Under the pieces are notes generated by a model, which did no database searches, was not told where the DNA came from, and was given only the letters and a program-made list of their open reading frames with translations. Shown piece after piece: positions 1-64,000 of a stretch of 64,000 nt of DNA; the first letter of the stretch is position 1; each line of letters begins with the position of its first letter. The stretch is from Frankiales bacterium. GTDB lineage: Bacteria; Actinomycetota; Actinomycetes; S36-B12; CAIYMF01. The stretch covers positions 1 to 64,000 of the forward strand of contig WGLY01000010.1 in the NCBI GenBank assembly GCA_016125335.1, given 5' to 3'. Both the position numbers and the translations under genes were made by a program.

Positions 1-87
1 GACCGAGCCGGCGTCGTCCTTCACGTCCAGGACGAGCCGGACCGCACGCTCGCGGAGCTCGTCGGGGTACTTCCTCGGTGCTGCCAT
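1..87 (-). CDS. IS3-family transposase OrfA, N-terminal fragment
   Basis: Translation from the ATG at 87 gives MAAPRKYPDELRERAVRLVL followed by DVKDDAGS, then runs off the window. The K-Y-P-x-E-x-R-E-R-A-V-R-L start is typical of the helix-turn-helix OrfA protein of actinobacterial IS3-group elements, which binds the terminal repeats and is fused to the DDE OrfB by frameshifting. Only 29 codons are visible. Whether the copy is intact cannot be told. Confidence 0.7.
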   Translation of the reverse strand, partial: MAAPRKYPDELRERAVRLVLDVKDDAGSV

Positions 88-139
88 GACTCCCAGCCTC
101 CCGTGGCTTGAGAGCCTCCATCAATCCCGGGGCGGTTCA
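1..139 (-). mobile_element. End of an IS3-family insertion sequence (cut by window edge)
   Basis: The segment holds the 5' end of an OrfA-like transposase gene on the minus strand. Outside it lies a candidate terminal inverted repeat whose outer tip is at 139: read on the minus strand it begins TGAACCGCCCCGGG. A TGA-initiated, GC-rich end followed by OrfA is the usual IS3-family arrangement. The rest of the element lies outside the window, so neither the other terminal repeat nor the target duplication can be checked. Confidence 0.6.
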
Positions 140-922
140 ACCTGTGCATCGGCGCCTTCGCCACAGCCGCAGGCGCCCCCGCAGCAACTAATGACTCCGC
201 CAACGCGGACCCGTCATCGACCAGCAGCGACCACACCAGCGCCACCGCCACCCCGAGCGCCGTCACCACCAGCATCCGCGACCGAACCCAACGAACCAGC
301 CAGCCATGCCAGGACGCCATGGAATCCCCCGAACCCGAGATGTGAACTTGTGGCAACCCGGACCCAACCAGTGCTATGACTGCCAGTCAAGGAAGTCATC
401 AAGAGTTCATCCAACGTGGCGGCGAACGGCAAGGCAGCGGATAGACGCTGAGTCGCCACCACTCCCAATCGACTGAGCTCGACTGGGAGAGTCTTGACCA
501 TGTAGACGGTGACCAAGGTCCGGATGGACACCAGCGGGTCCACGCACGAGCACACCCAAGGCGTCATCGACTCGACGGGCACCTTCCATACCAGGGCGTC
601 CGTCGTGCGCAGCATCGACAACGGAAACCTCTGGCAGACCAGCGGCGGCGGTCGAACGGCGCGCATCCGAAAGATCGCGCAGTGCCCGCGACCCGGCTGC
701 TCGGTGACGCCCTACATCACCACGGCACCGGACCACACCACCGCCAACAACCTGGACAACCTCCCCCGGGGATAGGTCAAGCCTCGAGTGGCGCCGCACA
801 TCGAGAACCTGAGATCGCCGCCAGACATCGGTCGTCAGGCAGTGCGGTGAAGACGCCCTCCGCGGAAGTCTCAAGGCGACCCGTGGTCGCCGAGGCGAGC
901 GTCGTGTGTTGAACGCCCCGCC
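140..922. other. Non-coding or decayed element DNA
   Basis: Open frames exist on both strands but none has a plausible start, a recognisable domain or actinobacterial-looking protein composition. They are rich in Pro/Arg/His and overlap each other. The stretch is best read as decayed mobile-element sequence between the IS end and the gene at 923. No tRNA, terminator or duplicate of the tmRNA 3' end was found here. Confidence 0.4.
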
Positions 923-1225
923 TCAGCTGCGTTCCGGGAATTCGCGGTCGGCATAGTCGAGGTAGACGTGAACGTCGGTCTCGTCGAGATCGGGTGGGAC
1001 GAGGTCGATGCAGTCCGGACAGGTCTCGCCCAGGGGCGGCCAGGGGCTGCTGGTGAGGTATCCGACGGTGATGGTGCCGCAGGCCGAGAGCCCGCCCACG
1101 CTGGTGGCAGCGTGGGCGGGCCCATGGGTGGTCTGCAGCTCGCAGACCTCCACGACGTCGTGCTCCCGCCTGAATCGCAGGAGCTGACGTCGCAGACCTT
1201 GATACCCGGCCCAGTAGGGCGTCAT
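923..1225 (-). CDS. Mobile-element protein of unknown function, translationally coupled to upstream gene
   Basis: The predicted protein is 100 aa, starts at an ATG and is acidic at its C-terminus (many Asp/Glu in the last 30 residues). It has three cysteines, including the pair Glu-Thr-Cys-Pro-Asp-Cys near residue 72 that resembles half of a metal knuckle. I do not recognise a family. The start ATG overlaps the stop of the gene at 1222-1467 as ATGA, which supports both being real and co-expressed. Its location between an IS end and the integrase suggests element cargo. Function unknown. Confidence 0.5.
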   Translation of the reverse strand: MTPYWAGYQGLRRQLLRFRREHDVVEVCELQTTHGPAHAATSVGGLSACGTITVGYLTSSPWPPLGETCPDCIDLVPPDLDETDVHVYLDYADREFPERS

Positions 1226-1467
1226 CGGTCGGCCGCGATGAGGTCGCAGTCGAGCGCGAACAGGGCGCGTTCACGCATGTCGGTGAAGCCGACCTGGCCC
1301 AGGTCGGTGATCCCGCAGGCCCGGACGGTGTCCGGCCAGCTCGCGCGTTCGTGATTGCGCAGCAGGACCACCTTGCGGGCGTCCGCGTCCCGCGCTGGTG
1401 CCAGGCGCCAGTGGTAGGTGGTGAAGTCAGCGCGCCAGCGTCGCGCTGTGAACTCGATGCTGGCCAC
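1222..1467 (-). CDS. Small mobile-element protein of unknown function
   Basis: The chosen start is the GTG at 1467, preceded by the purine-rich AGGGGAG; it gives an 81-aa protein. The open frame continues upstream to 1584, but that part is Pro/Arg/Gly-rich and looks non-coding. The body (ASIEFTARRWRADF and onward) is balanced in composition and ends in an Asp/Ala-rich tail. No domain is recognised. It is the first gene of a two-gene unit with 923-1225 through a 4-nt ATGA overlap. Confidence 0.45.
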   Translation of the reverse strand: MASIEFTARRWRADFTTYHWRLAPARDADARKVVLLRNHERASWPDTVRACGITDLGQVGFTDMRERALFALDCDLIAADR

Positions 1468-1977
1468 CGCTCCCCTGCCTTCCGGGTGGACGGGCCAGGA
1501 GCGCCCCGGGATGTGGGTCCACGGGGCGCGCCTAGGCCCGCCTGTTGCGCGTCCGGAGCCGCCGTAGGCCGGATGCCGGCGCACCCATCCGCGGCAGCGA
1601 AACTAAGGCCGCCGAGCACCACCCGCCAGGACCCTGACCTGTTCTTGACCGGCAATGTGACCAGTCTCACCCTCGTAGTCGCTTACTTCACTGGGCAACT
1701 TGCACAGTTGTAGCGCTCCTCAATGCACAGCTGACGCACTCCCCGCCAGCCGGGTGGCCATCGGTAGTCACCGGCTGGGGAGCTCGGCTCGAGTCACCAC
1801 GACCAGCCTGCGGAACACGACGCCAGGCGGCAGACGTCGGCCTGGCAACGTCGCACGCGTTCCCGCACACAACGTCCGCTCCCCCGGCAGGAACCGCCAC
1901 GCACAAGGTCCCCAGCAGCGGGCACACCATCCGACACTCGTCTGGCTCCTACGGATGACAACGCGCGTTGTCGCTGG
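1468..1977. other. Intergenic element DNA with a small dyad
   Basis: No convincing gene is present. A short dyad, CAACT-TGCAC-AGTTG, lies at 1696-1710, about 230 bp upstream of the GTG at 1467, and could be an operator for that unit. The remainder shows only mixed short frames on both strands. Confidence 0.3.
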
Positions 1978-2313
1978 CTACGTCGCGCGAGTGACCGGGT
2001 TCTCGCAGAGTACGGCGACGCTGTGGACGCGAGGAATCCGCGCAGAGTGATGTCGTCCACTACTCACGACAACCGCGTCGTGATGTTGAGTGCTGCGCGT
2101 TGCATCGGGAGATCGACGAACATCGAGCTCCTGCAGCACGTCGCGCAAGTTCAGAAGCGCTCTCACGTTGGCTGGCAACACGAGGTCGTCGGGCCAGGCC
2201 ATGGCGTCGGCGATCGCGATCGTGAGGTCTTCGATCTGCCACCGCAGCTTGCGAACGCTCTCGACCCGGCAGTCCGGGTCGTCGCACTGATGAACGCTCT
2301 GCTGATCAGTCAT
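1978..2313 (-). CDS. Hypothetical protein of the integrated element
   Basis: The ATG at 2313 gives 111 aa. The first ~70 residues look like a real folded domain: a CDDPDC pair near residue 9, then a helical stretch (VESVRKLRWQIEDLTIAIAD) and a Leu/Asp/Val-rich segment. The last 40 residues are Ser/Arg/His-rich and may be disordered. The frame is open further upstream, but that part has non-coding composition. No family recognised. It is transcribed away from the repeat array at 2436-2645 and the HTH gene at 2692. Confidence 0.4.
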   Translation of the reverse strand: MTDQQSVHQCDDPDCRVESVRKLRWQIEDLTIAIADAMAWPDDLVLPANVRALLNLRDVLQELDVRRSPDATRSTQHHDAVVVSSGRHHSARIPRVHSVAVLCENPVTRAT

Positions 2314-2435
2314 GCGACGACGCTCGGCCTCTCGCCCACTGAGCACACCACATCGGTCCCGACCGCTGTGGACGACTCGCGCCACTGGTCGGCCGCAGCG
2401 GAAGAGGTCGGCGGCCACACACGCTCGCATGATGC

Positions 2436-2645
2436 CGGCGGACGCGATCGCGGACGTCCGTTCGGTGACACCAGATGCTGAGTGGCTCACGCGAGACGCC
2501 GGACAACATGATGGTCAACCGTCGGTCCGTCGCCGAGAGCGAAGAAGCCTTCACGCCAAGCGGCGGACGAAATGACGGACGACATCCAGTCCGTCGTCGG
2601 CCGCGGAAGCCAGGCACACCCCAGACGGCGGACGAGATGACGGAC
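2436..2645. repeat. Iteron-like array: four ~20-bp direct repeats spaced 61-65 bp
   Basis: Related 20-bp units start at 2436, 2497, 2561 and 2626. The last two (CGGCGGACGAAATGACGGAC and its one-base variant) match 19/20; the first two match this unit about 16/20 and 15/20. Sequence after the core is also partly similar between copies, so these look like imperfect ~64-bp tandem repeats. Spacings of 61, 64 and 65 are not multiples of three, which argues against a coding repeat. They lie immediately upstream of the HTH gene at 2692. Possible roles are binding sites for that protein, integrase arm sites, or a replication/transfer origin of the element. Confidence 0.5.
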
Positions 2646-2691
2646 AGTACGCGCACCATGGTCGGCCCAGTTGTGAGGAAGGGATCCCCTG

Positions 2692-3063
2692 ATGAGCCGT
2701 CCAGTGATGATGTCGATGCCGATCCGTCCGTCGGGCGGTCCTCCGGCTCCAGCTGACGCGGTTGCCGCCCCCGTCCCGGACGCAGAACCGCTGGTGCCTC
2801 ACACCCTGAGTCCCGAGGAGGTTGCCGAGATCGTCGGCGCCTCGGCGTGGTGGTTGCGTGATCAGGCGAGACGGGGCCTGCTCACCCATCTCCGGCTCGG
2901 TAAGGGCAGAATCCGCTTCTTGCCCGAGCACGTGAACGAGGTTCTGGCGCGTTGCACGGTTCCCACGGTCGAGAACTCCAGGCCTGCGGCCGTTCCCGAC
3001 GATGGCGTCCCCGTCCTGTCGCTGGGTGGCACGAGCCGTTCACAACGGGCTCACCGGAGGTAG
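2692..3063 (+). CDS. Excisionase/MerR-type helix-turn-helix protein
   Basis: The protein is 123 aa with an ATG start and a GAAGGGAT ribosome site 6-7 nt upstream. A Pro-rich leader of ~35 residues precedes a winged-helix domain of the HTH_17/excisionase type at about residues 38-90: LSPEEVAEIVGASAWWLRDQ, then ARRGLL and a wing with KGRIRFLPEHV. Such proteins bind DNA next to integrases and act as recombination directionality factors or element regulators. It faces the integrase gene convergently (47-bp gap) and sits just after the iteron-like array, which may be its target. The recombination role is inference. Confidence 0.6.
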   Translation: MSRPVMMSMPIRPSGGPPAPADAVAAPVPDAEPLVPHTLSPEEVAEIVGASAWWLRDQARRGLLTHLRLGKGRIRFLPEHVNEVLARCTVPTVENSRPAAVPDDGVPVLSLGGTSRSQRAHRR

Positions 3064-3109
3064 TCCCTTGCTCCTGCGCACGCCGTTGTCGGGGCCCATA
3101 GATGTGGGC

Positions 3110-4276
3110 CTACGTCACCAAGCCAGAGAGCGCGCGACCGGCGGCCGCCGCCGCGGCATTCTGCTGGTCGGGCAGCAGGTGCGAGTACGTGTCGGTCGTC
3201 GTGGTGATCGACTCGTGGCCGAGCCGGCGCTGCAGCACGAACAGGTCGGTGCCCTGGGCAATCATCCACGACGCGTGGGTGTGGCGGAGGTCGTGGACCC
3301 GCGGTCTCTTCGTCAGACGCGGGGCGTCGGGGTCGCGTGTCCCGTCCGGCCTGTGCGGGTCGCATGCCGCGTTGAGCGCAGGAGTCCACGTGGACGTCCA
3401 GAACCGCGACGACGAGATCTGGTTGCCGCGCGAGTTGGCGAACACCAGGTCGTCCGGGGCGCGGCCCTCAATGATCGGGCGCAGCACGTCGACAAGATCG
3501 TCAGGCAGAGCGATCGTGCGACGTGCCCGCTTGGTCTTGGGCGGTCCCACGTACCAGTTGCGCTTCTCGTCGCGCTTCCAGGCCTTCGTCACCCGGATCG
3601 TCGGCGGGGTCGCGCCGAGGTCGAAGTCGGCGGTCGTCAAAGCGGTAGCTTCCCCCCAGCGCATGCCTGTGGCCACCAGAGTCAGCACGAGCGGCCTATA
3701 CGACTCGGGGATCTGTGCGAGCAGAAGGGCGAACTCGTCACGAGTCAGCACGACCATCTCGTCCTGCGTGGCCGTGCTCTTCGGCAGCTCGATGCCAGCG
3801 CACGGATTGTCCGATCGGTAACCGAGTCGCACGGCCGTCGACAACGACGCGGACAGCAGTCCGTGCACGTTCGCGATCGTCTTCGGCGCCAGGCCCTTGG
3901 CACTCATCGCCTGCACCCACGTGGCGATGTGGCGGTAGGTGACACCCACCACCGGCACGCCACCGATCACCGGGTCGATGTGCGACGTGAGCTGCGTGCG
4001 GTAGTGGCTACGGGTGTCGGGTCCGACTGCCGTCAGCAGGTCGATGTGCTCGCGCACGACGTCGGACAACGTGGGGCCGGACTGCTTCACGGCCTCGGCC
4101 AGTCGCGCGGCCTCGACCTCGCGTCCGCCGGCTGCCTCGATGAGCTTCAGCGCGACGACGGCCTCGCGCTCGTCGTCGTAGGTCAGCGAGGTCTGCTTGC
4201 CGGTGTCCGGGTCGCGCCAGAGCACGGCGTAGGCCGTGGTGCCGTCAGCTCGGCGGCGCGGTCGGATGGAGGCCAT
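3110..4276 (-). CDS. int: Tyrosine-family site-specific integrase
   Basis: The 388-aa protein starts MASIRPRRRADG at the ATG 4276. It has an N-terminal AP2-like arm-binding region, a SAM-like core-binding domain (about 65-160) and a C-terminal catalytic domain (about 175-375). Catalytic signatures are visible: Arg in VATGMRWGEATAL, the HTHAS box in LRHTHASWMIAQG, the LGH box in LQRRLGHESI, and the nucleophilic Tyr in TTDTYSHLLP. It cuts and joins att sites. Its start is only 79 bp from the tmRNA 3' end, so the element presumably uses ssrA as its attB. The start is set by the upstream in-frame stop and by homologous MASI-type starts. Confidence 0.93.
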   Translation of the reverse strand: MASIRPRRRADGTTAYAVLWRDPDTGKQTSLTYDDEREAVVALKLIEAAGGREVEAARLAEAVKQSGPTLSDVVREHIDLLTAVGPDTRSHYRTQLTSHIDPVIGGVPVVGVTYRHIATWVQAMSAKGLAPKTIANVHGLLSASLSTAVRLGYRSDNPCAGIELPKSTATQDEMVVLTRDEFALLLAQIPESYRPLVLTLVATGMRWGEATALTTADFDLGATPPTIRVTKAWKRDEKRNWYVGPPKTKRARRTIALPDDLVDVLRPIIEGRAPDDLVFANSRGNQISSSRFWTSTWTPALNAACDPHRPDGTRDPDAPRLTKRPRVHDLRHTHASWMIAQGTDLFVLQRRLGHESITTTTDTYSHLLPDQQNAAAAAAGRALSGLVT

Positions 4277-4280
4277 GACG

Positions 4281-4322
4281 AAGGAGGGTAGCCATCCGTG
4301 TCAACGGTTGGCTACCCTCCTT
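4281..4322. repeat. Perfect 14-bp inverted repeat between integrase start and tmRNA
   Basis: Arms at 4281-4294 and 4309-4322 are exact reverse complements with a 14-nt loop. Each of two TGTCAAC heptamers (4299-4305 and 4322-4328) lies at or near an arm. The hairpin begins 5 nt upstream of the int ATG and is 33 bp past the tmRNA end. No T-tract follows. It could be an integrase or repressor binding site, a terminator for ssrA transcription, or an attenuator that controls int translation. Confidence 0.7.
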
Positions 4323-4354
4323 GTCAACATAACCAGCGTTTCCGCAGGTCACAG

Positions 4355-4720
4355 GGGTGGAGGTGGCGGGAATCGAACCCGCGTCCTTCGTTGGTGATCA
4401 GGGCCTTCTCCGGGCGCAGTCCGCTGTGCTTTTCTCGGCCCCGGGAGTCACGCGGACAAGCTCCCGACGGGCTCAGTCACTGTGTGATGTCCCGAGCAGC
4501 CCCGTGACCGGGCTACGCGGTGAGTTCCCTAGCTGACGCCAGGATCCGGGGCGGGAACGCCCCCGGGCTGACGGACTTCAGGCTCGCTTAGGCAGCGAGG
4601 GCGAAGTCAGTGCGCTGAGTGTTGGCACTTGTATTTAGGCGCTGGATCGTTGACGAGATGACCAGCATCCTCGGCCCGCTTCTCCCATCTCAACAGACGA
4701 AGTCGAAACCGATCACCCCC
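4355..4720 (-). ncRNA. ssrA: Transfer-messenger RNA (tmRNA)
   Basis: Transcribed leftward. The 5' end at 4720 reads GGGGGTGATCGGTTTCGACT, the conserved tmRNA start; the 3' end has a T-arm with GGTTCGATTCC. The 7-bp acceptor stem pairs 4714-4720 with 4359-4365, and the discriminator A is at 4358. The next three bases give CCC rather than CCA, so the CCA tail must be completed by the nucleotidyltransferase. It works with SmpB (9136-9615) to rescue stalled ribosomes and tag the nascent chain. The 3' end is also the apparent integration site of the element to its left. Confidence 0.96.
4588..4626 (-). other. tmRNA proteolysis-tag reading frame
   Basis: Within tmRNA, after TAAATACAAGT, the resume codon GCC starts the frame ANTQRTDFALAA followed by TAA at 4590-4588. 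With the alanine carried by tmRNA the added tag is 13 residues. The FALAA end is the usual actinobacterial degron recognised by ClpXP-type proteases. Confidence 0.9.
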
Positions 4721-4875
4721 TGTGCAGTTGTGCTCCCAGTGTAGGGGCACCGGGCAGCCCCGGCCGACCCCGTTGCTCCCCCGGAGTTCCGCCGGTGGCG
4801 ATCACGGCCCTGGACGCCGACCGGCGACGGGGACGAGCGCGGCCACGCCCCGGCGGTCCGGCGTACGGTGCTCGG

Positions 4876-5385
4876 GTGGACCGCACGATGCGTTCCCGGC
4901 GCGTGGCCGGGCTGGCCGGGCTGGCTACCACGGCCCTCGTGGTGGTGCTGAGCCTCACCGTGCTGGGCGGCCTGGGCACCCCCGCGCCGCCGGCGCCGCA
5001 GGTGCAGAACGGCGTCACCCTCGACGACCGTCACGCCGCGGAGAGCGCGGCCCGGCAGTTCGCGGTGTCGAGCTCGAGCGGCGGCGTGGGCAACGACGGC
5101 TGGCCGAGCACGGTCACCTCGGTGGTCGAGTACGTCACCGACGCCGCCACCGCGAGCCGCGTTCTGGGCTCGGAGTCCAACGGGGTGGGTGCCACCCCGG
5201 TGATCGTCGTGGTGATGGCCGGCGACTTCACGCCACCGCAGGGCTCACCCGTGACGTCGAGCTCCGCCGGCACGGAGGCCGCGATCGTCTACGACCCGTC
5301 CACCGGGCAGGTCACCGACCTCGTCGTCGCGGGCACCGGGTCGATCGACGTCGAGTCGCTCGGGCCCGGCACCCCGATCGCCTGA
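4876..5385 (+). CDS. Membrane-anchored protein of unknown function
   Basis: From the GTG at 4876 the product is 169 aa: a short basic N-terminus, one hydrophobic segment at about residues 13-37 (AGLATTALVVVLSLTVLGGL) and an extracytoplasmic domain rich in Ser, Thr, Val and Gly. No enzyme motif is visible. TACGGT, a good -10 hexamer, ends just before the GTG and there is no Shine-Dalgarno sequence, so a leaderless mRNA is likely; an ATG at 4888 is an alternative start. It is convergent with the FGGY kinase gene (14-bp gap). The open frame extends to 4795, but that part is Arg/Pro-rich and unlikely to be coding. Confidence 0.6.
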   Translation: MDRTMRSRRVAGLAGLATTALVVVLSLTVLGGLGTPAPPAPQVQNGVTLDDRHAAESAARQFAVSSSSGGVGNDGWPSTVTSVVEYVTDAATASRVLGSESNGVGATPVIVVVMAGDFTPPQGSPVTSSSAGTEAAIVYDPSTGQVTDLVVAGTGSIDVESLGPGTPIA

Positions 5386-5399
5386 GTGCCGCCGAATGC

Positions 5400-7013
5400 T
5401 CACACGCCGCGGTTGAGCCGGCCGTAGAGGCCCTTGAGCGTGCCGGCCAGCCGGCGGTACTCGGCGTACCCGGCGTCGTAGGCACCCACGTCCGACGCCG
5501 TCGGGTGGTAGGTGGCAGCGACCGGCACCGACGCCGGCACCTCCTCGAGCCGAAGCTCGCCCAGGCAGATCCGCGCCCACAGGGCCACGCCGCGCAGCTG
5601 CGCGTGCCGCGGGTCGGCCACCTGCTCGACCGGGCGCTGGAGCACGTCGGCGAACACCTGGCACCACAGGTCGCTCTGCGCCCCTCCCCCGAGGATGCGC
5701 ACGCTGGGCACCGGCCGCTTGAGGAACTTCTCGTAGGCCTCGAACAGCCAGCGCACGTTGTAGGCCACACCCTCGAGCACCGAGCGCACGAGCATCGCGC
5801 GGTCGGTGCGCAGGCTCATGTTGAGCCAGCCCGAACGCAGCCGCTTGTCCTCCACCGGGCTGCGCTCGCCGTTGAGCCACGGCATGAACAGCAGCCCCTC
5901 GCTGCCCGCCGGCGCCGTGGCCGCGAGCGCCAGCAGGTCGTCGAACGACGGCGCCGCACCCTCGGGCGCCATCCCCTCGGCGCCGATGCCGCTGCCGCCG
6001 CCGAGCAGGCCGTCGGGCGGTGCGATCACCTGCTCGCGCAGCCACTGGAGCGCGGCGGCCCCGGTCTCCTGGTTGTTCGCCACGATCGGGGTCTGCGGGT
6101 CGAGCCCCGGCACGGTGGCGATCGAGTGCAGCACGTCGGTGCGCTTGAACGGCACGCGCGCCCCGATCCAGGCCGTGGTCGAGAGGGCGATGTGGGTCTC
6201 GTACGGCGCCACCGCGCCGGACCCCACCACCGCCGCGTGCAGGTCCGGCACGCCGCACACCACGGGGGCTCCGGGCGCGACGCCGATCGCCTCGGCCACC
6301 TCGGGCAGCAACGGGCCGAGCACCGAGCCGGTGGGCACCAGCTCCGGCAGCCGGGCGCGGTCGCGGCGAGTGCGCGCGACGAGGGAGTCGACGTAGCCCA
6401 GTGGCGCGCCTGGCCTGTTGTCGGTGAGCCAGCTGAGGATCATCGACGCCGGCGTCGCCGCGGTGCGGCCGGTGAAGCGCAGGCCGAGGTAGTCCACCGG
6501 CTCGAGCAGCGCAACGGCGCGGGCGTACACCTCGGGCATGCGCTGCTGGAGGAGCAGCGAGTGGCCGGTGGGGTCGGCGCCGCTCGGCGTCGGCGCCCCG
6601 CCCGTCGTGCGGACGAACGGCAGCGCCTTGTGCGGCGCGATGCCCGAGACGTTCACCGGGCCGCCGATCACGTCCTTCACCAGGTCGCGCGCGCGGGTGT
6701 CGGCCCACAGCAGCACCTCGCCCACGGGCGTGCCGTCGGCGCCCACCGGCACCGTCGACCCCCACTGGCCGGTGATGGCGACGGCGTGCAGCGCGTCGCG
6801 GTCCGCGCCGGACTCCGCCACCGCCTCGGCCGAGGCCTCCACCACGCGGTCCCACCACTCCGCGGCGTCCTGGGTCGCCGCGCCGTCGAGCCCCACGTGC
6901 ACCGACACCGGCCGCGAGGCGATCCGCCGGATCTCGCCGTCGAGGCCCACCACCGCCACCTTGGGCCCGCCGTTGCCGAGGTCGACGGCGAGGATCCAGC
7001 GCGTGGCGTCCAT
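5400..7013 (-). CDS. FGGY-family carbohydrate (xylulokinase-like) kinase
   Basis: The 537-aa protein has the usual FGGY length and two-lobed layout: N-terminal nucleotide-fold start LAVDLGNGGPKVAVVG, the TGQWGS and WADTRA elements of the first lobe, an Asp in VCGVPDLHAA in the position of the catalytic base, and the C-terminal ILGGGAQSDLWCQ adenosine loop. The family phosphorylates sugars or polyols with ATP. The first loop is DLGNGGPK rather than the common DxGTTS, which hints at a distinct subgroup. It starts 1 nt after the stop of the PLP lyase gene, so the two are co-translated. The substrate is unknown; it may make the phosphate ester cleaved by the lyase. Confidence 0.85.
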   Translation of the reverse strand: MDATRWILAVDLGNGGPKVAVVGLDGEIRRIASRPVSVHVGLDGAATQDAAEWWDRVVEASAEAVAESGADRDALHAVAITGQWGSTVPVGADGTPVGEVLLWADTRARDLVKDVIGGPVNVSGIAPHKALPFVRTTGGAPTPSGADPTGHSLLLQQRMPEVYARAVALLEPVDYLGLRFTGRTAATPASMILSWLTDNRPGAPLGYVDSLVARTRRDRARLPELVPTGSVLGPLLPEVAEAIGVAPGAPVVCGVPDLHAAVVGSGAVAPYETHIALSTTAWIGARVPFKRTDVLHSIATVPGLDPQTPIVANNQETGAAALQWLREQVIAPPDGLLGGGSGIGAEGMAPEGAAPSFDDLLALAATAPAGSEGLLFMPWLNGERSPVEDKRLRSGWLNMSLRTDRAMLVRSVLEGVAYNVRWLFEAYEKFLKRPVPSVRILGGGAQSDLWCQVFADVLQRPVEQVADPRHAQLRGVALWARICLGELRLEEVPASVPVAATYHPTASDVGAYDAGYAEYRRLAGTLKGLYGRLNRGV

Positions 7014-7014
7014 G

Positions 7015-8433
7015 TCAGGCCGACGCCGTCTCGGGAGCGACCTCGTGCATCGCGTCGAGCACGCCGGACATCACGGCCTGGAGCGTCGCGTTGCCCTGCG
7101 GCGTCCCCGCGCCGAAGCCGTACATGGCACCGGACTTCGCCGGCTCGCCGTGGTGCTCCTGCGCGTACGCCACCGCCACGCGCAGCGCGTCGAGGAACCG
7201 CTCGGCCGTGCCCGGCGCGGTGTTGGGCCGGGTGACGCAGAAGTGCAGCGCGGCCGGCAGCTGGAGCGAGTTCATCCGCCAGCCCTGGTCCTTGAGCGAG
7301 TCGTTCACCAGGTAGATGTCCAGCGCCGCCTCGTCGGCCGCCTTGAAGGCCACGAGGAACGTCGGGTCGCCGATCACCTCGAGCTCGGGCACCGAGGTGC
7401 GGATGCCCACGCTGATCGCCGACGCCGTGCGCATGATGTCGTCGGCGGCCGCGAGGTAGCCGGACTCACCCGTCGCGAGCAGCGCGGCGTAGGTCGAGGC
7501 GATGATGCCGCCGCTGCGCGAGCCGGCCAGCCCGGGTGAGAGGTAGAGGCCGCCGGGCCAGTCCGGGTAGGTGAAGTACTGGTGCTTGCGCAGGTCCTTG
7601 CTGCGGTAGAGCAGCACGCTCGAGCCCTTGAGCGCGTAACCGTACTTGTGCGTGTCGGCCGAGATGCTGGTGACGCCGGGCACGCGGAAGTCCCACAGCG
7701 GCACGTCGTAGCCCAGGCGCTCCACCCACGGCAGCAGCCACCCGCCGAGGCAGCCGTCCACGTGCAGGCCCAGGCCGCGGCTCTGCGCCAGCTCGGCGAT
7801 CGCCTCGATGGGGTCGATGAGCCCGTGCGCGTAGTTGGCGGCGCTGCCCACGAGCGCGATCGTCTGGTCGTCGATGAGCCCGGCCATGGCGTCGACGTCG
7901 GCGACGTAGCCCTCGGACAGCGGGGCGTGGCGCACCTCGATGCCCATCCAGTGCGCGCCCTTGTCGAGCGCGACGTGCGCGGTCACCGGCATCACGACGT
8001 TGGGCCGGGTGACGCCGCGGGTCTCGCGCGCCTGCTCGCGGTAGGAGTAGAGCGCGGTGATGAGGCTCTCCGAGCCGCCGCTGGTGACGACGCCGACGCC
8101 CGTGCCGTGCAGCAGGTCCGAGGTCATGGCGACGATCTCGCCCTCGAACTTGGTCGCGCTCGGGTACATGTCGCGCTGGAGCACGTTGGCGTGGCTGAAG
8201 AGGCTGAACACCTCGCCGAGGAACGCGTAGTGGTCGTGGTCGCCGCTGTAGAGGCTGCCGCTCACCGTGCCCTGGTCGCCCTGCGCGTCCTCGCGGTGCG
8301 CCATGTCGGCGATCTCGGCCAGCAGCCGGCCGCGCTCCACCGGCTCCGCGGGCAGCCGGCGGAACGCCTCCGTGCTGCGCCGGTAGGGCCAGAACCCGTC
8401 GAGCATCTCCTCGAGGCCGGCGTCGTCGCTCAT
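7015..8433 (-). CDS. PLP-dependent lyase, sphingosine-1-phosphate lyase / group II decarboxylase family
   Basis: The 472-aa protein is a fold-type I PLP enzyme. Seen: the cofactor ring contacts GVVTSGGSESLITAL, the Asp region LGLHVDGCLGGW, and the Schiff-base lysine in ISADTHKYGYALKG. The SADTHKYG box and overall length fit the sphingosine-1-phosphate lyase branch, which cleaves phosphorylated amino alcohols by retro-aldol reaction. There is no N-terminal membrane anchor, unlike eukaryotic S1P lyase. Its ATG overlaps the tetR stop (ATGA) and the kinase gene follows after 1 nt. A role as lyase on a kinase-made phospho-amino-polyol is inference. Confidence 0.8.
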   Translation of the reverse strand: MSDDAGLEEMLDGFWPYRRSTEAFRRLPAEPVERGRLLAEIADMAHREDAQGDQGTVSGSLYSGDHDHYAFLGEVFSLFSHANVLQRDMYPSATKFEGEIVAMTSDLLHGTGVGVVTSGGSESLITALYSYREQARETRGVTRPNVVMPVTAHVALDKGAHWMGIEVRHAPLSEGYVADVDAMAGLIDDQTIALVGSAANYAHGLIDPIEAIAELAQSRGLGLHVDGCLGGWLLPWVERLGYDVPLWDFRVPGVTSISADTHKYGYALKGSSVLLYRSKDLRKHQYFTYPDWPGGLYLSPGLAGSRSGGIIASTYAALLATGESGYLAAADDIMRTASAISVGIRTSVPELEVIGDPTFLVAFKAADEAALDIYLVNDSLKDQGWRMNSLQLPAALHFCVTRPNTAPGTAERFLDALRVAVAYAQEHHGEPAKSGAMYGFGAGTPQGNATLQAVMSGVLDAMHEVAPETASA

Positions 8434-9092
8434 GCGTGCTCCTTGGTCGGGGTCCTGGTGGTGCGACGGGCGGACGGCGCGTGCCGGGCCCGGGACGGCG
8501 GGGGCGCGACCGCGATGCCGTCGAGCATGCGGTCCATGGCGCGGGTGGCCTCGGCGGCCGCCCGCGCGGGGCGGGACGCGCCGATGACGTGCGCGCCGAG
8601 CTCGCGGGTGGCGCCGTAGACGGCGGCTGCCTGAAGGGCGGTGTCGCACGGCGCGATCTCGCCGGCGGCGAGCGCGGCGTCGAGCGCCTCGCGCATGCGC
8701 CGGAACGAGCGGCCCGAGCCGCCCACGCTCTGCGCCCACTCCTGGTCCGGCACCACGCGCGGCGCGTCCCGCACCACCACGCTGGCGAAGTCGGGCTGCG
8801 TGCACAGCCGCAGGTACACCGCGATGCCCGCGCGCAGCGCCGCCAGCGGCGAGCGCGTGCCGTCGATGCGGTCGAGCTCCGCGTGCAGCGCGGAGTCGAC
8901 GTCGTCGTAGACGGCGGCGAACAGCTCGGCCTTGCCGCCCGGGAAGTAGTGGTAGAGCGCGCCGCGGGCCATCCCGGCCCGGCGCAGCACCTCGGCCACG
9001 GTGGTGGCGTCGTAGCCCGACTCGGTGAAGCAGGCGCGGGCGGCGGCGACCAGCGCGGCGCGCGAGGCCTCCGCCTGCTGCTGCCGGGTCAC
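8430..9092 (-). CDS. TetR-family transcriptional regulator
   Basis: The 220-aa protein has an N-terminal TetR HTH at about residues 12-58 (AACFTESGYDATTV-type, then GMARGALYHYFPGGKAELF) and a helical C-terminal ligand domain. The last ~35 residues are basic and Pro/Arg-rich. The start is a GTG at 9092. A TAGCGT hexamer 6 nt upstream without a Shine-Dalgarno implies a leaderless transcript. It is the first gene of the tetR-lyase-kinase operon, overlapping the lyase by ATGA. The palindrome at 9109-9129 in its promoter suggests it represses itself and the operon. Confidence 0.88.
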   Translation of the reverse strand: MTRQQQAEASRAALVAAARACFTESGYDATTVAEVLRRAGMARGALYHYFPGGKAELFAAVYDDVDSALHAELDRIDGTRSPLAALRAGIAVYLRLCTQPDFASVVVRDAPRVVPDQEWAQSVGGSGRSFRRMREALDAALAAGEIAPCDTALQAAAVYGATRELGAHVIGASRPARAAAEATRAMDRMLDGIAVAPPPSRARHAPSARRTTRTPTKEHA

Positions 9093-9129
9093 CCGGCGAC
9101 GCTAACCCGTTGACCGACCGTCGGTCAAC
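9093..9129 (-). promoter_or_regulatory. Promoter and TetR-type operator of the tetR-lyase-kinase operon
   Basis: The palindrome at 9109-9129 has 9-bp arms (GTTGACCGA / TCGGTCAAC) around CCG. On the minus strand a -35 TTGACC is contained in it, then an 18-nt spacer, then -10 TAGCGT and a GTG start 6 nt later. An operator that overlaps the -35 and spacer would block RNA polymerase when bound. Confidence 0.75.
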
Positions 9130-9135
9130 GAACTC

Positions 9136-9615
9136 TCAGTCGGTGCGGCCCTTCACGCGCCGGCCCATCTCGCGGGCGATCATGCGCTTGTTGTCGCGCT
9201 CGGCGATGCTCTGCCGCTTGTCGTAGCTCTTCTTGCCGCGGGCGAGCGCGATCTCGACCTTCGCGTAGCCGTTCTTGAAGTACAGCGAGAGCGGCACGAG
9301 GGTGAGGCCGCCCTCCTTGGTCTTGCCGATGAGCTTGCTGATCTCGTCCTTGCGCAGCAGCAGCTTGCGGGCGCGGCGCGGCGCGTGGTTGGTCCAGGTG
9401 CCCTGGGAGTACTCGGGGATGTGGACGTTGTGCAGCCACACCTCGCCGTCCTTCACCTGGGCGAAGCCGTCGACGAGCGACGCGCGGCCGGCGCGCAGCG
9501 CCTTCACCTCGGTGCCGGTGAGCACGAGGCCGGCCTCGTAGGTGGCCTCGATGTGGTAGTCGTGGCGCGCCTTCTTGTTCTGGGCCACGTACTTCGTGCC
9601 CTGCTCGCGTGCCAT
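9136..9615 (-). CDS. smpB: SsrA-binding protein SmpB
   Basis: The 159-aa protein matches SmpB in length and sequence: [48 protein letters not shown] and a basic C-terminal tail (KGRTD end) that enters the mRNA channel. It binds the tRNA-like domain of tmRNA and delivers it to stalled ribosomes. The gene follows the S41 protease gene by 3 nt, so they probably share a transcript. The ssrA gene lies 4.4 kb to the left on the same strand. Confidence 0.98.
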
Positions 9616-9618
9616 GCC

Positions 9619-10806
9619 TCAGCCCCGCTGCGCCGTGTCGCTGGCGGCGACGAGGCCGCGCAGCACCTCGAGCGCGCGCTGCTCGGCGGTGGCCGCGCCG
9701 GCGCGGTCGCTCACCAGGATGTCGGGCTCGATGCCCACGCCCTCGAGCGAGCGGCCCGAGGGCAGCAGGTAGCGGCCCACGGTGAGCTCGATGGCCGAGC
9801 CGTCCGAGAGGGTGCTGGGCTCCTGCACGGTGCCCTTGCCGAAGGTGCGCGAGCCCACGATCACCGCGCGGTTGCGGTCCTGGAGCGCCCCGGCGACCAC
9901 CTCGGCCGCGCTGGCCGTGCCGCCGTCGACGAGCACCACCACCGGCACGGTGGTGTCGCCGCCGCCGAGGGCGTCGAGGTGGTGCACCGGCTCGCCGCGC
10001 TTCTCATAGGACACCACGGCGCCGCCGTCGAGGAAGGCGCTGGCCACCTCGACCGCCTCGGTGAGCAGGCCGCCGGGGTTGGAGCGCAGGTCGAGCACGA
10101 CGCCGTTGAGGGGCTGCTGGTCGGTGGCCTCGATGGCCTTGCGCACGGCCGCGCCCACGCCGCGGGTGAACGCCGCGATGCGCACGACGTCGACCCCGCC
10201 GGTGAGCCGGGTGACGACGACGTCGTCGTTGGACAGCGAGCCGCGGGTGACGGTGAGCGAGCGGGGCTCGCCGTCGCGCACGACCACCAGCGACACCCGG
10301 GTACCGGGGTCGCCGCGCAGGGTGGAGGCCACCGCGCCGAGCGAGAGGTCGGCGACCGGTGCGCCGGCCACGGACAGGATGCGGTCGCCGGCGACCAGCC
10401 CGGCCAGCGCCGCGGGCGAGCCACTCTGCACGCTGCCGATGTACACCTGGCTGTCCTGGCCCTGGCGCAGCCACACGCCGATGCCGGAGTAGCGGCCGTC
10501 GAGGCCCTGCTGGAACGACGTGACGTCGCTCTGCTGGTAGTACGCCGACCAGCGGTCGCCGAGGGCCTTGAGCATCCCCTCGACCGCGGCCTGGTCGAGC
10601 TGGGTCTGCGACACCGGGTGCTGGGCGTCGGCCATGATCTTGGCCGCGGCCTCGTCGAGCACGCTGGGCGGCGCCGTCGCCGCCTGCTCCTGCGGCCGCG
10701 AGCCCACCACGCCGGTCAGCACGCCCCCGGCGTACGCCACCAGCACGAGCGCGACGACGAGGGCTGCTCGTCCGGCTCGGCGCAGGGGCGGCGACGGGGT
10801 GGACAC
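9619..10806 (-). CDS. S41-family C-terminal processing peptidase with PDZ domain
   Basis: The 395-aa protein has an N-terminal membrane anchor (about 12-36), a PDZ domain (about 110-190: GIGVWL, GSPAALAGLVAGDRILSVAG) and the S41 catalytic core. The nucleophile is Ser in DGGTASAAEVVAGAL and the general base Lys is in TFGKGTVQEP. CtpA-type proteases cleave secreted or envelope proteins at the C-terminus. The GTG start at 10806 lies 8 nt after TAGACT (10815-10820) with no Shine-Dalgarno, so a leaderless mRNA is likely. It is followed directly by smpB. Its position between FtsEX/M23 and smpB is common in actinobacteria. Confidence 0.93.
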   Translation of the reverse strand: MSTPSPPLRRAGRAALVVALVLVAYAGGVLTGVVGSRPQEQAATAPPSVLDEAAAKIMADAQHPVSQTQLDQAAVEGMLKALGDRWSAYYQQSDVTSFQQGLDGRYSGIGVWLRQGQDSQVYIGSVQSGSPAALAGLVAGDRILSVAGAPVADLSLGAVASTLRGDPGTRVSLVVVRDGEPRSLTVTRGSLSNDDVVVTRLTGGVDVVRIAAFTRGVGAAVRKAIEATDQQPLNGVVLDLRSNPGGLLTEAVEVASAFLDGGAVVSYEKRGEPVHHLDALGGGDTTVPVVVLVDGGTASAAEVVAGALQDRNRAVIVGSRTFGKGTVQEPSTLSDGSAIELTVGRYLLPSGRSLEGVGIEPDILVSDRAGAATAEQRALEVLRGLVAASDTAQRG

Positions 10807-10814
10807 GGGGGACG

Positions 10815-10820
10815 AGTCTA
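10815..10820 (-). promoter_or_regulatory. Probable -10 element of the S41 protease-smpB unit
   Basis: Minus-strand TAGACT ends 8 nt before the GTG start at 10806. It fits the TANNNT -10 consensus of actinobacterial housekeeping promoters and suggests transcription starts at or near the start codon. No strong -35 is seen. Confidence 0.45.
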
Positions 10821-11009
10821 GGTCGTGCCACCCCCGACGGGCGCCGACGTTGCCCGCTGCGCGGGCGGGCTCACCCTCCAGTGGAGGCTTCGGGTCGCCG
10901 CCGCGTCGCGGTCAGCGGACGCCGGGCCGCCCGGTGGGGGTCACGGCCGGGGCCGCGACCGGGTGTCGGGAGCCGCCGGCGCGGGCCGGGCGACCCGGGC
11001 ACGGCAGCG

Positions 11010-12272
11010 TCAGGACCAGCAGGGCACCGGCACGCGCGGGGAGCCGAACCAGCCCATGGGGTCGTAGGGCACGCCGTTGACGTGCACCTCGAAGTGCAGG
11101 TGCGGGCCGGTCACCCACCCGGTGGCGCCGACGTAGCCGATCACCTGGCCCTTGGCCACCACCTGGCCCACGTGCACGGTGGTGCTCGACTGGTGCGCGT
11201 ACATCGTGGAGAGCGCGCCGCCGTGGCTGATCACCGTGTGCAGCCCGTAGGCACCGTAGTTGAGCACCTCGATCACCGTGCCCGCGGCGGCCGCGTGGAT
11301 GGGCGTGCCGTAGGCGCCGTGGATGTCCAGGCCGGTGTGGCACGAGCGGTAGCCGTACACCGGGTGCACCCGCCAGCCGACCCCGCCGACGACGTAGGCG
11401 CCGGGGATGGGCCACATGAGCGAGCCGGTGGGCGTGGCGGACGAGCTGCCGCCGCTGGAGGCGTGCGCGGCCGCGGCTCGCCGCTCGAGCTCGGCGAGGC
11501 GCTTCTGCTCCTTCTTCAGCGACAGGTACTGCTTCTTGACCTTCGCCTTCTCGCGCGCGGCCACGGCCAGCGCGTCGGCGCGCTCGGCCACCAGCGCGTC
11601 GACCGACGCCTTGGCCGCCTTGGCCTTCTCGGCCGCCGTCGCCGCCCGCTCGAGGGCCGCCTGCGCTGCGGCCGCCGCCGCGGTGGCCCGGGTCTGCGCC
11701 TGCTGCGCCTGCACGTTCGCGAGGGCGACCGCGGCCTTGGCGGCCTCGAGGTCGGCCAGGGCGCGGTTCTGCGAGCGGGAGAACGTGCGGATGGCCTCGA
11801 GCTGGTCGGCGAAGTCCGACGGCGACTGCGCCGAGACGATCGCGGCGAGCTCGCTGAACGGGCCCTGGGTGTAGACCGCCCGGGCGAGGTCGCCGATCTG
11901 GCCGTTCATGTCGACGATGCGCTGCCGCGCCGCGACCAGCCGCTGGTGGGCGGTGGCCACCGCGGCGGTGGCCCGCGACCGGGCGACCTCGGCGGCGGCC
12001 GCGGCACGGCGCGCGTCGGTCTGCGCGGTGAGCGCCGCGGCGAGCGCGGCCTCGGCGGCGGGCAGCTGCGTGCGGGCGCGCTGGAGTGCCTCGGCGGCGC
12101 GGGTGACGGCCTTGGACGCCTGGGCCAGGTCGTCCGAGGCGGCGGCGACCTTCTTCTTGATGTCGGTGTCGGCGCCGGCGGGCGAGGCGGTGGGCACGCC
12201 GACGGCGGCCACCACGAGCAGCAGGGCCACGAGCGTGCGCAGGCGCGCGCGCCCGGCACCCGACCCGACCAC
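11010..12272 (-). CDS. Secreted M23/LytM endopeptidase with coiled coil, FtsEX partner type
   Basis: The 420-aa protein has a signal peptide (LRTLVALLLVVAAVGVPTAS, cut near AGA), a long Ala/Lys/Glu-rich coiled coil (about 38-265) and a C-terminal LytM domain (about 285-400). Zinc ligands are visible in SCHTGLDIHG and GPHLHFEVHVNG. This coiled-coil plus M23 layout is that of EnvC and of peptidoglycan hydrolases activated by FtsEX at the septum. ftsX lies 218 bp upstream on the same strand. The GTG start has a strong GAGGAGG site. A four-fold GTGAC array at 12341-12376 precedes it and may place it under MtrA control. Confidence 0.93.
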   Translation of the reverse strand: MVGSGAGRARLRTLVALLLVVAAVGVPTASPAGADTDIKKKVAAASDDLAQASKAVTRAAEALQRARTQLPAAEAALAAALTAQTDARRAAAAAEVARSRATAAVATAHQRLVAARQRIVDMNGQIGDLARAVYTQGPFSELAAIVSAQSPSDFADQLEAIRTFSRSQNRALADLEAAKAAVALANVQAQQAQTRATAAAAAAQAALERAATAAEKAKAAKASVDALVAERADALAVAAREKAKVKKQYLSLKKEQKRLAELERRAAAAHASSGGSSSATPTGSLMWPIPGAYVVGGVGWRVHPVYGYRSCHTGLDIHGAYGTPIHAAAAGTVIEVLNYGAYGLHTVISHGGALSTMYAHQSSTTVHVGQVVAKGQVIGYVGATGWVTGPHLHFEVHVNGVPYDPMGWFGSPRVPVPCWS

Positions 12273-12340
12273 CGCGACCCCTCCTCGGCGACTCGCGGCG
12301 CACCGCGGTCCGGGCCCGTCGGGCAGCCGGCCTGCGGCCT

Positions 12341-12376
12341 GTGACTGCTGTGACGGACGTGACGAATGTGACTCGG
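12341..12376. promoter_or_regulatory. Four tandem 9-bp GTGACNNNN repeats, candidate MtrA sites
   Basis: GTGAC starts at 12341, 12350, 12359 and 12368, an exact 9-nt period. MtrA of actinobacteria is known to bind direct repeats of GTNAC spaced by 9 nt. The array lies 69-104 bp upstream of the M23 endopeptidase start. A minus-strand TACCCT hexamer lies further upstream at about 12386-12391, so bound protein would cover the region just after that promoter. Confidence 0.6.
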
Positions 12377-12489
12377 CTGACCAGGGTAGCCCGAGCCCCG
12401 GCGCGACGAGCGCAGGACAGGCCGGACCGGGCCGAGGTGACGCCGGACGGGTGCCGGGTCGTACGGCCCGCGCCCCCGGACCGGCGGCG

Positions 12490-13398
12490 TCAGACGCGCA
12501 GGTAGCGGCGCAGGGAGAGGAACGCGGTGAGCGCGGCGAGCACGATGCCGAGCACGAACAGCGACACCGAGGCGTTGATGATCGCGTCCCAGCCCACGAA
12601 CGGGGTGATGGTGAACTGCGGACTCAGCACGCGGTCGATGAGGATCGCCTTGACGCCGATGAGCGAGAGGGAGGCCACCCCTGCGCCGAGGGCCGCGCCG
12701 ACGGCGGCCTCGAGCAGGAACGGCATCTGGATGTAGAAGTTGCTCGCGCCGACCAGTCGCATGATGCCGGTCTCGCGTCTGCGGTTGAACGCGGCGACCC
12801 GCATGGCGTTGGCGATGAGCAGGACCGTCACCAGGATCATCGATCCGGCGATGAGCAGCGCGAGCTTCTGGAGGCCGCCGAGCACCTGGAAGAACTTGTC
12901 GAGCAGGCTGCGCTGGTCGACCACGTTGTCGACGCCGGGCCGGCCGGTGAAGGCGTCTGCCACCACCTTGTACTGCGCCGGGTCGGAGAGCTTCACGCGG
13001 AACGACTCGGGCAGCGCGTCCGGGCTGGCGTTCTGCGCGATGGGCGAGTCCTTGAACTGCTGCTGGAACCGCGCGTACGCCTCGGCGCTGGACTCGTAGT
13101 ACACCTGCTCCACCAGCGGGCGCAGCGACTCGAGGTCGGCCGAGATGGCGTCCTTCTGGGCCTGGGTGACCTGGCCACCCGCGCAGCTCGGGGTGTCGGA
13201 GTCCTTGGTGCACAGGAAGATCGAGACCTGCACCTTGTCGTACCAGTAGTCCTTCATCACGTCGACCTGGTCGCGCACGAGCAGCGCGCCGCCGAGCAGC
13301 CCGAGCGACACCGCGAAGGTGATGACGAGCGCGACGGTCATCGTGAGGTTGCGCCGCAGGCCGATGCCGACCTCGGTGAGGATGAGACGGGCGCGCAT
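12490..13398 (-). CDS. ftsX: Cell-division ABC transporter permease-like protein FtsX
   Basis: The 302-aa protein has the FtsX order: N-terminal cytoplasmic piece and TM1 (about 18-40), a large extracellular loop (about 45-165) that contacts a wall hydrolase, then three TM segments (near 175, 225 and 275). The loop holds two cysteines (LCTKDSDTPSCAGG) that could form a disulfide. FtsX with FtsE transmits ATP hydrolysis across the membrane to activate peptidoglycan hydrolases during division. It lies 71 nt after ftsE and upstream of the M23 hydrolase, its likely partner. Confidence 0.96.
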   Translation of the reverse strand: MRARLILTEVGIGLRRNLTMTVALVITFAVSLGLLGGALLVRDQVDVMKDYWYDKVQVSIFLCTKDSDTPSCAGGQVTQAQKDAISADLESLRPLVEQVYYESSAEAYARFQQQFKDSPIAQNASPDALPESFRVKLSDPAQYKVVADAFTGRPGVDNVVDQRSLLDKFFQVLGGLQKLALLIAGSMILVTVLLIANAMRVAAFNRRRETGIMRLVGASNFYIQMPFLLEAAVGAALGAGVASLSLIGVKAILIDRVLSPQFTITPFVGWDAIINASVSLFVLGIVLAALTAFLSLRRYLRV

Positions 13399-13469
13399 GG
13401 GGGGTGCTGGTCCTTACGTCGGCGGTGCGGTCGGTGTGCCGTGGTGGGCGACGGGTGCGGCGGGTGGCG

Positions 13470-14159
13470 CTAGCGGGCGTAGCCGTAGACGCCGCGGCTC
13501 TGGTCGCGCACGAGGTGCCCGCCCTCGAGCTCGATGACGCGCTTGCGCATCTGGTCGACGATGGCGGCGTCGTGCGTGGCCATGACCACGGTGGTGCCGG
13601 TGCGGTTGATGCGGTCGAGCAGCTTCATGATGCCGACCGACGTCGAGGGGTCGAGGTTGCCGGTGGGCTCGTCGGCGATGAGGATCATCGGCCGGTTGAC
13701 GAAGGCGCGGGCCACGGCCACGCGCTGCTGCTCGCCGCCGGAGAGCTCGTCGGGCATGCGGTCGTGCTTGCCCTCGAGCCCGACGAGGTCGAGCACCTCG
13801 GGGACGACCTTGCGGATGTGGCTGGTGGGCCGGCCGATCACCTCGAGGGCGAAGGCGACGTTCTGCGCGACGGTCTTGTTCGGCAGCAGCCGGAAGTCCT
13901 GGAACACCGTGCCCACCTGGCGGCGCAGCGCCGGCACCTTCCACCTCGAGAGGTGGTTGAGGTCCTTGCCGGCCACGTGGATCGACCCGCTGGTGGGCCG
14001 CTCCTCCTTGAGGCACAGCTTGAGGAACGTCGACTTGCCCGAGCCGGAGGCGCCCACCAGGAAGACGAACTCGCCCTTCTCGATCTCCACGCTGACGTCG
14101 TCGAGGGCCGGACGCGCCTGGGTCGCGTACAGCTTGGTGACGTTGTCGAAGCGGATCAC
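13470..14159 (-). CDS. ftsE: Cell-division ATP-binding protein FtsE
   Basis: The 229-aa ABC ATPase shows Walker [10 protein letters not shown], signature [15 protein letters not shown], Walker [14 protein letters not shown] and a switch His in [10 protein letters not shown]. The sequence after the N-terminus ([20 protein letters not shown]) is the usual FtsE form. The GTG start at 14159 has GAGGAG at good spacing. It pairs with FtsX. The order ftsE-ftsX-hydrolase-S41-smpB is conserved gene context in this phylum. Confidence 0.97.
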
Positions 14160-14722
14160 AGGCGTGGACTCCTCGGGCGGCGCGGCAGCGCTGGTAGGAC
14201 GACCGCGAGTCTACGTTCCGTTCCCGGCCCCTCCCGCCACCCGCCCGCGGGGCGTGGCGCCGTCGGGGGCGTCCGGAATACGGCGCAGGACCACCGGATG
14301 CCAGGAGCCGACTCGCTGGGCCACCCCAGGGACGTCTCGGGGACGGTCAAGGTTGGGGAAAGGAGGCTCGACCCCGCGTGATCGGCTGGGCACAGCGCGC
14401 GATCAGTGTCACCATGGGCAGGTCCGGTGCCGGCGGAGGACGCCCCGCCCCGTGCCCGCGGAATCTCCGGGGACCGCCGAGCCGGACACGAGGGACGTCG
14501 TCCCCGAGCCCCGTCAGGGGTGTCGCTCGCGCCCGCCGCGACACCCGGCCGACTTCGGTGCGGCACCGGAGCCGACGACGACGCCACCTCGTGCACGAAG
14601 GCGTCGTGTCCCCCCGCGACGCTCCACCTCCGGGTGGGAACGAGGCCCCGGGAACCCCCCGTCCCGGGGCCTCGGCATGTGCGGCCCCGGCCGTGCGCAG
14701 GTGGGCGCGCGGCCCGGTGGGT
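14160..14722. other. ftsE-prfB intergenic region
   Basis: Apart from the terminator at 14641-14674, no gene is supported. The promoter of the ftsEX operon must lie here; TTGACC occurs at about 14348-14353 on the minus strand, but a matching -10 is not obvious. A plus-strand AAAGGAGG followed by GTG at 14378 leads into a frame that runs antisense through prfB with poor composition, so it is not called. Confidence 0.4.
14641..14674. terminator. GC-rich hairpin terminator downstream of prfB
   Basis: Perfect 13-bp arms at 14641-14653 (CGAGGCCCCGGGA) and 14662-14674 with an 8-nt loop lie 49 bp beyond the prfB stop. There is no T-tract, as is common for actinobacterial terminators. Confidence 0.7.
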
Positions 14723-15829
<1,107 letters not shown>

Positions 15830-16071
15830 GTCGTAGAGGGTAGTCGCCCAGGCTGGGTCGACCGAACGGACGATCCTGCCCTGCCCGGCGGCCCCCTCCC
15901 CCGCACGAGACGCGCCCGACCCCCCGAATTGCGGGGGTTCGCAACGCCGGGGGCCTCGGCCATGGTGGGTGACGTCCGTACGCACGGGGTGACGCCGTCG
16001 ACCGACGGCCGGCCGGACCCGGCCCCACCGCATGCAGCGGCGGTCCGCGCGACCGCTCGGAGAGGGAGAGC

Positions 16072-16989
16072 ATGACCACGACCCGGCGACGAGTCGCCCT
16101 TGCCCTGACGGCGGCCGCGTCCGCCGGCACCGTCCTGCTGGGCGCCGCGCCCGCCGGAGCGGCGGCCGCGCCGGCCTGGCCCAGCACCGGCCGCGTGCCG
16201 ACCGGCTGCGACCCGGGCGTGGTGTTCACCAATCCGACGGCCGACACCTGGACCTACCAGTTCTACGACCACACCACGCCGCAGATCACCTCGGCGCGGG
16301 TGTCGTCCGGGTCGCGCAACCTCACCGTGCTCAAGCCGACCGGCGCGCGCGTGGTGGTGAGCGTGACGGCGTCCGACCCGTGCAGCGGCGTGGGCAGCGT
16401 GCTGGTGGACATCGCCCGCGACGGCTCGATCGGCAGCCTCGGCGGCGCGCTGTCGCCTGCCTCCACCAACGCTTTCGCCGGCGGCTGGACCAAGTCGCTG
16501 GGCACCCTGCACCCCGACGACGCCGGCGTGTACACGGTGCCGGTCGCGGTGGTGGCGCACCGCTACGACGACTTCACCCTCGACCAGGACTTCCGGATGG
16601 TCACCCACGGCTCGGCCGCGGGCACCGACACGGTGACCGGTTCGTGGGCGCTGTCGAAGTCCTACATCCTGCGCTACACCACGCTGTCGAGCTCGGCGCC
16701 GACGTCGATCTCGCGCGGCACCACGGCGACCGCGCGCGGCGTCATCAAGTTCGCCACCAATGCCGGCTACAACAACGGCAACGGCGAGAAGGTGCTCGTG
16801 CAGGTGCGCACCGGCACCAGCGGCCGGTGGTACACCAAGGCGACCCGCTACCCGCGCAGCGGCGGGCGGTTCTCCTACTCCTTCAAGCCCTCCCGCACCT
16901 CGCAGGTGCGGTTCGTGCACCCGACCGACCTCGGCGGCCGCCACACCGCGATGTCGGTCTCCGCGGTGAGGACGATCGTCGTCCGCTGA
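16072..16989 (+). CDS. Secreted protein of unknown function
   Basis: The 305-aa protein has a clear Sec/Tat-like signal peptide: [20 protein letters not shown] and a cleavage region near [11 protein letters not shown] (about 30-38). The ATG start has GGAGAGGGAGA upstream. The mature part is Ser/Thr/Tyr-rich and beta-like. Its C-terminal ~100 residues ([18 protein letters not shown], then [20 protein letters not shown]) resemble Ig-like repeats of actinobacterial surface proteins. No catalytic motif is seen. It is divergent from prfB and convergent with the lipoprotein gene. Confidence 0.75.
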
Positions 16990-17003
16990 CCCACCCCGAA
17001 GAC

Positions 17004-17036
17004 GAGGCGGCCGGAGCCGGGGGGCCCGGCCGCCTC
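17004..17036. terminator. Bidirectional hairpin terminator
   Basis: Perfect 11-bp arms, GAGGCGGCCGG at 17004-17014 and its complement at 17026-17036, sit between two convergent genes ending at 16989 and 17053. Confidence 0.75.
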
Positions 17037-17052
17037 GCCCTGTCCCGCTCGG

Positions 17053-17601
17053 TCAGCCCGTGAAGGCCGTCTCGTACTGCTTGGCCTCCGTGGGCTTCAG
17101 ATCGCCCGCGACGCGCAGCAGCAGGTTGTCGCGCACATAGTCGTACTCGGTTCCGAGGATGGGCATCGCCTTGAGTGCGTTCTGGATGTAGTCGGCGCGG
17201 GCCTGGGCGTCGGCCTTCGACGGCCATCGCTCGATCTTGGCTCCGCAACTCGTGTCCAGGTCACGCAGACTGGACGCGCTGCAGGTGAGACGCGAGTCCT
17301 TCATGAACGAGGCCGCGTCGTACTTGCCCGGGCGACCGAGAAGGTTGTTCGAGTCGTTGGCCTCCGTCACCTGCACGATGGTCGCGATCTCGGAGATCTG
17401 CGACTTCAGACTCTCCGCCACGACCTGTGGGTCATCCGACGTGGCCGATGCAGGGAGAGCCGGTGGTTCTGCCGTGGTCGACGATGCGGTGGGGGTGGTA
17501 ACGCCAGGAGGCGAGGACGACGTGCTGACATCAGAGCCACTGGCGCACCCAGCCAGGGAGAGGACGACGGCAGCGAGAACCAGGCGCGAAGGGGTGATCA
17601 C
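17053..17601 (-). CDS. Putative lipoprotein
   Basis: Starting at the GTG 17601 the 182-aa product has a type II signal peptide with lipobox LSLAGC (Cys at residue 19), followed by a Ser/Thr/Pro-rich linker and a soluble domain. The frame is open upstream to 17652, but that would add a 17-residue polar leader before the signal. TAGCCT lies 7 nt before the GTG, consistent with a leaderless mRNA. Two further cysteines (LTCSASS and LDTSCGAK) could form a disulfide. Family and function not recognised. Confidence 0.7.
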   Translation of the reverse strand: MITPSRLVLAAVVLSLAGCASGSDVSTSSSPPGVTTPTASSTTAEPPALPASATSDDPQVVAESLKSQISEIATIVQVTEANDSNNLLGRPGKYDAASFMKDSRLTCSASSLRDLDTSCGAKIERWPSKADAQARADYIQNALKAMPILGTEYDYVRDNLLLRVAGDLKPTEAKQYETAFTG

Positions 17602-17816
17602 TCTTCCGAGGCTAGGCACCTCGAACCGTCGACGCTGATCCTGATCATCCATTCGGACCCGCCATCGGCGGTCGAGACCACGCCCATGACAGGGAGCGAC
17701 GTCACCGTGGCTGCGCGCACCAACCAGTGTGCGGCGGCCGGGAGTGGTGAAGCCCGATGCTCGAAGGAGCCTGCCAGTAGGGTCACTGGAAGTTCACACG
17801 CCAACCGGGGGAACCG

Positions 17817-18344
17817 ATGAAGGACGTCCGAGTCGATAGTGACGGCGAGCTCCGCTGTTGGAACTGCGGCAACAAGGCCTTCAAGTCGAAGCGCACCCTG
17901 CGCTCGAAGGTCCTTGTCGGCGTCGGTGCTCTGCTCACCAAGAAGAAGCTCAAGTGCGAGACGTGCGGCGAGTACAACGACACCGGCCACGCCAAGCCCT
18001 ATGAGGGGCCGGCTTCCCGCAAGTGGCGCAAGGCGTGGGAGAAGCAAGAGGCCAGGAAGTCGGCGGCGCAGCGCGCCTCCGAGGAACGCGCCGCGCAGCT
18101 CGCCGCCGCTGCGATCGTCGCCCAGGCGGCGGAAGCCCAGGCTGCTGGCCTGGTGGAGGATGACGACGAGGACGACGAGCTCCCACCGCCGCCGCAGCCC
18201 GAGTCGCCGGCCCTTGCGATCAGCCAACCAGCCGCCTGGCTGGCTGATCCCACAGAACGGCACGAGCACCGCTACTGGAACGGCACCGAGTGGACTGCGC
18301 ACGTGTCGGACGGTGGCGTACAGGGCTCGGACGCGTTCACCTGA
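17817..18344 (+). CDS. Zinc-ribbon protein with C-terminal DUF2510 domain
   Basis: The 175-aa protein begins with a four-cysteine zinc ribbon: CWNCGNKAF at about residue 14 and CETCGEYND at about 47. A charged helical linker rich in Ala, Glu and Arg follows, then a run of acidic residues and Pro. The end (AAWLADPTERHEHRYWNGTE and WTAHVSDGG) is a DUF2510 tryptophan motif, a short module found in many actinobacterial membrane or secretion-associated proteins. The start is the ATG at 17817 after a weak GGGGGA site. The cellular role is unknown. Confidence 0.75.
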   Translation: MKDVRVDSDGELRCWNCGNKAFKSKRTLRSKVLVGVGALLTKKKLKCETCGEYNDTGHAKPYEGPASRKWRKAWEKQEARKSAAQRASEERAAQLAAAAIVAQAAEAQAAGLVEDDDEDDELPPPPQPESPALAISQPAAWLADPTERHEHRYWNGTEWTAHVSDGGVQGSDAFT

Positions 18345-18442
18345 TCCCAACTCACCGCTACTGCACGGGCTCTCGTACGTACTCGTTCCGCTCCCTTACA
18401 CGTCCATCCTGAGTCGCATCTGTGCTGTCGGGCCACCACATG

Positions 18443-18910
18443 TCAAGGCGCGGCGGAGCGGGCGCTGGCCTGGGCGACGAGGGTGACGCCGCGACCGGTG
18501 ACCCAGCTGAGGAACGGCAGCCGCGCGACCGCGTTCGCCCGGACGGTGACGGTGGTGGTGTCGACCGTGACCGCGGTGAGCCGGAAGGACGCGAGCCGCC
18601 GTGCGGAGGGCAGCGAGGCGGCGTAGGCCCGCACGCGGATGCGAGCCGTACGGGCGTCCAGGCGGAGGTCGCCCTGGGCGCCGTCCGCGTAGATCGGGGC
18701 CAGGTCGAGCGACTGCGCTCCGGCCAGCGCGGCACCGTCGACGGTTGCCTGGAGCGAGCGCCGCTGGAGCCAGAGCGCGCCGACGTCGGTCACCACGGTG
18801 ACGAGCATGACCACCACGACGACCGCACCGACCACCAGCGGGAGCACCGAGCCGTCGTCGCCGGTGACGCGCCTACGGGCGCTAGGTCGTGGACGGAGCC
18901 GGCGCGTCAC
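18443..18910 (-). CDS. TadG-like (Rv3654c-type) pseudopilin of the Tad locus
   Basis: The 155-aa protein has a basic N-terminus, then DDGSVLPLVVGAVVVVVMLV, one TM helix at about 20-45, followed by LQRRSLQATVDGAALAGAQS. That last motif is typical of the TadG/TadE helicase-flanking pseudopilins. It is the last gene of the operon. Its GTG start overlaps the stop of the preceding TadE-like gene by GTGA. It probably acts as a minor pilin or assembly scaffold at the membrane. Confidence 0.8.
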   Translation of the reverse strand: MTRRLRPRPSARRRVTGDDGSVLPLVVGAVVVVVMLVTVVTDVGALWLQRRSLQATVDGAALAGAQSLDLAPIYADGAQGDLRLDARTARIRVRAYAASLPSARRLASFRLTAVTVDTTTVTVRANAVARLPFLSWVTGRGVTLVAQASARSAAP

Positions 18911-19317
18911 GGCACCTCCCGGTAGGCGTCGACCGGCATGGACTCCTGGCCGGTGACGCCGACGGTTGGGCCGCCGGGCAGCAGCGGCAACGGCACCTCC
19001 ACGCGCACCGTGACGTCGACACGCGACGCCGGTTGCAGGCAGCCGCCCACGCAGCGCACCGACGGCAGGACGGGCTCGACGCCGGCGTCGGCGAGCACGA
19101 GGGCGACCGCCGCGCGCGACCGCGCGACGGCCTGCGCGGGTGTCGCGCTCGTGACGTAGGCCCTGGCCCCCTCGCGCGCGGCGGAGGTGGCCGCGAACGA
19201 CGCCGACTGCACCGCCATGAGCGAGACCACGGTATGGAGCAGCGGCACCAGCAGCCCGACGCCGAGGACGAGCACCTCCACGAGCGCCGAACCGCTGTCG
19301 CGGGGTGTGGCGCTCAC
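18907..19317 (-). CDS. TadE-like minor pseudopilin
   Basis: The 136-aa protein has a short polar start, then DSGSALVEVLVLGVGLLVPL with a conserved Glu five residues into the helix, as in type IV pilin-like proteins, and a downstream SFAATSAAREGARAYV segment typical of TadE. Two cysteines (VRCVGGCLQ) may form a small loop. It overlaps both neighbours with GTGA junctions, so expression is tightly coupled. Confidence 0.82.
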   Translation of the reverse strand: MSATPRDSGSALVEVLVLGVGLLVPLLHTVVSLMAVQSASFAATSAAREGARAYVTSATPAQAVARSRAAVALVLADAGVEPVLPSVRCVGGCLQPASRVDVTVRVEVPLPLLPGGPTVGVTGQESMPVDAYREVP

Positions 19318-19727
19318 GGCTCCACCAGGGCGTGGCCGTGCACCACGAGCGCCGCCGGCCCGAGCAGGCCGATCAGCGGCAGCCGCGCGTCGACCTCGAC
19401 GTCCACGGTGGCCACGGCACCGGCCGTTCGGCGTTGCGCCGTCACCGACGTGACGACGCCGTCGGCGAGCGAACCAGTGAGCACCGCGCGGGTGCGGCGC
19501 ACTCCTACAGCGAGGTCGCCGCCCGACGCCGCCGACGCACGCGCACCCTCGGCCGCGGCTGAGGCGACCAGCGCGCGGACGTGCAGTGCGAGACCCACCT
19601 GCACGACGGCGAGCAGCACGAGGGCGAGCAGCGGCACCACGACGACGAACTCGACGACGGCGCTGCCGCGATCGCCCCGGCGGACATTGCCTCCGGCGAC
19701 CCCGGGGGCCGTCGGCGGACGGCGCAC
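19314..19727 (-). CDS. TadE-family pilus assembly protein
   Basis: From the GTG at 19727 the product is 137 aa. It shows DRGSAVVEFVVVVPLLALVL, the canonical TadE start with Glu in the hydrophobic helix, then ALVASAAAEGARASAASGGD. This start is chosen because it lies 2 nt after the Flp-like gene stop; the longer open frame would read through that gene in another frame. TadE proteins are processed by a prepilin peptidase and help build the Flp pilus. Confidence 0.85.
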   Translation of the reverse strand: MRRPPTAPGVAGGNVRRGDRGSAVVEFVVVVPLLALVLLAVVQVGLALHVRALVASAAAEGARASAASGGDLAVGVRRTRAVLTGSLADGVVTSVTAQRRTAGAVATVDVEVDARLPLIGLLGPAALVVHGHALVEP

Positions 19728-19729
19728 GG

Positions 19730-19906
19730 TCAGGGCTTGGTCACCGACGTCACCGCGCGGTCGAACAGCGCGGTGAGCTGGCCGTCGGCGACGAGCCAGA
19801 GAGCGGTGACCAGTCCGGCGGTCATCACGGCGACGAGCACCCAGCCGGGCACGTCGCCGCGGTCTCCGCGGACCCGGTGGACGAGGGCGTGCACGCGAGC
19901 GGACAT
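19730..19906 (-). CDS. Small Flp-like pilin (58 aa)
   Basis: The ATG at 19906 follows AGGAACCCC (AGGA at 12 nt). The 58-aa product is a basic/acidic leader ending RVRGDRGDVPG, one TM helix (WVLVAVMTAGLVTALWLVA) and a short polar tail ending TSVTKP. Size and place between tadC and tadE match the major Flp pilin slot. The Gly-x-Thr-x-x-Glu-Tyr processing motif of classical Flp pilins is absent, so it could be a divergent pilin or an assembly peptide. Confidence 0.7.
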   Translation of the reverse strand: MSARVHALVHRVRGDRGDVPGWVLVAVMTAGLVTALWLVADGQLTALFDRAVTSVTKP

Positions 19907-19976
19907 GGGGTTCCTCCTGGTGGTGGGGTGACGGCGACGGGAGCAAGGACGGGGTCGAGGTCGGCGATGCGGGGGC

Positions 19977-20894
19977 TCACGGCGCGAGCGAGGTCAGGGA
20001 CGAGAACGCCGGGAACAGCGCGACGAGCACCACGGTGGGCAGCACGAGGAACACGACCGGCACGAGCATCAGCAGCTCCTTGCGGCCGGCGGTCTCGAGC
20101 AGAACGCGGTGCAGGTCCGCGCGGGCGTCCCCGGCCTGGGCGCGCAACACCTCGGCAAGCGGCGTGCCGCGCTGCACGGCGATGGCGACGCCGTCGACGA
20201 AGCGGCGAACCGCGGGCTCGTCGACGCGCGAGGCCATCGCGTCGAGCGCGTCGACGAAGGGCACACCCGACGCCGCGGCCTCGGTGGCCCGGCGGCACTC
20301 GTCGGCCAGCGGACCCCGCGCGACCCGGCCGACCCGCTCGAGCGCGCCGACGGCGGACTCCCCCGAGGCGACCGCGAGCGCGAGCAGGTCTGCGACGGCG
20401 GGCAGCCCGAGCCGCACGGCCTCGCGCCGACGGGCGATCTCGCGGGTGAGCCGCCGGTCGCGCAGCAGCGCACCCGTGACTCCGGTGACGACGGCGAGCA
20501 CCGTGGCAGCGGCCGGGCTGACCGGACGCCCGGCCCCGACGAGCAGCGCCGCCACGACGGCGGTCCCGAGCAGCCCGGTGACCGCCCACACCAGCTGCTC
20601 GAGCCGGAAGCCCGCCACGGTCGCGTCGTCGTGCCCGGCCGCACGCAGCCGTGCCTCGAGCGCGGTCGACCCGTCGAGCCACGCGACGACCCGCTCGCGC
20701 AGCGCTCCGGTCGAGGGCGCCAGCAGGCGCAGCAGGGTGGGCGCGGCGTCCGCCTCCGGGCCGGAGGACGGCCCGGACAGGTAGGGCGCGATGCGCTCGA
20801 CCACCGACGGGGGCCGGCGGGCGGCGAGCTCCCCCGCGACGAGCAGCGCACCGCTCGCCGCCGCGGCGCCGAGCATCGCTCCGACGGCGCTCAC
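19977..20894 (-). CDS. tadC: Tad secretion platform protein TadC-like
   Basis: The 305-aa protein has the type II secretion F domain typical of TadC: an N-terminal TM, a cytoplasmic helical bundle (AVADLLALAVASGESAVGAL, ADECRRATEAAASGVPFVDAL), two central TM helices and a C-terminal TM pair ending VFLVLPTVVLVALFPAF. It forms the inner-membrane platform for the pilus motor. The GTG start overlaps the tadB stop by GTGA. Confidence 0.88.
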   Translation of the reverse strand: MSAVGAMLGAAAASGALLVAGELAARRPPSVVERIAPYLSGPSSGPEADAAPTLLRLLAPSTGALRERVVAWLDGSTALEARLRAAGHDDATVAGFRLEQLVWAVTGLLGTAVVAALLVGAGRPVSPAAATVLAVVTGVTGALLRDRRLTREIARRREAVRLGLPAVADLLALAVASGESAVGALERVGRVARGPLADECRRATEAAASGVPFVDALDAMASRVDEPAVRRFVDGVAIAVQRGTPLAEVLRAQAGDARADLHRVLLETAGRKELLMLVPVVFLVLPTVVLVALFPAFSSLTSLAP

Positions 20895-21742
20895 GTGAGC
20901 ACCCGCTCGTCGACGGGCAGCCGCCCGATGCGGCGCATCGCGGCGTACGCCGTCACGCTGAGCAGGGCGGCGATCGCGAGCACCGCGAGCCCGCCCACGG
21001 AGTCGTAGGCCGCGAGCGCGCCGGGCCGCAGGGCGAGGAAGGCGAGCGTGGCCCAGGGCGCGGCGACGGCGAGGCGGGCTGCGTTGACCGCCCACCCCTG
21101 GCGCGCGGCGAGCTCGGCGCGGGTGCGGGCGTCCTCACGCAACACCGCGGACAGCGTGCGCAGCAGCCGCCCCAGCTCGGTGCCGCCGACGTCGCGGGCC
21201 AGGCGCAGGGCCTCCACGACGCGGTCGCCGACGGGATCGGCGAGGTCGGCCTTGAGCCGGTCGAGGCACAGGTGGAACGAGCCCGTCACGCGGTGGTCGG
21301 CCGCGAAGCGCGCGAACGCAGGACGCAGCTCGGCCGGGCCGCGCTCGGCGAGCGCCCCGAGCGCGTCCGGCAGCGCCATGCCGGCGCGCACCGCCGAGGC
21401 GAGGTCGTCGACGGCGTCCGGCCAGCACGCCGTGAGCGCATGCCGCCGCCGCTCGGCCCGCCGGCCGGCGACCCCGAGCGGCACCCAGCCGGCGATGACG
21501 CCGAAGGCCAGCGCCACCGCCGGGCTGCCGGACACCGCGAGCATCACGACAGCTCCCGCGACGCCGGCGACGGCGCACGACGCGACGACACGACCGGTCG
21601 GGACGTCGCCGAGCCCCGCCGCGTCGAGGCGGGACCGGACGCGCGAGGCGCTCGACCTTCTCTCCTGCGGGGACCGCGTGCCGCTCGTGACGACGAGCAG
21701 CAGCCCGAGGCCGAGCACCAGGCCCACCAGGCTCCCGCTCAC
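20891..21742 (-). CDS. tadB: Tad secretion platform protein TadB-like
   Basis: The 283-aa protein starts at GTG 21742, overlapping the tadA stop (GTGA). It has N-terminal TM segments (SLVGLVLGLGLLLVVTSG and ASCAVAGVAGAVVMLAV), a type II secretion F domain (DAVDDLASAVRAGMALPDAL, RLARDVGGTELGRLLRTLS) and C-terminal TM segments. TadB and TadC form the platform on which the TadA ATPase acts. Confidence 0.88.
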   Translation of the reverse strand: MSGSLVGLVLGLGLLLVVTSGTRSPQERRSSASRVRSRLDAAGLGDVPTGRVVASCAVAGVAGAVVMLAVSGSPAVALAFGVIAGWVPLGVAGRRAERRRHALTACWPDAVDDLASAVRAGMALPDALGALAERGPAELRPAFARFAADHRVTGSFHLCLDRLKADLADPVGDRVVEALRLARDVGGTELGRLLRTLSAVLREDARTRAELAARQGWAVNAARLAVAAPWATLAFLALRPGALAAYDSVGGLAVLAIAALLSVTAYAAMRRIGRLPVDERVLT

Positions 21743-23085
21743 CGGTCCTCCCCCAGCACCCGACGGAGGTCGAGGCCGTGCGCGGCGAACCGCTCCTCGT
21801 GGGGCGGGAAGCCGCCCGCGCGCACCAGCTCGCCGCCGCGGGTCGTGAAGACGTCCGTGGTCTCGATGACGCCGCTCTCCACGCGACCGGAGACCGCTAC
21901 GACCTCGCGGACGCGTCGCCGGCCGTCCGGTCCCGTCGACGCGTGCACGACGAGGTCGACCGCCGAGGCGACGGTGGGTACGACGTAGGCGGCAGTGACG
22001 TTCTCGCCCGCGAGCATGGGCAGGACGCACAGCTTGGTGACGGCGTCGCGCGCGGAGTTGGCGTGCACGCTCGTCATCCCCGGCATGCCGCTGTTGAGAG
22101 CCACGAGCAGGTCGAGCGCCTCGGCCTGGCGCACCTCGCCGACCACGAGCCGGTGGGGCCGCATCCGCAGCGCCTCCACGACGAGGCGGCGCAGGGAGAT
22201 CTCGCCGGTGCCCTCGAGCCCGGACTGGCGCGTCTGCATCGCCACCCAGTCCGGACGGTCGAGCCGCACCTCGAAGACCTCCTCGCACGTGACCACGCGT
22301 TCGTGCGCGGGCACGGCGTTGAGCAGGCAGCTGAGCAGCGTGGTCTTTCCGGCCTGGGTGCCGCCGGCCACGACGATGTTGAGACCCGCGACCACCGCCG
22401 CCGAGAGGAAGCGCGCGGCGGCGGTGGTCAGGGTCCCGATGCCCACGAGGTCGTCGAGCCTGGTCGCGGGCAGGACATGGCGACGCACGTTGACCGCCCA
22501 GTGGCGGCGCGTGACGTCGGGGATGACGACGTGCAGCCGGCTGCCGTCGGGCAGCAGCGCGTCGACGAACGGCTGGCTGAGGTCCACCCGGCGTCCCGAC
22601 GTGCGCAGCATCCGCTCCACCACGTCGCGCGCCTGCGCCTCGGTGAGCACCACGGTGCTCAGCTCGCTGCGCCCGCGCCGCGCGCAGAACACGCGGTTCG
22701 GCTCGTTCCACCACACCTCCTCGACCTCCGGGTCGTCGAAGAGGCGCTGCAGGGGGCCGTAGCCCGCGACGGCGTCGAGCAGGTCGCGGGCCCACGCCTC
22801 GGCGTCGAGGTCCGCGGCTGCGCCGTGCTCGCGCACGACCTCGTCGAGCACGTCGAGGACGGCGGACCGTACGGCGCCCGGGTCGGCGAGCGGGTCCGTG
22901 CCGCGGTCGCGCACGAGGGTGCGCACGCGGTCGACGAGCAGCGGGTCGGCGTACGCGCTCACCGGGGGTGGGCCGCTCGCGGTGGTCCGGTCCGCAGAGC
23001 CGGACGGCGTCGCACCGGCGGGGCGCCCCACCGGTGCGGCACCGGGCGTGCCGTGGCGCAGGTCGGAGCGCGGCACGAGCGCCAC
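21739..23085 (-). CDS. tadA: Pilus assembly ATPase TadA (CpaF family)
   Basis: The 448-aa protein is a type II/IV secretion ATPase: N-terminal domain with YGPLQRLFDDPEVEEVWWNE, Walker A VAGGTQAGKTTLLS, Asp box CEEVFEVRLDRPDWV, Walker B LVVGEVRQAEA and His box GMTSVHANSARDAV. It powers Flp pilus assembly. The GTG at 23085 is preceded by GAGGTG at 4-nt spacing and is preferred; an ATG at 23133 is possible. It heads the operon tadA-tadB-tadC-flp-tadE-tadE-tadG. Tad partners CpaE and CpaB lie at 38618-40535. Confidence 0.94.
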   Translation of the reverse strand: MALVPRSDLRHGTPGAAPVGRPAGATPSGSADRTTASGPPPVSAYADPLLVDRVRTLVRDRGTDPLADPGAVRSAVLDVLDEVVREHGAAADLDAEAWARDLLDAVAGYGPLQRLFDDPEVEEVWWNEPNRVFCARRGRSELSTVVLTEAQARDVVERMLRTSGRRVDLSQPFVDALLPDGSRLHVVIPDVTRRHWAVNVRRHVLPATRLDDLVGIGTLTTAAARFLSAAVVAGLNIVVAGGTQAGKTTLLSCLLNAVPAHERVVTCEEVFEVRLDRPDWVAMQTRQSGLEGTGEISLRRLVVEALRMRPHRLVVGEVRQAEALDLLVALNSGMPGMTSVHANSARDAVTKLCVLPMLAGENVTAAYVVPTVASAVDLVVHASTGPDGRRRVREVVAVSGRVESGVIETTDVFTTRGGELVRAGGFPPHEERFAAHGLDLRRVLGEDR

Positions 23086-23389
23086 GGGACACCTCACGGG
23101 GACCGGGGCCGCGGGGCCCCACCGGTGACGCACCCGACGAAGGTCGCTACGGGCCCCGGGGCGTCCCTGCCTGGAGCCGGCGCGTCGAGCCCGAGGTTAG
23201 GCGCGGCACGACAAGGAACGACAGGGTCGGCCGGCCGTTGTGGACCACGCTTGAGCGGATGCTGAGCCCGGGACCACCCAGGCGGCACAGCCGAGAACGC
23301 ACCGTGACGTCGCCCTCACCCGCACGGGACGAGCAGGCCCGCTCGGCCGAAGCGTCGACCGCGGGCCAGGGTCGAGGGGCGGATCGCTC
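23086..23389. other. tadA upstream / gdh downstream region
   Basis: This gap separates the end of gdh from the first tad gene, both on the minus strand. It should hold the tad promoter and the gdh terminator, but no strong hairpin or clear -10/-35 pair was seen. Frames here are Arg/Pro-rich shadows. Confidence 0.35.
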
Positions 23390-26300
23390 CTACGAGCCCT
23401 GCTGCACCAGGGTGCGGATCGTGCGGAGGGCGACCGAGAGGGTGGCGAGGTCGAACTGCTCCTGGGTGGAGATCTCGTCGAGGGTGGCACGGGCGCGGGC
23501 GAGGCCTTCTGCCTGCTGGGCCTCCCACGCCTCGATCCGCTCGTCGGGGTCGGTGATCTCCGGCGTCGTCTCGATCACGCGGCGGGTCATGCCGGTCAGC
23601 GCGTTGTAGAGGTCCGAGCGCAGCGCGGCCCGGGCCAGCGCGCTCCACCGGTCGTCGCGCGGCAGCTGCGTGATCCGGGTGAGCATGCGGTCGACCTCGT
23701 AGCGCTCCGAGAGCGCGAAGTAGAGCCGGCCCACGTCCTCGGCGTCGGACTCGGTGGCGCGGGCGACCTCCACGACGTCGAGCAGGCCGTAGACGTCGAG
23801 CAGCGACGCGCTCTCCTCGGCCAGCTCGCGGGGCGCGCCGAGCGCCTGGAGCTCGTCGGCGCGGTCGTTGAGGCGCTTGCGCTCCACCCCGCGCAGCATG
23901 TCCGGCGTGAGCGGCGCGAGCCGCTCGACCTCGGGCAGGAAGTGCGCGATCTCGGCGCCGACGTCCACCCGGCCGCCGCGGGCCGTGAGCACCCAGCGGG
24001 TGGCCCGGTCGAGCAGCCGGCGCGACTCGAGGAACAGCGCGCACTGCGCCGCCGTGGGCACCTGGTTGTCGAGCGCCTCGACCTTGCGCCAGAAGGCGGG
24101 CAGGTCGAACACCTCGCGCGCCACGGTGTAGGCGCGGGCCACCTCCACCGGGCCGGCGCCGGTCTCCTCGCCGGCGCGGAAGGCGAAGGTGATGCCGCCC
24201 CGGTTGACCATGTCGTTGACGACGCCGGTGATGACGAGCTGGCGGCGCAGCGGGTGGCTGTCGAGCAGCGCGTCGAACCGCGCGGTGAGCTGGTCCGGGA
24301 AGTACTCGCGCAGCACGCGGCTGTACCAGGCCTCGTCGGCGATCGCCGACTCGAGCAGGTCCTCGGTGAGGGTGATCTTGGCGTAGGCCACGAGCACCGC
24401 GAACTCCGGCGAGGAGAGCCCGTCGCGGTTGGCGTGGCGGGTGTCGATCTCGGCGTCGCTCGGCAGGAACTCCAGCGAGCGGTCGAGCGCTCCGCGCGCC
24501 TCGAGCGAGCGGATGAACCGCTTGTGCACGGTGAGCATCGAGTGCGACTGCACCCGCGCGTTGCCCAGCAGGATGTTCTGCTCGTAGTTGTCGCGCAGCA
24601 CGAGGTGGCCCACCTCGTCGGTCATCTCGGCGAGCAGCGCGTTGCGCTGCTTGGAGGTGAGGTCGCCGTCGCGCACCACGCGGTCGAGCAGGATCTTGAT
24701 GTTCACCTCGTGGTCGGAGGTGTCGACACCGGCCGAGTTGTCGATCGCGTCGGTGTTGAGCCGCACGCCGTTGCGCGCGGCTTCGATGCGGCCGAGCTGG
24801 GTGAGGCCGAGGTTGCCGCCCTCGCCCACCACGCGCACGCGCAGCTGCGAGCCGTCGACCCGGATCGCGTCGTTGCCCTTGTCGCCCACCTCGGCGTTGG
24901 TCTCGCGCGAGGACTTCACGTAGGTGCCGATGCCGCCGTTCCACAGCAGGTCGACGGGTGCGAGCAGGATGGCGCGCATGAGCTCGGCCGGGGTCATGCG
25001 GGTGACCGACTCCGGCAGGTGCAGCGCCGTGCGCACCTGGGGGCTGATCGGGATCGACTTGGCGGTGCGCGGGTAGATGCCGCCGCCCTCGCTGATGAGC
25101 GACTGGTCGTAGTCGGCCCAGCTCGACCGCGGCAGCTCGAAGAGCCGCTTGCGCTCGGCGTAGGACGCCGCCGCGAGCGGGTTGGGGTCGAGGAACACGT
25201 GGCGGTGGTCGAACGCGGCGACCAGGCGGATCTTCTCGGAGAGCAGCATGCCGTTGCCGAACACGTCGCCGCTCATGTCGCCGACGCCGACCACCGTGAA
25301 GTCCTCGGTCTGCGTGTCGTGCCCGAGCTCGCGGAAGTGGCGCTTGACCGACTCCCACGCACCGCGCGCGGTGATGCCCATCGCCTTGTGGTCGTAGCCG
25401 GCCGAGCCGCCGGAGGCGAAGGCGTCGCCGAGCCAGAAGCCGTAGGAGATCGCGACCTCGTTGGCGATGTCGCTGAACGTCGCGGTGCCCTTGTCGGCCG
25501 CCACCACGAGGTAGGTGTCGTCGCCGTCGTGGCGCACCACGTTCGACGGCGGCACGACCTCGCCGGCGATGAGGTTGTCGGTGATGTCGAGCAGGCCGCT
25601 GATGAACATGCGGTAGCAGGCGATGCCCTCGGCCAGCCATCCCTCGCGGTCGACCGACGGGTCCGGCGAGGTCTTGACGACGAAGCCGCCCTTGGCGCCC
25701 ACGGGCACGATGACGGCGTTCTTGACCATCTGCGCCTTGACCAGGCCGAGCACCTCGGTGCGGAAGTCCTCCCGGCGGTCCGACCACCGCAGCCCGCCGC
25801 GCGCGACCGCGCCGAAGCGCAGGTGCACGCCCTCCACCCGGGGGCTGTAGACCCAGATCTCGAAGCGCGGCCGCGGCGCGGGCAGGTCCGGCACCTGGGC
25901 CGGGTCGAGCTTGAAGCTCACGTAGTCCTTGGGGCCGCCGAACGCGTCCACCTGGAAGAAGTTGGTGCGCAGCGTGGCGAGCACCAGGGCCAGGAACGAG
26001 CGCAGGATGCGGTCCTGGTCGAGGCTGGTGACGCTCTCCAGCGCCGTCTCCACCTCGACCCGCAGGGCCTCGGTGCGGGCCTCGCGGTCGCCGGAGAAGG
26101 CCGGGTCGAACCGGGTCTCGAACAGCGACACGAGCAGCCGGGCGATCGGGACGTTGGCGACGAGGCTGCGCTCGAGGTAGTCCTGGCTGAACGCCGTTCC
26201 CGTCTGGCGCAGGTACTTCGCGTAGGCGCGCAGCACCATCGCCTGGCGCCAGCGCAGCCCGGCCGACACCACCAGCGCGTTGAAGCCGTCGGCCTCCACC

Positions 26301-28306
26301 CGCCCGCTCCACGCGGCGAGGAACGCGTCCTGGAACCGCTGCTTGAGGGTGGCGGCGTCCACGCCCTGGCCGTCGAGGCGCAGGCCGAAGTCGTAGACCC
26401 ACATCGGGGTGCCGGGGGTCTCGAAGTCGTAGGGCCGCTCGTCGACGACCTCGACGCCCATGCGCTGGAGCACGGGCAGCACGGTCGAGAGCGAGATCGC
26501 CGGCCCGCGGCGGTAGATCTTGAACCGGCGCTCCCCCTGGCCGGCCGCGTGCGGCTCGTAGAGGTTGAGCCCGAGGTCGCCGTCGTTGCGCAGCTCCTCG
26601 AGGTGGCGGACGTCGATCACGCCGGTGCGCGCCGGGAAGTCCTCCTTGTAGGCCTCGGGGAACGCCTCGGCGTAGAACTTGAGCAGGCGCGCCGCCTCCT
26701 CCTCGCCCACCTGGTCGATGAGGGCGGAGGAGAACTCGTCCTCCCACGAGCGGGTGGCCTCGGCCAGCCGCGCCTCGAGCCGCTCGCCGTCGACGACGGG
26801 CAGCGTGCCGCCCGGCTCGCCGCGCACCACGAAGTGCAGCCGGGCCAGCACCGACTCGGACACCCGCGCGGTGTAGTCGATGCTCGTGCTGCCGAACTCC
26901 TCCGCGAGCACGTCGCGCAGGCGCAGCCGCACGTGGGTCGTGTAGCGGTCGCGCGGGAGGTAGACCAGGCACGACACGAAGCGCCCGTAGCGGTCGCGGC
27001 GCATGAACAGCCGGGTCTGGCGGCGCTCCTGGATGTGCAGCACCGAGAGCGCGGTCTCGGTGAGCTCGTCGGGGTCGGCCTGGAAGAGCTCGTCGCGCGG
27101 GTAGGTCTCGAGGACCTGCATGAGGTCCTTGTAGGAGTGGCCGTCCACGCGGAAGCCGGACCGGTGCAGCACCATCCGTGCCGTCCGCCGCAGCACGGGG
27201 ATCGCCGTGACGGACTGGACGTAGGCGCTCGAGGTGTAGAGCCCGAGGAAGCGGCGCTCCCCCACCACGAGGCCGTTCTCGTCGAACTGCTTGACGCCGA
27301 CGTAGTCGAGGTAGGTCGAGCGGTGCACCGTGGAGCGGCTGTTGGCCTTGGTGATCACCAGCACGTGCGGCTCGCGGGCCCGGGCGCGGACCTCGGGCGA
27401 GAGCTTGGAGAACGCCTTGCTGGCCGGGCGGTCGGCCCGCATGATGCCCAGCCCCGTGCCGGCCACGGGCTGGAGGGAGTCGCCGTCGTCGCTCAGCACG
27501 TACTCGCGGTAGCCCAGGAAGGTGAAGTGCTCGTCGGCCAGCCAGCGCAGCAGCTCGACGGACTCGTCCACCTCGTCCTTGTCGACGGTGGTCGGCGGCG
27601 CGCTCTCGAGCTCGTCGGCGAGGTGGCGGGCGCGCGCCACCATGCGCGGCCAGTCCTCGACCGCCTCGCGGACGTCGCGCAGCACGGCCTGGAGGTCGGC
27701 CTCGATCTGGCGCAGGTCGGCGTCGTCGGTCTCGCGGTCGATCTCGACGTGCATCCACGACTCGGCGGTGGCGCCGAACGGCACGACCTCGTCCTCGTCG
27801 TCGACGGCGACGACGTCCTGGAGCGCCCCGACGACGTCGCGCTGGACCACGAACTGCGGGTGGATCACGAGGTGGATCGAGCGGCCCTCGCGGCCGAGGC
27901 AGGAGGTGACCGAGTCGACCAGGAACGGCATGTCGTCGGTGACGATCTCGACCACGGTGTGCCCGGCCGACCAGCCGTGCCCCTCGACCGAGGGGGTGAA
28001 CACGTGGACGACGGCGGTGCCCTGCGGGCGGTCCTGCGCGGTGCGCCGGTGGCTCACCACCGCGCCGAGGACGTCGACCGGGTCGCGGCCGAGGAGGTCC
28101 TCCGGCGCGGTGTGGCGGTAGTAGCGGCGGACGAGGCTGCCGAGCCGGGGGTCGTCCGGGCCGGTGGCCAGGGCGCGCTCGAGCAGCTCGGCCTTGGCCT
28201 CCTCGAGCCGCTTGGCCGCGGCCACGGGCGACATGGGGGCCGACCCGGAGGGGGCGACAGGGGCATCAGGGACTGTGGTCTGCGCGCTCTCGGGCACGAC
28301 TGACAT
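23390..28306 (-). CDS. gdh: NAD-specific glutamate dehydrogenase, large (180-kDa) type
   Basis: The 1638-aa size fits the large bacterial NAD-GDH class, which deaminates glutamate to 2-oxoglutarate and feeds the TCA cycle. A long N-terminal regulatory region (ACT-like and helical modules, about 1-690) precedes the catalytic core at about 700-1150. That core contains [37 protein letters not shown] and the nucleotide-binding [15 protein letters not shown]. A helical C-terminal domain follows. The ATG at 28306 has GAAGAAGG upstream. It is divergent from the DUF2505 gene. With pruA at 31399-33063 it suggests a capacity to burn glutamate and proline. Confidence 0.97.
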   Translation of the reverse strand: [1638 protein letters not shown]

Positions 28307-28464
28307 CGCCTTCTTCGTCCTCGTCCGGGACCCACGCCGTTGTGGGGACCGCCGCTCACCTTATGCCGATGGTCGCCCGCCCGCGGCGCAGCGCCACTCA
28401 CCGATACGGCATCCTGACGCAGGACGGGTGTACGACCCGGACGCCCGTACCAGAGGAGGACACC

Positions 28465-28959
28465 GTGGCCACCCCGCTCTCGTCCCGGCTCGGCTTCAGC
28501 ACGGACCCCGAGGGGGCCTTCGCGCTGGTCACCGACCCCGCCTACGTCGAGGAGGTGGCCGTCGCCACGGGGGGCCAGGACGTCGAGGTCGCCGTGACGC
28601 CGGACGGCTCGGGGGGCGCGACCGTGGTCTCCACCCGGTCGCTGCCGGCCGACGTCCCGTCCTACGCCAAGGCCCTCATCGGCGAGTCCATCCGCCTCAC
28701 CGAGACCCGGGTGATCGGCCCGGCCGCGGCCGACGGCTCGCGCTCGGGCACCGTGCGGGTCGAGTTCGGCGGGGCGCCCGTCTCGGTGGACGGCACGCTG
28801 GCGCTGCGCCCCGAGGCCGCGGGCAGCGCCGTCGTGGTCGACATGAGCATCAAGGCGTCGGTGCCGTTCGTGGGCGGCAAGGTCGAGCGGTTCTGCGCGG
28901 AGCAGATCGAGCGCGCCCTGGCCAAGGAGGAGGAGGTCGCGGCGGCCCGGCTGGGCTGA
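28465..28959 (+). CDS. DUF2505 family protein
   Basis: The 164-aa protein begins at the GTG 28465, which has a strong AGGAGG 6 nt upstream. The upstream frame to 28342 lacks coding character. It has a START-like/SRPBCC alpha-beta layout: SSRLGFSTDPEGAFALVTDP at the start, strands in the middle, and a C-terminal helix (FCAEQIERALAKEEEVAAAR). This pattern is that of DUF2505, a lipid-cavity-type fold of unknown ligand. It is soluble, with no signal. It is likely cytoplasmic. Confidence 0.75.
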   Translation: MATPLSSRLGFSTDPEGAFALVTDPAYVEEVAVATGGQDVEVAVTPDGSGGATVVSTRSLPADVPSYAKALIGESIRLTETRVIGPAAADGSRSGTVRVEFGGAPVSVDGTLALRPEAAGSAVVVDMSIKASVPFVGGKVERFCAEQIERALAKEEEVAAARLG

Positions 28960-29031
28960 CCCGGCGCCCGCGGGCCCCCGCACGGCCGGGCCGCGGACCG
29001 CGACCGCCCGCGCGGTCGCCATCATGGGCCG

Positions 29032-29673
29032 GTGACCCGGACCCTCCTCGAGATCGTCGGCTGGATCGGCAGCGCGCTGGTCATCCTCTCCCTCGCCCAG
29101 GCGCGGGTGCTGCGCTTCCGCTGGCTCAACCTCGCCGGTGCCGTGCTGGCCGTCGTCTACAACGCCGTCCTGGGCATCTGGCCGTTCGCGGCGATGAACG
29201 CCGTCATCGCGGTGATCGACGTGTACTGGCTGCGGCGGCTGCTCACCGAGCGGCACGACGCGTCGGCGTTCTCGGTGATCGAGGTGCGGCCGGAGGACGC
29301 GTACCTGCGCCACGTGCTCGGCGTGCACCTCGACGACATCCGCCGCTTCCAGCCGACGTACGCCCTGCCCGACCCTGGCGACGCGCGCCGCTGGGCCTTC
29401 CTGGTGCAGTGGCAGGCCGAGACCATCGGGGCCGTCGTGGTGCGCGACGAGGGCGAGGGCGACGCCGAGGTGGAGCTCGACTACGTGACCCGCCGGTTCC
29501 GCGACTTCACGCCGGGCGAGTTCGTCTACGCCGAGAGCGGGGTGTTCCACGACCTCGGGGTGCGGCGGCTCGTGGCCTCGCCCGAGCTCGCGACCCAGCA
29601 GACCTACCTGCGCGCCGTCGGCTTCCACGACCTGCACGGCCGATGGATCCGGCTCGTGCAGCCGGCCCTCTGA
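29032..29673 (+). CDS. YgjV-like membrane segment joined to an acetyltransferase-like domain
   Basis: The 213-aa protein has three hydrophobic helices in the first 70 residues (LLEIVGWIGSALVILSLAQA, then LNLAGAVLAVVYNAVLGIWP and MNAVIAVIDVYWLRRL), the pattern of the YgjV family. A soluble C-terminal domain follows (about 80-213) with DYVTRRFRDFTPGEFVYAES, LVASPELATQQTYLRAVGF. That part resembles the second half of a GNAT fold. The start is a GTG at 29032 after a GC-rich spacer without a clear ribosome site. Function unknown. Confidence 0.65.
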   Translation: MTRTLLEIVGWIGSALVILSLAQARVLRFRWLNLAGAVLAVVYNAVLGIWPFAAMNAVIAVIDVYWLRRLLTERHDASAFSVIEVRPEDAYLRHVLGVHLDDIRRFQPTYALPDPGDARRWAFLVQWQAETIGAVVVRDEGEGDAEVELDYVTRRFRDFTPGEFVYAESGVFHDLGVRRLVASPELATQQTYLRAVGFHDLHGRWIRLVQPAL

Positions 29674-29746
29674 GCCGTACGGGTCGTCGTCCGCGCCATA
29701 CCCGCCCGCGGCGGAACCGCGACGTCGCCGGTCGCGTCACAGCGGC

Positions 29747-30514
29747 ATGACGATCACCCTCACCGGGCGCAAGCTCGCGGTCGCGGCCCTGCTCGTGCTC
29801 GCCGTCGTGGCGGCGTACGTGGTCGGCTCGAGCCGTCCGAGCGCCGCCCAGGCAGCCGTGCTCACCTCGGTGCCCACCACCACCGGCACCACCGACGCCG
29901 CCCAGGGCGGCATCACCGTCACCGGCACCGGCTCGGTGACCGGCACGCCGGACACGCTGCGGCTCAACCTCTCGGTCAGCACGACCGCGGCCGACATCGA
30001 CACCGCTCTCGGCTCGGCCAACAACGCGATGCACGACGTCATCGCCGCGCTGCGCGACCACGGGGTGGCGGAGAAGGACCTGCAGACCTCGAACCTGTCG
30101 ATCCAGCCCAACTGGACCAGCAAGGGCTCGCCCGACGGCTACGCCGTGACCGAGAGCCTCTCGGCCACCGTGCGCGACCTGGCCAAGGCAGGGTCCACGC
30201 TGACGGCCGCCGTCGCCGCGGGCGGCAACGCCGTGCGGGTCGACGGCGTGAGCGTGGCGCTCGACGACACCTCCGCCCTCGTCGGCGGCGCCCGCGCGAA
30301 GGCGATGGCCGACGCGCGGACCAAGGCGGAGCAGTACGCCCAGGCCGCCGGCCGCCCACTGGGCCAGGTGGTGTCGGTGTCCGAGCAGGTGTCCGGCCCC
30401 AGCCCGGTGTACTACGGCCGCGACATGGCCGTGGCGGCCGGTGCCGCCGTGCCCGTCCAGGCCGGCACGCAGGACGTCGGGGTGTCCGTCACGGTCGTCT
30501 ACGCGTTCGGCTGA
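29747..30514 (+). CDS. SIMPL (DUF541) domain membrane-anchored protein
   Basis: The 255-aa protein has an N-terminal TM anchor or signal (KLAVAALLVLAVVAAYVVGS) and a DUF541/SIMPL domain: GITVTGTGSVTGTPDTLRLN, then TSNLSIQPNWTSKG and AMADARTKAEQYAQAAGRPL, which are the family landmarks. SIMPL proteins are extracytoplasmic and form oligomers; their biochemical role is poorly defined. It ends 3 bp before an interlocked pair of inverted repeats shared with the convergent gene. Confidence 0.88.
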   Translation: MTITLTGRKLAVAALLVLAVVAAYVVGSSRPSAAQAAVLTSVPTTTGTTDAAQGGITVTGTGSVTGTPDTLRLNLSVSTTAADIDTALGSANNAMHDVIAALRDHGVAEKDLQTSNLSIQPNWTSKGSPDGYAVTESLSATVRDLAKAGSTLTAAVAAGGNAVRVDGVSVALDDTSALVGGARAKAMADARTKAEQYAQAAGRPLGQVVSVSEQVSGPSPVYYGRDMAVAAGAAVPVQAGTQDVGVSVTVVYAFG

Positions 30515-30517
30515 CGA

Positions 30518-30563
30518 CGTCCCCGCACGTGGTGAGCGGCGCACGGGGGACGTCGCTCACCAC
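30518..30563. repeat. Two interlocked inverted repeats between convergent genes
   Basis: ACGTCCCCG (30518-30526) pairs with 30545-30553, and GTGGTGAGCG (30529-30538) pairs with 30554-30563. The order A-B-A'-B' means only one hairpin can form unless a pseudoknot does. The second overlaps the stop codon of the minus-strand gene. A bidirectional terminator is the simplest reading. Confidence 0.55.
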
Positions 30564-31135
30564 ACCCCGGGCACGAGCCGCTTGCGGCTCGCGGCGAAGC
30601 GCGAGTACGCCTCGCCGAGCTCGGCGGTCATCGCCGCCTCCTCCACGCGGATGCGGTAGGCCACACCCACCAGCATGACCGGCGCGAGCACCAGCACCGA
30701 GAGCCAGTTGGCCAGCAGGCATGCGACGCCCAGGAAGGCCAGCGACATGCCGAGGTAGGCGGGGTGCCGCACCCACCGGTACGGCCCGGTGTCGACCACG
30801 CGCTGGTCGCTGCTGGTCTGCACCGTGTAGGTGAAGTAGTCGCCGAGCGCGCGGATGCTCCACCAGCGGATGGCGATGCCGCACCACAGCAGCAGGAGCG
30901 CGACGCCGTCGGCGAGCCACGCGGGCACGGCGGCGGCCGGCACGAGGAGCGCGACGAGCACCGCGAGCAGGAAGCCGAGCGGCGTGGTGACGCGCAGCAG
31001 AGCCAGGCTGGAGCGGTCGCCCTCGGTGGCGGCGTCGGTGCGCCGGTGCAGCGCCCGGCGCAGCTCGAGCAGGAACCAGGCGACGACGGTGACGGCGAAC
31101 AGCGCCGCCTCCACCGTGACCACGGCGCCGGGCAC
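30557..31135 (-). CDS. Isoprenylcysteine carboxyl methyltransferase (ICMT)-like membrane protein
   Basis: The 192-aa protein has several TM helices and the ICMT/PEMT C-terminal half: GIAIRWWSIRALGDYFTYTV, then VVDTGPYRWVRHPAYLGM and the closing helix with RIRVEEAAMTAELGEAYSRF. The RHPxYxG element binds S-adenosylmethionine. Bacterial members methylate unknown, probably lipid-like, substrates. The start is a GTG. It lies 3 nt after the small membrane gene at 31139-31387 and probably shares its transcript. Confidence 0.82.
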   Translation of the reverse strand: MPGAVVTVEAALFAVTVVAWFLLELRRALHRRTDAATEGDRSSLALLRVTTPLGFLLAVLVALLVPAAAVPAWLADGVALLLLWCGIAIRWWSIRALGDYFTYTVQTSSDQRVVDTGPYRWVRHPAYLGMSLAFLGVACLLANWLSVLVLAPVMLVGVAYRIRVEEAAMTAELGEAYSRFAASRKRLVPGVW

Positions 31136-31138
31136 GCG

Positions 31139-31387
31139 TCAGCCGCCGTGCCGGGCCGGCCCGGGCGGGTCGCCGGTGACCGCGATGACGACGAGGTAGA
31201 CCGCGAGCAGGGCCACGCCCGCCCACGGCCGGTGCGGCACCACGGCCAGCGGCACGAGGGCCGCGAGGAACACCGCCGTGACGGCCCACCCCTGCCAGGA
31301 GCGCGGCGACCAGCCCCAGCCCACGACCCGCTTGGGCCCGAACCACGCGGTGCGGGTCAGCCGCAGCCGCGAGCCCTCCTGACCCAT
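31139..31387 (-). CDS. Small two-helix membrane protein
   Basis: The 82-aa product has a basic, Trp-rich N-terminus (RTAWFGPKRVVGWGWSPRSW) and two TM helices (WAVTAVFLAALVPLAVV and WAGVALLAVYLVVIAVTG). It has the look of the short actinobacterial membrane proteins that start with a GPKxxGWG motif. The ATG has GAGGG-like purines nearby in the pruA end. It sits between pruA and the ICMT-like gene with gaps of 11 and 3 nt, so the three form one transcription unit. Function unknown. Confidence 0.7.
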   Translation of the reverse strand: MGQEGSRLRLTRTAWFGPKRVVGWGWSPRSWQGWAVTAVFLAALVPLAVVPHRPWAGVALLAVYLVVIAVTGDPPGPARHGG

Positions 31388-31398
31388 GCCGGCCGTCG

Positions 31399-33063
31399 CT
31401 ACGGCCGCGGCAGCTCGTCCGGCTTGCCGTAGCCCCAGCCGTGGTAGGTGCCGCCCATCGCGACCTTCGGCGGCACCAGCGCCTCCTTGATCGCGCGCGT
31501 GGAGGTCCAGCGCAGCAGGTTCTGCGGCGCGCCGGCCTTGTCGTTGGTGCCCGACGCCCGCGCGCCGCCGAAGGGCTGCTGGCCCACGACCGCGCCGGTG
31601 CTCTTGTCGTTGACGTAGAAGTTGCCCGCCGCGAAGCGCAGGTCGTCCGTGGCCGCGGCGATCGCGGCGCGGTCCTGGGCGATGATCGATCCGGTGAGGC
31701 CGTAGGACGCGACGCCCTCCATCTGCGTGAGCATCTCGTCGTAGTGGTCGTCGTCGTAGACGTGCACGGCGAGCAGCGGGCCGAAGTACTCATCCGTGAA
31801 GTACTCCGCCGTGGGGTCGGTGCACTCGATCACCGTCGGCCGGATGAACCAGCCGTCGCTGTCGTCGTAGGTGCCGCCCGCGACGACGCTGACCGACGGG
31901 TCGGCCTTGGCGCGGTCGATGGCCGAGGTGACACGGGCGAAGGCGCGGTCGTCGATCACCGCGCCCATGAAGTTGTCGAAGTCCGTCACCGGGCCCATCG
32001 CGAGGCCGTCGACGGTGGCGGCGAGCTCGTCGCGCAGCGTGGCCCACAGGGAGCGCGGTACGTAGGCGCGCGAGGACGCCGAGCACTTCTGCCCCTGGTA
32101 CTCGAACGAGCCGCGCACCAGCGCCGTGCGGAGCACGTCGAGGTCGGCGCTCGGGTGCGCGACGACGAAGTCCTTGCCGCCCGTCTCGCCCACCACGCGC
32201 GGGTAGGAGCGGTAGGACGCGATGTTCTCGCCGATGGTGCGCCACAGCTGCTGGAACACCCGGGTGGAGCCGGTGAAGTGCAGCCCGGCGAAGTCCGGGT
32301 CGCCCAGCACGACGTCGCTGGTCTCCACCCCATGGCCGGTCACCAGGTTGATGACGCCGGGCGGCAGCCCGGCCTCCTCGAGCAGCCGCATGAGGTAGTG
32401 CGCCGCCAGGGCCTGCGTGTGCGCGGGCTTCCAGATGACGACGTTGCCCATCATCGCCGGGGCGGTCGGCAGGTTGCCGGAGATGGCGGTGAAGTTGAAC
32501 GGTGTGACGGCGTAGACCACGCCCTCGAGCGGGCGGTGGTCGAGCCGGTTCCACACCCCCGGCGACGAGATCGGCTGCTCGGCGATGAGCTGGCGCGCGA
32601 AGCCGACGTTGAAGCGCCAGAAGTCGATGAGCTCGCAGGCGGAGTCGATCTCGGCCTGGTAGCTGGTCTTGCTCTGCCCGAGCATCGTGGCGGCGTTGAG
32701 GGTGTCGCGCCACGGGCCGGCCAGGAGGTCGGCCGCCTTGAGGAAGATCGCGGCCCGGTCGTCGAACGACAGCGCGCGCCAGCCGGGCGCGGCGGCCTTG
32801 GCCGCGGCCATCGCGTCGCGCGCGTCGTCGTGCGTCGCTCCGCCGAGCGTGCCGAGCACGTGGTGGCGCGCGTGCGGCTGCACCACCTCGATCTGCTCGC
32901 CGCCGCCGCGGCGCTCGACCCCGCCGATGGTGCAGGTGAGGTCGACCCGCTCGCCGGCGAGGTCGACCAGGCGCTTCTGAAGGCGCTCTCGCTCGGGGGT
33001 GCCGGGTCCGTAGGAGCGCACCGGCTCGTTGACGGCGACGGGGGTACGGGTCACGGCGTCCAT
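31399..33063 (-). CDS. pruA: L-glutamate gamma-semialdehyde (1-pyrroline-5-carboxylate) dehydrogenase
   Basis: The 554-aa protein is an aldehyde dehydrogenase of the P5CDH group. Seen: PFNFTAISGNLPTAPAMMGN, GDPDFAGLHFTGSTRVFQQL, the general-base Glu in VVGETGGKDFVVAH and the catalytic Cys in YQGQKCSASSRAYV. It oxidises glutamate semialdehyde to glutamate with NAD, the second step of proline use. The ATG at 33063 has GAGGAG at 5-nt spacing. No proline dehydrogenase gene is nearby in the window. Confidence 0.95.
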   Translation of the reverse strand: MDAVTRTPVAVNEPVRSYGPGTPERERLQKRLVDLAGERVDLTCTIGGVERRGGGEQIEVVQPHARHHVLGTLGGATHDDARDAMAAAKAAAPGWRALSFDDRAAIFLKAADLLAGPWRDTLNAATMLGQSKTSYQAEIDSACELIDFWRFNVGFARQLIAEQPISSPGVWNRLDHRPLEGVVYAVTPFNFTAISGNLPTAPAMMGNVVIWKPAHTQALAAHYLMRLLEEAGLPPGVINLVTGHGVETSDVVLGDPDFAGLHFTGSTRVFQQLWRTIGENIASYRSYPRVVGETGGKDFVVAHPSADLDVLRTALVRGSFEYQGQKCSASSRAYVPRSLWATLRDELAATVDGLAMGPVTDFDNFMGAVIDDRAFARVTSAIDRAKADPSVSVVAGGTYDDSDGWFIRPTVIECTDPTAEYFTDEYFGPLLAVHVYDDDHYDEMLTQMEGVASYGLTGSIIAQDRAAIAAATDDLRFAAGNFYVNDKSTGAVVGQQPFGGARASGTNDKAGAPQNLLRWTSTRAIKEALVPPKVAMGGTYHGWGYGKPDELPRP

Positions 33064-33190
33064 GGGTCTCCTCGCACGTCGGTCCGCGGACGGCGGCGCT
33101 GCCGCCCGCACCCCCATACTGCCCCCACATGCGGGGGCAGGGGGCCCGGGTGCCGGGACGGCGCCCGATCCTGTGCCGTGCGGGCCGGTG

Positions 33191-33667
33191 TCAGAGCAGG
33201 TCGGGGATCTCCTGCGTGGCGAACCACATGAGCTCGTGCCGGGTGAGCGAGACGTCGGCCAGGGCCTGGCCGTCGCCCGCCTCCGCCTCGGGCAGGCGCC
33301 GGATCGCCTCGACGATCTCGCCCTCGGCGTCCGCGTCGTCGACGTGCACCGACGAGCAGCGCGCGATGGGCACCTCGGCCACGACCTCGACGGCGGTCTC
33401 GTCGTCGCCGGTGCGCACGTCGGCGTCGTCGACGTCGGCGGCCACGACGATGCGGCGCGCCTCGGCGCCGGTCTCGGCGATCAGCCGCAGCGAGTCGTAG
33501 GCCGCCGCCATGAGGACGGCGTACTCGAGCTCCTCCTCGTCGCCGTCGGCCCACGAGCGGCGCAGGGCCGGGGTGACGGCGTGGGCGGCCACGGGTGCCG
33601 GGGCGATGCGCCCCGTCGCGTGCAGGGCCGCGAGGCCGGCGACGGTGAGCGGGACGTAGATGCGCAC
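33191..33667 (-). CDS. DUF6912-type conserved actinobacterial protein
   Basis: The 158-aa protein starts MRIYVPLTVAGLAALHATGR, the mark of a small conserved actinobacterial family of unknown role. The central part is very acidic (ADVDDADVRTGDDETAVEVV) and the end has LTRHELMWFATQEIPDLL. It appears soluble with a single domain. It stands alone between pruA and the wax-ester synthase gene, in the same direction as both. Confidence 0.75.
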   Translation of the reverse strand: MRIYVPLTVAGLAALHATGRIAPAPVAAHAVTPALRRSWADGDEEELEYAVLMAAAYDSLRLIAETGAEARRIVVAADVDDADVRTGDDETAVEVVAEVPIARCSSVHVDDADAEGEIVEAIRRLPEAEAGDGQALADVSLTRHELMWFATQEIPDLL

Positions 33668-33723
33668 GTGGACAGCATGCCGGACGCCGGCCGCCCGACG
33701 CCGGGCCGCGCCCGCGCGACGGC

Positions 33724-35451
33724 TCAGCCGGAGGTGCGCGGCGGCCGCACCAGGCCGCGCGAGGCCGCCGAGGACACCTGACGCGGGCGCACCACCGACG
33801 GCGGCACGACCCCGTCCTCCGCCCGGTGGATCCCGTCGTCCGCCCGGTGGGCGCCGTCCACCCCCGCCGCGTGCCGGGGCGTCCCGGTACGACGCGGTTC
33901 CGCATCGGTGGCGTCGCGCGTCCCCGACGCATCAGCGGCAGCGGCCTCGTCGTCCACCGGGGCCGGGGCGCTCGCGGCCGCCGCCTTCTCCGCCCGACGC
34001 CGCCGCGCGGCCCCCGCGGGCTGGCGCGGGTCGCGCGCGGCCGAGGGCCGCGGGGTGCGCTGCTGCGGCGGCACCGTCTCGAGCAGCTCGGCCAGCGCGT
34101 TGGTGAGGCACTCGGCCAGCACGTCGACGTCGGTCATCGCGTCGCGGTCGGCGTTGAGGCCGAAGTAGACGCCGCCGTGGTACGACGTGAGCCCGATCGA
34201 GACGGCCTGCCCCTTGGCCAGCGGCACGACCGGGTAGGCGCCGAGCATCAGCGCGCCGCCGGCGTAGAGCGGGAACTGCGGGCCGGGCACGTTGGTGACC
34301 ACGAGGTTGAACATGCGCCGCGACCAGTCGTTGGCGGTGCGGGCGGCGGCCGCGTGCAGCGTGGGCGGGGCGAAGCCGGCGATGCCCACCAGCGCCTGCG
34401 CGCCCACCATCTGCCCGGTGGACTTGAGCTGCTCCATCTCGTAGGTGACGCGGTGCAGGCGCACCACGGCCTGCGGCTCGCCCACGGGCAGGTCGACGAG
34501 GAACGCCGCGATGTGGTTGCCGGAGCCCTCCTCGCCCACGCGCACGCTCACCGGCACGAGCGCACGCACGGAGCTGCGCGACGACACGGACTCGCCGCGC
34601 GTCATGAGCCACTCGCGAAGTGCGCCGGCGACGATCGCGAGCACGACGTCGTTGATGGTGCCGCCGTGCGCGCGGCGGATGGTCTTGAGGTCGTCGAGCC
34701 GCATCGAGGTCATCCCGAAGCGGCGCGCCTCGCCGATCGGCGCGTTGAGCGGGTTGGCCGAGGGCGGGCGGGCGATCGTCATGGCCGCCGCGGCCACGCC
34801 CGCGGCCCGCCGGCCGAGGCGGTTGACCGTCTCGCGCACGTCGACCGCGCTCGAGCGCACGGCGTCGATCGCCGCGCCCGGGCTGCGCAGCACCTCGGAG
34901 ACCGCCTCGGCCACCAGCTCGACGTCGCTCGGAGCAGGCTCCGGCACCCAGGCCGTGGCCGCGGGGCGCTGCGGCTCCGGGGTGACGTCGAGGATCACCT
35001 GGCCGATGTCGATCGCGCCGGCGCCGTCGACCATCGCGTGGTGGGTCTTGGTGAGGATCGCGAACCGGCCGCCGGACAGGCCCTCGACGAGGTACATCTC
35101 CCAGAGCGGGCGGTTGCGGTCGAGCGGGCGCGCCATGATGCGGCCCACCAGCTCGCGCAGCTGCGCGTCGGTGCCCGGCCGCGGCAGGGCGGAGCGGCGC
35201 ACGTGGTAGGCGACGTCGAAGTCCTCGTCGTCGACCCACACCGGGTTGGCGATGCGCCCCGGCACCTGACGCACCTTCTGGCGGTAGCGCGGCACGAGCG
35301 CGATGCGCTCCTCGATGAGGGTGACCAGGCGCTCGTGGTCGAAGCCGTCCTCCGGCGCCTGGAACAGCACGACCCCGCCGACGTGCATCGGGGTGGTGTG
35401 CTCCTCGAGGTAGAGGAACGACGCGTCGAGGGGGCTGAGCCGGTCGGCCAT
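33724..35451 (-). CDS. Wax ester synthase / diacylglycerol acyltransferase (WS/DGAT)
   Basis: The 575-aa protein carries the WS/DGAT catalytic motif in ILTKTHHAMVDGAGAIDI, where the second His is the catalytic base, and LDASFLYLEEHTTPMHVGGV at the N-terminus. NVPGPQFPLYAGGALMLGAY is also typical. It esterifies acyl-CoA with diacylglycerol or fatty alcohol to make storage lipids at the membrane. The last ~110 residues after the domain are Ala/Arg/Asp-rich and look disordered; they are longer than in usual members. Neighbouring acyl-CoA genes fit lipid metabolism. Confidence 0.93.
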   Translation of the reverse strand: MADRLSPLDASFLYLEEHTTPMHVGGVVLFQAPEDGFDHERLVTLIEERIALVPRYRQKVRQVPGRIANPVWVDDEDFDVAYHVRRSALPRPGTDAQLRELVGRIMARPLDRNRPLWEMYLVEGLSGGRFAILTKTHHAMVDGAGAIDIGQVILDVTPEPQRPAATAWVPEPAPSDVELVAEAVSEVLRSPGAAIDAVRSSAVDVRETVNRLGRRAAGVAAAAMTIARPPSANPLNAPIGEARRFGMTSMRLDDLKTIRRAHGGTINDVVLAIVAGALREWLMTRGESVSSRSSVRALVPVSVRVGEEGSGNHIAAFLVDLPVGEPQAVVRLHRVTYEMEQLKSTGQMVGAQALVGIAGFAPPTLHAAAARTANDWSRRMFNLVVTNVPGPQFPLYAGGALMLGAYPVVPLAKGQAVSIGLTSYHGGVYFGLNADRDAMTDVDVLAECLTNALAELLETVPPQQRTPRPSAARDPRQPAGAARRRRAEKAAAASAPAPVDDEAAAADASGTRDATDAEPRRTGTPRHAAGVDGAHRADDGIHRAEDGVVPPSVVRPRQVSSAASRGLVRPPRTSG

Positions 35452-35595
35452 CGCGCCTCCTCGGTCCGGTCGGGGCCTGGTCCGGAGCCGGCGACGACGC
35501 TCGCACCCCGCTCGCCCATCGTGCCACGGGGATCGCGGCCCTCGCCGAGCGTCCGCAAGGCCGGTCCCCCGCCGTCTCCGCCGGGGCGGCCGCGG

Positions 35596-36249
35596 TCAGG
35601 CCAGGGGCCGCCCGAACAGCACCTCGAGCTCGCGCCGGGTCTCGTCGTAGCTGCGGTGCTGGACGCCGACCATCCCGGCGGCCACGGCGGCCTCCACGTT
35701 GTGCGCGAGGTCGTCGACGAACACGCACTCCCCGGCGGCCACGCCCAGCAGGTCCACGGTGTGCTCGAAGATGCGCGCCTCGGGCTTGCGCATGCCGACC
35801 TCGCCGGAGATGACCACGACGTCGAACATGTCGTCCCAGCCGTCGCGCGGGTAGTCGTTGCCCCACGAGTTCGACAGCAGCGCGGTGCGCAGCCCGCTCT
35901 CGTGGGCGCGGCGCACGAGTCCGGCCATGTCCGGTGCGTGCTCGAAGTGCTCGAACAGCCGGGTGAGCAGCCCCTCCGGCTCGTAGGTGCGGCCGGACCG
36001 GCGCGAGAGCGCCTCGGCGAGCCGGACGTCGAACTCCGGCACCGTCAGCTCGCCGCGCTCCAGGGCGTGCACCGGGTTGAACCGGGCCTCGGCCGCCCCC
36101 TGGTCGCCGAACCAGTCGCGCATCGTGGCGATCCAGGCGTCGAGGTCGACGCCGTCCGCCTCGGCCCAGGACCTCACCGCCTGGCGCATGTCGCCGGTGA
36201 GCACCCCGCCCCAGTCGACTACCAGCGCGCTCAACGTCGGGTCAGGCAC
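35596..36249 (-). CDS. HAD-superfamily hydrolase, ACAD10 N-terminal-domain type
   Basis: The 217-aa protein is a HAD-IA member: nucleophile Asp12 in LSALVVDWGGVLTG, Ser/Thr motif in TALLSNSWGND, Lys in GMRKPEARIFEHTV and the acidic motif in CVFVDDLAHNVEAA. The Asp at +2 from the nucleophile is Gly, as in the DxGG HADs of the ACAD10 and epoxide-hydrolase N-domain group. It starts at GTG 36249 and overlaps the APH-like gene by 8 nt. The triple with the kinase and the divergent acyl-CoA dehydrogenase matches the domain content of animal ACAD10. Confidence 0.85.
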   Translation of the reverse strand: MPDPTLSALVVDWGGVLTGDMRQAVRSWAEADGVDLDAWIATMRDWFGDQGAAEARFNPVHALERGELTVPEFDVRLAEALSRRSGRTYEPEGLLTRLFEHFEHAPDMAGLVRRAHESGLRTALLSNSWGNDYPRDGWDDMFDVVVISGEVGMRKPEARIFEHTVDLLGVAAGECVFVDDLAHNVEAAVAAGMVGVQHRSYDETRRELEVLFGRPLA

Positions 36250-37315
36250 CGCACACCTCCCGGGCCCGGGCCAGCAGCGCCGGGACCCCGTCCTCGAGCC
36301 GGGCGAAGAACGGGTCGTCCGCCATCCCGGCCAGCCATCGGTGGTAGCTGGCCTCGAGCAGGATCGCCAGCTTCCAGATCGCGAGCGCCACGAACCAGCG
36401 CGTGTCGCCCGCCGAGCGGCCGGTGGCCGCCTCCCACTCGCGCACGAGCTCGTCGCGGGTGGGGAAGCCGTCGGTCACCGTGACGAGCTCGGCCAGCGGC
36501 ACCGACTCCCCCGGCTCGGGCCAGAACGAGAGCAGGTAGCCGAGGTCGGCGCGCGGGTCGCCCACCGTGGCCATCTCCCAGTCGACCACCGCGGTGATGC
36601 GGGCCGACGCCGGCGCCCCGGCCGCCGCCGGCACGGGCTCCACGATGACGTTGTCGAGCTTGTAGTCGCCGTGCACCACGGCCGGCTCGGCCTCGGCCGG
36701 CAGGTGCGCGCGCAGCCAGTCGCGCACGAGGTCGTAGTCCGGCAGCGCACGGGCCTCCCCGCCCGCGGCGGCGACCGCGGCCTGGATCCCCTCGCGCTGC
36801 CCCACCCAGCGGCGCAGCTGGCGCTCGAGGTAGCCGCCGGGCCGCCCGATGCCGGCGTCGACGAAGGGCTGCCACGGGGCGCGGTGGATGTCGCCCAGCG
36901 TGCGCGCCAGGCCCAGCCCGAGGTCGCGGCGCGCACCGCGGGCCTCGTCGCCGGCGAGGAACCCGGGCAGGGAGTCGCGGATCACGACGCCCGGAGCCCG
37001 CTGCATGACGTAGAACGGCGCGCCGATGACGGAGTCGTCCTCGCACAGCCCCACCACCGCGGGCAGCCGGTCGAAGCCGCTCACGGCGAGCAGCCCCATC
37101 ACGCGCACCTCGCGGACGACGTCGTGCGCCGTGGGCAGCAGCGGCCCGCGCGGCGGGCGCCGCAGCACCAGCTCCGCACCGTCGCGGCGCAGGGAGAACG
37201 TGAGGTTCGAGTGCCCCTCGCCGAGGGGCTCGATGGTGAGGACGCCGTCGCCCGGCAGCAGGGCGCGCTCGACGAGCCAGCGCTCGAGGCCCGCGACGTC
37301 GACCAGGTCGCTCAC
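36242..37315 (-). CDS. Aminoglycoside-phosphotransferase-fold kinase, ACAD10/11 kinase-domain type
   Basis: From GTG 37315 the product is 357 aa. The APH/protein-kinase fold is shown by EGHSNLTFSL (nucleotide loop), ELVLRRPPRGPLLPTAHDVV (with the catalytic-Lys region), the catalytic loop AVVHGDYKLDNVIVEP and the metal Asp in AVVDWEMATVGDPRADLGYL. GHSNLTF and PPRGPLLPTAHDVxREVRVM are signature stretches of the kinase domain found in ACAD10/ACAD11. In animals this domain phosphorylates 4-hydroxyacyl-CoA before elimination by the dehydrogenase domain. It is divergent from the acyl-CoA dehydrogenase (100-bp gap) and overlaps the HAD gene. Confidence 0.9.
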   Translation of the reverse strand: MSDLVDVAGLERWLVERALLPGDGVLTIEPLGEGHSNLTFSLRRDGAELVLRRPPRGPLLPTAHDVVREVRVMGLLAVSGFDRLPAVVGLCEDDSVIGAPFYVMQRAPGVVIRDSLPGFLAGDEARGARRDLGLGLARTLGDIHRAPWQPFVDAGIGRPGGYLERQLRRWVGQREGIQAAVAAAGGEARALPDYDLVRDWLRAHLPAEAEPAVVHGDYKLDNVIVEPVPAAAGAPASARITAVVDWEMATVGDPRADLGYLLSFWPEPGESVPLAELVTVTDGFPTRDELVREWEAATGRSAGDTRWFVALAIWKLAILLEASYHRWLAGMADDPFFARLEDGVPALLARAREVCGA

Positions 37316-37415
37316 CCGCCCGACCCTACGGCCCGGGCGTCCCCGGCGGATGACGGCCCGGCGCCGGGGGGCGACCGGCACGCCACCGGGGAGGACGGCG
37401 TGGTGGGATCGGCCC

Positions 37416-38633
37416 ATGGACCTCACCCCGTCGCCCCGCGCGCAGGAGCTGCGCGCCGAGCTCGAGTCGTTCATGGCCTCGCACGTGCACCCGGCCGAGC
37501 CGGTCTACGCCGCGCAGCGCGAGCGCCTCGCGGCCGAGGGCCGCGAGCACGACCTCCCGCCGGTGGTGGAGGACCTCAAGCACGCGGCGCGCTCGCGCGG
37601 GCTGTGGAACCTGTTCCTCCCGTCGGAGTCAGGCCTCAGCGTGCTCGACTACGCCGGCCTCGCCGAGGTGACCGGCTGGTCGCCGGACCTCGCCCCGGAG
37701 GCGCTCAACTGCGCCGCGCCGGACACCGGCAACATGGAGGTGCTGCACATGTTCGGCACCGAGGAGCAGAAGCAGCGCTGGCTCGCCCCGCTGCTCGAGG
37801 GCGAGATCCGCTCCGGCTTCTCGATGACCGAGCCGGACGTCGCGAGCAGCGACGCCACCAACATCGCGACGTCGATCGTTAGGGACGGCGACGAGTACGT
37901 CATCAACGGGCGCAAGTGGTGGACCACCGGGGCGCTCGACCCGCGCTGCCAGATCCTTGTCGTGATGGGGCAGACCGACCCGGACGCCGAGCCGTACCGC
38001 CGTCAGTCGATGGTGCTCGTGCCGATGGACACCCCCGGCGTCACGGTGGTGCGCGACCTGTCGGTGTTCGGCTACCACGACCAGCACGGCCACGGCGAGA
38101 TCCTCTACGAGCAGGTGCGGGTGCCTGTCTCGAACGTGCTCGCCCAGGAGGGCGACGGCTTCCTCATCGCGCAGGCGCGCCTCGGCCCGGGCCGCGTGCA
38201 CCACTGCATGCGTGCGATCGGCATGGCCGAGCGCGCGCTCGACACGCTGATCCGCCGCGCCTCGGAGCGCACGGCGTTCGGCAAGCCGGTGGCCGCGCAG
38301 GGCGTGTGGCAGGAGCGCATCGCCGAGTCGCGCATGGCCATCGACCAGGCTCGGCTGCTCGTCCTCCAGGCCGCGTGGCTCATCGACACCAAGGGCCCCG
38401 GCGACCCCGAGACCCGGCGTCAGGTGTCGGCGATCAAGGTGGTGGCCCCGCGCGTCGCGTGCGAGGTGCTCGACCGCGCGATCCAGGTGCACGGCGGTGC
38501 CGGCGTCAGCGGCGACACGCCCCTGGCCCAGATGTACGCCTTCGCGCGCACCCTGCGCATCGTCGACGGCCCGGACGAGGTGCACGTGCGCACCGTCGCC
38601 CGGTCGGTGCTCAAGGGCTACCGCGCGCGCTGA
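37416..38633 (+). CDS. Acyl-CoA dehydrogenase, ACAD10/11 type
   Basis: The 405-aa protein from ATG 37416 is a flavin acyl-CoA dehydrogenase: LNCAAPDTGNMEVLHMFGTE, EIRSGFSMTEPDVASSDATN, VINGRKWWTTGALDPRCQI, RLGPGRVHHCMRAIGMAERA and QVHGGAGVSGDTPLAQMYAF. The APDTGNMEVL and WWTTGALDP variants are typical of the ACAD10/11 subgroup rather than of short- or medium-chain enzymes. It is divergent from the kinase gene and convergent with cpaE, with which its 3' end overlaps by 16 bp (38618-38633). The likely role is in hydroxyacyl-CoA breakdown with the kinase. Confidence 0.92.
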   Translation: MDLTPSPRAQELRAELESFMASHVHPAEPVYAAQRERLAAEGREHDLPPVVEDLKHAARSRGLWNLFLPSESGLSVLDYAGLAEVTGWSPDLAPEALNCAAPDTGNMEVLHMFGTEEQKQRWLAPLLEGEIRSGFSMTEPDVASSDATNIATSIVRDGDEYVINGRKWWTTGALDPRCQILVVMGQTDPDAEPYRRQSMVLVPMDTPGVTVVRDLSVFGYHDQHGHGEILYEQVRVPVSNVLAQEGDGFLIAQARLGPGRVHHCMRAIGMAERALDTLIRRASERTAFGKPVAAQGVWQERIAESRMAIDQARLLVLQAAWLIDTKGPGDPETRRQVSAIKVVAPRVACEVLDRAIQVHGGAGVSGDTPLAQMYAFARTLRIVDGPDEVHVRTVARSVLKGYRAR

Positions 38634-39895
38634 GCGCCGGCCGCGGCGGGCACGGCGTCGCCGCGCAGGTCGAGATCGCGCATGAGCTCGCGGGTGATGC
38701 CGCGCAGCACCACGCGCGCGGGCGACGACGGCGAGACGTCCGCGAGGGTCCGGCCGGCCCGCAGGGCGGCGTCGTAGGCGGCGCGGTCGTCGGGCACGCA
38801 CCACAGCGCGTCGAGGCCGGCGTGCACGTGCAGCGCCTCGGCCACCGACGCCGCACCGCGCCGGCCCACGAGCGACTCGCGGAGTCGCGTGACCACCACG
38901 CGGCGGTCGGCACCGGGCACGACCTCGGCGAGCTCGCTCAGGCCGTTGACCAGGCGCACGAGGCCGACCGGGTCGGCCAGCCCCACCGCGAGCACGAGGT
39001 CGGCGGACTCGAGCGCGGCGAACGTCGCGCCGTTGCGCCGCGGCGCGTCGGTGTCGAACACGAGGTCCTCGTCGGACTCCAGGCTGAAGCCGCAGTCGAC
39101 CACGACGAGGTCGGCGACCGATCGCGCCACCCGGACCACCTCGGTGAGCGCCGCGGCGCGCACCTCGTTCCACCGGCCGGACCGCGGCAGGCCCGGGAGC
39201 ACGCGCAGGCCGGGGCGCACCTGGCGCGCGAGCGCCGCCAGCGTGCCGGCGTCCAGCGTGCCGGCCAGGGCGCGGCGGCAGGCCGAGGCGAGGCCGGCGC
39301 CGTCGTCGACGACGCCCAGCAGCACGGTGACCGACGGCGCCCAGGTGTCGGCGTCGACGACCAGCGCCTCCAGGCCCGCGCGGGCGGCCTCGTCGGCCAC
39401 CGCGATCGCCACGGACGTGCGACCCGGCGCACCGGCGGGCCCCCAGACGGCGAGCACCCGGCCGGCGCCGGCGTCGTCGTCCGGGACGGGCAGCGCGACG
39501 ACCTCGGCCGTCTCGCCGGACGCCGCCCGGGCCGCGGCGGCGGCGATGGCGGCCACGGCGGGGCCGAGCTCGCCGGGATCGACCGCCACCACGGTGTCCG
39601 CGCCCCATCGAGCGAGCCGCTGCGCCGCCTCGTCCTGGCCCGGTCCCACCACACCGATGACGCTGACGCCGAAGGAGCGCACCCGCGCCACGACGTCGGC
39701 GTCCAGCCGCGGCGCGTCGGCGCCGACCACGGCGACGTTGCCCCGGCCCGCCTCCGCCGTGGCGAGCAGGTCGGCGGTGTCGAGGCAGCGGCGCTCGATC
39801 ACCACGCGGCTCGCGGGGTGCGCGAGGCCGGCGACGAGCGGGCCCTCCCACTCCGAGGGCCCGAGCAGCACGAGCAGGGCTCCTGCGGCGGCCAC
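38618..39895 (-). CDS. CpaE-like pilus-assembly localisation ATPase
   Basis: The 425-aa protein has an N-terminal receiver-like atypical domain (about 1-120) and a MinD/ParA-like ATPase domain. The deviant Walker A is VWGPAGAPGRTSVAIAVADE, followed by ALVVDADTWAPSVTVLLGV and VVVDCGFSLESDED. The canonical Gly-Lys-Thr is replaced by Gly-Arg-Thr, so nucleotide binding may be altered. CpaE proteins position Tad pilus machinery. It lies 1 nt after the SAF gene. The rest of the Tad system is at 18443-23085. Confidence 0.8.
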   Translation of the reverse strand: MAAAGALLVLLGPSEWEGPLVAGLAHPASRVVIERRCLDTADLLATAEAGRGNVAVVGADAPRLDADVVARVRSFGVSVIGVVGPGQDEAAQRLARWGADTVVAVDPGELGPAVAAIAAAAARAASGETAEVVALPVPDDDAGAGRVLAVWGPAGAPGRTSVAIAVADEAARAGLEALVVDADTWAPSVTVLLGVVDDGAGLASACRRALAGTLDAGTLAALARQVRPGLRVLPGLPRSGRWNEVRAAALTEVVRVARSVADLVVVDCGFSLESDEDLVFDTDAPRRNGATFAALESADLVLAVGLADPVGLVRLVNGLSELAEVVPGADRRVVVTRLRESLVGRRGAASVAEALHVHAGLDALWCVPDDRAAYDAALRAGRTLADVSPSSPARVVLRGITRELMRDLDLRGDAVPAAAGAQRAR

Positions 39896-39896
39896 C

Positions 39897-40535
39897 TCAG
39901 CCGCCCGTGCCGACGCGGACGAGGTCGACGTCGCCCCCGCGGGCCGCGGCCACGGCGCGGTCGGCGTCGGCTGCGGCGACGTCGAGCACCACGCCGACCT
40001 GCGTGCCCACGCCGGCCGGGTCGACCGACCCGGGGTCGGCGACGAGCGCGCCGGCCAGCACCAGCGAGGGCAGGACGGCGACGCCGCCGGCCGCGAGGGA
40101 GGTGCCGTCGCGCGGGGAGACGTACACGTCGACGCGCTCGCCGCGGACGAGACCGGGCGGCGCGTGCAGCGGGTCGACCGGGACGGTGACCAGCCGTCGC
40201 GCGGCGTCGGACGGGCCGAGGGCCGCGGCCGGCAGCAGCTCGCCGGGGCCGACGTCGCGGGTGAGCACCGCGCCGGCGACGTCGGTGGCCTGCGGGACGT
40301 AGGCGTCGAGGGAGTCGGCGCCCACCGGGACGGCCACGAGGTCGTCCGCGCGCAACGTGGTGCCGGCGGCGAGCGAGGAGCGCAGCGACCACACGGTGAC
40401 GCGGTCGTCGGCGGCGCCGATCAGGCGGGCGCCCGCCACGACGGCGACCACCACCAGTGCGATGCCGAGGGCGAGACGCAGGTCGTGCCGGCCGGCGCGG
40501 AGACGTCGCGCCGGAGGGCTCGCGGGGGCGGCCAT
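39897..40535 (-). CDS. SAF-domain protein, CpaB/RcpC-like
   Basis: The 212-aa protein has a basic N-terminus, one TM helix (LALGIALVVVAVVAGARLIG) and a SAF domain (SLAAGTTLRADDLVAVPVGA) followed by a periplasmic-type domain with RLVTVPVDPLHAPPGLVRGE and DVYVSPRDG. CpaB/RcpC proteins belong to Tad pilus systems. It is co-transcribed with the CpaE-like gene (1-nt gap). Since no outer membrane secretin is expected here, its job is likely to stabilise the machinery in the envelope. Confidence 0.82.
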   Translation of the reverse strand: MAAPASPPARRLRAGRHDLRLALGIALVVVAVVAGARLIGAADDRVTVWSLRSSLAAGTTLRADDLVAVPVGADSLDAYVPQATDVAGAVLTRDVGPGELLPAAALGPSDAARRLVTVPVDPLHAPPGLVRGERVDVYVSPRDGTSLAAGGVAVLPSLVLAGALVADPGSVDPAGVGTQVGVVLDVAAADADRAVAAARGGDVDLVRVGTGG

Positions 40536-40615
40536 GGCTCCAGACTCGGGGCCGCGCCGTCCACACGCACGCCGCGGTCACCCACCTGGTCGTCGGCCGA
40601 TGCGAGGATGCCGGG

Positions 40616-40855
40616 GTGGCCCCCCGGTTCCTCACCCTCGCCGACGTGGCGGAGACGCTGAACATCTCGGCGTCCCAGGCCTACGCCCTCGTGCGCAGCG
40701 GCGACCTCGAGGCGATCAAGGTCGGCGGCCGCGGCCAGTGGCGGGTGGAGGCCAGCCGGCTCGAGGACTACATCGCGCGCATGTACGCCGAGACCCGCGA
40801 CTTCGTCCGCGAGAACCCCCTCGTCAAGGACGCCACCCCCGACGACCTCACCTGA
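40616..40855 (+). CDS. Small excisionase-family HTH DNA-binding protein
   Basis: The 79-aa protein from GTG 40616 is almost all one winged HTH_17 domain: LTLADVAETLNISASQAYAL, then VRSGDLEAIKVGGRGQWRVE and a helical tail EDYIARMYAETRDFV. This is a conserved chromosomal actinobacterial family and not a phage excisionase; no integrase is near. It is divergent from the CpaB gene, 80 bp apart, and could regulate the cpaB-cpaE unit. A strong inverted repeat follows it. Confidence 0.82.
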   Translation: MAPRFLTLADVAETLNISASQAYALVRSGDLEAIKVGGRGQWRVEASRLEDYIARMYAETRDFVRENPLVKDATPDDLT

Positions 40856-40867
40856 CCCGGCCCCGTC

Positions 40868-40922
40868 GTTACACGTCGAAAGCGCGGAAAACCAGCCAGT
40901 TTCCGCGCTTTCGACATGTAAC
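40868..40922. terminator. Very long hairpin, bidirectional terminator
   Basis: Arms of 23 nt at 40868-40890 and 40900-40922 match with one exception (a C/A position that is G-U compatible in neither strand) around a 9-nt loop. Pairing resumes outside after a one-base bulge (GGCCCCG / CGGGGCC). It sits between convergent genes ending at 40855 and 40940. The stem contains AAAGCGCGGAAA, unusually A/T-rich for this DNA. Confidence 0.8.
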
Positions 40923-40939
40923 GCGGGGCCCGGCCGGGG

Positions 40940-41485
40940 TCAGCGGCTGACGACGGCGATCGCCGGCAGCGGCAGGGCGACGGTGGCGCCGCCTCCCGTG
41001 GACAGCTCGAGGTGGTCGGCGAACGTCGCGGACGCCAGGCCGGTGGTGACCGAGCCGTCGACCAGCAGCACCGACACCTCCGAGCGGTCGCGGCACCAGC
41101 CGCGCAGCACCGAGCGCACCGAGCGCTCGGGCACCGCCGAGCGGTGCGGCAGCACCGTGCGGCCGAGGCCGCGGACGGCGAGGACGGCGTCGAGCAGCAC
41201 GAGGTGCTCGGCCGTCACGGCGTGCTGGCCGCGGGGCACGTGCTCCACGAGCACCCAGTCGACGCCGACGTCGCCCACCCGCCCGGAGTGGACGCCGCCC
41301 CCGCGCGTGGCCACCTCCACGCGACCCCGCGCGCCGCGCATCCGGTCGCGCAGGGTGATCTCGCCGCGCTCGATGCGGGTGCGCTCGGCGGCCTCGGCGT
41401 CGCGCTCGAGGTCGGCGTCCGCGGCGGACAGCGCGGCCAGGTCGGCCTCGAGGGCCGCGACCAGGTCCGGGTACGGCTCGCCCAT
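40940..41485 (-). CDS. Conserved actinobacterial protein of unknown function
   Basis: The 181-aa protein has an N-terminal helical acidic part (PDLVAALEADLAALSAADAD and onward to ITLRDRMRGARGRVEV), then a beta-rich domain with VHSGRVGDVGVDWVLVEH and a second repeat-like half (VSVLLVDGSVTTGLASATFA). The two halves resemble Sm/PilZ-like small barrels. There is no signal peptide or TM segment. It shares a terminator with the HTH gene. I do not recognise a named family. Confidence 0.7.
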   Translation of the reverse strand: MGEPYPDLVAALEADLAALSAADADLERDAEAAERTRIERGEITLRDRMRGARGRVEVATRGGGVHSGRVGDVGVDWVLVEHVPRGQHAVTAEHLVLLDAVLAVRGLGRTVLPHRSAVPERSVRSVLRGWCRDRSEVSVLLVDGSVTTGLASATFADHLELSTGGGATVALPLPAIAVVSR

Positions 41486-41551
41486 GACACCTCCCCCGTC
41501 ATGGTCGGCCCGCCACGGCCCACGTCGCCCGCCGAGCGCCGACGCACTGCG

Positions 41552-42460
41552 TCAGACGGACGACGCGACGTCGGGCTCGGTGCCGGCCGACCGGACGTGG
41601 GCGAGCAGGTGCGCGGCGCCCAGGGCGCACGCCACGGCGAGGCCGACGAACGCCGGCGCGAGCTGCGGCGCGACCACGGTCGACACCGGGTCGGCGACCC
41701 GGCCCCAGGCCTGGTCGACGGCCACCCCGACGCCTTCGAGCGCGAAGTAGACCAGCAGGGCCGGCGCCAGCAGGTCGCCCCACGGGCGCGCCGACCACAG
41801 CCACCCCCCGGTCACGGCGGCCAGCGGGAGCCAGAACGCGAGGTCCTGCACGTACGTGGGCAGCGTGGTGAGCCCCGTGCCCACGAGGAACTCCGGCGGG
41901 TAGCCCGAGCGCATGCCGGCCACGATGCCGCCCAGCCACGCCAGGGAGTTCAGGGCGACGACGACCCACAGGAACAGTGCGACCGGGCGGCGCCTGACGC
42001 GTGCGGTCACCCGGTCGGCGTACGCGCCGACGTCGACCCGGTGCAGCAGCGTGATGGCCGTCCACACCGCCAGCCCGAGGGTGGCGTCGTAGGCGAGGAA
42101 CAGCACGTTGAACGGCGTCCCGAGCAGGAGCATCACGGCGTTGTAGGCGAGGTAGGCCACCGCACCGAGCCAGATCGGCACGGCACGCACCGAGCCGCGG
42201 CGCGCGAGCGCCATCGCGACGAGCAGCAGCGGAACGGCGAGCACCACCATCACCAGCGCCGTGCCGCGCGCGGACCCGTTCATGACGGCCGGACCGCGCA
42301 GGATCCCGGGATCGAGCACGGTGCCGACGCCAGCGACCAGCGCGGCGGCCGCGAGCAGCAGCGACAGCGGCACCGCGGCGGCGCCCCGGGTCACCAGGAC
42401 GGGGGGCGTGGGCGAGGACGCCCCCTGCCCCGCAGGGGTTCTCGTCCGCACGACGGACAT
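41552..42460 (-). CDS. Multi-pass integral membrane protein, unknown function
   Basis: The ATG at 42460 gives 302 aa with about eight hydrophobic segments. These include VPLSLLLAAAALVAGVGTVL, GTALVMVVLAVPLLLVAMAL, VALFLWVVVALNSLAWLGGI and LAPAFVGLAVACALGAAHLL. Short polar loops carry AVMLLLGTPFNVLFLAYDAT. The open frame extends far upstream antisense to the ATPase gene, but that part is a shadow. Divergent from the P1B ATPase gene. No transporter family is identified. Confidence 0.7.
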   Translation of the reverse strand: MSVVRTRTPAGQGASSPTPPVLVTRGAAAVPLSLLLAAAALVAGVGTVLDPGILRGPAVMNGSARGTALVMVVLAVPLLLVAMALARRGSVRAVPIWLGAVAYLAYNAVMLLLGTPFNVLFLAYDATLGLAVWTAITLLHRVDVGAYADRVTARVRRRPVALFLWVVVALNSLAWLGGIVAGMRSGYPPEFLVGTGLTTLPTYVQDLAFWLPLAAVTGGWLWSARPWGDLLAPALLVYFALEGVGVAVDQAWGRVADPVSTVVAPQLAPAFVGLAVACALGAAHLLAHVRSAGTEPDVASSV

Positions 42461-42688
42461 GTCCACCTCGGATCCGGCGGACCGGCGGCCCACCAGGCAC
42501 GCCGGCCAGCCGGATCCACCCTCCCGCTGCGACGCGTCGTCATGCCACTCGACGACGGGCCCGGGCGCTCGATGTGACTCGTGCCGCAACGGTCGAGGAG
42601 CCACGTGCGGGGGTGCCGTCCTACGCTCGAAGACCGGATGTCCGACGGCCGGCGACCCGGTCGCGGACAGGGAGCAGGGGTGGTCGCG

Positions 42689-44974
42689 ATGCGTGCCGTG
42701 GCCGGTCCGTGGACGGCGCTGCTGGCCTGCCTGCTCGGCCTCGGCGCGGGGCTCGTGCTCCTGGCCCTCGGGGCGTCGACCGCGGCTGACGTGATGCTGC
42801 TGGGCGCCACGGTCGTGGGCCTCGTGCTGTCGACGGTCTCGCTGTGGCGGGCCGCGCGCGAGCGGCGGGCGTCGGTCGACGTCCTGGCGCTGCTGGCCCT
42901 CGTCGGTGCCCTCGTCGTCGGCGAGCTGATCGCGGCCGCCGTCGTCGCGCTCATGCTCGCGACCGGCCAGCTGCTCGAGGCCCGGGCCCAGGCCCGGGCG
43001 GCCCGCGAGCTCACCCTGCTCACCGACCGCGCCCCGCGCACCGCGCGGGTGGTGCGCGACGGGCGGCTGAGCGTGGTGCCGTGCGAGCAGGTCGCGGTCG
43101 GCGACGTCGTGACAGTCGGCCCCGGCGAGGTGACGCCGGTCGACGGGCGGCTGCTCGGGCCGGGCGTGTTCGACGAGTCCGCGCTCACCGGCGAGCCGCT
43201 CCCGGTCGAGCGCGCCACCGACGAGCGCGTGCGCAGCGGCGTCGTCAACGCCGGCGGCCCGGTGGAGCTCATGGCCACCACCACGTCGGCGGAGTCCACC
43301 TACGCCGAGGTCGTGCGGCTCGTGGAGCAGGCGGGGGCCGCGAGCGCGCCGTTCGTGCGCGTGGCCGACCGCGTGGCGGCGTACTTCGTCCCCCTCGCGC
43401 TCGCGGTCGCGGGCCTGGCGTGGTGGGTGTCCGGCGACCCGGTGCGCGCCGTGGCGGTGCTCGTGATCGCGACGCCGTGCCCCCTGCTGCTGGCGGCGCC
43501 GATCGCCGTGATGGCCGGCCTCTCGCGCGTGGCGACCGCCGGTGTGGTCGTGAAGGGCGGCGCGGCGCTGGAGAGCCTCGGGTCCGGACGGGTGCTGCTG
43601 CTCGACAAGACCGGCACGCTCACCAGCGGCCGGCCGACCGTCACCTCCGTGACGGCGGATCCCGCGCACGACACCGACGAGGTGCTCCGGCTCGCAGCGT
43701 CGCTCGACCAGCTCTCGCCGCACGTGGTCGCGGCCGCCGTCGTCGCCGCCGCGCGCCGCCGCGACGTCGAGCTCGTGCGGCCCTCCGACGTGCGGGAGGT
43801 GCCCGGCTACGGCATCGAGGGCCGCATCGACGGCTCGCTCGTGCGGGTGGGCAAGGAGTCGTGGGTCGTCCCGGAGTCGGCGCCCGTGTGGGTGCGCCAG
43901 GTGCGCCGGCACGCCTCGCTCGACGGCTCGACGACCGTGTACGTCGGCGTCGACGGCACAGCGGTCGGCGCGCTGGTGCTCGAGGACCCGATCCGCCCGG
44001 ATGCCACCCGCATGATCCGCCGTATGCGCCTGGCGGGCATCGACCGCGTGGTGCTCGTCAGCGGCGACCGCTCGGACATCGCGGAGACCGTCGGCCGCCT
44101 GGTCGGCGTCGACACCGTGTACGCCGAGCAGGACCCGGCGTCGAAGGTGCACGTGGTCGAGGAGGAGTCCGCGTTCGGCCCCACGATCATGGCGGGGGAC
44201 GGCGTGAACGACGCGCCGTCGATGGCGGCGGCGTCGGTGGGCGTCGCGCTCGCCTCGCGCGGATCGTCGGCGGCGTCGCAGACGGCCGACGTCGTGCTCA
44301 CCGTGGACCGCATCGACGCGCTCGGCGACGCGATCCTCATCGCGCGCCGGTCGCGGCGCATCGCGCTGGCGGCCGCGGTCGTCGGGATGAGCCTGGCGCT
44401 GGTGGGCATGCTCGCCGCGGCCGTGGGCCTGCTCGCGCCGACGGCGGGCGCCGTCGTCCAGGAAGGCATCGACGTGCTCGCCATCGCAATCGCCCTCACC
44501 GGGCTGCTCCCCTCGCGCGTGCACACCGTGGAGCTGCCGGAGCGCGACGCCGAGGTGGCCGGCGAGCTGCACCGCGAGCACCTGGCGGTGCGCGCGCTGG
44601 TGGACGAGCTCGGCACGACGGCCGACGCCCTGCACGAGGACGCCTGCGACCTGGTGGCGGTCGGTGCGCTCGCCAAGCGCCTCGACGACGAGCTGGTGCC
44701 GCACGAGCGCCGCGAGGAGCAGCTGCTGCTGCCCGTCGTCGCCCGGGCGCTCGGCGGCCCGGACCCCACCGGCGCGCTCTCGCGCACCCACGCCGAGATC
44801 GAGCACCAGGTGACCCGGCTGCGCCGGCTGCTGGCCGAGATCGGGCCCGGGCCGGCCACCGTCGACGACGTCGTGGAGCTGCGCCGCGCGCTCTACACGC
44901 TGCACGCCGTGCTCCGGCTGCACAACGCGCAGGAGGAGGAGAGCGCGTTCAGCCTCCTCAAGGACGACCGCTGA
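42689..44974 (+). CDS. P1B-type metal ATPase fused to a C-terminal hemerythrin domain (P1B-5-like)
   Basis: The 761-aa protein contains the P-type ATPase core: FDESALTGEPLPVE, membrane metal site IATPCPLLLAAPIAVMAGLS, phosphorylation site LLDKTGTLTSG, hinge MAGDGVNDAPSM and the late TM motif VVQEGIDVLAIAIAL. There is no N-terminal heavy-metal-binding domain. Residues ~600-761 form a hemerythrin-like four-helix domain with HREHLAVRALVDEL, VPHERREEQLLLP, RTHAEIEHQVTRL and LRLHNAQEEESAF, which supply di-iron His/Glu ligands. This layout defines the P1B-5 subgroup, thought to move Ni or Fe with the iron site as sensor. The start 42689 follows AGGGG; 42638 is an alternative. Confidence 0.92.
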   Translation: MRAVAGPWTALLACLLGLGAGLVLLALGASTAADVMLLGATVVGLVLSTVSLWRAARERRASVDVLALLALVGALVVGELIAAAVVALMLATGQLLEARAQARAARELTLLTDRAPRTARVVRDGRLSVVPCEQVAVGDVVTVGPGEVTPVDGRLLGPGVFDESALTGEPLPVERATDERVRSGVVNAGGPVELMATTTSAESTYAEVVRLVEQAGAASAPFVRVADRVAAYFVPLALAVAGLAWWVSGDPVRAVAVLVIATPCPLLLAAPIAVMAGLSRVATAGVVVKGGAALESLGSGRVLLLDKTGTLTSGRPTVTSVTADPAHDTDEVLRLAASLDQLSPHVVAAAVVAAARRRDVELVRPSDVREVPGYGIEGRIDGSLVRVGKESWVVPESAPVWVRQVRRHASLDGSTTVYVGVDGTAVGALVLEDPIRPDATRMIRRMRLAGIDRVVLVSGDRSDIAETVGRLVGVDTVYAEQDPASKVHVVEEESAFGPTIMAGDGVNDAPSMAAASVGVALASRGSSAASQTADVVLTVDRIDALGDAILIARRSRRIALAAAVVGMSLALVGMLAAAVGLLAPTAGAVVQEGIDVLAIAIALTGLLPSRVHTVELPERDAEVAGELHREHLAVRALVDELGTTADALHEDACDLVAVGALAKRLDDELVPHERREEQLLLPVVARALGGPDPTGALSRTHAEIEHQVTRLRRLLAEIGPGPATVDDVVELRRALYTLHAVLRLHNAQEEESAFSLLKDDR

Positions 44975-45096
44975 CGGCGCCCGTTCCTGCCCTCCCGCGA
45001 AGGGCTTCCGGAGTTCCGCGTGGGACAGCGGCCCACCATCCTCGCCGCGCGTCGGCTGCCGCGGCAGGACTAGCGTCGGGCGGGAGGCGGCTCGTC

Positions 45097-46008
45097 ATGC
45101 CCGATGTGCTTCGTTCCCGTGCGCCGGCAGTCGTGTGGTCCGCGTGGGTGGTCCTCGCCCTTCTGCTGCTCGCGGTGGTGACCGAGTGGCGCTACACGGT
45201 GGCCGTGGCGGCGAGTGCCGCTGTCCTGGCGGCCTTCCCCCAGCTGAGGACGGGGCACGCGAGCGGCGCGCGCGGTGATCGAGAGCTCATCGTCATGGCG
45301 GCGATGTACGTCGTGGTGGTCGCCCTCATGCGCGCAGCGTTCGTCGGATTCGGCACGGATCATGTGGCGGGCCTGTTCCTGTGCTTCGCCGCCGTGCTGC
45401 TGCTGGGGGTCCTGGGTCCGGTCTACTACGAGACCTGGGTCTCCCATCGGCCGTTGAGCGCAGTCGGTCTGCGCCTCGACAACTGGCGTCCCACCGTGCT
45501 GCTCGGTCTGCTGTTCGCCTCCGTCCAGTTCGCCCTGACGTTGTGGGGCTATGACCTGCCTGCCGCGCAGGACTGGGTCCCGTTGCTCGTCATGGCGCTC
45601 GTGGTCGGCATGTTCGAGTCGGTCTTCTTCCGCGGATTCGTCCAGAGCCGGCTGTCCGCCCGCTTCGGGCCGGTGGTCGGCGTCTCCGTGGCCGCAGTCG
45701 CCTACGGGCTGTACCACGTCGGCTACGGCATGGGCTGGTCGGAGATCGCCTTCCTCACGGGCCTGGGCGTCGTCTACTCCATCGCCTTCGCGATCGTCCG
45801 GAACGTCCTGGTGCTGTGGCCGTTGCTCACGCCGATGGGGAGCCTCTTCGCCAACCTCGAGGCAGCAGACATCGAACTGCCCTGGGCGTCCATCCTGGGC
45901 TTCGTGGACGTCGCCGCGCTGATGGCCGTCGGCGTGTGGCTCAGCTGGCGCCACCACCGCAAGGAGGGACTCGCCGAGGGTCGTCCCCACGGCTTGCTTC
46001 CCACGTAG
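45097..46008 (+). CDS. CPBP-family intramembrane protein with altered active-site motif
   Basis: The 303-aa, ~8-TM protein from ATG 45097 (GGGAGG upstream) ends with an Arg/His-rich tail. Motif 1 reads MFESVFFRGFVQSRL: the first Glu and the Arg of the EExxxR box are kept, but the second Glu is Ser. Motif 2 has GLYHVGYG and motif 3 is less clear. CPBP (Abi) proteins include CAAX-type proteases that act within membranes. The missing Glu may mean altered or lost catalysis. The gene has lower GC and more varied codons than its neighbours, so recent acquisition is possible. Confidence 0.75.
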   Translation: MPDVLRSRAPAVVWSAWVVLALLLLAVVTEWRYTVAVAASAAVLAAFPQLRTGHASGARGDRELIVMAAMYVVVVALMRAAFVGFGTDHVAGLFLCFAAVLLLGVLGPVYYETWVSHRPLSAVGLRLDNWRPTVLLGLLFASVQFALTLWGYDLPAAQDWVPLLVMALVVGMFESVFFRGFVQSRLSARFGPVVGVSVAAVAYGLYHVGYGMGWSEIAFLTGLGVVYSIAFAIVRNVLVLWPLLTPMGSLFANLEAADIELPWASILGFVDVAALMAVGVWLSWRHHRKEGLAEGRPHGLLPT

Positions 46009-46209
46009 GTCGCGCCCGTCGCCGGTGCCGTCTCACCTCGTCGGCACACGGGCTCTGAGCGCGAGCGCTGCCCGGAACTCATGCAGCCGGACCCGCGGGC
46101 GGTGCGCCGTCTGCCCACCCGGCCGACGCGACCCGCCCGTGTCCCGCTGTCCTCGCCGTGTGGCTGGCCACGGCTCCGACGCCCTCTGCGCTCGTCCCGG
46201 CCGCGAGGG

Positions 46210-46240
46210 TTGACAGGCCGGGTTGTCGTGGTCTGTCATA
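46210..46240 (+). promoter_or_regulatory. Possible promoter of the LysM gene
   Basis: A perfect -35 TTGACA at 46210-46215 is followed after 18 nt by TGTCAT (46234-46239), a weak -10. Downstream of it lies a low-GC leader with a GCAAACG repeat (46242-46248 and 46252-46258) and a GGAGG site before the ATG at 46280. Confidence 0.4.
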
Positions 46241-46279
46241 GGCAAACGCAAGCAAACGAAAGTATCCGGAGGTATGCGC

Positions 46280-47011
46280 ATGCTGGGGGCACGAGCCTGG
46301 ACGCAGGTGCTCGATCGCGCTCTCGGCGCGGACGGGCCCGATCCGCTCGTGGTCGGCGTGCTCGTCGTCGCTGCCCTGCTGGTGATGCGACCGCTGCTCG
46401 CGGGGGCCGCCGCCGCACTGGCGGCACTCCCCGGCCGGGCGGGCCGGGCCGCCCGCCGCGTGGCGGACGCGCTGCGGCCGGGCCTCGCCCGCCGTGCCCT
46501 CGCCGTCGTGATGGGGCTCGGCGCCTCGGCGCAGGTGGCCGCACCGGTCGCCGCCGGCGCGGCCGCGGCACCCGTCACCAGCGAGGCGCCGCGACCCGTG
46601 GCAGTCCCGTCGGGCGAGGCGGCGGCGCACGGGACGCGCACCCCGGGCGTCTCGACCGGCCACGCCCGACCCGGCGCCGACGTCGTCGCCCGCCCCGTCG
46701 CCCGTACGGCCGGCGCACCCGGCACCTCGCCCGCGCCGTACGTCGTCGTGCGCGGCGACACGTTGTGGGACATCGCGCGCCGCCACCTCCCGCCCGGCGC
46801 GGGCAACGCCGCCGTCGCCCGCGCGTGGCCGCAGTGGTACGCCGCCAACCGCGCCGTCATCGGGCCGGACCCCTCGCTGCTGCTGCCGGGCACGCGCCTG
46901 GTGGCCCCCGACCTCCCCTCGGCAGGGACGCCGAGGCGGACGCACCCCCGCCCCGGCCCGCACGGCAGCGCAGCCGATCGGGCCACGTCCCTCGATCCCG
47001 ACCGACGGTGA
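46280..47011 (+). CDS. LysM-domain membrane-associated protein
   Basis: The chosen ATG 46280 has GGAGG at 7-nt spacing; an ATG at 46274 is too close to it. The 243-aa product has a TM segment (LVVGVLVVAALLVMRPLLAG), a second hydrophobic stretch (ALAVVMGLGASAQVAAPVAA), a Pro/Ala/Thr linker and a LysM domain near residues 150-205 (YVVVRGDTLWDIARRHLP, WPQWYAANRAVIGPDPSLLL). LysM binds peptidoglycan. It ends 3 bp before the Rv3235-family gene, with which it forms an operon conserved near secA. Confidence 0.85.
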   Translation: MLGARAWTQVLDRALGADGPDPLVVGVLVVAALLVMRPLLAGAAAALAALPGRAGRAARRVADALRPGLARRALAVVMGLGASAQVAAPVAAGAAAAPVTSEAPRPVAVPSGEAAAHGTRTPGVSTGHARPGADVVARPVARTAGAPGTSPAPYVVVRGDTLWDIARRHLPPGAGNAAVARAWPQWYAANRAVIGPDPSLLLPGTRLVAPDLPSAGTPRRTHPRPGPHGSAADRATSLDPDRR

Positions 47012-47014
47012 GCC

Positions 47015-47587
47015 ATGTCCCAGCCCGACCCCCGCGCCGAGGCGCGGGCCCTCCCCCTCGTCCGTCCCGCCCGGTCCCTCACCCGCACCGTGCGCACCCG
47101 CCCCGCCGCCGTGCAGGGGACGCTCGCGCTCGAGTGGACCCTCGACGACCGGCCCGCGGTGCCGGCGCCGCTCGCCGAGCTGCGCCTGGTCGCCCGTGAG
47201 GTCGGCTGGGACGACACCGACCCGGCCGTCGCCGCGGTGCCCACCGCGCGCAGCGAGCTGCCCGACCCGGCGCCCTGGACCGCGCAGCTGGTGCAGGCCG
47301 TGGTCGAGGTGCTCGCCCACGAGCGACCGCGCCACCAGCTCGCGCGGTGGCTGTCCCCCGAGGTCTACGCCGACCTCGGGCTGCACCTCGCGGCGTCGCC
47401 ACCGGCCCGTCCGGCCGGCCCGGGACGGGTGCGGCGCACCGTGAGCAGCACGCACGTGTTCGAGCCGGCCGACGGCGTGGTGGAGGCGACCGCGGTCGTG
47501 GTGGGCGGACGCCGCGCCCGCGCCGTCGCGGTGCGGCTCGAGGGCTGGGACGGCCGCTGGCGCGTCACCCGCCTCGCCGTGCTCTGA
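47015..47587 (+). CDS. Rv3235-family protein
   Basis: The 190-aa protein has an Arg/Pro-rich N-terminus and a C-terminal domain with VQAVVEVLAHERPRHQLARW, LSPEVYADLGLHLA, HVFEPADGVVEATAVVVGGR and RAVAVRLEGWDGRWRVTRLA. This is the Rv3235 family found just upstream of secA in actinobacteria. The fold resembles NTF2-like or SecA-accessory small domains, but the function is not established. The ATG follows the LysM gene stop by 3 nt. Confidence 0.85.
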   Translation: MSQPDPRAEARALPLVRPARSLTRTVRTRPAAVQGTLALEWTLDDRPAVPAPLAELRLVAREVGWDDTDPAVAAVPTARSELPDPAPWTAQLVQAVVEVLAHERPRHQLARWLSPEVYADLGLHLAASPPARPAGPGRVRRTVSSTHVFEPADGVVEATAVVVGGRRARAVAVRLEGWDGRWRVTRLAVL

Positions 47588-47635
47588 GGGCGGGGCCGAC
47601 CGGCCGGGCCGGGGAGCGACGATCTGCGCCGGACG

Positions 47636-47669
47636 CGACGAGGGGACGACCGTGGCCGTCCCCTCGTCG
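47636..47669. terminator. Bidirectional hairpin terminator between Rv3235-family gene and secA
   Basis: Perfect 13-bp arms, CGACGAGGGGACG at 47636-47648 and its complement at 47657-47669, with an 8-nt loop. It lies between convergent genes ending at 47587 and 47708. Confidence 0.8.
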
Positions 47670-47707
47670 TCACGTGCTGCGGCGCCCCGAGGCGCGCGCC
47701 CGGTCGA

Positions 47708-50548
<2,841 letters not shown>

Positions 50549-50759
50549 CAGGTACGTCCTTGTCTGAGGCGTTGCGGCCCGCAGCGGGCGCGCGACGGAG
50601 CGGGCGGGGGGACCCGCCACCGGAGCATGGTAACCATTCGGTCACGGAACACCGCCAGCCCGACGCACGGACAGGACGCCGAACCGCTCGCCCCCGAGGC
50701 CGCGACGGCACCGCCGCGGTCCGCAACCCGGGCGCGCCCGGCACCTGCCGTGCGCTGCA

Positions 50760-51368
50760 ATGTCACCCATGACGACGAGCCCGCCCGCCGCGACGTTCCC
50801 GCCCCGCCGCGACCTCACCGACGGCGTCGTGCTGCTGCGCGAGCCCGGCGAGGCCGACGTCCCCGCCCTGATCGAGGGTGCGCGGACGCCGGACGTCGTG
50901 CGCTTCACCCGGGTGCCGTCGCCCTACGGCGAGGAGCACGCACGCCGGCTGCTCACGATCGCCACGCAGGGATGGGCGGAGTCCACCGACGCGGTGTTCG
51001 CCGTGTGCGACCACGATCGGCCGGAGCTCCTCCTCGGACTGGTGGGTCTGCACGAGATCGAGCTGCACGGCGAGCCCGGCGGCGTCGCGGAGATCGGCTA
51101 CTGGCTCGCCCCCGCCGGCCGCGGGCGCGGCCTGATGACCCGGGCCGTGCGGCTGGCCTCGGACTGGGCGTTCGACTCGCTCGGCCTCGCGCGCATCAGC
51201 TGGTACGCCCGCAGCGACAACACCGCGTCGCGACGGGTCGCCGAGGGCGCGGGCTACGTCGTCGAGGGCCTGGTGCGCCGCGGCCTCGAGCTGCGGGGCG
51301 AGCGCGTGGACCACTGGGTCGGCAGCCTGCTGCCCGAGGACGTCGGCCGCGTCCCGGGGCGCCGGTGA
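50760..51368 (+). CDS. GNAT-family N-acetyltransferase (RimJ/RimL type)
   Basis: The 202-aa protein has an N-terminal DGVVLLREPGEADVPALIEG, then IGYWLAPAGRGRGLMTRAVR (acetyl-CoA pyrophosphate loop) and NTASRRVAEGAGYVVEGLVR, the usual order of RimJ/RimL-like acetyltransferases. Substrates may be protein N-termini or small amines. The start may be the ATG at 50760 or at 50769. It is divergent from secA and followed after 31 bp by a small gene that may be co-transcribed. Confidence 0.88.
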   Translation: MSPMTTSPPAATFPPRRDLTDGVVLLREPGEADVPALIEGARTPDVVRFTRVPSPYGEEHARRLLTIATQGWAESTDAVFAVCDHDRPELLLGLVGLHEIELHGEPGGVAEIGYWLAPAGRGRGLMTRAVRLASDWAFDSLGLARISWYARSDNTASRRVAEGAGYVVEGLVRRGLELRGERVDHWVGSLLPEDVGRVPGRR

Positions 51369-51399
51369 CCCCTCGACGTCCCTGGTTCGAGGGGACGGT

Positions 51400-51753
51400 G
51401 TGACGCCGGTGGAGCCGACCGAGCTGGTCGCGGGGCGCTGGCAGCTGCGCCCGTGGCCCGCGGCGAGCGCCGACCTCGACGACGTGCTGGCCGCCCTGCA
51501 CCCCGGCGCCGACCTCGCGGCGCTGCGCCGCGCCCGGCTGGAGGGCTGGGCGCGCGGCGACCTGCTCGGCTTCGCGGTGCGCGAGATCACCACCGGCACC
51601 GCGGAGGGCGAGGCTCTCGTGGTGGTGGACGACGGCCACGCGCGGGTGCAGGTGCACCCGCTGCCCGACGTCGGCGACCCGGCCCTGGCCGACGAGGTGG
51701 CCGCGGTGCTCGGCCGCTGGGCCGGCGGAGCGCTCGGCCTGCGCACCGGCTGA
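51400..51753 (+). CDS. Small hypothetical protein, possibly a reduced GNAT-like domain
   Basis: The 117-aa product begins at GTG 51400. Its N-terminus (PTELVAGRWQLRPWPAASAD, LDDVLAAL) resembles the start of a GNAT acetyltransferase (strand-helix), and the middle GFAVREITTGTAEGEALVVV, then HARVQVHPLPDVG could be the next strands. No acetyl-CoA loop follows. It looks like a truncated or degenerate acetyltransferase domain in frame with the preceding gene's direction. Function unknown. Confidence 0.55.
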   Translation: MTPVEPTELVAGRWQLRPWPAASADLDDVLAALHPGADLAALRRARLEGWARGDLLGFAVREITTGTAEGEALVVVDDGHARVQVHPLPDVGDPALADEVAAVLGRWAGGALGLRTG

Positions 51754-51810
51754 CCGGCTGCCGGGGCGCGCCAGCCACGAGGAGGCCGGAGCCGGGGCGG
51801 GGCGAGTGGC

Positions 51811-52317
51811 TCAGCCCGCACCGGTCGCGAGCGCCTCCACCAGGTCCGCCACCTCGGCCACGGGCCGGCGCGTGTCGATCTCGCAGGTACACGTCGCGCG
51901 GAGCAGCGGCTCCACCTCGGCGAGGTCGCGCAGGATCCGGGCCCGCTCCTGCGGCAGCCGGCCGAACGGGTTGGTGCGGCGTGCGGCGATCCGCTCGAGC
52001 ATCACCTCCGCGGGAGCACTGAGCAGCACCACCGCCTCGAAGCGGTCGTAGAACCGGGCCTGGTCGGCCGCGCACCCGGCCACCACGAGCAGCCCGTCAT
52101 CGTGAGCCGCGTGAGCACCGTGCGCGCCGTGGCCGTCGAGCAGCCGCGCCACACGGTCGAGCTCCCACACCTGCTCGACGCCGCCGTCCCCGGTGGGGAC
52201 CTCCCGGCTCCAGCCCGGATCGTCGAGGTCGACGACGCGGTGCCCCCGCGCCGCCAGCTCGCCCAGCACCGTGGACTTGCCGGTACCGGACATGCCGGTG
52301 AGCAGGATGCGGGTCAC
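51811..52317 (-). CDS. Small P-loop nucleoside/shikimate-type kinase
   Basis: The 168-aa protein has a Walker A ILLTGMSGTGKSTVLGELAA, followed by DLDDPGW and a lid region ERIAARRTNPFG with basic residues, the fold of small AAA_18/adenylate-kinase-like kinases. A His-rich loop, HGAHGAHAAHDDG, sits at about residue 73-85 and is unusual. The substrate is not identified. It is convergent with the small hypothetical gene at 51400 and lies downstream of the winged-helix gene. Confidence 0.8.
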   Translation of the reverse strand: MTRILLTGMSGTGKSTVLGELAARGHRVVDLDDPGWSREVPTGDGGVEQVWELDRVARLLDGHGAHGAHAAHDDGLLVVAGCAADQARFYDRFEAVVLLSAPAEVMLERIAARRTNPFGRLPQERARILRDLAEVEPLLRATCTCEIDTRRPVAEVADLVEALATGAG

Positions 52318-52413
52318 GTCCGCGACGCTACCGCCGCTGCGGACGACCGCCCACGAGCCACATCACGCCGCCGAGGACGCTGCCGACGACGAGCACCGCG
52401 GGACGGAGACGCC

Positions 52414-53736
52414 TCAGGCCAGGGCGTCGAGCAGCGCCAGGCGCGCGGTGTGCGGCACCACGCGGTCGACGACGACCTCGGCGCACCCCACCCAGGACGC
52501 CGCCTCGCGCAGGGCCGCCGCCGTGCCGGCCACCGCCGTCGCCGGCACGCCGCCACGGGGACCGGTCTCGAACGTGACCTGCCGCGCGTGCAGCGTGGAG
52601 CCGGTGCGCTTGGGGTCCACCCGTGCCACGAGCCGGCCGTTGTGCAGCACCGGCATGGTGAAGTAGCCGTGCACCCGCTTGTGCTGGGGCACGTAGAGCT
52701 CCATCTGGTAGTCGAAGCCGAACAGCCGGGACGTGCGCCCGCGGTGCCACACGAGCGAGTCGAACGGCGAGAGCAGCGTGGTGCGCGAGCGGCCGGCGAG
52801 GCCCTCGTGACCGTGCGCGCGCAGCAGGGCGGTGTCGGCGTAGACCGGGCCCTTCCACCCCTCGACCTGCACGCGGCTGACCGAGCCCTCCTCCACGAGC
52901 GAGTCGAGGAGGGAGGTGAGGTAGGGCCGGGGCAGCGCCACGGACGCGAGCCGGTGCACGTCGGCGACGTCGCCCACCGTCCCGACGCCGAGCACCCGCA
53001 CCGAGCGCTGCAGGAGGGCGCGCACGCACTCCTCGTCGCTCGGCCCCGGGATGCCCTCGTCGTCGGTCCAGCCCGGCTGCGGCTCGCGGTGCCGCAGCGG
53101 AACGGCCCGCTCCGCCAGGTCGTACACGCGACGCCACCCGACCCGGCGCACGCACACCACCTCGCCGAGGAACAGCAGCCACTCCACGGCGATCTTCGTG
53201 TCCGACCAGTCCCACCAGTCGGCGCCCTTCTTCGCGCCGCCGATGTCCGAGGTCATCACCGGCCCGCCCGAGGCGAGCGCCGCGCGCACCTCGCCGATCG
53301 CGCGGGTGGGCTCCTCGTGCCAGTGGAACCCTCGGCGCTTGTAGGCGCGACGGCGGAACGCGAACAGCGGCCACTCCTCGATGGGCAGCACGCTGGCCGC
53401 GTGCGACCAGTACTCGAACGACGTCGCCTCCCCAGGGTGCTCGGCCCCGGAGCCACCGCCCCAGTACGCGGACTCGACGGCCTGCCGACCGACGGCCCCG
53501 AGGCGGGCGTACTGCACGAGCTCGTGGCTGCGCGCGAGCACGCTCACGGTGTCGAGCTGCACCGCGCCGAGGTGCCGCAAGGTCGCCTCGGCCGCCGCGG
53601 TGCGGCGGGCGAGCCCGGCGCGCGCGGCCTGGGCCGGCCGCAGCGGCAGGGCGCCCGGCACCAGCCCCTGGGCGTGCAGCACGAGGGTGCGGGCCTCCGC
53701 CAGGGACAGCGAGGCGGACGTGGTGGCGGCGGTCAC
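52414..53736 (-). CDS. Winged-helix DNA-binding protein of the YcaQ/HTH_42 family
   Basis: The 440-aa protein is a typical HTH_42 member: TLRHLGAVQLDTVSVLARSH, then YWGGGSGAEHPGEATSFEYW, SHAASVLPIEEWPLFAFRRR, LLSPFDSLVWHRGRTSRLFG and FDYQMELYVPQHKRVHGYFT. Relatives include AlkX/YcaQ glycosylases that unhook interstrand DNA crosslinks, acting through QxD/QxQ motifs; here the N-terminal QLD motif is visible. The start is GTG 53736. It is transcribed with the kinase gene downstream. Confidence 0.9.
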   Translation of the reverse strand: MTAATTSASLSLAEARTLVLHAQGLVPGALPLRPAQAARAGLARRTAAAEATLRHLGAVQLDTVSVLARSHELVQYARLGAVGRQAVESAYWGGGSGAEHPGEATSFEYWSHAASVLPIEEWPLFAFRRRAYKRRGFHWHEEPTRAIGEVRAALASGGPVMTSDIGGAKKGADWWDWSDTKIAVEWLLFLGEVVCVRRVGWRRVYDLAERAVPLRHREPQPGWTDDEGIPGPSDEECVRALLQRSVRVLGVGTVGDVADVHRLASVALPRPYLTSLLDSLVEEGSVSRVQVEGWKGPVYADTALLRAHGHEGLAGRSRTTLLSPFDSLVWHRGRTSRLFGFDYQMELYVPQHKRVHGYFTMPVLHNGRLVARVDPKRTGSTLHARQVTFETGPRGGVPATAVAGTAAALREAASWVGCAEVVVDRVVPHTARLALLDALA

Positions 53737-53770
53737 GAGCGGGAACCTATCCGCGAGGGCCGACGGCGCC

Positions 53771-54442
53771 TCAGGCGATCTGGAGCACGCCCTCGCGCAC
53801 CGCCCGCACGACCGCCTCCATCCGCGAGTGCACCTGGAGCTTCTCGTGGATGTTGCGCACGTGGTTCTTCACCGTGTTCTCGCTGATGAACAGCGTCTCG
53901 GCGATGGCCCGGTTGTTCAGGCCCTGCGCCACGAGGGTGAGCACCTCCAGCTCGCGGCGGGAGAGCGCACCGGCGCCCTCGGCCGGGGCCTCGTTGCGGC
54001 GCACGAGGACCGCGAACTCGTCGAGCAGCCGGGCGGCCATCGCGGGCGAGAGCAGCGAGCTGCCCGCGGCCACCGCGCGGATCGCCTCCACGAGCTCCTC
54101 CGGCGTCGTGTCGGTGAGCAGGTAGCCGCGCGCACCCGCGCGCACCGCGCCGGCGAGGTCGGCGTCGTCGTCGGCGTGGGTGAGCACCACGACGTGGACC
54201 TCGGGGTGGGTCGCGCGCAGCAGCGCGATGACGTCGGTGCCGGCACCCGGCGTGCCGAGGTCGAGCAGCACGACGTCGACGCGGTGGCGCGCGACGAGGT
54301 CGACGACGAGCGAGCCGTCGTCGGTCTCGGCGACCACGGTGAGGTCGGCCTCCTGCGTGACGACGTCGGCGACACCGCGGCGGAACAGCGGGAGCCGGTC
54401 GACGACAAGGACACGCACAGGAGCACTGCTGTGCTGCGTCAC
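53771..54442 (-). CDS. LuxR/NarL-type response regulator
   Basis: The 223-aa protein from GTG 54442 has a receiver domain (VRVLVVDRLPLFRRGVADVV, phospho-acceptor Asp in VDVVLLDLGTPGAG, Thr/Lys region VVLTHADD) and a C-terminal LuxR HTH (GALSRRELEVLTLVAQGLNN, RAIAETLFISENTVKNHVRN). The receiver lacks the usual Asp pair at the start: the second acidic residue is Arg (VVDRLP), so phosphorylation may be weak or absent. No sensor kinase is nearby. It lies beside hpf, a common actinobacterial context. Confidence 0.88.
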   Translation of the reverse strand: MTQHSSAPVRVLVVDRLPLFRRGVADVVTQEADLTVVAETDDGSLVVDLVARHRVDVVLLDLGTPGAGTDVIALLRATHPEVHVVVLTHADDDADLAGAVRAGARGYLLTDTTPEELVEAIRAVAAGSSLLSPAMAARLLDEFAVLVRRNEAPAEGAGALSRRELEVLTLVAQGLNNRAIAETLFISENTVKNHVRNIHEKLQVHSRMEAVVRAVREGVLQIA

Positions 54443-54545
54443 GCGCGCATCATGGCACGCAGCGAAACGGCGCCGGGGCGGCACGGGAAAACCTGTACCG
54501 CCCCTGTGACGAACGTCCCTGCCCCGTCGGGACGACCGGGCCGGG

Positions 54546-55184
54546 TCAGGAGACCTCGGCGGCCTCGCGCACCTCGGACAGCTCGAGCCGCAGCAGGCCG
54601 TAGTCGTAGCCGCGGCGCTTGTAGACCACCGTGGGCAGGTCGCTCTCGACGTCGTGGAAGAGGAAGAAGTCGTGCCCCACCAGCTCGAGGGCGTGCAGCG
54701 CCTCGGACACGGTCATGGGCGCGCTGGGGTGGGTCTTGTCGCGCACGACCACCGGGCCGTCCTCGTAGACGACGTCGGGCTCGGAGTCCTCGGCCTCCGC
54801 GCCGTCCTGCGCGGCGAGGCCGTCGCCGGGCACCGCGACGACGGGCGTGGCCCGGCGGTGCTTGGGCAGCCGGCGCTCGGCGGCGCGGCGCAGCCGCTCC
54901 TCGAGCCGGCCGTAGGCGAGGTCGAGGGCGGCGTACTTGTCGCCGGCGCTGGCCTCGGCGCGGATCACCGGGCCCCGCCCGACGCAGGTGAGCTCGACCT
55001 CGAACGCGCGGTCCGCCTGTCGCGGGTTGCTCTCCTTGCTCACCTCGACGTCGACGCGCGAGAGAGGGACGCCGAACCGGTCCACCCGGCCGAGCTTGTC
55101 GACGACGTGGTCACGAAAGCGCTGGGACAGATCCGTGTGCCGACCTCGGACGAGGATGTCGACGGGCGCGTTCATGGTGCTCAT
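54546..55184 (-). CDS. hpf: Long-form ribosome hibernation promoting factor
   Basis: The 212-aa protein has the N-terminal ribosome-binding domain (DILVRGRHTDLSQRFRDHVV, RVDVEVSKESNPRQADRAFE) and the C-terminal dimerisation domain (SEALHALELVGHDFFLFHDV, TVVYKRRGYDYGLLRLELSE) joined by an acidic linker. It dimerises 70S ribosomes into inactive 100S forms in starvation. The ATG follows AGGTGACGT. It has a 400-bp upstream gap, longer than its neighbours. Confidence 0.96.
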   Translation of the reverse strand: MSTMNAPVDILVRGRHTDLSQRFRDHVVDKLGRVDRFGVPLSRVDVEVSKESNPRQADRAFEVELTCVGRGPVIRAEASAGDKYAALDLAYGRLEERLRRAAERRLPKHRRATPVVAVPGDGLAAQDGAEAEDSEPDVVYEDGPVVVRDKTHPSAPMTVSEALHALELVGHDFFLFHDVESDLPTVVYKRRGYDYGLLRLELSEVREAAEVS

Positions 55185-55584
55185 GGCGACGTCACCTGCT
55201 CTCGAGACGTGCGTGCGTTGCGGACGTGTGACACCCGTCCGGCCGACCTGGTCTTCGACCCCACATCCGCCTGCTGAGGGTCTCGCCGCGCCCGGTCGGG
55301 CATCGTGCGACTACTCCCCTTCTCCTGGGTCGACAGGCGCACAGGCCCGTCGTCAGGGCAGGACTTACTCCTAAGCCGCACCGTGATCGAACGACGAAGA
55401 GTCGCCTTACGTGGACCGCTTTGCCTGCGGCTGGCATCGGCTTGCCCTCCGGGGACACCGACGAGCGGCACCCCCAGGAGGACGCAACCACGGACCCGGA
55501 CGGGTGTCACAGGACCCACGTTAGTCGCGTGGGCGCAGGTGCGCGCGGGTCGTTCGGGCACTCGGACGACACCGTTCCGGCGGG
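55185..55584. other. Long region upstream of hpf, possible leader
   Basis: No gene is supported. On the minus strand there are conserved-looking short elements (AGGCAAAGCGGTCC, GGCTTAGGAGTAAGTCC) and a small frame from an ATG at 55491 that starts MVASSWGCRSSVSPEGKP, but its codon use drifts to rare codons after about 30 residues. TTAG/TTACG-rich patches make this lower in GC than its surroundings. It may hold the hpf promoter and a structured leader. Confidence 0.4.
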
Positions 55585-56352
55585 TCACGGGGCAGGCGCC
55601 GGACGGCCCTCGCGGGCTGCGACGACAGCCGCCCCGAGCGGCTCCACACCGGCGGCACGCAGCGCGCGCGCCGCCTCCGCGAGCGTGGCGCCCGTGGTGA
55701 CGAGGTCGTCGACGATCACCGCGTGGCGCACCCGGCGCACGCCCGTGGTCGCGGCCATCGAGCGGTCGAGGTTGGCCCGGCGCTGCTCCCGGCCGAGCCC
55801 CACCTGGTCGCGGCGGCGGCGCACCCCGGTGAGCACGGCCGCGACGCCGGCGGGCAGGCCCTGGGCCCGCAGGCGCGCCGCGGCGACGCCGGCGAGCTCG
55901 CGCACGTGGTCGCCGTCGCGGGCGCGGGCCGCGCCCGGGGAGCCCGGCACCGGCACCAGCACCACCCGGCCGCTCTCCGGGGACAGCGCGGCTCCCGGGG
56001 CCACGAGCAGCCCGGCCACGGCCCGGGCCAGCGCGTCACCGAGCACCGGGCGCAGCGCCCACCGGCCGTGGTCCTTGAACGCCACGAGCGCCTCGCGCAC
56101 GGGCCCGTCGTACGCCGCGGCCGCGCAGACCCGGGGCAGTCCCGGCGGGGCGCGGTCGAGGACGGGCCGGCGCACCGGGCCGTCGAGCCCGGCACGGCAG
56201 GAGGCGCACAGCGGACCGCCGGGGCCCGTGCACCCCGCGCAGCGCCGCCACGGCGCGAGCAGGTCCCCCGGCACGATCAGCGACCGCGGTGCGGGCAGCG
56301 CCGACGGGGCAGCCGCGCGACCTCGGCGTCCCGGACCCGTCACGCCCGCCAC
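55585..56352 (-). CDS. comF: ComF-family phosphoribosyltransferase-like protein
   Basis: The 255-aa protein has an N-terminal zinc-finger-like region (RRCAGCTGPGGPLCASCRAG) and the PRPP-binding-type loop AVIVDDLVTTGATLAEAARA near residue 215. ComF proteins help natural DNA uptake in some bacteria, but in actinobacteria the role is unclear. It follows lpqB after 69 bp on the same strand, as in many actinobacteria. GTG start. Confidence 0.9.
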   Translation of the reverse strand: MAGVTGPGRRGRAAAPSALPAPRSLIVPGDLLAPWRRCAGCTGPGGPLCASCRAGLDGPVRRPVLDRAPPGLPRVCAAAAYDGPVREALVAFKDHGRWALRPVLGDALARAVAGLLVAPGAALSPESGRVVLVPVPGSPGAARARDGDHVRELAGVAAARLRAQGLPAGVAAVLTGVRRRRDQVGLGREQRRANLDRSMAATTGVRRVRHAVIVDDLVTTGATLAEAARALRAAGVEPLGAAVVAAREGRPAPAP

Positions 56353-56421
56353 GGTGACCGCGCGGCGAGCACGGCGGGGAGCCCGACGCCGGGCCGCGGT
56401 GGACGACGCGCCGCGGCCGGG

Positions 56422-58158
56422 TCAGCCCGGGTAGACGGGGTACTCGGCGGTCGCGACCGGCGACCACACGCTGCCCGAGCTCGCGTAGACGAGGGCGGGG
56501 TCGCCGTCGGCTGCCTCGGCGCCCACGAGCAGCGGGTTGCCCGGCGCAGCGGCGAGCGTGACGGCGCCGGCCGTGGGCACGGAGGTGTGGGAGAGGTTGG
56601 GCGAGTAGCCCAGCGGCAGCTGGTAGATCTCCAGCGCCGAGGTGGCCACCGTGCCGAGCACCGCGAGGGTGTCCGAGTCGAGCCAGGCGAGGTCGAGGGC
56701 GTTGGTGACGCCGCCGTCGAACCGCCGCGGCGCGGCGACCTTGACGCTGCCGCCGTCGCGCTCGATGCGGGCCACGAGCGGCTCGACGTTGGACTTGCGC
56801 TTGACCAGCATCGCGATCCGCGTGCCGTCGCGGGACACGGCGACGGAGAGCACCGAGTGGTCGCTCACGTCGGCGGGGAGCCCCTCGATCGGCACCACCA
56901 CGGCGGTGTCGTCCTTGACCATCACCAGTCCGGTGCCGCGGTCGACGACCCACACGTCGCCGTAGCGGTCCCAGCTGGGCCGCGACAGCTCGCCCGAGCT
57001 CGTGGCCGGCACGTAGCGGCGCACCGGTGTCGCGCCGTCGGCCAGGCGCGAGACGTAGAGCGCCTTGTCCGGCCCGATGCCGGCGACCTGGGTGGAGTCC
57101 AGGCTCACGGCGGGCCGCACGAGGTCGGTCTTGAGCCGATCGACCGGCGGCAGCGTGCCCGGCTTCGTGCCGGCGACGAGCTGCACGACACCGCGCTTGT
57201 CGACCGCCCAGCCGGTGGAGTCCTGCGGCAGGCCGCCCGGGTCGACCAGCGGCCAGGCCGTCACCGGCTGCACGACGCCGGCGCCCGGGACCGGCAGCGG
57301 CTGGCCGTTGGCGCTGATGCGCACCCCGGTCACCCCGCCCACCTGGCGCAGGGTCCACACCAGCTGGGCCGAGAGCTTCTGCCGGGTCTCGTCGCTCGCG
57401 GTGAGCACCTCGCTGCTCAGCTCGACGTCGGCCACCCCGCCGTCGCCCACCGGGACGACGTCGAGGGCGAGCTTGGTGCCCTCGGGGAACGCCGTGCTCA
57501 CCGACGGCGCGATCGACTCGGGCGCGCCGGCCAGCAGCGAGCGCACCAGCACGGTGGCGATGCCGGAGGTCGTGATGGGCACCGTGATCGGGGCCGGGAC
57601 CAGCGTGGCGAAGTCGCGGGTGAAGTAGTAGAGGTCGTAGGTGCGGTAGCTGCGCGCGATGTCGTACTGGCCGAGCACCAGGCCGGTGGGCAGCGTGGCG
57701 ATCCGCCACTCGTTGCCGATGCGGGCCATGCCGTAGGAGATGCCGTCGAGCTTCGACCCCGGCGCGGCGACGGTGTACTCGCCCTCGCGGTTGATCTGCG
57801 CGGTGAGGCTGCCGTCGACGGTCACCACCGAGCCCGCGCTCTGGTAGGTGAGCTGCCCCGCCGTGATCTTCACGCCCGCGGTCGGGTCCCACACCGACGA
57901 GGCGCCGGGCGTGAGGTAGAGCCGGGCCACGTAGTAGTCGGCGTCGGCACTGGCGGTGGCCTGCTGGAAGCCGCGCACGATCTGCTCCGGGGTGGCCCCG
58001 GGCTGCGGCGGCTGGGCGATCACGCGGGTGAGCGGGTCCTCCCCCACCGGCGCCACCGTGGGGCCCTGCTGGATCGGACCGGACGTCGGGATCCCGGCGC
58101 AGGCGGCGAGCAGCAGCGCCAGCGGCGCGAGCAGGGCGGCCCGCAGGCGCGGCGTCAC
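56422..58158 (-). CDS. lpqB: Lipoprotein LpqB
   Basis: From GTG 58158 the product is 578 aa with a type II signal peptide: LRAALLAPLALLLAACAGIP, lipid-modified Cys at about residue 20. GerMN-like domain (PITVPITTSGIATVLVRSLL, then ISANGQPLPV) and a C-terminal beta-propeller-like region (SVAVSRDGTRIAMLVKRKSN) follow. LpqB binds MtrB and tunes MtrAB signalling in the envelope. It overlaps the mtrB stop by GTGA with a GGAGGTG site inside mtrB. Confidence 0.96.
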   Translation of the reverse strand: MTPRLRAALLAPLALLLAACAGIPTSGPIQQGPTVAPVGEDPLTRVIAQPPQPGATPEQIVRGFQQATASADADYYVARLYLTPGASSVWDPTAGVKITAGQLTYQSAGSVVTVDGSLTAQINREGEYTVAAPGSKLDGISYGMARIGNEWRIATLPTGLVLGQYDIARSYRTYDLYYFTRDFATLVPAPITVPITTSGIATVLVRSLLAGAPESIAPSVSTAFPEGTKLALDVVPVGDGGVADVELSSEVLTASDETRQKLSAQLVWTLRQVGGVTGVRISANGQPLPVPGAGVVQPVTAWPLVDPGGLPQDSTGWAVDKRGVVQLVAGTKPGTLPPVDRLKTDLVRPAVSLDSTQVAGIGPDKALYVSRLADGATPVRRYVPATSSGELSRPSWDRYGDVWVVDRGTGLVMVKDDTAVVVPIEGLPADVSDHSVLSVAVSRDGTRIAMLVKRKSNVEPLVARIERDGGSVKVAAPRRFDGGVTNALDLAWLDSDTLAVLGTVATSALEIYQLPLGYSPNLSHTSVPTAGAVTLAAAPGNPLLVGAEAADGDPALVYASSGSVWSPVATAEYPVYPG

Positions 58159-59792
58159 GGCGACACCTCCTCGCGGCGCGGGCCGGCGTACGGCGTGGCC
58201 AGCGAGGCCTGCACGCGGGGGCCGGCGTCGGTGGGCTCGAGGGGCAGCGGCGACTCGTTGATGGTGCCGTGCACGCGGCGCGGCAGGGTCATCCGGAAGT
58301 TCGCGCCGTCGCCGGGGGCGCCCCACGCCTGGAGCCAGCCGCCGTGCAGGCGCACGTCCTCGAGGGAGATCGACAGGCCGAGCCCGGTGCCGCCCGTGGT
58401 GCGGGCGCGCGCGGGGTCGGCGCGCCAGAACCGGTTGAACACCAGGGAGGACTCGCCGGGCCGCAGGCCCACCCCGTGGTCGCGCACGCCGACGGCGACG
58501 GCGTCCGCGCTCATCGCGATGCGCACGTCGACCGGACGCCCCTCGCCGTGCTCCACCGCGTTGACGACGAGGTTGCGCAGCACGCGGTCGATCCGGCGCG
58601 GGTCGCACTCGACGATGCAGGGGCTGCCGGGCAGCGTGACCCGCACCGCGGTGCCCTTGCGCTCGGCGAGCGGCGCGGCGGACTCGACGACCCGCTCGAC
58701 GACGGTGCGCAGGTCGACCTGCTCCGGGTCGAGCACGGCGGCCCCGGCGTCGAACCTGCTGATCTCGAGCAGGTCGGACAGCAGCGCCTCGAACCGGTCG
58801 AGCTGGTTCTGGAGCAGCTCGGCGCTGCGCGACGTGGCGGGGTCGAACTCCTGACGGGACTCGTAGAGCAGGTCGGCGGCCATGCGCACGGTGGTCAGCG
58901 GCGTGCGCAGCTCGTGCGAGACGTCGGAGACGAACCGCTGCTGCACGCGCGAGAGCGTCTCGAGCCGGTTGATCTGCTCCTGGAGGTTGGCGGCCATGCC
59001 GTTGAACGACGTGGCCAGCTTCGCGAGGTCGTCCTCGCCGCGCACCCGCATGCGCTCGGCGAGGTTGCCGGCGGAGAACTTCTCGGCCGTGCGGGCCGCG
59101 AGGCGCACCGGCGAGACCACCTGTCGGGTCACGACGTAGGCGATGACGGCCAGCGTGAGCACGAGGATGATCCCCACCAGCAGCACCGTGCGGCGCACCA
59201 GGTCGAGGGTGGTCTCCTCCTGCGTGAGCGGGAACAGGTAGTAGACCTCGTAGGGGACGCCGCCCACCGAGAGCGGCGCGCCCACGGCCAGACCGGGCTC
59301 GACCCGCCCGTCGAGGTACTGCATCTGGGTGTAGGTCCACCACTGGCTCTGGCCGCTCTGCACCGCCTCGCGCAGCTCGGGCGGCACGCTGGCCTCCGAG
59401 ACGAGCGTGGCGTAGTCGACGGTGTCGGCGCGCTTGGGCGGCGAGGCCAGGATCAGCAGCTCGAACAGGTGGGGCGTGCCCGCGCGGGCGGCCAGCGTGC
59501 CGATGACGACGTCGACGAGCCGGGCGGGTGTCTGGCTGGTGTCGGCCGCGCTCAGCTCGGTCTGCGCCTCCGCGACGCCCGAGCTCGCCTCGGCGACCGC
59601 TGCGCGCTCCTTGGCGTCGAGCAGGCCCGCGGTGATGCGGCCGACGAGCAGCACGCCGGCCAGGCCCACGAGGATCATCGAGAGGAAGAGCGTGGTGGCC
59701 ACCACGCGCAGGGACACCGACGAGCGCCACGCCGCGAGTGGTCGGCGGAGGACGGCCCAGGCCCGCAGCCGCCAGTCCGACCAGCGGTTCAT
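58155..59792 (-). CDS. mtrB: Sensor histidine kinase MtrB
   Basis: The 545-aa protein has TM1 (about 28-52), an extracellular sensor loop, TM2 (about 188-213), HAMP (VRLAARTAEKFSAGNLAERM), the phospho-His in QRFVSDVSHELRTPLTTVRM and ATPase boxes (NLVVNAVEHGEG, VRDHGVGLRPGE, GTGLGLSISLEDVRLHGG). It phosphorylates MtrA in response to envelope or osmotic cues. mtrA ends 22 nt upstream, and lpqB overlaps its 3' end. Confidence 0.97.
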   Translation of the reverse strand: MNRWSDWRLRAWAVLRRPLAAWRSSVSLRVVATTLFLSMILVGLAGVLLVGRITAGLLDAKERAAVAEASSGVAEAQTELSAADTSQTPARLVDVVIGTLAARAGTPHLFELLILASPPKRADTVDYATLVSEASVPPELREAVQSGQSQWWTYTQMQYLDGRVEPGLAVGAPLSVGGVPYEVYYLFPLTQEETTLDLVRRTVLLVGIILVLTLAVIAYVVTRQVVSPVRLAARTAEKFSAGNLAERMRVRGEDDLAKLATSFNGMAANLQEQINRLETLSRVQQRFVSDVSHELRTPLTTVRMAADLLYESRQEFDPATSRSAELLQNQLDRFEALLSDLLEISRFDAGAAVLDPEQVDLRTVVERVVESAAPLAERKGTAVRVTLPGSPCIVECDPRRIDRVLRNLVVNAVEHGEGRPVDVRIAMSADAVAVGVRDHGVGLRPGESSLVFNRFWRADPARARTTGGTGLGLSISLEDVRLHGGWLQAWGAPGDGANFRMTLPRRVHGTINESPLPLEPTDAGPRVQASLATPYAGPRREEVSP

Positions 59793-59814
59793 GCGATCAC
59801 GCGCTCCCGGCCGC

Positions 59815-60501
59815 TCACGGGGGGCCGGCCTTGTATCCCACGCCGCGGACCGTGACGACGATCTGCGGGCGCTCCGGGTCGTGCTCGATCTTCGACCGCA
59901 GCCGCTGCACGTGGACGTTCACCAGGCGGGTGTCGGCGGCGTGGCGGTAGCCCCAGACCTCCTGCAGGAGGATCTCGCGGGTGAACACCTGCCAGGGCTT
60001 GCGCGCGAGCGCCACGAGCAGGTCGAACTCGAGCGGGGTGAGCGAGATCGTCTCGCCCTCGCGCTTGACCGAGTGGCCGGCGACGTCGATCTGCAGGTCG
60101 CCGATGGTGAGGTTCTCCGGGCCGGCCTGGTCCGTGCGGCGCAGCCGGGTGCGCACGCGGGCGACGAGCTCCTTGGGCTTGAACGGCTTCACGACGTAGT
60201 CGTCGGCCCCGCTCTCGAGCCCGAGCACGACGTCGACGGTGTCGGTCTTGGCCGTGAGCATGACGATGGGGACGCCGGACTCGGCACGGATCGAGCGGCA
60301 CACGTCGATGGCGTCGCGGCCGGGCAGCATGAGGTCGAGCAGCACGAGGTCGGGCTTGGTCTCGCGGAAGACCCCGAGCGCCTTGGCGCCGTCCGCGCAG
60401 AAGAACGGCTCGAAGCCCTCCGTGCGCAGCACGATGCCGAGCATCTCGGCCAGCGCGGTGTCGTCGTCGACGACGAGGACGCGTCCCTTCACACCGGTCA
60501 T
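59815..60501 (-). CDS. mtrA: Response regulator MtrA
   Basis: The 228-aa OmpR/PhoB-type regulator has the phospho-acceptor Asp in KPDLVLLDLMLPGRDAIDVC, switch Lys in VPIVMLTAKTDTVDVVLGLE, and a winged-helix domain (EGETISLTPLEFDLLVALAR, VWGYRHAADTRLVNVHVQRL). The start ATG 60501 (MTGVKGRVLVVDDD) is chosen over the 18-residue longer frame. MtrA controls wall hydrolases and division genes through GTNAC direct repeats, such as the array at 12341-12376. Confidence 0.97.
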   Translation of the reverse strand: MTGVKGRVLVVDDDTALAEMLGIVLRTEGFEPFFCADGAKALGVFRETKPDLVLLDLMLPGRDAIDVCRSIRAESGVPIVMLTAKTDTVDVVLGLESGADDYVVKPFKPKELVARVRTRLRRTDQAGPENLTIGDLQIDVAGHSVKREGETISLTPLEFDLLVALARKPWQVFTREILLQEVWGYRHAADTRLVNVHVQRLRSKIEHDPERPQIVVTVRGVGYKAGPP

Positions 60502-60835
60502 CGTGGCACCCGTCTCGCCAGGGCGTAGCCGGACCTCCCAGCTCGCTGTCGTCATGATCGTCGCTCCCTGCCCGTGAGAGGCGCAACGCCACGTCCGCGC
60601 CCGTCCTCATCGGACGTCCGGCGGGCGCGAGTCGTTCCCCCGCACGCGGCGGGCCGCAGCGGTCGAGACGTACGCCCTCGGGCCGCCGCGGCTGCGTCCA
60701 CAGGGGGACGGTGCGCGTCGGGCACCCCGTCGCACCCGCCGGGATGGCACGATCGTGCGGGGGGAGGGCCCGCCGAGGGCGGGCCGCCGTCGAGGCACCC
60801 CCCGTGACGACGCCCGGAAGGATCTCGGACGGCTC
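60502..60835. other. Divergent promoter region mtrA / membrane protein
   Basis: Holds the mtrA promoter leftwards and that of the gene at 60836 rightwards. No GTNAC 9-bp repeat pair and no clear -35/-10 set was identified. GC is very high. Confidence 0.35.
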
Positions 60836-62410
60836 ATGAGCGACGACGCCGGCACCCGGCCCGACGACGCCCCCGAGCCGGACCGGAGCACCCCGGACCC
60901 GGCCGGCGAGCAGCCGGCGCCGCCTCCCCCGGCCCCGGACTGGACCGACACGAGCGTGCTCGTGCCGCCGCCGACCACGGTCGAGGACGCCGACACCGCA
61001 CGGCTCGGGCAGGCGCCCACGGCCGTCGAGCCGGGCACCGGGGCGGGCACACCGGCACCGCCCGCCGCACCGCCGCCGGCTGCGCCTCCTGCCGCGGGGC
61101 AGCCGGCCGCGCCCGCGTGGCCCGCACCGTCACCGTCCCCCGCGCCGCCGGTCGCCCCCGGCTGGACGGCGCCGGCCGCCCCCGCGGGCGCGGCGGGGGA
61201 CGCCGCGTCGTGGGTGGCGCCGTCGTGGACCTCGCCGTCGCCCGGTGCCGCGCCGGCCGGCCCCGGGGGGCCGCCCCAGTACGGGCAGCCCGGCCAGTAC
61301 GGGCAGCCCGGCCAGTTCGGGCAGCCCGGCCAGTACCCGCCGCCCGGCCAGTACGGGCAGCAGGGGCAGTACGCGCAGTACGGGGCGCCCGCCTACGGGG
61401 CGCCCGGCGCGCTGCCGGGCGTGGCCGGCTGGGGCGCGGTGCCGCTGGCTCCCAAGCCCGGCGTCATCCCGCTGCGCCCGCTGGGCGTCGGCGAGATCCT
61501 CGACGGCGCGATCAGCTACATCCGCCGCGACCCCAAGACGGTGCTCGGCATCTCCGCGGCGATCTCGGCCGTGGTGGCGCTGCTCCAGCTGCTCTCGCTC
61601 GCGGTCACGTCCAGCTCGATCGACGCGCTGAACAACCTCGGGGGGCCGGGCAGCACGCCGAGCACGGCCGAGGTCGACAGCGCCCTGGCCACCGCGTTCG
61701 CGGGCCAGGGCGTCACGCTTCTGCAGTACGTCGTCACCGGGGTGCTCGGGGTACTGGCCACCGGGCTGCTCACCCTCGTCATGGGCCGGGCGGTGCTCGG
61801 CCAGCGGGTGACGCTGGCCGAGGCGTGGGCCGGCACGCGCCACCGCTTCTGGCCGCTGCTCGGCCTCACGCTGCTCACCACGCTGCTGGTCGGTGCCGCG
61901 ATCGTCGTGGGGATCCTGATCGCCGTCGGCGTCGGGTGGGCGGCCGCCCAGGGCGGTTCCACGGGGCTCGGCGTTCTGGTGGGGATCGTGCTCGGGGTCG
62001 CGGCGCTCGTCCTGGGCCTGTGGCTGCACGTGCGGCTGCTGCTGGGGCCGGTCGCGCTCATGCTCGAGGGAGCCAGGGTCACCGTCGCGCTGCGCCGCTC
62101 GTGGGCCCTGGTGTCCGGCGCGTGGTGGCGCACGTTCGGCATCTGGCTGCTCGCGTCGATCCTCGCCTCCATCGTCAGCTCGATCCTGGCCATCCCGTTC
62201 GCGCTCGTGGGCGGCATCAGCACCGCGCTGTCCTCCGGCAGCGTGTTCACGCCGGCGTACCTCATCGCGACGACGATCGGCACGCTGGTGGCGAGCACCG
62301 TCGTGATCCCGTTCAGCTCGGGAGTGGTCGCGCTCCTCTACATCGACCGCAGGATCCGGCGCGAGGCGCTCGACATCGAGCTCGCCCGCGCCGCCGGGAT
62401 CCCGGTCTGA
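60836..62410 (+). CDS. Membrane protein with Gln/Gly/Pro/Tyr repeats and glycerophosphodiesterase-type membrane domain
   Basis: The 524-aa protein starts [20 protein letters not shown]. The first ~200 residues are Pro/Ala-rich and disordered and contain the QYGQPG repeat (61277-61384). The C-terminal half (about 205-510) has six TM helices, beginning [30 protein letters not shown] and including [20 protein letters not shown]. That is the pattern of the membrane domain found beside glycerophosphoryl diester phosphodiesterases and in many actinobacterial proteins near DUF4129 genes. It leads an operon with DUF4129 and DUF4350 genes. Confidence 0.82.
61277..61384 (+). repeat. 18-bp in-frame tandem repeat encoding QYGQPG
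   Basis: Six units of 18 bp start at 61277, 61295, 61313, 61331, 61349 and 61367, with consensus CAGTACGGGCAGCCCGGC. Units 1-2 are identical; later ones carry one to six changes. The encoded hexapeptide repeat is a low-complexity, Tyr-rich linker of the kind seen before actinobacterial membrane domains. Copy number is likely to vary between strains. Confidence 0.85.
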
Positions 62411-62417
62411 GCCCGAC

Positions 62418-63104
62418 GTGACGCTCCCCGGTCTCGAGGTGGTCGCACGGCTGCCCCTCGACGTCCCGGTGACGCTCGGCCGCGACGAGGCGCAGCGCCT
62501 CGCCCGGCTCGAGCTCGCCAAGCCGGAGTACCACACCGGCGACGAGAGCTGGGTGCAGCGCGCGTTCCGCTGGGTGCTCGACCGGATCAGCCAGCTGCTC
62601 GACGTGGCCGGCGGCACCTCGCCGCTCGGCTGGTTCGGCGTGCTCGGGCTCCTCGTGGTGGCCGTGCTCGTGGTGGTGGTCGTCCGCCGGCGGATCGGGT
62701 CGCTGCGTCGCAGCGGCGGCGGAGAGACCTCGTTCGACCTCCGCGGCCGTCGCGCCGCGGACCTGCGCGCGGAGGCGGAGCGGTTCGCCGCCGCCGGCGC
62801 CTGGGCCGAGGCCGTGCGCGCGCGGCTGCGCGCGATCGTGCGCGACGTCGAGGAGCGCGACCTCATCGACGCCCGGCCGGGGCGCACGGCCGACGAGGTC
62901 GCCACCGACGCCGGCCGTGCCCTGCCCGCGGTGGCGGGCGACCTGCGCGCGGCGGCGCGGCTCTTCGACGACGTCTGGTACGGCGGCCGCCCCGCCGACG
63001 CCGACGGCTACGCGCGGATGGTCGCGGTCGACGACGCCGTGCGCAGGGCGCGGCCCGCGCCCGCCGCCGAGCCGCCCGCACCGGTGCTGGCGGCGCCGCG
63101 ATGA
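62418..63104 (+). CDS. DUF4129 domain protein
   Basis: The 228-aa protein from GTG 62418 has one TM helix (WFGVLGLLVVAVLVVVVVRR) and the C-terminal DUF4129 helical domain: RAEAERFAAAGAWAEAVRAR, LRAIVRDVEERDLIDARPGR, TADEVATDAGRALP and FDDVWYGGRPADADGYARMV. DUF4129 proteins work next to MoxR ATPases, DUF58 and transglutaminase-like proteins. It overlaps the next gene by ATGA. The short gap (7 bp) to the upstream gene indicates one operon. Confidence 0.9.
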   Translation: MTLPGLEVVARLPLDVPVTLGRDEAQRLARLELAKPEYHTGDESWVQRAFRWVLDRISQLLDVAGGTSPLGWFGVLGLLVVAVLVVVVVRRRIGSLRRSGGGETSFDLRGRRAADLRAEAERFAAAGAWAEAVRARLRAIVRDVEERDLIDARPGRTADEVATDAGRALPAVAGDLRAAARLFDDVWYGGRPADADGYARMVAVDDAVRRARPAPAAEPPAPVLAAPR

Positions 63105-64000
63105 GCGCGCCCACGGTGCACCGCGACGCCGGCGCGCCACCGCCCCCGGCCACGGCGCCGGCGGCCACCTCCACGCCGGCCGCTCCCACGATGCGGGCGC
63201 GCCTGCGCGCCAACCGCGGGCTGCTCGTCATCTGCGCGCTGGTGCTGGTGGTGGGGCTGCTCATCGCGCTCGCGCAGTCGCGCCAGCGCTCCGGGCTGCT
63301 CGACCCGGATGCCGTGGACCCCTCGGGTGCGCAGGCGGTCGCGACGATCCTGCGCGACCAGGGCGTCACCGTCGTCCGGGTCACCTCGGCCACGGCCGCC
63401 CGCGACGCGATCGCCTCCGCCGCGGACGCCACGCTGCTGGTGGCGCCCACCGCCCCGGTGTCGCCGCGCATGGCGCGTGCGGTCGCCGGCGCCGGGCGCC
63501 TCGTGCTGCTCTCACCGGATCCGGGGACCCTCGACGGCCTGGCCCCGTGGGCCTCGCTGGACTCGCCGACGGTGTCCGCTGCCGACGTCGAGCCGTACTG
63601 CTCGTGGGACGTCGCGGTCCGCGCGGGAAGCCTCCCCGGCGGCACCGACGTCGCGGTGCAGTACTCCACGACGCGCACCGACGTCGCCCGCTGCTGGGAC
63701 TCCACCGTGCTCGACGCGCCCGCGGCGGGCAGCGGGCCCGCCACGACCGTGGTGGGGCGCGCCTCGGCCCTCACCAACGCCCGGCTCGCCGACGGCGGGA
63801 ACGCGGCGTTCGCGCTCGGGGCGCTCGGCCGCTCGCCCACCCTGGTGTGGTGGCTGCCGTCGGCCAACGACCCCCTGCAGCAGCCGGACACCGGGGAGGC
63901 GCCGAGCATCGCCGACCTCGTGCCGTCGTGGGTGCCGTGGGCCCTCGTGCAGTTCGCGCTCGCCGTGCTCGTGGTGGTGTGGTGGCGGGGACGGCGCCTC
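63101..64000 (+). CDS. DUF4350 domain membrane protein (3' end outside window)
   Basis: The visible 300 codons start at ATG 63101, overlapping the DUF4129 stop. A Pro/Ala N-terminus and TM helix (GLLVICALVLVVGLLIALAQ) precede a DUF4350 extracellular domain: VDPSGAQAVATILRDQGVTV, then ATLLVAPTAPVSP and RLVLLSPDPGT. A second TM helix (WVPWALVQFALAVLVVVWW) comes at the window end. The family's usual C-terminal cytoplasmic tail is missing here only because the sequence stops. A MoxR ATPase and DUF58 gene would be expected next. Confidence 0.88.
   Translation, partial: MSAPTVHRDAGAPPPPATAPAATSTPAAPTMRARLRANRGLLVICALVLVVGLLIALAQSRQRSGLLDPDAVDPSGAQAVATILRDQGVTVVRVTSATAARDAIASAADATLLVAPTAPVSPRMARAVAGAGRLVLLSPDPGTLDGLAPWASLDSPTVSAADVEPYCSWDVAVRAGSLPGGTDVAVQYSTTRTDVARCWDSTVLDAPAAGSGPATTVVGRASALTNARLADGGNAAFALGALGRSPTLVWWLPSANDPLQQPDTGEAPSIADLVPSWVPWALVQFALAVLVVVWWRGRRL

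Follow-up and report, generated by a model that had tools for sequence, protein, structure and literature searches.

Putative operator sites beside the excisionase-type gene of an integrative element recur before a Tad-pilus operon in a Frankiales bacterium

Introduction

Directionality factors bind direct repeats placed about one helical turn apart and can regulate promoters, as two reports describe (PMC7498355, PMC11963761). For Apl of phage 186 and RdfS of ICEMlSymR7A, the same reports place an excisionase-type winged helix-turn-helix (wHTH) gene within an integrative element and direct-repeat sites at the factor's own promoter. The locus analysed here appears to resemble both systems in these two traits and differs from them in that its half-sites are paired 12 bp apart, with the pairs recurring at about 63 bp, and in that the same sites precede a pilus operon, also in genomes that have no such HTH gene. 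Another likeness is with BldC of Streptomyces, which has head-to-tail direct repeats and an HTH_17-type fold like that predicted for the HTH protein of the element (PMC5859096; fold grouping in PMC11963761). The sites given for BldC are AT-rich 9-bp repeats (PMC5859096), whereas the array described below is GC-rich with a 12-bp period, and a BldC-type site was rejected on this ground. Autoregulated sigma factors of the ECF type provide a further comparison, with a sigma2-like domain and upstream sites of their own at a fixed distance. In contrast to them, visual inspection of the aligned leaders of the sigma-like genes considered here revealed no −35/−10 pair, several sites occur in both orientations and no convincing match to sigma4 was obtained. 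Finally, tad gene clusters are required for natural transformation in Micrococcus luteus, an actinobacterium that has Tad-pilus genes in common with the present genome; the part of that report available to us describes neither such a leader gene nor such an operator (PMC4322843), and for the operon described below a pilus function is predicted.

The window, by which we mean the whole 64,000-nt stretch of DNA analysed, is the beginning of contig C10 of a Frankiales genome of 41 contigs and 3.93 Mb.

The element and its excisionase-type gene

The genes lie in the order ssrA, tyrosine integrase, HTH gene facing the integrase and then the repeats (Table 1). The product of the HTH gene scores 25.8 bits with Pfam HTH_17, just under the gathering score of 27, and 15.7 bits (E 0.015) with the NCBIfam excise profile, under the cut-off of 28.8. 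The same tmRNA–integrase–HTH order is found in L004, L006 and G206, where the HTH gene likewise adjoins a related tyrosine integrase, and because of this shared order it is plausible, despite the sub-cut-off family scores, that the HTH gene encodes an excisionase. Neither the HTH protein nor the integrase had relatives in the viral contigs searched, and the exact motif pattern and the end-sequence pattern had no match in them. The 3′ end of ssrA is duplicated at C36:58508, beside a strong hairpin, and this copy possibly marks the element's far end. On the minus strand, positions 1–88 of the window look by eye like the beginning of an OrfA-like frame of the IS3 type; lying where the contig ends, it is probably the cause of the assembly break.

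Table 1. Features of the element around the repeat array (window coordinates)
Feature	Position	Strand	Remarks
36-nt sequence with palindromic core ACAACGCGCGTTGT	1936..1971	-	identical in all four sg cassettes
Small divergent gene sg, no known family	1978..2313	-	first 64 residues conserved
R1, putative operator copy GGCGGACGCGATCGCGGAC	2437..2455	+	
R2, degenerate copy (GCCGGACAACATGATGGTC)	2498..2516	+	4 mismatches in 17-base core
R3, putative operator copy GGCGGACGAAATGACGGAC	2562..2580	+	
R4, putative operator copy GGCGGACGAGATGACGGAC	2627..2645	+	-65 to -47 from HTH gene ATG
HTH_17 excisionase-type gene	2692..3063	+	Pfam HTH_17, E 1.3e-5
Tyrosine integrase	3110..4276	-	Pfam Phage_integrase, E 1.2e-22
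ssrA (tmRNA), attachment site at 3′ end	4356..4720	-	ARAGORN

Between ssrA and the start of the integrase gene (4281–4328) there is an inverted repeat, AAGGAGGGTAGCCA/TGGCTACCCTCCTT, together with two copies of TGTCAAC 23 bp apart. Similar TGACCTGCGGAAACGC and GTTGACA stretches were seen by eye downstream of ssrA in L006 and G206. By eye, these repeats beside the att core are better candidates for integrase arm sites than the array.

A regular array of repeats before the HTH gene

On one side of the array a small divergent ORF starts at 2313 (minus strand), and on the other the HTH gene starts at 2692. The array consists of four related 19–21-mers, the second of them weak, with GGCGGACGARATGACGGAC as the repeat 19-mer and start-to-start distances of 61, 64 and 65 bp; the mean spacing of 63.3 bp corresponds to about six helical turns. 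When up to 3 mismatches are allowed, three copies are present in the 64-kb window against 0.09 expected. Not one of 1000 dinucleotide shuffles of positions 2380–2690 matched the best pair (18/19), and the best evenly spaced triple (14/19) was likewise reached in 0/1000. Copies R1, R3 and R4 contain CGGAC half-sites 12 bp apart, and R2 is in register with R3 and R4 across 51 nt. The proposal of the initial annotation, candidate protein sites that lie along one face of the DNA beside an excisionase-type gene, is supported.

An iteron-type replication origin or a transfer origin had also been proposed. The repeats are regular, as such a reading supposes, and a GTCGTCCACAG box, which we take to resemble a DnaA box, is conserved in the four cassettes that carry the array (see below). 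However, no Rep-like family was detected in the neighbouring ORFs tested, by a search that could miss unknown families, the HTH protein had no relatives in the phage and plasmid collections searched (nor had the sigma-like protein introduced below), and the same sites precede a pilus operon. An origin thus found no support and is very improbable.

The motif elsewhere in the genome

The core of the motif, CGGACGARATGACGGAC, has 8 exact matches genome-wide, two of them in the window, and 5 more at one mismatch; the reversed control pattern has 0 exact matches. With up to three mismatches the count (86) shows little excess over the control (57), and the analysis was therefore limited to close core matches. 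These fall in the window, at C7:12461–12623, at C32:9174–9316, at C32:57983 (a less good copy follows at 58046), as a pair at C7:8369 and 8574, and as singles within coding sequence on C19 and on C35. Outside the window, too, tandem copies are spaced 63–64 bp, and the motif is found in a congener as well.

The conservation expected among related elements was thus only partly observed: the repeats recur in the same genome and in the congener, and Cellulomonas has sites of its own at the same genes, but they are not conserved in the ssrA elements of L004, L006 and G206. This bears on the suggestion that the array might represent integrase arm-type sites. Array and integrase do belong to the same element; the motif is nevertheless absent from these three elements, whose integrases are related, it occurs on contigs far from the window integrase, and some 1.7 kb separate the array from the att core. 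The role of arm sites is accordingly disfavoured and hardly to be expected.

Several matches were set aside as chance. Those in relaxase genes (C25, L113) encode the ordinary peptides ADAVTD and VDTMLD, and the link to conjugation that they seemed to offer was dropped; the match at C32:33540 reads like the C25 stretch, the exact match on C35 lies within a repetitive coding stretch and that at C19:32223 is inside a long ORF.

The Tad-pilus operon and its sigma-like leader protein

The motif set on C7 is located directly upstream of a Tad-pilus operon with genes for a SAF-domain protein, a CpaE-like ATPase, a TadA-type ATPase and a TadE-like protein. Here the sites stand without sg and without the 36-mer of Table 1. 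Copy R4 has the same sense and distance to the HTH gene as the proximal site of this operon has to its first gene (−66 to −48). Taken together, the sequence evidence argues that the repeats in the window are a real and regular array of putative operators, common to the element and a Tad-pilus operon.

The first gene of the operon encodes a 278-aa protein without a Pfam match. In its predicted structure (mean pLDDT 78, pTM 0.44), the N-terminal part (residues ~5–114) aligns with sigma2 domains over about 90–105 residues with Z of 8–10, and the best 50 structural matches are dominated by sigma-factor chains. The C-terminal part alone gave weak structural matches, none of them convincing to sigma4. 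Because of this, and because Foldseek with the leader structure returned no E below 0.001, the predicted protein is called sigma-like and given no closer class.

Within the TadZ/CpaE-like gene lie the two one-mismatch copies at C7:8369 and 8574 (L019 370–386 and 575–591), in opposite orientation and 205 bp apart.

Sites before sigma-like genes in relatives

A search of 244 genomes gave relatives of the sigma-like gene in 10, the present genome among them; further relatives lie in three loci of Cellulomonas (L003, L005 and L007), where an HTH homologue is a few kilobases away or less. The sequence of the upstream repeat is specific to each lineage: GTCCGTCATCTCGTCCG on C7, GACTCCGTCATSGACTCCGTC and TTGCRGTTSGTCTTGCG in G009, GGTTGTCACGATGCTTGAC in G176, GTGATCGATCKGTCTATCG in Cellulomonas, and others. 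What the lineages have in common is the layout, two half-sites of about 5 bp placed 12 bp apart. At a shift of 12 the half-sites agree at 48/69 positions, and at shifts of 7–11, 13 and 14 the identity is at most 0.35. In 11 of the 12 sigma-like genes that could be placed, the proximal site has a common orientation and its end lies 47–51 nt upstream of the start codon. Both counts are to be read with the site strings having been chosen by hand from the same upstream regions, and in the distance count the start codons at L003 4075 and L007 5360 were preferred to longer ORFs. The 12 genes amount to approximately eight independent lineages, since L003, L005 and L007, G038 and G206, and the two genes of G176 are related. 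One gene in which no site was found (G012) and three with partial matches or little upstream DNA (G002, G014, G230) were left out of this count.

Taken one by one, the repeats are weak at many loci. In 6 of the 13 upstream regions tested the best pair was reached by at most 2 of 200 shuffles, one of these regions being of low complexity. The sites of G000-C1 and G011 were recognised by their likeness to those of other lineages, and their upstream repeats are within the range of shuffles (111/200 and 139/200 reach the best pair). A sigma-like gene is present wherever sites were found, an association that is partly circular, as the sites were sought at that gene.

Sites before HTH genes in other genomes

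In Cellulomonas the HTH gene is preceded by the lineage's own site, which ends at −83 to −85. Across five Cellulomonas genomes, the motif with up to 2 mismatches has 9 matches genome-wide and the controls have none; seven of the nine are directly before an HTH or a sigma-like gene and the other two belong to the L006 array, which lies between the HTH gene and the integrase gene. In three Cellulomonas genomes the sites mark the HTH gene and the sigma-like/Tad operon and there is no other close match. G176 has an excisionase-type gene from a different subfamily, next to an integrase and a relaxase gene; upstream of it are two copies that end at −75 and −98, and one of the two is poor. No such site was found before the HTH gene of G206 or L004.

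In the L006 array (7273–7396) the Cellulomonas motif occurs three times at a spacing of 52–53 bp (five turns). The integrase gene and a neighbouring gene both have their 3′ ends towards this array, where a promoter is unexpected.

The initial annotation had considered the repeats as sites of the directionality factor, and this stays as the main rival explanation: the HTH_17 protein would bind the repeats, regulate its own gene and act on the Tad operon. The HTH gene adjoins the array, and the restriction of the sites to this gene and the Tad operon in three Cellulomonas genomes fits it. Known directionality factors also bind direct repeats and can regulate promoters (PMC7498355, PMC11963761). 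Against this, a profile search (E ≤ 0.001) detected no HTH homologue in G009, G011, G038 or G176, all of which carry sites upstream of the sigma-like gene, and in G206 and L004 the HTH gene is present but the sites are not. Because of the four site-bearing genomes, the HTH protein is unlikely to be a general binder of the sites, and on balance we regard this explanation as unlikely.

A putative Tad/sigma-like regulon

The reading that we prefer, at somewhat better than even confidence, is that the array represents operators of a Tad/sigma-like regulon that controls the excisionase-type gene. Each good site would be made of two CGGAC half-sites, 12 bp apart and head to tail, and the six-turn spacing would align the sites along one face of the helix, where bound proteins could cooperate. 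The last site, R4, would occupy the position expected for the promoter of the HTH gene. The sigma-like protein probably binds the sites and would control both its own operon and the HTH gene, whose product would be the excisionase of the element. If both the regulator and the excisionase are rightly assigned, excision would be coupled to the pilus programme. In favour of this regulon are the 19-mer common to the array and the C7 operon, the half-site layout and start-codon distance kept among the relatives, the sites at the HTH genes of Cellulomonas and at the excisionase-type gene of G176, and the sigma2 alignment of the leader protein. Several findings count against it: the sites of HTH genes elsewhere end at the distances given above and not at −47, the HTH genes of G206 and L004 lack a site, some arrays have no convincing gene at the expected distance, only 6 of the 13 upstream regions have repeats clearly beyond shuffles, sigma4 is unmatched, and Foldseek gave no E below 0.001.

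A broader proposal, which we hold tentatively and at rather less than even confidence, is that an undescribed sigma-like family heads actinobacterial Tad operons, with a recognition sequence that shifts fast while the layout and the distance to the start codon are kept. Elements would repeatedly have put the operator of the lineage before an excisionase-type gene, so that excision follows the pilus, and possibly DNA-uptake, programme of the host. No link between such a regulator and an excisionase gene was found in the open-access literature searched. If right, the regulon reading offers an operator, a candidate regulator and a set of targets for immediate testing, and provides a concrete tie between a pilus programme and the excision of mobile elements. 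Sites that vary in sequence by lineage within a fixed layout would further constitute a natural data set for the coevolution of regulators and their sites.

The sg cassette and other arrays

Of 392 genomes searched, 2 encode the N-terminal 64 residues of sg, at 4 places in all, and repeats lie upstream at every one. The resulting cassette (window 1936–2667; L020, L021 and L059; two species) is composed of the repeats, the conserved GTCGTCCACAG box, sg and the 36-nt end, which could be a recombination or protein site. This suggests another explanation, in which the array serves a small mobile cassette, or acts as a decoy for a host regulator, and the position of the array before the HTH gene is incidental. 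The same parts make up all four cassettes, from two species, and only one of these has an HTH homologue nearby (G000 has one HTH match and G009 none). In addition, no gene lies convincingly at the expected distance from the arrays at C32:9.2k, G009:C86 and L006. Both the cassettes and these arrays leave room for a possible decoy or structural role. On the other hand, the same sites precede the C7 Tad operon, which has neither sg nor the 36-mer, and R4 is exactly at the promoter-proximal position. We consider the cassette or decoy explanation improbable and retain the Tad/sigma-like regulon as the preferred one.

At the C32:58k array an ATG starts 49 nt downstream, but its ORF is antisense to an XRE/HigA-like gene. 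One repeat cassette, in L020, directly adjoins a TIR-domain gene (3854–4630; Pfam TIR_2, E 1.8e-15), which occupies the position that the XRE/HigA-like gene has in the C32:58k copy. The same contig carries a probable second integrative element (C32:7840–57250; L020, L021), in which near-identical tRNA-like stretches, identified by eye, bracket about 49 kb that end with an excisionase-type gene and an integrase gene (C32:55573–57009).
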